Positions 1 to 32,522 of a stretch of DNA of 32,522 nucleotides are shown piece after piece. The DNA lies in the NCBI GenBank assembly GCA_902630555.1, contig CACOVB010000009.1, positions 1 to 32,522 on the forward strand. Reading direction: 5' to 3'. Below the pieces are notes generated by a model. The model searched no databases and was not told the origin of the DNA. It saw only the letters and a program-made list of their open reading frames with translations. The translations under genes were made by a program, and so were the position numbers. How positions within the stretch are numbered: position 1 is the first letter of the stretch; each line of letters opens with the position of its first letter. The stretch is from an uncultured SAR116 cluster alpha proteobacterium. GTDB taxonomy: Bacteria; Pseudomonadota; Alphaproteobacteria; Puniceispirillales; Marisalimonadaceae.

Positions 1-27
1 ATGTTAGAGTTAAAACATAAGATTTGA
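1..27 (+). CDS. Possible C-terminal tail of an upstream gene (partial)
   Basis: The first 27 bases read in frame 1 as eight sense codons and a TGA stop. A gene on the same strand could therefore end here, 12 bases before the dehydrogenase gene. Frame 3 also stays open to a TAA at 18-20, so the frame is not certain. Too little is present to suggest a function. Confidence 0.25.
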   Translation: MLELKHKI

Positions 28-39
28 AAGAAAAAAAAT

Positions 40-834
40 ATGTTAAATTTAGATGGAAAAATTGCCATTGTCACAGGATGTGGATCTGAAGGTGAAGGCT
101 GGGGAAACGGTAGAGCTATTGCAACTTTGTTAGCAAGGCAAGGAGCAAAAGTTATAGGAACAGATTTAAATTATAAAGCAGCGAAAAATACTCAGGATTT
201 TATTCTTAAAGAAAACAACAAATGTGAAATTCATGAAGTAAATATGTCTAATAAAAAAGATGTAGAATCTTTTTTCAAAAACGTAACAAATCAGCATAAA
301 AAAATTAATATTTTAGTTAACAATGTAGGCAGATCTGAGCCAGGTGACCCAGAAGTTATGGATTATGATGTTTGGAGAGAACAATTTAGTACAAATTTAG
401 ATACTGCTTTTTTTGCTATCAAACAAGTTATACCAACAATGAAAAAAATTGATGGTGGATCTATTGTGAATATTTCATCTGTAGCTGGAATGAGATATGT
501 GGGTAAACCTCAGGTTGGTTATAGTGCATCTAAAGCAGCCTTAATGCAAATGACTAAAACAACAGCAATTATACATGCAGAAAATAAAATAAGATTAAAT
601 TGTGTTGTTCCTGGATTAATGCACACCCCTCTTGTTGAAAGACTTGCAAATAAATATGCTGATGGGAAATATGAGGAATTCGTTAAAACAAGAAATAATC
701 AAGTTCCTATGAAAAAGATGGGGAGTTCATTTGATGTAGCGAACGCAGTTTTATTTTTAGCATCAGATGAAGCAAAATATATTACAGGGACCGAGATTGT
801 AGTTGATGGAGGCTTAACAGCAACCACACCATAA
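40..834 (+). CDS. Short-chain dehydrogenase/reductase (SDR)
   Basis: This 264-residue protein has the full layout of a classical SDR, an NAD(P)-dependent alcohol or ketone oxidoreductase of the cytosol. The Rossmann glycine-rich turn lies at residues 13-24, longer than usual (GCGSEGEGWGNG). Asp42 after the second strand favours NAD(H) over NADP(H), by family knowledge. NNVG at 94-97 replaces the common NNAG. The catalytic set is Ser146/147, Tyr161 and Lys165 (YSASK), and the C-terminal ITGTEIVVDGG is typical. The substrate cannot be told from sequence; FabG-like or sugar/hydroxyacid dehydrogenases are all possible. A K+ channel gene follows after 9 bases, so the two are probably co-transcribed. 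Confidence 0.9.
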   Translation: MLNLDGKIAIVTGCGSEGEGWGNGRAIATLLARQGAKVIGTDLNYKAAKNTQDFILKENNKCEIHEVNMSNKKDVESFFKNVTNQHKKINILVNNVGRSEPGDPEVMDYDVWREQFSTNLDTAFFAIKQVIPTMKKIDGGSIVNISSVAGMRYVGKPQVGYSASKAALMQMTKTTAIIHAENKIRLNCVVPGLMHTPLVERLANKYADGKYEEFVKTRNNQVPMKKMGSSFDVANAVLFLASDEAKYITGTEIVVDGGLTATTP

Positions 835-843
835 ATAAGAATA

Positions 844-1767
844 ATGAATAAATATCATAAAATTCAAATTAGGACTAACGAATTACTCTCAAGAGGCTCT
901 TCCACGGATTTGCCAAGTAGACTTGTTGATATTTTCTTATTTATTCTCATTCTATTAAATGTAACTGCAGTATGTTTAGAATCAGTAAAATCAATAAGAG
1001 ACAGTTTTGGTTACGAATTTTTTATTTTTGAAACAATATCTGTTGTTATATTTTCTATCGAATATTTTCTTCGTGTTTGGTCAGCAAACGCAAACGCAGA
1101 AACAATTTCCAAAAATTTAATAAAGAAAAGATTGAATTATATCTTTAGCTTTAATGGAATTATTGACTTAGTAGCTATTTTGCCTTCAATACTTCCTATA
1201 TTTTTTGGAGGTGTTGATTTACGTTGGCTAAGAGTAATAAGATTATTAAGACTTCTTAAATTATCAAATTATTCTACAGCTTTGGAAGATTTTTTCTCGG
1301 CTATAAAAGAAGATTGGCAATCATTTTCAGCAGCATTATATCTAATGCTAATCGCATTATTTTTATCTAGTTCTTTAATGTACATTGCAGAACATGAGGT
1401 ACAACCTGATAACTTTAGCTCAATACCTGAAACAATGTGGTGGGGACTCATTACATTAACAACAGTTGGCTATGGTGATGTCTCTCCAGTTACACCTTTA
1501 GGAAAGGTAATTGGAGCTTTTACAGCTATAATGGGAATATGTACTGTAGCCCTTTTGACGGGAATAGTCGCTACTTCTTTTGCTAATTTAAGGTCTAGAA
1601 AGTCAGCCCTTTTTGAGGCAGAAATTAATGAGGCCCTGAGAGATGGGATTATTACTGACGAAGAAGCACAAAAAATTGAAAATTTACGTAAAGAATTAAA
1701 TTTGTCAGAAGAACATTCTAAATCCTTGATGAAACTGCTGTCTGAAGGAAAAAAAAATATTAAATAG
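844..1767 (+). CDS. Voltage-gated potassium channel, six-helix type
   Basis: This 307-residue inner-membrane protein is a Kv-like channel subunit that would work as a tetramer. Hydrophobic segments lie near residues 27-44 (S1), 58-78 (S2), 98-121 (S3), 162-182 (S5) and 220-247 (S6). The S4 voltage sensor is seen at 127-139, with Arg127, 130, 133 and 136 and Lys139 every third position. The selectivity filter TVGYGD is at 207-212. After S6 comes a charged cytoplasmic tail of about 55 residues; its middle (IITDEEAQKIENLRKEL) resembles a short helical hairpin rather than a nucleotide-binding or RCK domain. It probably sets membrane potential or K+ flux. The last 8 bases overlap the convergent OYE gene. 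Confidence 0.92.
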   Translation: MNKYHKIQIRTNELLSRGSSTDLPSRLVDIFLFILILLNVTAVCLESVKSIRDSFGYEFFIFETISVVIFSIEYFLRVWSANANAETISKNLIKKRLNYIFSFNGIIDLVAILPSILPIFFGGVDLRWLRVIRLLRLLKLSNYSTALEDFFSAIKEDWQSFSAALYLMLIALFLSSSLMYIAEHEVQPDNFSSIPETMWWGLITLTTVGYGDVSPVTPLGKVIGAFTAIMGICTVALLTGIVATSFANLRSRKSALFEAEINEALRDGIITDEEAQKIENLRKELNLSEEHSKSLMKLLSEGKKNIK

Positions 1768-2845
1768 ATTTTTTAAAACGTCTTGCATATTGATTAGGAG
1801 TTTCAATTTCAGCACCTAAAATATCAGCAGCATCCCAAACCCATCTAGGATTAGATAGAAATGCTCTTGCCATTGCAATCATATCACTTTCATCATTTTC
1901 AAGTATTTTATTTGCTTTAATTGGATCTGTTATCATTCCAACTGTTCTAGTTAAAATATTTGAATTTTGTTTTACATGTTTCGATAAATGTACTTGATAA
2001 TGCTCTTTAACTGGTATTTTAGGACTTGGTGTATTGCCACCACTTGAAACGCAAACATAATCACAACCTAAGTTTTTAAGTTGTTTAGAAAAAACTAATG
2101 CATCTTCAATTTCAATTCCATTTTTTTCCCATTCAGTTCCAGTAATTCTCATTCCAATAGGCAAATTATTTGAAACTTTAACCACCTCCTCAAAAACTTC
2201 TAAAGGAAATCTTATTCTATTATCAAGACTCCCTCCATATTTATCTTTTCTTTGATTTGATATTGGCGAAATAAACTGATGTAATAAATATCCATGGGCA
2301 GCATGAATTTCTATTAAATCAAATCCAGCTTTAACACTTCTTCTTGTTGCATCAATAAAAGCTGTTTTTACCCTTTGCAAATCATTATCATTCATCTCTT
2401 TAGGAATTGGCCAATCTTTGTCAAATGGAATTGCCGATGGTGCAATTGTTTTCCAAGGATTTTGGTTATGTCTTAGATAAGATCTTCCTTCCCAAGGTCT
2501 CTGAGTAGATGCTTTTCTACCAGCATGACCAAGTTGAATTCCAAACTTAACCTCATTTAATGATAATGCTTTAACTTTTTCCATTGTAGTTTTAATTGAT
2601 AAAAGACAATCATCATCATAAATTCCTGTGCAATTATGGGTAATTCTTCCAATATTCTCTACAGCTGTTGATTCAATCATCACTAGCCCTACACCGCTAA
2701 AACCAAATTGTGACAAATGTTGGAAATGCCAATCATTCATCAAACCATTTTCTGCAGAGTATTGACACATTGGAGATACAACAATTCTGTTCGAAAATTC
2801 AGTATCTTTAATTTTAATTTTTTCAAAAATTTTATTTTTACTCAT
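1760..2845 (-). CDS. NADH:flavin oxidoreductase, Old Yellow Enzyme family (YqjM/NamA-like)
   Basis: A 361-residue FMN-dependent TIM-barrel ene-reductase that reduces activated C=C bonds with NAD(P)H. The N-terminal SPMCQYS at 24-30 places Cys27 where the YqjM subgroup has its redox-tuning cysteine. GIQLGHAGRKAS (102-113) is an FMN/substrate segment, and HAAHGYLLHQF (181-191) supplies the substrate-binding pair His181/His184. QRKDKYGGSLDNR (198-210) is a family hallmark. The physiological substrate is unknown. The start codon lies inside the 3' end of nudC (8-base overlap), so the two are translationally linked. The stop overlaps the convergent channel gene by 8 bases. Confidence 0.93.
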   Translation of the reverse strand: MSKNKIFEKIKIKDTEFSNRIVVSPMCQYSAENGLMNDWHFQHLSQFGFSGVGLVMIESTAVENIGRITHNCTGIYDDDCLLSIKTTMEKVKALSLNEVKFGIQLGHAGRKASTQRPWEGRSYLRHNQNPWKTIAPSAIPFDKDWPIPKEMNDNDLQRVKTAFIDATRRSVKAGFDLIEIHAAHGYLLHQFISPISNQRKDKYGGSLDNRIRFPLEVFEEVVKVSNNLPIGMRITGTEWEKNGIEIEDALVFSKQLKNLGCDYVCVSSGGNTPSPKIPVKEHYQVHLSKHVKQNSNILTRTVGMITDPIKANKILENDESDMIAMARAFLSNPRWVWDAADILGAEIETPNQYARRFKKSI

Positions 2846-3770
2846 GTCTTCTTATCCAATTATTAACAAGTCTTCTTGCAATAGAGTCAAATCTAGGAAG
2901 TTTAAATCCATCCGCAATGTCAGGATGAGTCAAATCTTTTAGTTGACTAATATCAAACCAATTTGCATCTTCTATTTCATCTTCATCTATATTTAGATCA
3001 GTATCTTCTGTTTCGGCAAAAAATCCAAGCATTAAAGATGCTGGAAATGGCCAAGGTTGAGACTGAAAATATTCAATTTTATTGACATTTACCCCAACCT
3101 CTTCGAAGACCTCTCTTTTTAAGGCTAATTCAAGACTTTCTCCTGGTTCAACAAATCCAGCAAGAGTACTATACATTTTTTGTGGAAACCTGGACGAACG
3201 TGCCAACAAAACTTTATCTTTATTTGAAACAAGTGTTATTATAGCTGGATCTGTTCTTGGAAAATGGCTTTCATTACAATTTTTATTTACACATTTTAAA
3301 ACAAAACCAGCCTCTTGCGTTTTTGTTTTTGATCCACATACTCCACAAAACTTGTTTTTTTTATGCCAAAAAATCATACCTTTAGCCAATGCTAAATATG
3401 AGCTATCCAACTCTGTTAAACTTCCAATGACATTTCTTAATTGATCAGTAATAATATCACCCTGATCAATTTCTAAATTATTTTTATCAATTTTTGATTT
3501 TATATTGATAGAAAAATAATATTTTTCATTTATTTTTCCTAAAAATATCATTTTATCTAAATTTATGTCTTTTGTATAAAGTTCTAATTCTTGTTTTTTA
3601 AGAATAAGTGGTTTAATTTCTTCTTTTACAGATATGAAATAATTTTCATCATCTCTCATTGGAACAAAATTTACGTCTTCACTATCTAAAATACTTTTTA
3701 AAAAATTTTTATCTTTTCTTAATTCAGATGACCTTTTTAAAAGCGGGTTATTATAGTAAATTTTTTCCAT
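2838..3770 (-). CDS. nudC: NADH pyrophosphatase NudC (Nudix hydrolase)
   Basis: A 310-residue protein with all NudC marks. Four zinc-binding cysteines are at 142, 145, 160 and 165. The Nudix box begins at Gly205 and includes Glu211 and REVFEEVGV (219-227). The specificity signature SQPWPFPAS is at 237-245. The family hydrolyses NAD(H) to NMN(H) and AMP and can remove NAD caps from RNA. Residues 1-130 are the poorly conserved N-terminal domain. The gene is first in a two-gene minus-strand unit with the OYE gene and is divergent from the bactofilin across a 97-base intergenic region. Pairing an NAD(H) hydrolase with a flavin reductase suggests a redox-housekeeping link, which is inference. Confidence 0.95.
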   Translation of the reverse strand: MEKIYYNNPLLKRSSELRKDKNFLKSILDSEDVNFVPMRDDENYFISVKEEIKPLILKKQELELYTKDINLDKMIFLGKINEKYYFSINIKSKIDKNNLEIDQGDIITDQLRNVIGSLTELDSSYLALAKGMIFWHKKNKFCGVCGSKTKTQEAGFVLKCVNKNCNESHFPRTDPAIITLVSNKDKVLLARSSRFPQKMYSTLAGFVEPGESLELALKREVFEEVGVNVNKIEYFQSQPWPFPASLMLGFFAETEDTDLNIDEDEIEDANWFDISQLKDLTHPDIADGFKLPRFDSIARRLVNNWIRRHE

Positions 3771-3833
3771 AGAAGTTTAACTTTTATATTATGAATAAAT
3801 CTCTATCAACAATAAAAAAATTTATGATTTAAC

Positions 3834-3863
3834 TTGCAGATTTAAATTTAAATTGTTTATATA
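3834..3863 (+). promoter_or_regulatory. Candidate sigma-70 promoter for the bactofilin gene
   Basis: TTGCAG at 3834-3839 is followed by a 17-base spacer and TTATAT (3857-3862), or by 18 bases and TATATA (3858-3863). Transcription would begin about 6 bases later, on or beside the ATG at 3868, giving a leaderless message. No Shine-Dalgarno sequence precedes that ATG, which fits. The -10 match is only moderate. Confidence 0.35.
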
Positions 3864-3867
3864 GTTA

Positions 3868-4281
3868 ATGATTAAAATTAGCAGAATATCATCACCACTA
3901 AAGGATAAAATTAAAAACATCGACACTTGCTCTCAATTAGATGGAGATGGAGTTTTTGAAGGAAAATACTCAACTTCTGGAACTATAGTTTTAAAAAATA
4001 AATTTATTGGTAGCTTGAAAGCAGATCAAACCATTGTAGACACTGATGGCATTTTTGAAGGCGAATTAAAAACTGAAGAATTGATAATTTCTGGATTTGT
4101 TAATGGAAAAGTGGATGCTGATAATATAATTATCATGGAAAATGGAAAAATATCTGGGGATATTACGTATAATCAATTAGCTGTATTTGAGGGCGGAATT
4201 ATTGATGTTGCTGGAATGAAAAGAAGAGAAAAACAAAAAGACGATAAAGTTATCGACATAGCTAATTCTAATCAAAAATAA
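3868..4281 (+). CDS. Bactofilin (polymer-forming cytoskeletal protein)
   Basis: A 137-residue protein of the bactofilin family (formerly DUF583), whose members self-assemble into non-polar filaments through a short right-handed beta-helix and help place cell wall or morphogenesis enzymes. The core at about residues 22-115 shows repeated G-x-[hydrophobic]-x-[G/A] turns (DGVFEGKY, NKFIGSLKAD, DGIFEGELKT, SGFVNGKVDA, NGKISGDIT), one per helical rung. Short charged ends, the last rich in Lys, Arg and Glu, flank the core as usual. There is no membrane segment. It ends one base from the stop of the convergent small gene. Its position a few kilobases from the dcw cluster fits a role in wall patterning, but that is inference. 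Confidence 0.88.
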   Translation: MIKISRISSPLKDKIKNIDTCSQLDGDGVFEGKYSTSGTIVLKNKFIGSLKADQTIVDTDGIFEGELKTEELIISGFVNGKVDADNIIIMENGKISGDITYNQLAVFEGGIIDVAGMKRREKQKDDKVIDIANSNQK

Positions 4282-4282
4282 T

Positions 4283-4471
4283 TTAAGTTTTTATAACAAA
4301 CTCTAATCCTGAATAATTACAAACATATAAATTTGGTTTCAATTTATTAAATTTTAAAATTATATCATTTAATTCGACATCAATTCCCTTAGGATGAATT
4401 CTAACAACTCTACCTTTGTTTTCCTTGTCTGTATCAGTACAATGTACATTTACAACTTGATCTAAATGCAT
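4283..4471 (-). CDS. Small protein of unknown function (62 aa)
   Basis: I do not recognise this protein. Support for a real gene comes from a clear Shine-Dalgarno sequence (AAAGG, 9 bases before the ATG), from its place as last gene of the minus-strand unit tusA-plsC-DUF2237, and from tight packing against the bactofilin stop. The sequence alternates short hydrophobic and polar stretches (VVNVHC, GRVVRIHPKGIDVEL, IILKFNKL, YVCNYSGLEFVI), which suggests an all-beta fold of about five strands, perhaps SH3-like. It has no signal peptide or membrane helix. Two cysteines (11 and 51) do not form a recognisable motif. Confidence 0.6.
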   Translation of the reverse strand: MHLDQVVNVHCTDTDKENKGRVVRIHPKGIDVELNDIILKFNKLKPNLYVCNYSGLEFVIKT

Positions 4472-4492
4472 AATTTTTACCTTTCTTTGTTT

Positions 4493-4903
4493 CTAATAAG
4501 AAAATTTCTCTAATATATTAAACTCTATCACTGAAAGAGTTAAAATGTTTGTTGATTCTAAAATTACTTTAGGCGCTTTATTTGAAAAATATGCTTGCTT
4601 CCACCTTTCGGCGCATAAACACCATCGATCACCTGATGCAACCCCTGAAAAATTATATTCAGGGATAGGATCTGATAAATTATTACCAACAGATTTACTA
4701 AATTCTAAAAATTCATCAGTCATGATTGAACAAACTGTATGTAACCCAAAATCATTTTTTTCTGTTTTGCAGTAACCATCTCTATAAATTCCCGTCAATT
4801 TTATCCTTTCAATAAGAGTTTTATTACAATTACAACTAAGCAAAGGTTTATTAAAAACATTTAGTTGATGATTAATCTGTCTATCATATGTGTCATCCAT
4901 CAC
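4493..4903 (-). CDS. DUF2237 family protein
   Basis: A 136-residue cytosolic protein that matches the DUF2237 family from recall. The markers are NVFNKPLLSC near the start, the GIYRDGYC stretch, HTVCSIMTDEFLEFSKSVGNDL-like text (here ending NNL), PIPEYNFSGV and the strongly conserved GDRWCLCAERW, then AP-VILE-T near the end. Conserved cysteines occur in the GYC, HTVC and WCLC stretches. No biochemical function is established for the family that I know of. The first 11 bases overlap the 3' end of plsC, so translation is probably coupled. The short gene of unknown function follows after 21 bases. Confidence 0.85.
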   Translation of the reverse strand: MMDDTYDRQINHQLNVFNKPLLSCNCNKTLIERIKLTGIYRDGYCKTEKNDFGLHTVCSIMTDEFLEFSKSVGNNLSDPIPEYNFSGVASGDRWCLCAERWKQAYFSNKAPKVILESTNILTLSVIEFNILEKFSY

Positions 4904-5639
4904 TTTCCTCTTGAATTAGTTTTCTAGTTTTATCTTCAATACTTTTTTCTAATCTATCCATAAATGTTTTTTTATCTAACCCTGATGGAATTTCATCCAT
5001 TATTTCTAAAGTAACAGTTTTTGTTTTATGTCTATCTGGATATTTTAAAAAACTATTCTTTGGCCAAAATAAACCAGCGTTGTGAGCAACTGGTATTACT
5101 GGGATATTACATTGAGAATATAAAAAATAAATGCCTGATTGATATGGATAATCCTTTGTCGAAGCATACAAAGGAACTCTTGTCCCTTGGGGAAAAATTA
5201 AAATAGAAGAACCCTTTTTCAAATTTATTTTTGCCATTTTTACTATTTTTTTTAAAGATTCAATTGTATTTTCTCTGATGATAGGTATCGCCCTTCCCTT
5301 TAAAAAATATAGTCCTATTATTGGTAGATAAATTAATTCTTTTTTTAATACAATTGAAGGCATGTCAAATATACTTGTACAAAGTACTGTTTCCCAAGCA
5401 GATTGATGTTTGACTGCAATAATGCAAGGTTTATTTTTATTATAATTTCCAATTATTTTTAAATTTAAACCTAACCAAATTTTCATTCCAAAAACTAAAA
5501 TTTTACCCCAAATCTTTGCAATAATTTTAATGAACCAAAAAGGAAGTATTAATACTGGTGACATTAGAATAATTAACAAAAAAGTTAGTATATAAAAATG
5601 TAAATTAAATAAAACTGACTTTATTATATTAATTGCCAT
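4893..5639 (-). CDS. plsC: 1-acyl-sn-glycerol-3-phosphate acyltransferase (PlsC family)
   Basis: A 248-residue membrane-bound acyltransferase that would add the second acyl chain to lysophosphatidic acid, giving phosphatidic acid for phospholipid synthesis. Residues 10-39 form a long hydrophobic N-terminal anchor. The catalytic motif is KHQSAWET with His78 and Glu83, so it is H-x4-E instead of the textbook H-x4-D; this variant is, to my knowledge, common in one PlsC subgroup. GRAIPIIR (115-122) and FPQGTR (149-154) are the phosphate-binding motifs. Acyl-donor preference cannot be read. The gene starts 3 bases after the tusA stop and overlaps the DUF2237 gene. Confidence 0.9.
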   Translation of the reverse strand: MAINIIKSVLFNLHFYILTFLLIILMSPVLILPFWFIKIIAKIWGKILVFGMKIWLGLNLKIIGNYNKNKPCIIAVKHQSAWETVLCTSIFDMPSIVLKKELIYLPIIGLYFLKGRAIPIIRENTIESLKKIVKMAKINLKKGSSILIFPQGTRVPLYASTKDYPYQSGIYFLYSQCNIPVIPVAHNAGLFWPKNSFLKYPDRHKTKTVTLEIMDEIPSGLDKKTFMDRLEKSIEDKTRKLIQEESDG

Positions 5640-5642
5640 TTT

Positions 5643-5858
5643 CTATAGTTTCCTAATATTAAATAAATATATCCCATGTGTTTTTACAAAATTTAATTCT
5701 AAATTTTCAACTTCACATAAGTGTGAAAAATCAATTGGACTTCCTGGATCATCAGAAAGAAATTGATGAGATTCTCCTTGTTTCATTTTTTTAATAACTC
5801 TTTTTGCTTTTAAAACTGGAAGTGGGCACTTTAATCCAGTAAAATCTGATTTTTTCAA
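5643..5858 (-). CDS. TusA/SirA family sulfur carrier protein
   Basis: A 71-residue protein with the family signature LKCPLPVLKAKRVI, in which Cys11 in the C-P-L-P motif would carry the persulfide. The length is that of a single TusA domain of beta-alpha-beta-alpha-beta-beta type. Members pass sulfur from cysteine desulfurase to tRNA thiolation or other acceptors; TusA and YedF-type proteins cannot be told apart here. The start is a TTG codon (5858-5856), chosen because GGAG stands 8 bases before it and the protein then begins KKSDFTGLKCP as relatives do. It is the first gene of the minus-strand unit running to position 4283. Confidence 0.87.
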   Translation of the reverse strand: MKKSDFTGLKCPLPVLKAKRVIKKMKQGESHQFLSDDPGSPIDFSHLCEVENLELNFVKTHGIYLFNIRKL

Positions 5859-5886
5859 AAATTACTCCACATTTAATTTTACTTTC

Positions 5887-5916
5887 ATGATATTAAACTT
5901 GTTATAATGTTATCAA
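5887..5916 (-). promoter_or_regulatory. Candidate promoter for tusA-plsC unit
   Basis: Read on the minus strand, TTGATA (5916-5911) is followed by an 18-base spacer and TATCAT (5892-5887), a 5/6 match to the -10 consensus. Transcription would start about 20-25 bases before the TTG start of tusA, leaving room for its GGAG ribosome site. The element lies in an 83-base divergent region shared with the djlA-like gene. Confidence 0.4.
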
Positions 5917-5922
5917 GTTAAA

Positions 5923-5931
5923 TGGTATAAT
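5923..5931 (+). promoter_or_regulatory. Extended -10 promoter of the DjlA-like gene
   Basis: TGGTATAAT is a perfect extended -10 element (TG, one base, TATAAT). The start of transcription would fall near 5938, only about 4 bases before the ATG at 5942. No Shine-Dalgarno sequence is present in the TTATTATTACA run before the ATG, so the message is probably leaderless or nearly so. A second TATAAT occurs at 5903-5908. Confidence 0.5.
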
Positions 5932-5941
5932 TATTATTACA

Positions 5942-6664
5942 ATGAGTATTTGGGGGAAAATTTTTGGAGGGACTAGTGGATTTGTTGTTGGTGGACCATT
6001 AGGTGGACTATTAGGAATTTTTGCTGGTCATGCTATTGATAAATTTAGCAGAAAAAAACTGCCAGAGAGTATCGCCGTTAAACAAGTTAATTTTACAATT
6101 GGAATTATTGCATTGTCTGCAAAAATGGCCAAGGCAGATGGAATTGTTTCACATCAAGAACTAGATGCTTTTAAAAAAGGCTTAATTATAAATCAGAATG
6201 AGTTAAAGAATGTTGAAAAAGTCTGGAATTTTGCAAAACAATCAGTCCACGGTTTTGAAAGCTATGCAAGACAACTTGCAAAATTATTTAAACCAAATTC
6301 TTCTATACTTGAAAATTTAATTCATTTGTTATTTTCAATCGCAATATCTGATGGCAAAATAACCTATGAAGAAACAGAGTTTCTTAAAAAAGTGTCTGAG
6401 ATATTTGGTTTTGACAAAAAAAAGTTTAATTTATTAATAGAAATTTATTCAAATAACGAAAATGATCCTTATACTGTTTTGCAATCAAATATTAATGATC
6501 CAATAGATCAAATTAATAAAAAAAGAATAACTCTTTTAAAAAGACATCATCCTGACGTTTTAATAGCAAAAGGACAACCACTAGAATTTGTAGAAAAAAA
6601 TAATCATTACGTAAAAATGATAAATAAGTCATGGGAATATATTAGAAAAAATCATAATAAATAA
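5942..6664 (+). CDS. djlA: DjlA-like co-chaperone with TerB and J domains
   Basis: A 240-residue protein in three parts. Residues 8-32 are hydrophobic and glycine-rich (GGTSGFVVGGPLGGLLGIF), like the glycine-zipper membrane segment of DjlA. Residues 45-170 match the helical TerB-like domain, with two repeats of the form A-K-M-AKADG and S-IAISDGKIT. Residues 175-238 form a J domain with the essential HPD at 203-205, which would stimulate the ATPase of DnaK. It probably sits in the inner membrane facing the cytoplasm. The J domain ends at the C-terminus, as in DjlA. Symbol assigned by domain order only. Confidence 0.8.
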   Translation: MSIWGKIFGGTSGFVVGGPLGGLLGIFAGHAIDKFSRKKLPESIAVKQVNFTIGIIALSAKMAKADGIVSHQELDAFKKGLIINQNELKNVEKVWNFAKQSVHGFESYARQLAKLFKPNSSILENLIHLLFSIAISDGKITYEETEFLKKVSEIFGFDKKKFNLLIEIYSNNENDPYTVLQSNINDPIDQINKKRITLLKRHHPDVLIAKGQPLEFVEKNNHYVKMINKSWEYIRKNHNK

Positions 6665-6697
6665 TGATTCACAAAAATTGCATTTTATTAAATAATA

Positions 6698-6703
6698 TAT
6701 AAT
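6698..6703 (+). promoter_or_regulatory. -10 element of the RNase P RNA gene
   Basis: A perfect TATAAT lies 7 bases before the predicted 5' end of the RNA at about 6711. A clear -35 is not seen: TTGCAT at 6678-6683 leaves only a 14-base spacer. The A/T stretch between the djlA-like stop and the RNA holds nothing else recognisable. Confidence 0.5.
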
Positions 6704-6710
6704 AATTAAT

Positions 6711-7037
6711 TTAAGAGAGCTTTGTGATAGCTGCATTGCAGAGGAAAGTCCGGACTCCACAGGAAGAAAATGCTGGATAACACCCAGCAGGGGAAACCCT
6801 AGGGATAGTGCAACAGAAAATATACCGCCATTTAGGTAAGGTTGAAAAGGTGATGGTAAGAGCTCACCGCAATTGTAGTAATACAATTGGCATTGTAAAC
6901 CCCATTTGGAGCAAGGCCAAATAGAAGAAACTATGTTTTTCCTGAACGTTTCTGGGTAGGCCGCTAAAAAAAGTTTGTAAAAACTTTTTAAGATGAATTA
7001 TCACATTAAACAGAATCCGGCTTATAAGCTCTCTTTT
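6711..7037 (+). ncRNA. rnpB: RNase P RNA (class A)
   Basis: This is the catalytic RNA that removes 5' leaders from precursor tRNAs. The ends pair perfectly as helix P1: AAGAGAGCTT at 6713-6722 with AAGCTCTCTT at 7026-7035. The universal 5' core GAGGAAAGTCCGG is at 6741-6753. The matching 3' core ACAGAATCCGGCTTA is at 7010-7024; these two form the P4 and J regions of the active site. Between them are GGGGAAACCCTAGGG-like text, the GGTAAG and GGTGATGGTAAGAG segments and GGTAGGCCGCT, all typical of bacterial class A. Length about 325 bases, slightly short. A run AAAAAGTTT/AAAACTTTTT near 6965-6990 forms an AT-rich arm. No hairpin terminator is evident after the RNA. Confidence 0.95.
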
Positions 7038-7051
7038 AAAAAAATAAATTT

Positions 7052-7086
7052 TCCCATTGACTCCCAACAAATCCCATGCTATCCCA
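7052..7086. promoter_or_regulatory. MraZ operator: four TCCCA boxes at 10-bp spacing
   Basis: TCCCA occurs at 7052-7056, 7062-7066, 7072-7076 and 7082-7086, each pair separated by exactly five unrelated bases. On the minus strand this reads as four direct TGGGA repeats with 5-base spacers. MraZ is known from E. coli to bind TGGGN repeats with 5-base spacers before its own gene and to repress the dcw operon. The array ends 35 bases before the mraZ start. Confidence 0.85.
7057..7085 (+). promoter_or_regulatory. Candidate dcw promoter embedded in the MraZ boxes
   Basis: TTGACT (7057-7062) is a strong -35 that falls between the first two MraZ boxes. A 17-base spacer leads to TATCCC (7080-7085), a poor -10, preceded by TGC as a possible extended element. 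If right, MraZ binding would cover the whole promoter. An alternative -10 is TATTAA at 7090-7095 with no good -35. Confidence 0.3.
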
Positions 7087-7121
7087 AAATATTAATATTG
7101 TGATCAAATTATGAAATTATT

Positions 7122-7583
7122 ATGTTTTTATCAACCTCTCATAATAAAATTGATAAAAAGGGCAGAGTATCCGTCCCTAGAAACTTTAGAACATATCTTG
7201 ATTTAGAAGGAGGCTCATTAATTTTATTTAAAAGTTTACAATTGAAATGTATAGAAGGCACTACACTTAAAAGAATTAGTCAATACGTGGAAGCCATTGA
7301 TGAAATAGACTCTATGTCAAAAGATGCATCGATACTAAGAATGATGATGGCTGACTCTTTTGAAATCAAATACGATAATGAGGGAAGAATTAATATCCCA
7401 GAATCTCTTTTATCTTATGCAGATATTGATGATATTGCTGTTTTTGCAGGAATTGGTAAATCTTTTATGATTTGGTCAGATATTGAATATGAAAAAGAAT
7501 ATCAAAATACTCAAAAAATCTTACAATCTAGCGGGCCACCAAAATTAATACTTAATAAAAAAGCAGGTGTATCTAATGAATAA
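7122..7583 (+). CDS. mraZ: Transcriptional regulator MraZ
   Basis: A 153-residue DNA-binding protein of the SpoVT-AbrB type that assembles into rings and represses the dcw cluster. Two half-repeats are plain: IDKKGRVSVP (10-19) and YDNEGRINIP (84-93), each with the family D-x-x-G-R core. It follows its own operator (7052-7086) and is the first gene of the cluster, as in most bacteria. The ATG at 7122 has no strong ribosome site; a nearby ATG at 7111 is in another frame. Its last 8 bases overlap the chosen start of rsmH. Confidence 0.96.
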   Translation: MFLSTSHNKIDKKGRVSVPRNFRTYLDLEGGSLILFKSLQLKCIEGTTLKRISQYVEAIDEIDSMSKDASILRMMMADSFEIKYDNEGRINIPESLLSYADIDDIAVFAGIGKSFMIWSDIEYEKEYQNTQKILQSSGPPKLILNKKAGVSNE

Positions 7584-8553
7584 TTTTCTAGAACACGTCC
7601 CAGTATTACTAGATGAAATTTTAGAAAATTTAAAAAAATATAAGATTACTAATGGTGTAATTATTGATGCCACTTTTGGATTAGGTGGATATAGCAGTGC
7701 TATTTTAGAAAATACTAATTGTGATGTTTATGGATTTGACAGAGATCCAGAAGTTTTGAAATACGCAAATAAATTGAAAGAGAAATACAAAAATAGATTT
7801 AAATTTTTCCAAAAAAAGTTCTCAGAAATTGATGACATTCTCTCAGAACCCAATCATGCTAAAAAGAAAATCAGAGCCATGATATTTGATTTAGGCGTTT
7901 CAAATTTACAATTAACAAAAAAAAATCGAGGATTTTCATTCAAACTTGATGGTCCTTTAGATATGAGAATGTCAAAAGACGGCATTAAAGCTTTTGAAGT
8001 TATTAATAATTATAGTGCCGAGATGTTGTCTAACATTTTTTATAACTTTGGAGATGAAGTATTTTCAAGAAGAATTGCGCGAAACATTGTTAAATTAAGA
8101 GGAATAACACCAATTACATCTACTCTAGAACTTGCAGACATAATTAGAAAATCTATACCTGGTAAAAATAAAAAAATAGATAAAGCCACAAAATCTTTTC
8201 AAGCAATTAGAATGTTTATCAATGATGAAATAACTGAGCTTAACAAAGGATTAATTGCATCAGAAAAGTTTTTAACATATGGAGGCATTCTATGCGTAGT
8301 ATCTTTTCATTCTAAAGAAGATAGAATTGTTAAAAATTTTTTAAATGAATGTCAGGGTAAATCTAAATTAGTAATTTCTAAATTTTTACCTCCTAAAGAA
8401 AATTTAAGAAAAAGTTTTGAAATAATTACAAAAAAACCAGTACTCCCTTCTGACGATGAAATTAAAATTAATCATAAGGCAAGATCTGCAAAATTAAGAA
8501 TTGCCAAAAGAACAAAGTTTAGTCCTATTTTTAAGCATGAGGCTGCGGCGTGA
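7576..8553 (+). CDS. rsmH: 16S rRNA m4C1402 methyltransferase RsmH
   Basis: A protein of 325 residues that methylates N4 of C1402 in 16S rRNA using SAM; formerly MraW. The start EHVPVLLDEIL, the SAM-binding DATFGLGGYSSAIL, FDRDPE, DLGVSNLQL and GPLDMRMS are all family marks, as are VVSFHSKEDRIVK and the ending KARSAKLRIAKR. I prefer the ATG at 7576 to an in-frame GTG at 7567 because AGG (7565-7567) then stands at normal distance and the protein begins MNNFLEHVPV, as relatives do. The stop overlaps the GTG of ftsL (GTGA). Confidence 0.95.
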   Translation: MNNFLEHVPVLLDEILENLKKYKITNGVIIDATFGLGGYSSAILENTNCDVYGFDRDPEVLKYANKLKEKYKNRFKFFQKKFSEIDDILSEPNHAKKKIRAMIFDLGVSNLQLTKKNRGFSFKLDGPLDMRMSKDGIKAFEVINNYSAEMLSNIFYNFGDEVFSRRIARNIVKLRGITPITSTLELADIIRKSIPGKNKKIDKATKSFQAIRMFINDEITELNKGLIASEKFLTYGGILCVVSFHSKEDRIVKNFLNECQGKSKLVISKFLPPKENLRKSFEIITKKPVLPSDDEIKINHKARSAKLRIAKRTKFSPIFKHEAAA

Positions 8554-8840
8554 TTAAAACGACTCATATATTATTATTTATTTCTGTATTAGGTGTAATT
8601 TTTTTTAATTACGAGATTAAAAAAAATTATCATCAAAGAGAAAAAGAAATTTTAAAATTGAATAATTTAATTTCAGAGAAAAAACAAAATATAAAACTTA
8701 TAAAGGCTGAACTTGCTTATTTATCAAGACCTGAAAGACTTCAATCAATTGCAGAGCAACAGTTAAATATGAAAGAAATTTTACCAACAGATATCTGGAA
8801 TATAAACGATATCTCAAAATTATATTTTGAAAAAAATTAG
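8550..8840 (+). CDS. ftsL: Cell division protein FtsL
   Basis: A 96-residue bitopic protein recognised by size, position and topology. Residues 5-22 form the single membrane helix; residues 25-60 are a periplasmic coiled coil of leucine-zipper type. The segment LSRPERLQSIAEQQLNM (58-74) matches the alphaproteobacterial FtsL tail. FtsL binds FtsB and FtsQ and activates FtsW/FtsI at the septum. The start is GTG, overlapping the rsmH stop as GTGA, a usual coupling. Oddly, the next gene is ftsZ and not ftsI. Confidence 0.88.
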   Translation: MIKTTHILLFISVLGVIFFNYEIKKNYHQREKEILKLNNLISEKKQNIKLIKAELAYLSRPERLQSIAEQQLNMKEILPTDIWNINDISKLYFEKN

Positions 8841-8855
8841 AAAAGGAGCATCAGT

Positions 8856-10364
8856 ATGAATTTAAATTTATCAATACCTCAAAATATTGAAAATGTTCAA
8901 CCAAAAATTTCCGTGATTGGAGTTGGAGGCGCAGGATGCAATGCAGTTAACACAATGATTAACTCAAAAGTTAATAATATAAACTTCTTGGTAGCAAACA
9001 CAGATGGACAAGCATTATCGAGAAGCATGGCAAAGACACAAATACAACTTGGCAAAGAACTTACTAAAGGATTGGGAGCAGGTTCTGATTACACAATTGG
9101 AGAACAAGCTGCCAATGAAACTATAGATGAGATTATGATGGAGCTTGAGGATGTAAACATGCTTTTCATTGCAACGGGAATGGGAGGAGGAACAGGAACT
9201 GGCGCAGCACCGATTATTGCCCAAAAAGCAAAAGAAAAAGGTATTCTTACTATTGCAGTTGTTACAAAACCTTTTGATTTTGAAGGTAAAAAAAGAATGG
9301 AAACAGCATTAATTGGAATAGAAAAATTAGAGAATTCAGTTGATACATTAATTGTGATTCCAAATCAAAATCTTTTTCGAATAGCAAATGATAAAACAAC
9401 ATTTTCAGAAGCTTTCCAATTAGCTGATGATGTCCTCTACCAGGGAATTATAGGAATAACTGATTTGATAACTTCACCAGGAATGATAAATCTAGATTTC
9501 TCAGATATAAAAACCATTATGAAAAATAAAGGACAAGCCATGATGGGAACTGGAGAGCATTCAGGGGAAAATCGGGCTAAAATAGCAGCAGAAATGGCTC
9601 TAAACAATCCATTACTTGATAATTCTTCAATAGATGGAGCATCATCAATTTTGTTAAATATAAAAGGTGGTTTAGATTTAGCATTATTTGAAGTTGATGA
9701 AGCAGCCTCATTAATCAGAGCAAAAGTAAATGAAAATGCGAATATCATCTTTGGTTCGTCTATTGATGAAAGCCTTGATGGAATCATTAACGTTTCTGTA
9801 GTGGCTACAGGTATCAATATCAACCAATCAATTAAATCTGAGGTGTTAATTGATAGAAATATAAATCAAACTGAGGTAAGTGAAATTGATGATCATAGTT
9901 CAAAAATTGAAGGGCAAATAGATTTAGAAACAAAGATAGAAGATCTCAATAAAATCTCTAATTCAGAAAAAACTACAGCAGAACCTGAAAAAGATTCTTT
10001 GACATTTTTAGAAACTAAAGAAAAAGAATTATCAGATATTTTTAATAAAAAAAATGATGTTACAGAGAATATAACAGAAGAAAATCAATTCTTGAAAAAA
10101 ATTTCTAATTTATTTTCAAATAATAAAAATAAAAACATTTTAGAAAAGTTAGAACAAGATAATGAAGTTTATCCATTAAAAGATGTGGCTGAAAATGAGA
10201 AGAATGATGAAGAAAAGCCTCTTTTAAATCTTAACGAAACCCCAATTAAATCAGAAAATAAAAGCGAACAAATTAGCTTACTTGACATAGAAGAAAATGA
10301 GAAACGAGATAATTTAGATGATGTTCTAGAAATACCAGCTTTTTTAAGAAGGCAAGCCAATTGA
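8856..10364 (+). CDS. ftsZ: Cell division GTPase FtsZ, at an unusual locus
   Basis: A 502-residue tubulin homologue that polymerises into the Z ring and recruits the divisome. The tubulin signature GGGTGTG is at 110-116. The synergy loop NLDFSDIKTIM starts at 212, with Asp214 and Asp217 that complete the neighbour's GTP site. The conserved core ends near 325; an acidic, low-complexity linker follows to about 486, then the tail peptide LDDVLEIPAFLRRQAN, the docking site for FtsA and other partners. The length is normal for alphaproteobacteria. AAGGAG (8843-8848), 7 bases before the ATG, is the best ribosome site in the cluster and fits high expression. The odd point is location: between ftsL and ftsI, not after ftsA. 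Confidence 0.97.
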   Translation: MNLNLSIPQNIENVQPKISVIGVGGAGCNAVNTMINSKVNNINFLVANTDGQALSRSMAKTQIQLGKELTKGLGAGSDYTIGEQAANETIDEIMMELEDVNMLFIATGMGGGTGTGAAPIIAQKAKEKGILTIAVVTKPFDFEGKKRMETALIGIEKLENSVDTLIVIPNQNLFRIANDKTTFSEAFQLADDVLYQGIIGITDLITSPGMINLDFSDIKTIMKNKGQAMMGTGEHSGENRAKIAAEMALNNPLLDNSSIDGASSILLNIKGGLDLALFEVDEAASLIRAKVNENANIIFGSSIDESLDGIINVSVVATGININQSIKSEVLIDRNINQTEVSEIDDHSSKIEGQIDLETKIEDLNKISNSEKTTAEPEKDSLTFLETKEKELSDIFNKKNDVTENITEENQFLKKISNLFSNNKNKNILEKLEQDNEVYPLKDVAENEKNDEEKPLLNLNETPIKSENKSEQISLLDIEENEKRDNLDDVLEIPAFLRRQAN

Positions 10365-10367
10365 CAA

Positions 10368-11996
10368 ATGGAAAACATAAAAAAAATTAAGTTTAAGCTT
10401 TTAATATGCTCTTCATCTTTTTTTATAATTTATTTTGGTGTTGCATTTTCAATGCTTATGATAAAGCCTCCAGAAAAAATAAATAAACAATCAAATCTTA
10501 AAATTACTGAAAAAAAATCACAAATAAGAGGAAATATTTATGATAATAATGGATATTTGATTGCAACAACAATAAGAAAACACGACCTTATTGTTAACCC
10601 AAGTATTTTAAGAAACCCAAAAAAATTTGAATTAGAACTAAAAAAAATTTTTGGTAATAAAATAAATTTTCATTTTAAAGATAAATTATCGTCAAACTTA
10701 AAATATTTGAAAGTGAAGAAAAATATATCACTTAAGGATTATAATAAAATTCTTAAGATTGGAGAACCAGGCATTAAAATTGAAGAAAACTATATTAGAA
10801 AATATCCTGGAAAATCCCTAGCATCCCACATAATTGGGAAAGTAGACGTTGATGGAAAAGGCATATCTGGAGTTGAAAAAAAGTTAAATGATGAACTTTC
10901 ATCTTCAAAAAACATTCACTTATCTATTGATAGTGGGATTCAAAATATTTTTAAACAACTGTTATTAGAACAAATCATTAAATTTCAAGCTTCTGCAGGT
11001 GCAGGAATAATAATGAATGCAAATAATGGAAAAATTGTGAGTATAATCTCTCTTCCAGATTATGATAATAACATAAATAATAATCTCTCAGAAAAACAAG
11101 TTTTCAATAATGCAACAAAAGGACTTTATGAATTAGGGTCAACTTTAAAAATTTTTACTGCAGCAATGGCGATTGAAAATGGAAAAGAAAATCAATTAAT
11201 AGATGTTTCTTCACCTATTTTTGTTAGCAAATCACAAAAGATTAGTGATATTAAAAAAATAAATTTTCCAATCAATTTACCAGAAATTATTGTTCATTCT
11301 AGTAATATTGGGACTGCAAAAATAGCAAGTTCACTGGGGCATACAGTTCAAGACAAATATTTTAATTTGTTAGGTTTCCTTGAAAAAGTTAATGTTGAAA
11401 TAATAGAGACTTCATTACCTAACATTAATAAACAAGTTCATATTTCTTCACTTATGTCTAAATCATATGGTTATGGAATACAAATATCACCACTTCATTT
11501 AGCTAAAGCAACATCAGTAGCATTAAATGGAGGAAAATCAATTACACCTACTTTATTAAAAACAAAAATTTTTCAAAATCAAAATAAACAAGTTTTTTCG
11601 ACTGAAACCTCAAGAAAATTAAGAAGTATCCTTTATCTGGTCGTAAATGACAAATATGGCACAGGAAAATTAGCTAAAAGTTATTATTATCCAATAGGAG
11701 GCAAGACTGGTACTGCAAAGAAATTAATTGACGGAAGATATTCTGAAACTGAAAATATTGTTGCTTTTACTGGAGGATTTCCGATTAACAAACCCGAATA
11801 TGTTTTAACAATTGTTATAGATGGACCTAAACCTCAAAAATTCTCAGCTAATAGAAATACTGCAGGGTGGGTTGTTGCACCTATCATAGGAAAACTAGTA
11901 AATAGAATTGCTCCTATTTTAAAAATTGAACCATTAAATTTAGGATCTTCTCAATTAGGTTTAACAAAATATAAAATAAGGGGAGCAACTCTTTAA
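10368..11996 (+). CDS. ftsI: Septal peptidoglycan transpeptidase FtsI (PBP3)
   Basis: A 542-residue class B penicillin-binding protein that cross-links septal peptidoglycan with FtsW. A short cytoplasmic tail and one membrane helix (about 9-31) come first, then the pedestal domain opening with RGNIYD (54-59). The transpeptidase domain has Ser258 in STLK, the S-x-N motif SSN at 311-313 and KTG at 446-448. Length is within the alphaproteobacterial range. The ATG stands 3 bases after the ftsZ stop, so FtsI is translationally coupled to FtsZ here. murE follows with no gap. Confidence 0.95.
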   Translation: MENIKKIKFKLLICSSSFFIIYFGVAFSMLMIKPPEKINKQSNLKITEKKSQIRGNIYDNNGYLIATTIRKHDLIVNPSILRNPKKFELELKKIFGNKINFHFKDKLSSNLKYLKVKKNISLKDYNKILKIGEPGIKIEENYIRKYPGKSLASHIIGKVDVDGKGISGVEKKLNDELSSSKNIHLSIDSGIQNIFKQLLLEQIIKFQASAGAGIIMNANNGKIVSIISLPDYDNNINNNLSEKQVFNNATKGLYELGSTLKIFTAAMAIENGKENQLIDVSSPIFVSKSQKISDIKKINFPINLPEIIVHSSNIGTAKIASSLGHTVQDKYFNLLGFLEKVNVEIIETSLPNINKQVHISSLMSKSYGYGIQISPLHLAKATSVALNGGKSITPTLLKTKIFQNQNKQVFSTETSRKLRSILYLVVNDKYGTGKLAKSYYYPIGGKTGTAKKLIDGRYSETENIVAFTGGFPINKPEYVLTIVIDGPKPQKFSANRNTAGWVVAPIIGKLVNRIAPILKIEPLNLGSSQLGLTKYKIRGATL

Positions 11997-13481
11997 ATGC
12001 AATTTTGGGAATTAATAAATAGAAGCAATTTCTTAAAAGATAAGTTTAAAAATATAGAAGATCATTTTAAAGAGATTGAGGTCAATGGTATTTCAAACAA
12101 TAGTAATAATATAAAAAAAAAATTTATATTTTTTGCGTTCGCTGGAAATAAAACTAATGGAAATTTATATATTAACGAAGCTAGAAAAAATGGTGCAACA
12201 ATCGTAATTTCTCAAGAGGAAAAAGGTAAAGATATAATAAAATTAACAAATAAAGATTACTTTAAAATTTACTCACATTTATGTTCATCGTTTTACAATA
12301 AAAAACCAAAAAATATAATTGCTATAACGGGAACAAATGGCAAAACTTCAGTAACAGATTTTTGTCGTCAAATATGGAGTTTTTACGGTTTAAAATCAGC
12401 GTCTATTGGTACTTTAGGGATAAGAGAAACATCTGAAAAATATTACCATAAGATAAGAAATAACCTCACTACTTTAGATTCAAGTGAATTAAACAAACAG
12501 TTATCAAAATTATATGATAAACAAATATCATATGTTGCATTAGAAGCATCGTCTCATGGGATAAATCAAAATCGTTTAGATGGTATAAACTTTAATGGAG
12601 CTGTATTTACAAATCTCTCTCATGATCATCTTGATTATCATAAAAATATGGACAACTATTTCAGTGCTAAAATGAAACTATTTACTGAATATTTAAAAGA
12701 TGGAACTTGTGTTTCTATCAACTTAGATGATCAATATGGCATGGAACTATATAATAAAATTAAAACCAAAAATTTCAAATTTGTTAATTTTGGATTTAAC
12801 AAAAAATGTGAACTCAAATTAGTCCAAATAAAAAAAATTGAAAAAATTTGGCAATTAGAAATTTTATATAAAAACAAATTATACAAAACCGACATTGGTT
12901 TAGTTGGACATTTTCAAATTTATAATGCATTAGCTGCTGCTTCTATTTGTTTAGGTCTTGGATTGAAACAAGAATCAATTTTTAAATCTTTATCGTATTT
13001 ACAAACTGTCCCAGGAAGAATGCAAATAGTTAATCATCCCTTATGTAATGCAACTATAATTGTTGATTACGCTCATACTCCAAATGCGTTAGAAAATGCA
13101 ATATTAGCAGTAAAAAAAATGAATGTTAGTGGAAAGATATATACATTATTTGGTTGTGGAGGTGAAAGAGACCATGAAAAAAGAGCAAAAATGGGTGAAG
13201 TAGCTTTTAAAAATTCTGATTTCACTATAATTACTGATGACAATCCTAGAACAGAAGATCCATCATTAATAAGAAAATCCATTATAAACAATAACCCAAT
13301 AGCTATTGAAATACCTGGAAGAGATGTAGCAATAAAAAAAGCTATTAGTTATTTAAAAAATGATGACGTTTTAATCATTGCAGGAAAAGGTCATGAACAA
13401 ACTCAAACAATAGGAATTGAAACTTTACCTTTCGATGATGTTTCAGTTGTTAAAAATACATTGGATAGACTTAATCCGTGA
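11997..13481 (+). CDS. murE: UDP-MurNAc-L-Ala-D-Glu:meso-DAP ligase MurE
   Basis: A 494-residue cytosolic ATP-dependent Mur ligase that adds the third amino acid of the stem peptide. The nucleotide loop GTNGKT is at 112-117, followed by the LTTLDSSELN and EASSHGINQNRL segments that hold the UDP-sugar. DNPR at 415-418 (DNPRTEDP) is the known motif for meso-diaminopimelate recognition, so the wall should be of the DAP type. GGERDHEKRAKMGE and AGKGHEQTQ are further family marks. The ATG directly abuts the ftsI stop, with GGGGAG upstream as ribosome site. Confidence 0.96.
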   Translation: MQFWELINRSNFLKDKFKNIEDHFKEIEVNGISNNSNNIKKKFIFFAFAGNKTNGNLYINEARKNGATIVISQEEKGKDIIKLTNKDYFKIYSHLCSSFYNKKPKNIIAITGTNGKTSVTDFCRQIWSFYGLKSASIGTLGIRETSEKYYHKIRNNLTTLDSSELNKQLSKLYDKQISYVALEASSHGINQNRLDGINFNGAVFTNLSHDHLDYHKNMDNYFSAKMKLFTEYLKDGTCVSINLDDQYGMELYNKIKTKNFKFVNFGFNKKCELKLVQIKKIEKIWQLEILYKNKLYKTDIGLVGHFQIYNALAAASICLGLGLKQESIFKSLSYLQTVPGRMQIVNHPLCNATIIVDYAHTPNALENAILAVKKMNVSGKIYTLFGCGGERDHEKRAKMGEVAFKNSDFTIITDDNPRTEDPSLIRKSIINNNPIAIEIPGRDVAIKKAISYLKNDDVLIIAGKGHEQTQTIGIETLPFDDVSVVKNTLDRLNP

Positions 13482-14875
13482 GTAATAGCTCTATAAATGA
13501 AATTTTGTGGACAAAACATGAATTAATAAGCGCTTCAAAAGGCAAGGATTTAACCACAAAATTTTTAAATAACAAAAAAATTACAGGGATAAGTATAGAT
13601 ACACGTTCTATTGAACAAAATGATTTATTTATAGCAATAAAAGGTAAAAATTTTGATGGGCACGACTTCTTGGAAAAAGCAATACAAAAAGGAGCTTCAG
13701 GAGTTATTGTATCACGTAAAAATAGTGCTCTAAAATATAATGGATTATTAGTAAAAAATACACATGCAGCATTAATAAATTTTGCTGAATTTAGCAGAAA
13801 TAGATTTAAAGGTAAAACAATTGGTATTACGGGTTCAAACGGAAAAACAACTACAAAAGACATGGCAAAAGTTATCTTTAGTAAATTTGGCAAAACTTTT
13901 GCCACTCCTGGTAATAATAATAATATTATTGGTTTATCTCTCTCATTAATGAAACTTCCATCTAATTTTAATTATTGTATTTTAGAACTAGGTATGAGCA
14001 AAAAAAATGAATTAAAAAAACTATCTTTAATTGCTAAGCCTGATTTAATTATAATTAGTAATGTTTCAAATAATCATCTAGAAAATTTTAAATCAGAAAA
14101 GGATATAGCACTAGCTAAAAGTGAAATATTTCATGGATTAATAAAAAATGGACAAATAATTCTTAACTATGACAATAAATGGTATAGTTTTCTTAAAAAA
14201 ATTGCCTTAAATTATACAGATCAAATAATACCATTTGGAGTTAAAAAATCTATTTTTTCTGTTTTTCAAGAAAAAGATAGTTTTTTAATTAAATCACAAA
14301 ATTTTAAAACTAACCTTAACCACCTACCACATCATTTAGCTTTGAACCTAATAAGTATTTTAACAATAGTAAAATGTTTGAAACTTGATTTAAATAAAAT
14401 AAAAGAAAAAATTAAACACCTTTCACCTTCAGATGGGAGAGGAAATCAGTTTAAATTAAGAATAAACGCTAATAAAACTATAACTGTAATTAACGATGCT
14501 TACAACTCAAGCCCACATTCTTTAGAGACTTCTTTAACAAATTTATATAAAAATAATTCTAACAAATACGTTTTAATCATAGGTGACATGCTTGAATTAG
14601 GACCCAATTCTTATACCTGTCATAAAAAAATTGTTCCTTTTTTAAAAAAACTTAGCCCAAAAACCTTATTTACAGTTGGCAATATATCAAAAATTTTAAC
14701 AGATAATTTAAAAAATAACTTTGTTTGTAGACATTTTAAAAATATTAAATTATTGGAAGTAAATTTTGACAAACTTGTTCACAATAATGACACAGTTTTT
14801 GTTAAGGGTTCCAATGGTACAGGATTATATAAATTTTGTAAAAACTTGGAAAAAAAATATACACTTGGAGAATAA
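13478..14875 (+). CDS. murF: UDP-MurNAc-tripeptide:D-Ala-D-Ala ligase MurF
   Basis: A 465-residue Mur ligase that adds D-alanyl-D-alanine to complete the UDP-MurNAc-pentapeptide. The N-terminal [19 protein letters not shown] (about 38-56) is the family's UDP-binding opening. GSNGKTT at 119-125 is the ATP loop; [12 protein letters not shown] and LELGMS follow, and NDAYNSSP corresponds to the DAYNANP motif of better-known relatives. The GTG start overlaps the murE TGA (GTGA). Acts between MurE and MraY, with Ddl (encoded downstream) supplying the dipeptide. Confidence 0.95.
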
Positions 14876-14877
14876 AA

Positions 14878-15966
14878 TTGTTTCCTGAATTTTTTTTAAA
14901 CTATGTAGATTATTTTCAACCACTTAATGTATTTAGATATATAACATTTAGAACTGGTGGAGCAACTTTAACAGCTTTAATAATTAGTTTTTTACTAGGT
15001 CCTTTTTTGATTCAAAATTTAAAAAAATTTCAATCTATTGGCCAACCCATTAGAGATGACGGTCCAACTAGTCATTTGATTAAAAAAAAAGGAACCCCAA
15101 CTATGGGTGGATTATTAATTTTATTTGCTTTTTTATGTTCAACAATTTTATGGTCTAAATTAGATAATATTCTAGTATGGATAATTTTAATAACATCTAC
15201 AATTTTTGGGTTTATTGGACTTTGTGATGATTGGCTAAAAGTAAAAAGAAGATCAACTAAAGGACTAAGAGGAAAATATAAGTTAATATTTCAAATTTTA
15301 ACAGCTTTGATAGCTGTATATTTAATTAACCAACAATTCCCAATGGATTATAAAAACACTGTTTCTTTACCCTTTTTTAAAGAGTTAGTTATTGATTTAG
15401 GAATTTTTTATTTACCTTTTGGTATTTTGGTTATTGTAGGAAGTTCCAATGCAGTTAATTTAACTGATGGGCTTGATGGCCTAGCAATTGTACCAGTTAT
15501 GATTGCTTGTTTATCATTTGCTTTAATATCATATTTAGTGGGTAACATAAACTTTTCTAATTATCTTCAAATAACCTATGTGCCAGGTGTAGGAGAATTA
15601 GCTGTTTTAGCAGGAGCTTTAATTGGAGCTGGATTAGGATTTTTATGGTTTAACGCACCTCCTGCTATGGTTTTTATGGGAGATACTGGTTCATTATCTT
15701 TAGGAGCATTTTTGGGATCAACTGCTTTAGCTGTAAGGCATGAAATTGTTCTTATAATAATAGGAGGCCTTTTTGTATTAGAAACTGTTTCCGTAATTAT
15801 TCAAGTTATATCATTTAAACTCACAGGTAGAAGAATTTTTAAGATGGCACCATTACATCATCACTTTGAACAAAAAGGTTGGGAAGAATCAACAATAGTA
15901 ATCAGATTTTGGATTATCGCAGTTATTTTAGCTTTAATTGGCCTATCATCATTAAAATTAAGATAA
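14878..15966 (+). CDS. mraY: Phospho-MurNAc-pentapeptide transferase MraY
   Basis: A 362-residue, ten-helix inner-membrane enzyme that joins phospho-MurNAc-pentapeptide to undecaprenyl phosphate, making lipid I. Signature sites are [19 protein letters not shown] (from 60), the catalytic Asp pair 118-119 in [16 protein letters not shown] (194-203), VFMGDTGSL and the cytoplasmic [12 protein letters not shown] loop. The start is TTG: GGAG at 14867-14870 precedes it at proper spacing and the N-terminus then has the normal length, while no nearby ATG or GTG is in frame. It begins 2 bases after murF. Confidence 0.96.
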
Positions 15967-15986
15967 AACTTGATTGATTAATTAAA

Positions 15987-17273
15987 ATGAGAGATTTGAC
16001 GGGAATACTTGGTTTAGGAATATCTGGTTTAGCTGCATTTGAATTATTAAAAAGACAAAATAAAAATATTGTAGTTTTTGACGATAAAATTAAACCAAAT
16101 TTAAAACTTAAAAAGTATTGGAAAAATTATATAAGTTGGGATTGGAATAATTTAAGCAGAATAATTATTTCTCCAGGAATAAAAATTAGTGGTAAAAACA
16201 AACATCCAATTGTTAAACTTGCTGAAAACCATAAAGTTAAATTGCAAAATGAAATTGAACTATATTTTGAACAAAAGCCTAAATCGACAATTATCGGTAT
16301 AACTGGTACAAATGGTAAATCGACTTTAGCTTCCTTAATTTCTCATATTTTATCAGAAAATAAAATTAAAAACATTATTTGTGGAAATTTTGGAAATCCT
16401 GCATGCTTAGTTAATCCCTCTGAAAAAAATATAGTTATTGTTGAATTATCTAGTTATCAATTACTCTCAATACCTAGTTTAAAAATAGATGTAGGTATTA
16501 TTACTAACATATCAAATGATCATATAGATTACCATGGTAATTTTGACGCATATCTAAATGCAAAATTAAGATTAATTGAAGCTATTAAAGATAATGGGTA
16601 TTTAGTTGTAAATCATAAAGATGTTTTTTTAAAAAATAAAATTGCACAAAAATTAGAAAATACTAATGATGTTAATGTAATTAATACATATGGAAAAGAA
16701 ATAAAGTGTAATAATCTTTTGGGAGAACATAACAAAATTCTTTTTGAGATTTCGTTTTTAATATCGAAAAAGATTGGTGTCAAAACATCATCAATCAAAT
16801 CATCAATTTTTAATTTTGTCCCATTACCTCACAGAATGGAAGTTATTTACAAATCAAGTTATCTTGAAATTATTAATGATAGTAAAGCTACAAATGGTGA
16901 ATCTGCTTCAGCTGCATTGAAATCATACCAAAATATTCATTGGATCGCAGGTGGACTTGAAAAAAAAGATGGCTTAGAAGAAGCAGTCAAACATTTACAG
17001 CAAGTTGAGGCAATCTATTTATTTGGAAGCTCACAAAAAAGATTTTATAGACAAATTAAAGAAACAAATTTTAAAAGGAAAATTTTTCTTTTTAATAATT
17101 TAAATGAATTAATTAAAAATTTATTTGAAATAATATCTAAAAGTAAAAATAACAAGTTTACAATACTATTTTCACCAGCCGCAGCAAGTTTTGATGAATA
17201 TAAAAATTTTGAGGAAAGAGGAACGATTTTTAAAAAAGAAGTATTTGAACAACTAAAGAGTATTGATAAATGA
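15987..17273 (+). CDS. murD: UDP-MurNAc-L-Ala:D-Glu ligase MurD
   Basis: A 428-residue Mur ligase that adds D-glutamate to UDP-MurNAc-L-alanine. The N-terminal GLGISGLAAFELL (9-21) is the UDP-binding Rossmann loop, and GTNGKST at 107-113 binds ATP. Family text follows in ELSSYQL, ISNDHIDYHGNFDAY, PLPHRME, INDSKATN and SPAAASFDEYKNFEERG. Somewhat shorter than the E. coli enzyme, as in other AT-rich alphaproteobacteria. The 20-base gap before it is among the largest inside the cluster. The stop overlaps the ftsW start (ATGA). Confidence 0.95.
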   Translation: MRDLTGILGLGISGLAAFELLKRQNKNIVVFDDKIKPNLKLKKYWKNYISWDWNNLSRIIISPGIKISGKNKHPIVKLAENHKVKLQNEIELYFEQKPKSTIIGITGTNGKSTLASLISHILSENKIKNIICGNFGNPACLVNPSEKNIVIVELSSYQLLSIPSLKIDVGIITNISNDHIDYHGNFDAYLNAKLRLIEAIKDNGYLVVNHKDVFLKNKIAQKLENTNDVNVINTYGKEIKCNNLLGEHNKILFEISFLISKKIGVKTSSIKSSIFNFVPLPHRMEVIYKSSYLEIINDSKATNGESASAALKSYQNIHWIAGGLEKKDGLEEAVKHLQQVEAIYLFGSSQKRFYRQIKETNFKRKIFLFNNLNELIKNLFEIISKSKNNKFTILFSPAAASFDEYKNFEERGTIFKKEVFEQLKSIDK

Positions 17274-18403
17274 TGCTTTCACGTTCTGATAGATCAAGTT
17301 TTTCAATTTGGCTTTGGACTATTGACAAATGGATTTTTTTTAGTTTTTTTACTTTATTATTACTTGGAATGATATTTATTCTTACATCTTCAAGCTCATT
17401 AGAACTAAAATTAAACAAAGAAAGTTATTATTTTTCAATAAAACACACAATCTTTGTAATATTGAGTTTTTTCATAGCAGTGATTTTGAGTAAATTAAAC
17501 TTTCACAAAATTAAATTCCTATCGCTTGTAGGTTTTGGATTACTTCTTGCATCGTTATTATATTGTCTTCAATATGGTTCTGACATTAAAGGAGCTAAAA
17601 GATGGATTGATGTATTTGGCCAATCATTACAACCTAGTGAATTTATAAAACCATTTTTTATAATTATTAATGCTTGGCTTTTAACTATCTGGAAATCAAC
17701 CCAAAAAAATAAATTTTTATTCTTATCAATCTTATCAATCTTATCAATTGATATAATGCTATTATTGCAACCTGACTTAGGTATGACACTATTAATAACA
17801 ACAATATGGATTTTTCAATTATTGATAATAGGAATTCCAATGCTTTTTTTTATTTTTTTAATATTTGTAATTCCAATAGTAATTTTATTAGCTTATAATT
17901 TTTATTCTCATGTATATGTAAGAATTAATGATTTTATTTTTGGCACAAATTTTCAAGCTAACCAAGCGTTGAAATTATTTAATGATGCCGGTTACTTTGG
18001 GAAAGGTATTGGCGAAGGGTCCTTAAAAAATAATTTGCCTGATGCACATACAGATTTTATTTTATCAGTGATAGCTGAAGAATTTGGTTTAATTGTATGT
18101 CTAATAATAATATTAATTTACACAATTATTATTTTAAGGCCAATTATAATTGCCTTTAAATGTAAAGATATTTTCCAAATATTAAGTTTATCTAGTTTAT
18201 CAGCTTTAATTGGTGTCCAATCATTGATACACATATCAAGTAATTTATCTATAATTCCAACAAAAGGCATGACATTACCATTTTTATCTTATGGAGGATC
18301 ATCAACAATTTCTGCAGCAATAGTTATTGGTTTTTTACTAAGTTTAACAAAAAAACAAATTGATTTTAGCGAAGTGAATTTAGACATAGAAGATTATAAA
18401 TGA
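17270..18403 (+). CDS. ftsW: Septal peptidoglycan glycosyltransferase FtsW
   Basis: A 377-residue SEDS-family membrane protein that polymerises lipid II at the septum together with FtsI. About ten hydrophobic helices are visible. Diagnostic stretches are KGAKRWIDVFGQSLQPSEF, LQPDLGMTLL, the long periplasmic segment ending GEGSLKNNLPDAHTDFI, then AEEFG and LPFLSYGGSS. The order QPSEF, LQPDLG, PDAHTDF and SYGGSS is that of FtsW/RodA; the place between murD and murG says FtsW. The start ATG overlaps the murD TGA (an immediate second ATG exists at 17273). Codons 150-160 contain a 9-base tandem repeat (see findings). Confidence 0.95.
   Translation: MMLSRSDRSSFSIWLWTIDKWIFFSFFTLLLLGMIFILTSSSSLELKLNKESYYFSIKHTIFVILSFFIAVILSKLNFHKIKFLSLVGFGLLLASLLYCLQYGSDIKGAKRWIDVFGQSLQPSEFIKPFFIIINAWLLTIWKSTQKNKFLFLSILSILSIDIMLLLQPDLGMTLLITTIWIFQLLIIGIPMLFFIFLIFVIPIVILLAYNFYSHVYVRINDFIFGTNFQANQALKLFNDAGYFGKGIGEGSLKNNLPDAHTDFILSVIAEEFGLIVCLIIILIYTIIILRPIIIAFKCKDIFQILSLSSLSALIGVQSLIHISSNLSIIPTKGMTLPFLSYGGSSTISAAIVIGFLLSLTKKQIDFSEVNLDIEDYK
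17722..17748 (+). repeat. Three perfect 9-base tandem repeats inside ftsW
   Basis: CTTATCAAT occurs three times head to tail at 17722-17730, 17731-17739 and 17740-17748. The frame yields LSI-LSI-LSI in a membrane helix. Copy changes by replication slippage would keep the frame and lengthen or shorten the helix by three residues. Confidence 0.9.
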
Positions 18404-19521
18404 GCATTCAATCAAAACACGATATCATTACATTAATAGCAGGAGGAACAGGCGGTCATATTTACCCTGCTTTAGCTATCCTATATGAAATAAAAAAAAC
18501 AAATGAAGTAATTTTTATAACTGACAAAAGAGGATACAATTACATATTAAATAAAAAAGATCTACTAAATCAAAATAATTTTGAAATTATAATTATAGAT
18601 GCAATTAGTCCTTTTAAAAAAGGTTTAATAAATAAATTTATATTTTTATATTTTTTTATTACTTCTTTCTTTAAATTGACACATTTTTATTTTAAACATA
18701 AACCAACAACTCAAATTAGTTTTGGGGGTTATACCACTATATTACCTTGTTTAATAGGAAAAATGTTCTTTAAAGTTGAATATTTTATTCATGAACAAAA
18801 TGCAATAATGGGAAGAGCAAACAAGATTTTAGAACCTTTTGCATCAAAAACATTTATACCATTTGATAAAATTTTACCTTTAAAATACTTTAATAAAAGA
18901 ATTTATTCAGGTACACCTATAAGGAAAGAAATTAAGTCTATTAAAATAAAAAAAAGAAATAATAACAAACTAAATATTCTTGTTTTTGGAGGAAGCCTGG
19001 GTTCTGATTTCTTTTCAACCTCATTAGTGAATTCATTCATAAATTTAAACCCAAAAGTTAAGAAACAGTTATATATATTCCATCAGGTGATAAATTCAAA
19101 AATAAAAAAGGTAAAACAATTATATAGAATTAATAATGTAATGTCTGAAGTTAAATCTTTTTTCCCAAATATAGAAAAATATTATAAAAACACAGACCTT
19201 ATAATTTGCAGGGCTGGAGGTTCTACTTTAGCTGAAATTTTGCATTTGAAAATACCTTGCATAATAATACCACTAAAAAATTCGATGGATAATCATCAAG
19301 CAATTAATAGTAAAATTATTAATGATAATAAACTTGGTTGGGTAATAGATGAAGATAATTTTGAAAATGACACTTTGATAAAAATAATTGAGGACATAAT
19401 TACCAAAAATTTACATTTAGATAAAATAAAGCTAAATTTAGAAAAATATAAATACGAAAATGATAAAAAAATGAAATATAAGTTTTCTAATGAAATTCTC
19501 ACGAAACATATAATAAAATGA
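18400..19521 (+). CDS. murG: Lipid II synthase MurG (UDP-GlcNAc transferase)
   Basis: A 373-residue membrane-associated GT28 glycosyltransferase that adds GlcNAc to lipid I on the cytoplasmic face. The N-terminal GGTGGHIYPALAI begins at residue 15 and matches the lipid-diphosphate loop. FGGYTT and HEQNAIMGRANK follow in the N-terminal domain, GGSLGSDFF in the linker region, and RAGGSTLAEI with PLKNSMDNHQ near the C-terminal donor site. Starts within the ftsW stop (ATGA overlap). The C-terminus is very Lys-rich, in keeping with membrane contact and with the base composition. Confidence 0.96.
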   Translation: MSIQSKHDIITLIAGGTGGHIYPALAILYEIKKTNEVIFITDKRGYNYILNKKDLLNQNNFEIIIIDAISPFKKGLINKFIFLYFFITSFFKLTHFYFKHKPTTQISFGGYTTILPCLIGKMFFKVEYFIHEQNAIMGRANKILEPFASKTFIPFDKILPLKYFNKRIYSGTPIRKEIKSIKIKKRNNNKLNILVFGGSLGSDFFSTSLVNSFINLNPKVKKQLYIFHQVINSKIKKVKQLYRINNVMSEVKSFFPNIEKYYKNTDLIICRAGGSTLAEILHLKIPCIIIPLKNSMDNHQAINSKIINDNKLGWVIDEDNFENDTLIKIIEDIITKNLHLDKIKLNLEKYKYENDKKMKYKFSNEILTKHIIK

Positions 19522-19528
19522 AATCAAA

Positions 19529-20944
19529 ATGATAATTAATATACCTAAGAATTTTGGTTTTTTTCACTTTGTTGGCATAGGTGGCATTGGAATGAGTGGC
19601 ATAGCTGAAATTTTAATAAAATCTGGTTATGAAGTGCAAGGAAGTGATGTATCTTCATCAAAGATAATTGATCGTTTAATTTCTTTAGGAGTTAAAATAT
19701 TCATAGGACATAACAAAAATAATATTAAAAATGCAAGTATAGTAGTTTATTCGTCTGCAATTAAACAAAATAACCCTGAAATTGTAGAGGCAAAAAAACT
19801 ATTCATCCCCATTATTCATAGATCTGAAATGCTTAGCGAATTAATGAAACTTAAAAAGTCAATAGCTATTGCAGGCACACATGGAAAAACAACAACAACA
19901 TCTCTAATTTCAAAAATTCTAGATACTAATAAAATGGATCCAACGATAATAAATGGTGGCATTATTTCCTCTTTGGCAAGTAATGCGAAATTAGGTCAAG
20001 GTCAATGGATGGTTGTAGAAGCAGATGAAAGTGATGGTAGTTTTTCAAAGTTAGTGCCTACCGTTGCAGTAATTACAAATATTGATTTAGAACATCTTGA
20101 TTTTCATAAAAATGAAAATAATTTAGAAAATGCATTTATAAATTTTATATCTTCAATTCCATTTTATGGATTTTGTTCTGTTTGCATTGACCACCCAAGA
20201 GTACAAAAAATATTCTCAAATTTAAAAAATAGAAAAATTATAACTTATGGATTATCACCAAATGCAGATGTTAAAGCTGATAACATTATAGTAAAAAATC
20301 AAAAAATGTACTTTGATGTCATCTATAAAAATAAAACTAATGGAGAAAATTATACTATCAAGAATATTTCCTTTTCAATGCTAGGGCTTCATAATATACA
20401 AAATGCTCTAGCTTCAATATCTATTGCTTTAGAATTAAAAATAAAACCAGACATTATAAAATTAGCTTTAAAAAAATTCAATGGTGTTCAAAGACGTTTT
20501 CAGTTGATAGATACATATAAAAATACAAAAATAATAGACGATTATGGCCATCATCCAGAAGAAATTAAAGCAGCCTTAAGCGCTACTAAATTAATAGCTG
20601 AAAAAAGCAAAGTTTTGGCAATATTTCAACCACATAGATATTCTAGATTAAAAAATCACTTTAACGAGTTTTGCTCTTGTTTTAACGATGCTGATGATGT
20701 TGTCTTATTAAATGTATATGCTGCAGGTGAAAAAAAAATAGCAAATTATAATAATATTGATCTTGAAAATGGAATAAGAAATTATGGTCATAAAAATGTT
20801 AGTTCAATAATAAATGATGAAGATATTTACAAAATTATTTTAAAAAAAATAAATGATTATCAAATTATTATTTTTCTAGGGGCAGGTAATATAACTAAAA
20901 TAGCAAATAATCTAAAAAAAGAATTAGAAATTTTGAGTAAATAA
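19529..20944 (+). CDS. murC: UDP-MurNAc:L-Ala ligase MurC
   Basis: A 471-residue Mur ligase that adds the first stem-peptide residue, L-alanine. VGIGGIGMSGIA (15-26) is the N-terminal UDP-binding loop. GTHGKTTTT (116-124) is the ATP site, with histidine in place of the asparagine seen in the other three ligases, which is diagnostic of MurC. EADESDGSF, TNIDLEHLDFH, VQRRFQ and DDYGHHPEEI are further family marks, as are FQPHRYSR and GAGNI. Begins 7 bases after murG. Confidence 0.96.
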   Translation: MIINIPKNFGFFHFVGIGGIGMSGIAEILIKSGYEVQGSDVSSSKIIDRLISLGVKIFIGHNKNNIKNASIVVYSSAIKQNNPEIVEAKKLFIPIIHRSEMLSELMKLKKSIAIAGTHGKTTTTSLISKILDTNKMDPTIINGGIISSLASNAKLGQGQWMVVEADESDGSFSKLVPTVAVITNIDLEHLDFHKNENNLENAFINFISSIPFYGFCSVCIDHPRVQKIFSNLKNRKIITYGLSPNADVKADNIIVKNQKMYFDVIYKNKTNGENYTIKNISFSMLGLHNIQNALASISIALELKIKPDIIKLALKKFNGVQRRFQLIDTYKNTKIIDDYGHHPEEIKAALSATKLIAEKSKVLAIFQPHRYSRLKNHFNEFCSCFNDADDVVLLNVYAAGEKKIANYNNIDLENGIRNYGHKNVSSIINDEDIYKIILKKINDYQIIIFLGAGNITKIANNLKKELEILSK

Positions 20945-20952
20945 TAAGTAAT

Positions 20953-21825
20953 ATGATTAGTACAACCTTATTAGTTGAGAATAAAAAAATGAGCAACTTA
21001 ACATGGTTCGGTGTTGGCGGATGCTCTAAATATTATTTGCAACCTTCATCTGAAGAGAATTTAGTTTCTTTTTTAAAAGATAATCAATTAGATCTACCAA
21101 TATATCCTTTAGGAGCAGGGTCTAATATAATCATAAGAGACCTAGGTTTTAATGGAATAATTATTCACTTTAATAAATTGAAAGAAATTTTTATTGATAA
21201 ACAAGGAATTATAACAGCCTATTGTGGTGCCATGGATGCTGATGTTGCTAGGTTTGCAAGAAATCATTCAAAAACTGGACTGGAATTCTTAATTGGCATA
21301 CCTGGAACTATTGGTGGTGGCATAAAAATGAATTCAGGCGCATACGGATCTGAGATTAAAAATATTTTAATTGATGTTACTGCAATAAATAAAAATGGAA
21401 TTTTAAAAAGTTTCACAGTTAAAGATCTTCAACTAGATTACAGAACAAATAAATTAAGTCATGAATGGATGTTTTTAAAAGCAAGATTTAAGTCAAGTAA
21501 TGGCTCCAAAGAACAAATTCAAAAAAAGATGAAAGAAATAATTCAATCTAGAAAAATGAGCCAGCCAACTGGACAAAAAACTGGTGGAAGTACATTTATG
21601 AATGGAAAGAATTTTAAAGCGTGGGAACTTATAGATAATTCTGGCTGTAGAGGATTAAAAAATGGTGGAGCTGTCATTTCCAATAAGCACTGTAATTTTA
21701 TAATTAATGAAAATAATGCTACAGCAACTGATATTGAAACACTTGGAGAAATTGTAAGAAAAAAAGTGTTTGAAAAAACAGGAAAAAAACTTAAATGGGA
21801 AATTAAGATTGTTGGTGAAAAATGA
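20953..21825 (+). CDS. murB: UDP-N-acetylenolpyruvoylglucosamine reductase MurB
   Basis: A 290-residue FAD enzyme that reduces UDP-GlcNAc-enolpyruvate to UDP-MurNAc with NADPH. NLTWFGVGG near the start, GAGSNIIIRD (55-63) and the FAD loop IGIPGTIGGGIKMNSGAYG (114-132) are clear. Tyr163-Arg164 lies in LDYRTNKL. The proton donor is Ser213 in GGSTFMNG; most relatives I recall have GSTFKNP there, so Lys and Pro are replaced by Met and Gly. The C-terminal LKWEIKIVG carries the expected catalytic Glu. The stop overlaps the ddl ATG. Confidence 0.95.
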   Translation: MISTTLLVENKKMSNLTWFGVGGCSKYYLQPSSEENLVSFLKDNQLDLPIYPLGAGSNIIIRDLGFNGIIIHFNKLKEIFIDKQGIITAYCGAMDADVARFARNHSKTGLEFLIGIPGTIGGGIKMNSGAYGSEIKNILIDVTAINKNGILKSFTVKDLQLDYRTNKLSHEWMFLKARFKSSNGSKEQIQKKMKEIIQSRKMSQPTGQKTGGSTFMNGKNFKAWELIDNSGCRGLKNGGAVISNKHCNFIINENNATATDIETLGEIVRKKVFEKTGKKLKWEIKIVGEK

Positions 21826-22745
21826 AAAGTAAAAAAATACATGTTGCTTTTTTGATGGGAGGTTTAAGTTCTGAAAGAGAAGTTTCATTAAATTCAGGAA
21901 ATGCTTGTTATGATGCAATTGATAATGAAAAATATTATGCTACTAAAATCATTGTTGATAAAAACTTTTATGATCAAATTTTAACTGTTAAACCTGATAT
22001 TTGTTTCAATGCTTTACATGGTTCATTTGGTGAAGATGGAACAATTCAATCTTTTTTAAATAAAATTGAAATGCCATATACACATTCAGGAGCAAATGCA
22101 TCTACAATAGCAATGAATAAGTTATTAACAAAAAACTATTTAAGTCAATTTTCTGTAAATACAGCAGAGAAAATTATTTTCCCAAAAACATATGATTTTA
22201 AATCACTTCATGAATATAAAAAATTTTTGCCATTAGTTTTAAAACCAATAAGTGGCGGTAGTTCCGTTGAAATAAATATATTAAATAATGAAAATGATTT
22301 AAATTATTTTAAAGATAAATTATTTAGTAATCAATTTATAATAGAACCTTTAGTTGGTAATAGAGAATTGACTGTATCTGTTTTAGAAAATAAACCATTA
22401 GTCGTCACAGAAATTATTTCAAAAAAAAATTTGTTTTACGATTATAATTCAAAATACAACCCTAATGGATCTTTACATATACTGCCTGCAAAAATACCTA
22501 ATAATATTTACAATAAAGTTATTAAATGGGCTAAACTTGCTCATAAACTTTTAGGTTGTTCTGGAATTTCAAGAAGCGATTTTAGATATGATGATCGTAA
22601 TGGTACAATATATATGCTTGAAATAAATACTCAACCAGGAATGACTAAAACTTCATTATCCCCTGAACAAGCTAAATATTGCGGAATAAGTCTAACTGAA
22701 CTTGTTGATAAGTTAATTTCAAAAGCAAAATTTGAGAAGGTTTAG
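21822..22745 (+). CDS. ddl: D-alanine--D-alanine ligase
   Basis: A 307-residue ATP-grasp enzyme of the DdlB type that makes the D-Ala-D-Ala dipeptide used by MurF. MGGLSSEREVSLNSG (about 10-24), NALHGSFGEDGTIQ, SGANAST, LKPISGGSSVEI (ATP loop) and the C-terminal EINTQPGMTKTSL with metal-binding Glu and Asn are typical. The gene overlaps the murB stop by 4 bases (ATGA). Its last 14 bases overlap ftsQ if the latter starts at its TTG. Confidence 0.95.
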   Translation: MKSKKIHVAFLMGGLSSEREVSLNSGNACYDAIDNEKYYATKIIVDKNFYDQILTVKPDICFNALHGSFGEDGTIQSFLNKIEMPYTHSGANASTIAMNKLLTKNYLSQFSVNTAEKIIFPKTYDFKSLHEYKKFLPLVLKPISGGSSVEINILNNENDLNYFKDKLFSNQFIIEPLVGNRELTVSVLENKPLVVTEIISKKNLFYDYNSKYNPNGSLHILPAKIPNNIYNKVIKWAKLAHKLLGCSGISRSDFRYDDRNGTIYMLEINTQPGMTKTSLSPEQAKYCGISLTELVDKLISKAKFEKV

Positions 22746-23505
22746 TAAAATTAAAAAGTTTATTCATTTTTTTAATATAAAAAATTTAATTATAATTTTG
22801 TTAACACTTTCAACTCTATCAATTACATTCTTTTCTTATTTCAAATATAAAGATTTAATTGCAGAGAAACTCGAATTAAATAAGGAAAGACTTTTATTTA
22901 GGTTTAGTAATGATGCTACACCAAATTTGATTGTGTTAGGAAATAATTATATCGATAAAAAGTCTTTAGTTTATGAATTAAAAACAAAATTAGATGAAGA
23001 TATCAATTCTAACAACCTCAGCATCATCTCAGATGTGTTAAACAAGAAAAATTTAATAAAAAAGTTTATTATAACTAAAACATCTAATGATTTGATAACA
23101 ATCAAAATAGAAGAAAAAAATATAATTGGTTTACTAAATATTGAAAATAATAATTATCTTATAGATGAGTTTAATAATATAATAGAGACAAAAATAACTC
23201 CAAACTTATTTCATTTACCTGTTTTTATTGGAAAAAACTCTAATAAAAATGCTAGTGTTATATTAGATTTAATAAAAGAAAGTAATATAAATCTAAATTA
23301 TTTATCTTTTTCTTTTGTTAATCAAAGAAGATGGAATATTAATCTGAAAAATGGAGTAAAAATTTTGTTACCTGAAACCAAAGTATTAGATACACTTAAA
23401 TTACTAAACAGAGTTGCTTCAAAATATAATATCTTAAATGGTAATTTTATTGAAATAGATATGAGGATTTATGGCAAATATTTTCTTAAACCAAAAATAA
23501 ATTAA
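22732..23505 (+). CDS. ftsQ: Cell division protein FtsQ
   Basis: Called from position between ddl and ftsA and from topology. A short basic cytoplasmic end precedes one membrane helix (about 19-37). A periplasmic POTRA-like region follows (NLIVLGNNYIDKKSLVYELKTK and after), then a beta-rich FtsQ domain with KNGVKILLPE near the end. FtsQ bridges FtsL/FtsB to the divisome. The only ordinary start in frame is TTG at 22732, inside ddl and with no ribosome site. An ATT at 22750 stands 9 bases after AGAAGG (22735-22740) and just past the ddl stop; it would give a protein shorter by 6 residues. Start unresolved. Confidence 0.85.
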   Translation: MRRFSKIKKFIHFFNIKNLIIILLTLSTLSITFFSYFKYKDLIAEKLELNKERLLFRFSNDATPNLIVLGNNYIDKKSLVYELKTKLDEDINSNNLSIISDVLNKKNLIKKFIITKTSNDLITIKIEEKNIIGLLNIENNNYLIDEFNNIIETKITPNLFHLPVFIGKNSNKNASVILDLIKESNINLNYLSFSFVNQRRWNINLKNGVKILLPETKVLDTLKLLNRVASKYNILNGNFIEIDMRIYGKYFLKPKIN

Positions 23506-23515
23506 AGGTGAAATA

Positions 23516-24733
23516 ATTAATTATAATAAAAGTAAAATTCATGTTGGCTTAGATATAGGTAATAGTAAAATTGCATGCTTGATTGGTCAATCTGTAGATA
23601 ACAACAATATTCAAATCAAAGTATTAGGATTTGGACAGCACATTTCTATGGGCTTAAACAAAGGAGAAGTAATAGATTTACATAAATTGTCCAATGCTAT
23701 TTCTAAAGCTGTTCAAAAGGCCGAAGAAATGGCAGGATTTAGAATTTCAAATATCACATGCAATATAACTGGAGGATTACCATTTACTAAAATTACGTCT
23801 GATAAGATAAAAATTACTAATAATTTAATAAAAAAAGAAGATATATTATACCTTTTAAACTTAGATAAATACAAATCCAAATATGAAAATTATATTCAAA
23901 TTAGAAGAAAACCCAAGGCTTTTAAAATTGATAATGATAAAGAAGTTGATAATCCGATTGGACTTGAAAGTGAAACTCTAACTTTAGAGGCAATCAACAC
24001 CTATGTTAATAAAAATGTTATTTTAAATTTAAATAAATCAATTGAATTATGTCATTTAACAGTAAATCAATTTTATATAACACCGGAAATAAATGGAATA
24101 TCTACGATGATTAAAGAAGAAAGAGATCTTGGTACTATTATCATTGATATAGGTGCAAGCTTAACTTCTATCGGCATTTATTTGAAAGATAGTTTAATTT
24201 ATTCTAGCTTTATTAAAATAGGTGGAATTCATATAACGAGTGACCTTGTAAAAGGACTAGGCACTGAATCAGAAGAGGCTGAAAAACTTAAAATTTTACA
24301 TGGATCAACAGAAGTTAATCGATTAGATGATTTTAAAAACATTGATGTTAATATAATTAATGAGCAAGGTGAGCATACTTCACATAATTTTTCTAAATCT
24401 ATGTTAATTGGAATTATTAAGCCTAGAGTTGAAGAAATTTTTGAATTAGTAATTCAAAATTTAAAAAATTCTTATCCAGAATATTCAAAAATTTCAAAGG
24501 TAATTATTACAGGCGGAACGTCTAATCTTTATGGAATAAGTAATATTGCAAAATCTTATTTTAAATGTAACATAAGAATTGGAAAACCTATTGGACTGTT
24601 AAATGCACCTGACTTACTTCAATCGCCAAGCTTTAGTTGCTTAACCGGTTTAGTATTGAAAAGTTCCAGAGAACAAAATAATAACGGAATATATAGTTTT
24701 TTAAAAAAAATAAAAGAATATTTTTTTAATTAA
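23516..24733 (+). CDS. ftsA: Cell division protein FtsA, probable ATT start
   Basis: About 405 residues of an actin-like ATPase that anchors FtsZ to the membrane. With the ATT start, the phosphate-1 motif VGLDIGNSK follows nine residues later, as in E. coli FtsA. The 1C insert lies in the first third; IIDIGASLTS is phosphate-2 and VIITGGTSNLYGI the adenosine motif. The C-terminal FLKKIKEYFF is the amphipathic membrane helix. In frame, TAA closes the reading at 23498-23500, and no ATG, GTG or TTG occurs until TTG at 23579, which would delete phosphate-1. AAAGGTG (23504-23510), 5 bases before the ATT at 23516, supports that codon. ftsZ does not follow; lpxC does. Confidence 0.9.
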   Translation: MNYNKSKIHVGLDIGNSKIACLIGQSVDNNNIQIKVLGFGQHISMGLNKGEVIDLHKLSNAISKAVQKAEEMAGFRISNITCNITGGLPFTKITSDKIKITNNLIKKEDILYLLNLDKYKSKYENYIQIRRKPKAFKIDNDKEVDNPIGLESETLTLEAINTYVNKNVILNLNKSIELCHLTVNQFYITPEINGISTMIKEERDLGTIIIDIGASLTSIGIYLKDSLIYSSFIKIGGIHITSDLVKGLGTESEEAEKLKILHGSTEVNRLDDFKNIDVNIINEQGEHTSHNFSKSMLIGIIKPRVEEIFELVIQNLKNSYPEYSKISKVIITGGTSNLYGISNIAKSYFKCNIRIGKPIGLLNAPDLLQSPSFSCLTGLVLKSSREQNNNGIYSFLKKIKEYFFN

Positions 24734-24758
24734 ATGTCTGTCATATTATGAAACATTT
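24732..24758. repeat. Imperfect inverted repeat after ftsA
   Basis: AAATGT (24732-24737) pairs with ACATTT (24753-24758), and inside it TCATA (24741-24745) pairs with TATGA (24747-24751) around one T. A CTG/A bulge separates the two stems. No T-run follows, so it is not a standard intrinsic terminator. It could be a protein site or an RNA processing hairpin. Confidence 0.4.
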
Positions 24759-24774
24759 AGTAACTATATTTGAT

Positions 24775-24802
24775 TTGATCTAAAAAATTATTTAAATATA
24801 TT
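24775..24802 (+). promoter_or_regulatory. Candidate promoter for lpxC
   Basis: TTGATC (24775-24780), a 16-base spacer and TATATT (24797-24802) make a fair sigma-70 promoter. Transcription would start near 24809, immediately before the GGAAG ribosome site at 24810-24814. The 84-base ftsA-lpxC gap is the place where ftsZ usually lies. Confidence 0.4.
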
Positions 24803-24817
24803 CATTAATGGAAGATT

Positions 24818-25768
24818 ATGAATATAATAAATTCACAAATTTTAAATAATAACTCATACCAAAAGACTATACGTTCACCTATTTCTTTTAGTGGTGTTGG
24901 AATTCATAGTGGTAAAGCTGTAAATATGACACTTTATCCTGCTAATGAAGATTATGGTATTGTATTTAAAAGAACAGATCTAGATTTAAACAACTATATC
25001 AAAGTAATGCCGGAAAATATCGATTTTTCAAAATATTGTTCCAAGTTAAAAAATAAAAATGGAATTTGTGTTAGTACAGTAGAGCATCTTCTCGCCTCAC
25101 TTCATGCATTTGATATAAATAATTTACTAATTGAAATTAATTCAAGTGAATTACCAGCTATGGATGGAAGTTCTTATGAGTTTACGAAAAAACTTGTGCA
25201 GATTGGTTTACAAAATCAAAAAAAATCAAAAAAAGTTTTAAAAATTCTTAGAAAAGTAAGCATTAAAGATGGTAGTAGATCAATAAGAATTTTGCCATCA
25301 ACTCACTTATCATTTTCGATAAAAATAAACTTTTCAAATAATTTAATTGGTAAAGATGAATATATCTATACTCATAATACACAAAATTTTATTGAAGATA
25401 TTTGTTACGCTAGAACCTTCTGCCTTTCAAAAGATATTGGAAAATTAAGAGCTAGTGGTTTTGGATTAGGTGGTAATTTGAATAATGCGATTGTTGTAAA
25501 AGACAATCAAATATTGAATGATACTGGACTTAGGTGTAACAGGGAATTTGTAAAACATAAACTTTTAGATTGTGTTGGTGATTTTTATATGTCTGGCTTA
25601 CCAATTTTAGGAAGCATTCATGCGATACAATCAGGTCATGAATTGAATAATAGATTAATTAAAAAGATTTTTCAAAATAAAAACAATTATGAAATTATAG
25701 AACTTAATCCATATAACATACCAATTTCTCATCCAGAAAATACTCTAAATAATATTAATGTTGCTTAA
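24818..25768 (+). CDS. lpxC: UDP-3-O-acyl-GlcNAc deacetylase LpxC
   Basis: A 316-residue zinc enzyme that catalyses the first committed step of lipid A synthesis, so the cell should have a lipopolysaccharide outer membrane. ISFSGVGIHSGKAV (22-35) opens domain I. STVEHLLASL holds the catalytic Glu89 and zinc ligand His90; KHKLLDCVGD holds zinc ligands His247 and Asp251; His274 in SGHELNN is the second catalytic residue. ELPAMDGSS and ARTFCL are also conserved. A GGAAG ribosome site stands before the ATG. Confidence 0.96.
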   Translation: MNIINSQILNNNSYQKTIRSPISFSGVGIHSGKAVNMTLYPANEDYGIVFKRTDLDLNNYIKVMPENIDFSKYCSKLKNKNGICVSTVEHLLASLHAFDINNLLIEINSSELPAMDGSSYEFTKKLVQIGLQNQKKSKKVLKILRKVSIKDGSRSIRILPSTHLSFSIKINFSNNLIGKDEYIYTHNTQNFIEDICYARTFCLSKDIGKLRASGFGLGGNLNNAIVVKDNQILNDTGLRCNREFVKHKLLDCVGDFYMSGLPILGSIHAIQSGHELNNRLIKKIFQNKNNYEIIELNPYNIPISHPENTLNNINVA

Positions 25769-25827
25769 TTAATAGTTTGGAATAATTTTAAAAATAAGCT
25801 AATTTAATAAAATTAATTTATTTAATT

Positions 25828-26619
25828 ATGGCTCATATTTTCAAATTTACAATTTTACTACTATTGTTTTCATGTTCGGCAAATGAAAAGGAAATCACAA
25901 TTGTCCAAGAAGATGATAAAAATATATTTGATAAAGGCATCCAATTAATTCAGGAAAAAAAATTTGAAGAAAGTATTGATCATTTTATAAAAATCAATGA
26001 TGAATTTCCCTATTCAGAATATTCTAGCCAAGCGCAAATTTATAATGCTTATTTAAATTTTGAACTTAATAAACCAGATAAAACAATTTTATTATTAACT
26101 GATTATATATCTATGAATCCTAATGGTATATTTTCGCAATATGCTGAATATCTTATAGCTATGTGTTATTATATTAAAGTTTCTGACCCAAGCAGAGACA
26201 GTAAATTCACTAAAATCGCAATAGAAAAGTTTAAAAAAATTATAAAAACAAACCCAAATTCAAAATATGCAAAAGATGCTAAATTTAAATTAGAATATTT
26301 AAATAATTACCTAGCTAGAAAAGAGTTTGAGGTCGGGATGTATTATTTAAAAAATAATGCTCCATCTCCAGCTATAAATAGATTCTCAGTTGTAATTAGT
26401 GAGTTTCAAGGATCTAGTATTATACCTCAAACTTTATACAGAATGCATGAAGCTTTTGAAATGTTAAAATTAAAAGATAAATCCCATCAAACATATTTAA
26501 TTTTAAAATATAATTTTCCTAAAAGTAAATGGACTAAAGAAATAACTAATAAAGAAAATAATATTGATGAAACCGGTTATCTTAAAAATATAATGAATAA
26601 AATGATTTCAATTTTTTAA
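25828..26619 (+). CDS. bamD: Outer membrane assembly lipoprotein BamD (ComL)
   Basis: A 263-residue lipoprotein with a short signal peptide and a lipobox LFSC ending at Cys16, followed by Ser-Ala, so the mature protein should go to the outer membrane. Five TPR-like helical pairs fill the rest: KGIQLIQEKKFEESIDHF, AQIYNAYLNFELNKPDKTI, YAEYLIAMCYY, then FKKIIKTNPNSKYAKDA and YYLKNNAPSPAINRF. BamD works with BamA in folding beta-barrel proteins. The place between lpxC and recN is usual for alphaproteobacteria. A 59-base AT-rich gap lies before it. Confidence 0.92.
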   Translation: MAHIFKFTILLLLFSCSANEKEITIVQEDDKNIFDKGIQLIQEKKFEESIDHFIKINDEFPYSEYSSQAQIYNAYLNFELNKPDKTILLLTDYISMNPNGIFSQYAEYLIAMCYYIKVSDPSRDSKFTKIAIEKFKKIIKTNPNSKYAKDAKFKLEYLNNYLARKEFEVGMYYLKNNAPSPAINRFSVVISEFQGSSIIPQTLYRMHEAFEMLKLKDKSHQTYLILKYNFPKSKWTKEITNKENNIDETGYLKNIMNKMISIF

Positions 26620-26625
26620 TCTTAA

Positions 26626-28284
26626 ATGTTATCAAAACTTATAATTAAAGATATTGTTTTAATAAAAGATTTAAACTTAAATTTCTATGAAGGTTTTACA
26701 GTTTTAACCGGAGAAACTGGGACGGGAAAATCTATTCTAATTGACTCATTAGGATTAATATTAGGAAATAGAGCAAATTTTAATTTAATAAGAAAAGGTC
26801 AAACAAAAGGATCTGTAACTGCTATTTTTCAGAACTTTAACAATAAAACTATCATTTCTTATTTAAATGAAATTAATATTAATATAAATGAAGAATTTAT
26901 AGTGCGTAGAGAAATTCATTCTAATGGCAAATCTTTTTCATATCTAAATGACACTCCTATTTCTATAAATTCTCTAAAAAAAGTTGTAAGTTATTTTATT
27001 GAAATACAAGGTCAATTTGATAATCACACTTTATTAATTGAAAAAAATCATATTGATTTACTTGATAAATATTATGGTAACAATAAATTAAAAGAAAAAG
27101 TTTTTAATTCTTGGGAAAATTATAAATCAAACAAAAATAAATTAAGTAATTTAATTTCATTGAATGAAAAAAATATGAATGATAGCGATTATTTAGAGTT
27201 TTGTCTCAATGAATTTCTTGAGATAAAACCACAAGGCAATGAAGAAAATGAACTCATTATAAAAAGAAAAGCTTTAATAAATAGAGATAAATTTGTTCAA
27301 ACTTTTAATGAAGCTAAAAACTTAATTGATGGTGAAAATGGTTTAGATACTTCAGTTAAAAATTTAATACGTTTATTTTCAAAACTAGAAAGCTATGACA
27401 ATCCATCCGTTGATCAAATTAGTAAGCTTCTCAATGAAAATTATATTACTTTAGAAGAGTTGTCTTTATTGATCAATAAAAGCGAATTTTTATATGAAAA
27501 CAAAGATGATACTTTGGATGTAATCGATGATAGATTATATAAATTAAGAAATTTATCAAAAAAACATAATTGTCAGATAGATTCATTACCACAAAAACAA
27601 ATTGAAATAGAACAAAAATTAAACTCGATTAAAAATTTTTCACTTGAATTAGAAAATCAAAAGCAATTAACAAATGAGGCTTATAATGAATATTTGGAGT
27701 TAGCAAAAAAGTTATCTATCAATAGAATAGAAGTAAGCCAGAAACTAATTAACGAAGTGAATGATGAACTTCCAGCTTTAAAATTAGAAAATGCAAGATT
27801 TTCAATAATAATTAACCCTCTTCAAGACTCCCTTTTTTCGTCCAAAGGAATTGATGATGTTAAATTTTATGCTCAAACAAATAAAGATACACAATTAGGT
27901 AAAATTTCTGAAATTGCATCAGGAGGAGAATTATCTAGGTTTCTTCTAATTATGAAACTAGTTATAGAAAAAGATAATACAATTAAAACTCTTATTTTTG
28001 ACGAAGTTGATAGTGGTGTTGGAGGTGCAACTGCAAGCGCAATTGGAACCAAATTATTAAAGATTGGGAATAATCAACAAACTATTGTTGTTACACATTC
28101 ACCTCAGGTAGCAGCAAAAGGCAATCATCATATTTTAATAAAAAAAAGTATTATTGAAAATGAAACAATTACTGAAACATTTGAACTAAATCATCAAGAA
28201 AAAATTGAAGAAATAGCTAGAATGATATCAGATGATAATATATCTGATGAAGCAAGAAATGCAGCTTTAAAATTGTTGACTTGA
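26626..28284 (+). CDS. recN: DNA repair protein RecN
   Basis: A 552-residue SMC-like ATPase of double-strand break repair. The Walker A loop GETGTGKS is at 29-36. The middle (about 150-380) is coiled coil around a short hinge. The C-terminal half has the ABC signature ASGGELSRF, Walker B LIFDEVDSGVGG and the VTHSPQVAA switch. It starts 6 bases after bamD and ends one base before ligA, making one transcription unit. No LexA-type site is visible in front of it, so SOS control is not supported here. Confidence 0.95.
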   Translation: MLSKLIIKDIVLIKDLNLNFYEGFTVLTGETGTGKSILIDSLGLILGNRANFNLIRKGQTKGSVTAIFQNFNNKTIISYLNEINININEEFIVRREIHSNGKSFSYLNDTPISINSLKKVVSYFIEIQGQFDNHTLLIEKNHIDLLDKYYGNNKLKEKVFNSWENYKSNKNKLSNLISLNEKNMNDSDYLEFCLNEFLEIKPQGNEENELIIKRKALINRDKFVQTFNEAKNLIDGENGLDTSVKNLIRLFSKLESYDNPSVDQISKLLNENYITLEELSLLINKSEFLYENKDDTLDVIDDRLYKLRNLSKKHNCQIDSLPQKQIEIEQKLNSIKNFSLELENQKQLTNEAYNEYLELAKKLSINRIEVSQKLINEVNDELPALKLENARFSIIINPLQDSLFSSKGIDDVKFYAQTNKDTQLGKISEIASGGELSRFLLIMKLVIEKDNTIKTLIFDEVDSGVGGATASAIGTKLLKIGNNQQTIVVTHSPQVAAKGNHHILIKKSIIENETITETFELNHQEKIEEIARMISDDNISDEARNAALKLLT

Positions 28285-28285
28285 T

Positions 28286-30319
28286 ATGTCCAGTGATGTT
28301 TATAAACGTTTGTCATTTCTTAAAAGCCAAATAGAACGTCATAATAAATTATATCATGGCCATGATGATCCAGTAATATCCGATAAAGAGTTTGATAATA
28401 TTTGTGATGAATACGATAATTTAGTTGTTAGAAATCCTAATTTGGGATTTACGAAAAGAGAAGATGTTGGTTTTGAACCATTAGAAAAATTTACTAAAAT
28501 CAAACATAGTAAACCAATGTTATCATTGAACAATGGTTTCAACATTAATGATATAGAAGATTTCATAGAAAGAACTCGTAAATTTTTAAACATAAGTAGT
28601 GATGACATTGAATTTGTATGTGAACCAAAAATAGACGGTCTATCTATATCCTTATTATATGAAAATGGTGAATTAAGCCAAGCTCTTACAAGAGGCAATG
28701 GTTATGAAGGTGAATTAGTAACCGAAAATATTTTAACAATTGATAACATTCCAAAAAAAATTATTGATTATCCTGAATTTTTAGAAGTTAGAGGTGAAAT
28801 ATTTATTTCAAAGAATGACTTTGAAAAACTTAATAAAGAACAATTAACTAATGATAAAAAAGTTTTTTCAAATCCAAGAAATGCTGCTGCTGGATCAATA
28901 CGACAAAAAGATAGCAATGAAATAAAAAAAAGAAATCTAATGTTTTTTGCTTATACGGTAGGCGAAGTATCTAATGAAAACCTCTTTGACACACAAATTA
29001 ATCTTTTAGATAAATTTAAATATTGGGGATTTAATATACCAGAAAATATTAAATTGCTAAAAACACTTGACGAAATAGCAAGTTATTACAATTCCATGCT
29101 AGAAATGAGAGATAAGATTGATTATGAAATTGACGGGCTAGTATATAAAGTTAACTCTTTTGCATTACAAAAAAGACTTGGCGAAATGTCTAGAGCCCCA
29201 AGGTGGGCCATTGCTCATAAACTACCAAGCTTAATTAAAGAATCCATAATAGAAAAAATTGATTTGCAAGTAGGAAGGACTGGAACAATAACACCTGTTG
29301 CAAGGGTAAAAAAAGTTAAAATTGGTGGTGTTGAAGTATCAAACGTTACACTTCATAACGAAGATGAAATAGAAAGAAAAGATATAAGAATTGGTGATAC
29401 GGTCTTAATAGAAAGGGCTGGCGATGTAATACCTCATATTTTGAGCGTGGTTAAAGAAAAAAGAACAAAAATGTCTGAGAAGTATTTTATTTCGAAATAC
29501 TGCCCTGCATGCGGTCAAATTACTACCAAAAAAGAAGGCGAAGCTGCAAGAAAATGTATAAATACTGATTGTAAAGCGCAGAAAATTGAAAACTTAATTC
29601 ACTTTTGTTCGAAAAATGGAATGAATATCGATGGACTTGGCAACAAACAAATAAAATTATTTTTTAAGAAAAGCATTGTAACAACATATAGTGATATTTT
29701 TAAACTCTATGAAAAGAAAGATGAGTTGAAAAGTTATGATGGTTTTGGAGAATTGTCTGTAAATAAATTACTTTCAAATATTAATAAAGCTAAATTAGTG
29801 AATTTTGATAAATTTTTAACTTCTTTAGGCATCAAACAAGTTGGAGAAAATACTTCTAAAATTTTAGCTGAACATTACATAGATTTGCCTAATTTAATAT
29901 ATAATATTAAAAAAGCTACTGATAAAGTTTCTGATGAATTTCAATATCTTGTTAATATTGATCAGATAGGAATAAGTGTTGCAGAAGATTTAATTAACTT
30001 TTTTAATTCTTCTACAAATCTTGATGAATTAGATAAATTATCTCAACAATTAAGTATAAAGCCATACCAAAAATTAAATGTTGATAACTATTTCTTAAAT
30101 AAAAAAGTCGTAATTACAGGAGCTTTAAATAATTTTACTAGAGATGAAATTAAAACAAAACTTAATTCATTAGGCTCAAAATTTGTAAGTCAAGTTTCCA
30201 AGAATATAGATTTAGTGATATATGGAGAAAACCCTGGAAGCAAGCTTTCTAAAGCAAAAGAATTAAACATAAAAATCATAGATGAAAAAAAACTCAATGA
30301 GATTCTTGATAAATTATAA
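28286..30319 (+). CDS. ligA: NAD-dependent DNA ligase LigA
   Basis: A 677-residue essential ligase that seals nicks during replication and repair. The N-terminal Ia domain (HDDPVISDKEFD) binds NMN. The adenylated lysine is Lys115 in EPKIDGLS. RAPRWAIAHK marks motif V. The OB fold has VGRTGTITPVA. A zinc finger uses Cys406, 409, 424 and 429. Helix-hairpin-helix repeats follow, and a BRCT domain fills about 598-677 (LNKKVVITGALNNFTR and after). All domains of the full-length family are present. The TAA stop shares the palindrome TTATAA with the stop of the convergent aminopeptidase gene. Confidence 0.96.
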   Translation: MSSDVYKRLSFLKSQIERHNKLYHGHDDPVISDKEFDNICDEYDNLVVRNPNLGFTKREDVGFEPLEKFTKIKHSKPMLSLNNGFNINDIEDFIERTRKFLNISSDDIEFVCEPKIDGLSISLLYENGELSQALTRGNGYEGELVTENILTIDNIPKKIIDYPEFLEVRGEIFISKNDFEKLNKEQLTNDKKVFSNPRNAAAGSIRQKDSNEIKKRNLMFFAYTVGEVSNENLFDTQINLLDKFKYWGFNIPENIKLLKTLDEIASYYNSMLEMRDKIDYEIDGLVYKVNSFALQKRLGEMSRAPRWAIAHKLPSLIKESIIEKIDLQVGRTGTITPVARVKKVKIGGVEVSNVTLHNEDEIERKDIRIGDTVLIERAGDVIPHILSVVKEKRTKMSEKYFISKYCPACGQITTKKEGEAARKCINTDCKAQKIENLIHFCSKNGMNIDGLGNKQIKLFFKKSIVTTYSDIFKLYEKKDELKSYDGFGELSVNKLLSNINKAKLVNFDKFLTSLGIKQVGENTSKILAEHYIDLPNLIYNIKKATDKVSDEFQYLVNIDQIGISVAEDLINFFNSSTNLDELDKLSQQLSIKPYQKLNVDNYFLNKKVVITGALNNFTRDEIKTKLNSLGSKFVSQVSKNIDLVIYGENPGSKLSKAKELNIKIIDEKKLNEILDKL

Positions 30320-32065
30320 AATTGAAGTTTTTCTATTTAAAAAATTAACTAAATTACCATCTCTTTTAATAATGAAAGGTTTTATCTTTTCATTAACTAA
30401 TTTATGATATTTATTAATCTGATTTATTTCTGTCTTTGATAATAAACTTTTATCAATTAACTTTTTTTCATATGGAATAAGAGTTAAAGTTTCAAAACTT
30501 AAAAAGTTTCCAACTTTTTTTATTAATTCTAGGTTTTCAATTCTAATTCCAAATTTTGATCCGTAATAACCAGGTTCGTTTGAAATCACCATTCCTGGTT
30601 TTAGTTCATTTGAATTTGTCTTGCTTATTGATACTGGCCCCTCATGAACGTTTGAATAAAATCCAACCCCATGACCAGTACCATGAGCATAATCCATTTT
30701 ATTTTGCCAAAGAGCTGCTCTTGCAATAGTGTCTATCTCTTTTCCTAAAGTTCCTTTTGGGAATAACAGATTTGAAAGACTTAAATGACCTTTTAAAACA
30801 ATAGTATATTTAGTCTTCATTTCATTAGTAGGTTGTCCGTGTATTAATACTCTTGTTACATCAGTTGTTCCATTTAAATATTGACCCCCAGAATCTATAA
30901 GATACAAGTTATTACTCTTTATCTTTTTACTTTTTCCCTTTGGATATCGGTAATGTATGACTGAGCCATTTTTACCAAAAGCTGATATAGTAGGAAAACT
31001 GTTACTCTTAAATAGTTTGTTTACACTTCTATATTCAAATAACTTTTTAGCTAGATACTCTTCATCAAACATATTATTTTTATCTAATTGTTCAAACCAA
31101 CTCCAAAATCTAATAAAGGCTAGCCCATCAACTTTATGAACTTCTTTAAAGTTTTTTTGTTCAATAGAGTTCTTAATTACTTTAAGAGAAGAAATGGGGC
31201 AAGATACATTTTTATATTTAATTTTATTTTTTTTTAATAAAGATAATACAAACATCGGTGTTGAATTAAAATCAACAATAAAACTTTCACCTGCAAACAT
31301 TTTTAAAATAGATTGAAATTTATTAATATTAGTTAATATAATCTCACTATGATTTAGTTTACTTAATTGAGGTAAGTCATGTTCAAAAAAAAGATAAATT
31401 TTCTTACTTTTATGTATCAATGCAAAACATCTAACTACTGGAGTATATTTTAATTGATTACCCCTTATATTTAACAACCAGCTAATTGCATCTGACTTAA
31501 ATGTTATAAGTGCCTCAGACGAATGATTTAAAATAATCTTAGTCAGTCTTTTTATTTTACTTATAGAATTCTCACCAACGTACTTTATAGCTAAATCAAT
31601 AATTTTGTGTTGTGGTATTGTGGGTTTGTTTTTCCAGATTTCATCAATTAGATTTTTTCTACTTAGAATGAACTTTATATTTTTAAATTTTAATTCACTC
31701 TCTAACAATCTAAACTGATTGATAGTTATCAATTTAGTGTCAATGCCAACAATGTTGATTTGTTTATGTGAGTTTAAAAATTCAATTATTTTACTTAAAC
31801 CTCCATCTAAAATAACAAATTCCTTTTGAGAAACTTCTTTTTTTAATTGTTCCTGATACCTTCCATCACTTATGATAGCAGATTTTAATTTTTGGGAAGC
31901 TATAATTACTGCCCATCCAGCTGAGCCAGAAAAATTTGAAATAAATTTTAATCTTTCATCTCTTTCCATAAGTTCTTCTGAAAAAAAAAGATCATATTTA
32001 GGTATGATGTAAGCGTCTATATTTTTTGATCTTAAATATTTTTTAAATTCAACGTGCTTTTTCAT
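30314..32065 (-). CDS. pepP: Xaa-Pro aminopeptidase (M24B, aminopeptidase P)
   Basis: A 583-residue metallopeptidase that cleaves N-terminal residues before proline. Two creatinase-like N-terminal domains (1-300) precede a pita-bread catalytic domain. The five metal ligands are all present: Asp391 (IDSGGQY), Asp402 (GTTDVTR), His465 (HGTGHGVG), Glu497 (NEPGYY) and Glu510 (IRIENL). No signal peptide, so cytosolic. The length is that of the long three-domain aminopeptidase P class (XPNPEP1-like), not the 440-residue E. coli PepP; the symbol is used loosely. Its start overlaps the 3' end of prmA by 17 bases. Confidence 0.92.
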   Translation of the reverse strand: MKKHVEFKKYLRSKNIDAYIIPKYDLFFSEELMERDERLKFISNFSGSAGWAVIIASQKLKSAIISDGRYQEQLKKEVSQKEFVILDGGLSKIIEFLNSHKQINIVGIDTKLITINQFRLLESELKFKNIKFILSRKNLIDEIWKNKPTIPQHKIIDLAIKYVGENSISKIKRLTKIILNHSSEALITFKSDAISWLLNIRGNQLKYTPVVRCFALIHKSKKIYLFFEHDLPQLSKLNHSEIILTNINKFQSILKMFAGESFIVDFNSTPMFVLSLLKKNKIKYKNVSCPISSLKVIKNSIEQKNFKEVHKVDGLAFIRFWSWFEQLDKNNMFDEEYLAKKLFEYRSVNKLFKSNSFPTISAFGKNGSVIHYRYPKGKSKKIKSNNLYLIDSGGQYLNGTTDVTRVLIHGQPTNEMKTKYTIVLKGHLSLSNLLFPKGTLGKEIDTIARAALWQNKMDYAHGTGHGVGFYSNVHEGPVSISKTNSNELKPGMVISNEPGYYGSKFGIRIENLELIKKVGNFLSFETLTLIPYEKKLIDKSLLSKTEINQINKYHKLVNEKIKPFIIKRDGNLVNFLNRKTSIL

Positions 32066-32522
32066 TTTTTTTCTTAAAAGTTATAGTAATCCATTTTTCC
32101 TCTTCTGATATCTTAACAGGATAAATTTTAAATTTTCTATATAAATTAATTAATTGATTTTTTTGGTAAATTAATATTCCTGAAACAATTAAAAATCCAT
32201 TATGATCTAAAATGTATGTAAATTCTTTTATCAAAGATTTTAATTGAGGTAATAGAATATTTGCAAATATCAAATTATAAAAATTTTTCTTTATGTGCTT
32301 TCTCTTTTTTGAAGAAACTTCTAAAACATTATTAATTGAGATTATATTATTTTTTTTTAAATTAAACTTTGTCATTTTTACAGCTAATTTATCAACGTCA
32401 ATCAAGGTAATTTTTGAATATGGCATAAGCTTTTTTGCAGAAATACCTAAAATCCCACTTCCAGAACCGTAATCTAAAATATTTTTAAATTTTTTCGACT
32501 TAGAACACTCGTACATATTTTC
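32049..32522 (-). CDS. prmA: Ribosomal protein L11 methyltransferase PrmA (N-terminus outside window)
   Basis: The visible 157 residues are the C-terminal catalytic half of a class I SAM methyltransferase. The frame is open through the window edge, so the gene starts beyond it; an internal ATG at 32516 is not the start. ILDYGSGSGILGIS is motif I, IDVDKLAV motif II, and IFANILLPQL replaces the usual ANILA-PL motif. VSGIL and EEKWITITFKK close the protein as in PrmA. The family trimethylates L11 on the ribosome. An adjacent prmA and aminopeptidase P is an arrangement I would expect in alphaproteobacteria, but I cannot confirm it. Confidence 0.85.
   Translation of the reverse strand, partial: ENMYECSKSKKFKNILDYGSGSGILGISAKKLMPYSKITLIDVDKLAVKMTKFNLKKNNIISINNVLEVSSKKRKHIKKNFYNLIFANILLPQLKSLIKEFTYILDHNGFLIVSGILIYQKNQLINLYRKFKIYPVKISEEEKWITITFKKKNEKAR

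Follow-up and report, generated by a model that had tools for sequence, protein, structure and literature searches.

Sequence evidence for a conserved ATT start codon in ftsA, and probably in ftsQ, of a SAR116 genus

Where does translation of ftsA begin in a genus of the SAR116 cluster whose gene shows none of the usual start codons before its first conserved motif? We addressed this question in a stretch of 32,522 nucleotides (the window), a contig of a SAR116 cluster draft genome (976,564 bases in 64 contigs; 57% complete). The window carries a dcw cluster in the order mraZ-rsmH-ftsL-ftsZ-ftsI-murE-murF-mraY-murD-ftsW-murG-murC-murB-ddlB-ftsQ-ftsA-lpxC; part of these genes were identified by profile searches, and the others are named from their sequences. 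FtsA was identified by a match to TIGR01174 (274.6 bits; cutoff, 175.85), and its gene is present as a single copy in its own genome. As a preliminary description of this DNA had stated, the TAA at 23498 to 23500 in the ftsA frame is followed by 26 sense codons with no ATG, GTG, or TTG up to the TTG at 23579. The ATP-binding motif VGLDIGNSK is encoded upstream of that TTG and can belong to the protein only when initiation occurs 5' of 23579. An open reading frame call limited to ATG, GTG, and TTG starts ftsA at this TTG and yields 384 amino acids, the truncation that had been foreseen. The description had instead proposed an ATT start preceded by AAAGGTG at 23504 to 23510, and both elements are present as described (Table 1).

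Table 1. Positions of the features discussed, in window coordinates
Feature	Position	Strand	Remarks
ftsZ	8856..10364	+	Relocated, between ftsL and ftsI; TIGR00065
Shine-Dalgarno site of ftsQ (GAGAAGG)	22734..22740	+	9 nt before ATT 22750
ftsQ	22750..23505	+	Proposed start ATT 22750-22752, replacing the called TTG 22732
ftsQ stop codon (TAA)	23503..23505	+	Overlaps the ftsA Shine-Dalgarno site
Shine-Dalgarno site of ftsA (AAAGGTGA)	23504..23511	+	Pairs with 16S tail CACCTCCTTT; duplex of -8.5 kcal/mol in the window
ftsA	23516..24733	+	405 codons counted from the proposed ATT; stop at 24731-24733
Proposed ATT start codon of ftsA	23516..23518	+	Invariant in 9/9 genomes of the genus
TTG taken as ftsA start by the automatic caller	23579..23581	+	Internal to the gene; TTA in G004; preceding codons change only synonymously
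lpxC	24818..25768	+	Now directly 3' of ftsA

A search of 13 genomes of the genus (g1) recovered the 5' end of ftsA in 9. The codon that these relatives use at the aligned position (ATT, ATG, or GTG), the comparison suggested in the preliminary description, was ATT in all nine, in agreement with the proposed start. In each, GGT lies nine bases upstream of the ATT, and the frame contains no ATG, GTG, or TTG from the preceding stop codon to the motif. This uniformity spans protein identities to the window down to 72% and divergence at fourfold sites within the genus of up to 0.55. Eight of the nine genomes were also retrieved under public names, which cover multiple isolates and two or more naming schemes, and show the same ATT. 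Because the frame and the ATT are shared by all nine, a sequencing error is excluded. The caller's choice of TTG 23579 and the draft state of the window's genome might suggest an assembly error at the 5' end or a true start at that TTG; we give this reading practically no credence, given the agreement of nine genomes, the replacement of the TTG in one of them, the loss of the ATP motif that a start there would entail, and the purifying selection acting on the codons before it.

That selection is visible in the eight full-length genes. Pairwise comparisons, in which the pairs are not independent, yielded 76 synonymous and 0 nonsynonymous differences over codons 10 to 21, compared with 20 synonymous and 78 nonsynonymous differences over codons 2 to 9. 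Since codons 10 to 21 differ only synonymously, the pattern argues for translation of the codons that precede TTG 23579. Codon 1 is invariably ATT, while each of codons 2 to 7 varies. Conservation of the ATT is nevertheless modest evidence when taken alone, because 6 of the 31 columns that are isoleucine throughout, including codon 1 and codon 8, are ATT in all eight genomes; it is the lack of an alternative start that carries the case.

Two further noncanonical codons in the same frame, ATA 23513 and ATT 23537 (codon 8), were weighed as starts. The preliminary description had held that ATT 23516 gives the same distance to the motif as in Escherichia coli FtsA. The distance is in fact one residue short: in E. 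coli FtsA, 11 residues precede the G of GLEIG, whereas the ATT start leaves 10. ATA 23513 would give exactly the E. coli length, but the codon preceding the ATT is ATA in only seven of the nine genomes, being GTA in G004 and TCA in G001. ATT 23537 is likewise invariant, but its Shine-Dalgarno pairing is almost nil (-0.6), and the ftsA start of the sister genera lies 5' of it. A start at either codon is thus very unlikely. Out-of-frame starts combined with a shift were rejected as candidates, being either not conserved or soon stopped; GTG 23508, for example, is absent in G009, G007, and G004. We therefore hold with high confidence that ATT 23516 is the real and conserved start of ftsA in this genus, and the only sensible one.

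The signals for the ribosome around the junction with ftsQ are unremarkable. The 16S rRNA tail in two genomes of the genus reads GGATCACCTCCTTTCT. Pairing of the ftsA leader with 16S rRNA reaches -8.5 kcal/mol in five genomes and -12.1 in G001 and is weak (-4.0) in G009, G007, and G004; in the window, the duplex is among the strongest within the cluster. The distance from the ftsQ stop to the ftsA ATT is 13 nt in seven genomes, 14 nt in G010, and 32 nt in G001, and the two genes are likely to be translationally coupled. Their proximity in the window might also suggest that FtsQ and FtsA are made as a fusion, with ribosomes shifting frame at the ftsQ stop or reading through it. However, the C terminus of FtsQ is periplasmic and FtsA is cytoplasmic, and the relative frame varies among relatives (ftsQ stop at -13, -14, or -32). 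Because this spacing leaves no constant frame relationship between the genes, a frameshift fusion is excluded, and the fusion idea as a whole is extremely improbable.

A search for an unusual initiator tRNA turned up an initiator tRNA-Met in two genomes, G001 and G012, and in both it has the ordinary CAU anticodon. In sampled stretches of G003 and G010, ARAGORN detected one tRNA-Met, judged by its sequence to be an elongator, and no initiator. Separately, at seven loci (L297 to L301, L303, and L304), only the 3' half of an initiator-type tRNA-Met is present, and ARAGORN does not count these copies as tRNAs. The surroundings of this half are identical in three species (L297, L300, and L301); such copies are possibly integration scars or part of a conserved element.

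Beyond the genus, the picture is different. A search of the order found ftsA in 103 of 136 genomes, and 62 of the remaining 94 outside the genus were read. All 61 readable starts were canonical (60 ATG and 1 TTG, the latter in G015 of the sister genus g2); G103, for which no motif was obtained, was left out of this count. On this coverage, the ATT of ftsA is restricted to the genus.

The upstream gene, which the preliminary description had overlooked in this respect, probably changed in the same way. An ATT lies at the position of 22750 in all eight genomes of the genus that hold this end of ftsQ, nine bases after AGG (GGG in G003), and the predicted Shine-Dalgarno duplex is -5.8 for this codon versus -0.3 for the called TTG 22732. 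That TTG lies 5' of the Shine-Dalgarno site. G012 has TCG in its place, and in G010 an in-frame TAA separates it from the rest of the gene, whose earliest canonical codon there falls inside a hydrophobic stretch taken for a membrane segment; a usable canonical start is thus absent in both genomes. In sister genera, ftsQ starts with ATG in all 18 readable cases (of 22 loci). These observations make ATT 22750 the probable start of ftsQ, which is less certain than that of ftsA because six of the eight genomes keep the upstream TTG. We propose that both genes, starting with ATG in g3 and g4, switched to ATT in the ancestor of the genus. As a separate observation, the start of the neighboring ddlB (window position 21822) is ATG, TTG, or GTG depending on the species within the genus, in contrast to the fixed ATT of ftsA.

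The genes of this cluster are the same as in other bacteria, and their order is mostly alike. Elsewhere, however, ftsQ-ftsA-ftsZ are contiguous, whereas here ftsZ lies between ftsL and ftsI, and lpxC follows ftsA. The order ftsL-ftsZ-ftsI was found in all 10 genomes of the genus that hold ftsZ. In the sister genus g2, rsmH-ftsL-ftsZ occurs in G014, and lpxC follows ftsA in G014 and G015. By match coordinates, all 29 genomes of g3 and g4 with both genes have ftsZ no more than about 130 nt downstream of the ftsA match. Since g2 has the moved ftsZ and yet ATG or TTG in ftsA, the move dates to the ancestor of g1 and g2, with the ATT starts arising later, in g1; relocation alone therefore does not require an ATT. 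This bears on the earlier suggestion that the ATT holds FtsA low relative to FtsZ, now made from elsewhere in the operon. The separate location of ftsZ was confirmed, but a simple link between it and the ATT did not survive the comparison with g2, in which the start is canonical despite the older move, and the low level of FtsA is something that we infer.

How widespread such starts are was examined in a screen of 720 kb of G003 against 741 kb of G010, which left 237 ortholog pairs after removal of antisense shadows. Four entries had at least 26 aligned codons before any canonical start, two of which were judged to be antisense shadows by composition alone. Only ftsA and a peptidase M23 gene clearly lacked a canonical start, with a long conserved coding-like stretch before any such codon; such starts are therefore rare in the genus. 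A gene that has a canonical codon further 5' escapes this screen, as ftsQ did, and more starts of this kind may therefore exist. The M23 gene (PF01551; L282 to L291, e.g., L109:4210-5559 on the minus strand) has no ATG, GTG, or TTG among its first 20 codons, and in all 10 genomes of the genus that hold it, a CTG follows GGAG. A later leucine codon, which serves as an internal control, varies, unlike the start CTG.

The gene for initiation factor IF3 itself, infC, also has an unusual 5' end (loci L078 to L088 and L259 to L281). An ATA lies 8 nt after GGAG in all 11 loci of the genus, and all 23 sister loci have ATA at the corresponding position, although one of these 23, L260, breaks off ahead of the site. 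In some infC loci, a TTG precedes the Shine-Dalgarno site, and the window's own draft genome is without infC. The gene most likely starts with ATA throughout this SAR116 family, which fits standard IF3 feedback and the known use of noncanonical starts in infC.

These elements can be assembled into a mechanism. The fMet-tRNA (CAU) would initiate at ATT 23516 of ftsA by third-base mispairing, assisted by the Shine-Dalgarno site AAAGGTGA and by ribosomes arriving from the end of ftsQ, 13 nt before it, and ftsQ would be initiated likewise at ATT 22750. IF3 would discriminate against both ATT starts, so that the output of FtsA and FtsQ would be low and would vary with the amount of IF3 relative to ribosomes, while ftsZ keeps its ATG and a good Shine-Dalgarno site. 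As a whole, an ATT-started ftsA, a probably ATT-started ftsQ, and a presumed IF3-sensitive low output appear to be the best explanation, which we hold with considerable confidence. That low-level or IF3-controlled expression is the selected function of these starts has a little less than an even chance, in our judgment.

The main rival grants that ATT is the true start of ftsA but gives it no regulatory role; the codon would have drifted in and been tolerated through coupling to ftsQ and the Shine-Dalgarno site. The ftsQ stop 13 nt before the ATT in seven of the nine genomes, the very A+T-rich surroundings, and the weak Shine-Dalgarno site in three genomes are all consistent with such drift. 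On the other hand, ATG is a single substitution away, yet ATT has been kept throughout the genus over the full range of fourfold-site divergence; ftsQ apparently switched too; and in G001, the end of ftsQ is 32 nt away. Switches from AUG to AUU are moreover very rare, with 1 of 61,358 ancestral AUG codons reported in PMC5622118. We regard drift as a serious possibility but a doubtful one.

Known systems offer partial parallels to the proposed IF3-sensitive reading. E. coli infC has an ATT start, as ftsA does here, with IF3 feedback; it encodes IF3 itself, and its SAR116 family counterpart most likely starts with ATA. For E. coli pcnB, Binns and Masters reportedly found that the ATT start limits translation. 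That gene resembles ftsA in having an ATT outside infC but encodes poly(A) polymerase and is not a division gene. According to PMC9410913, E. coli has no AUU genes other than infC and pcnB. IF3 disfavors initiation at noncanonical codons and thereby regulates infC and sigR, as described in PMC5472188. According to the same paper, the GTC start of Streptomyces sigR is repressed by IF3 and sets the SigR:RsrA stoichiometry. We regard sigR as the closest precedent for the ATT of ftsA. The two share a noncanonical start conserved in one genus, an upstream Shine-Dalgarno site, a stoichiometric operon partner, and omission by gene callers, but they differ in that sigR has a GTC, encodes a stress sigma factor, and has a measured IF3 effect, whereas ftsA has an ATT, encodes a division protein, and has an inferred one.

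IF3-sensitive valves at noncanonical starts are known for very few genes. Among open-licence papers in PMC, none was found that reports ATT-type starts in ftsA, ftsQ, or other division genes, and within that literature, a conserved ATT in ftsA, and probably ftsQ, would have no earlier counterpart in the division machinery. In practical terms, callers limited to ATG, GTG, and TTG remove 21 residues and the ATP motif from FtsA in this genus. A broader notion, which we consider unlikely, is that the genus ties division to its translation machinery: IF3, itself the product of a gene with an ATA start, would disfavor the starts of FtsQ and FtsA (ATT) and of the peptidoglycan M23 hydrolase (CTG). 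If this were true, several division and wall proteins, not including FtsZ, would rise and fall with the ratio of IF3 to ribosomes, and division would wait on growth. The ATT starts suggest that the genus throttles part of its division machinery at translation start, and those of ftsA and ftsQ would allow a direct test of the link between translation initiation and division.
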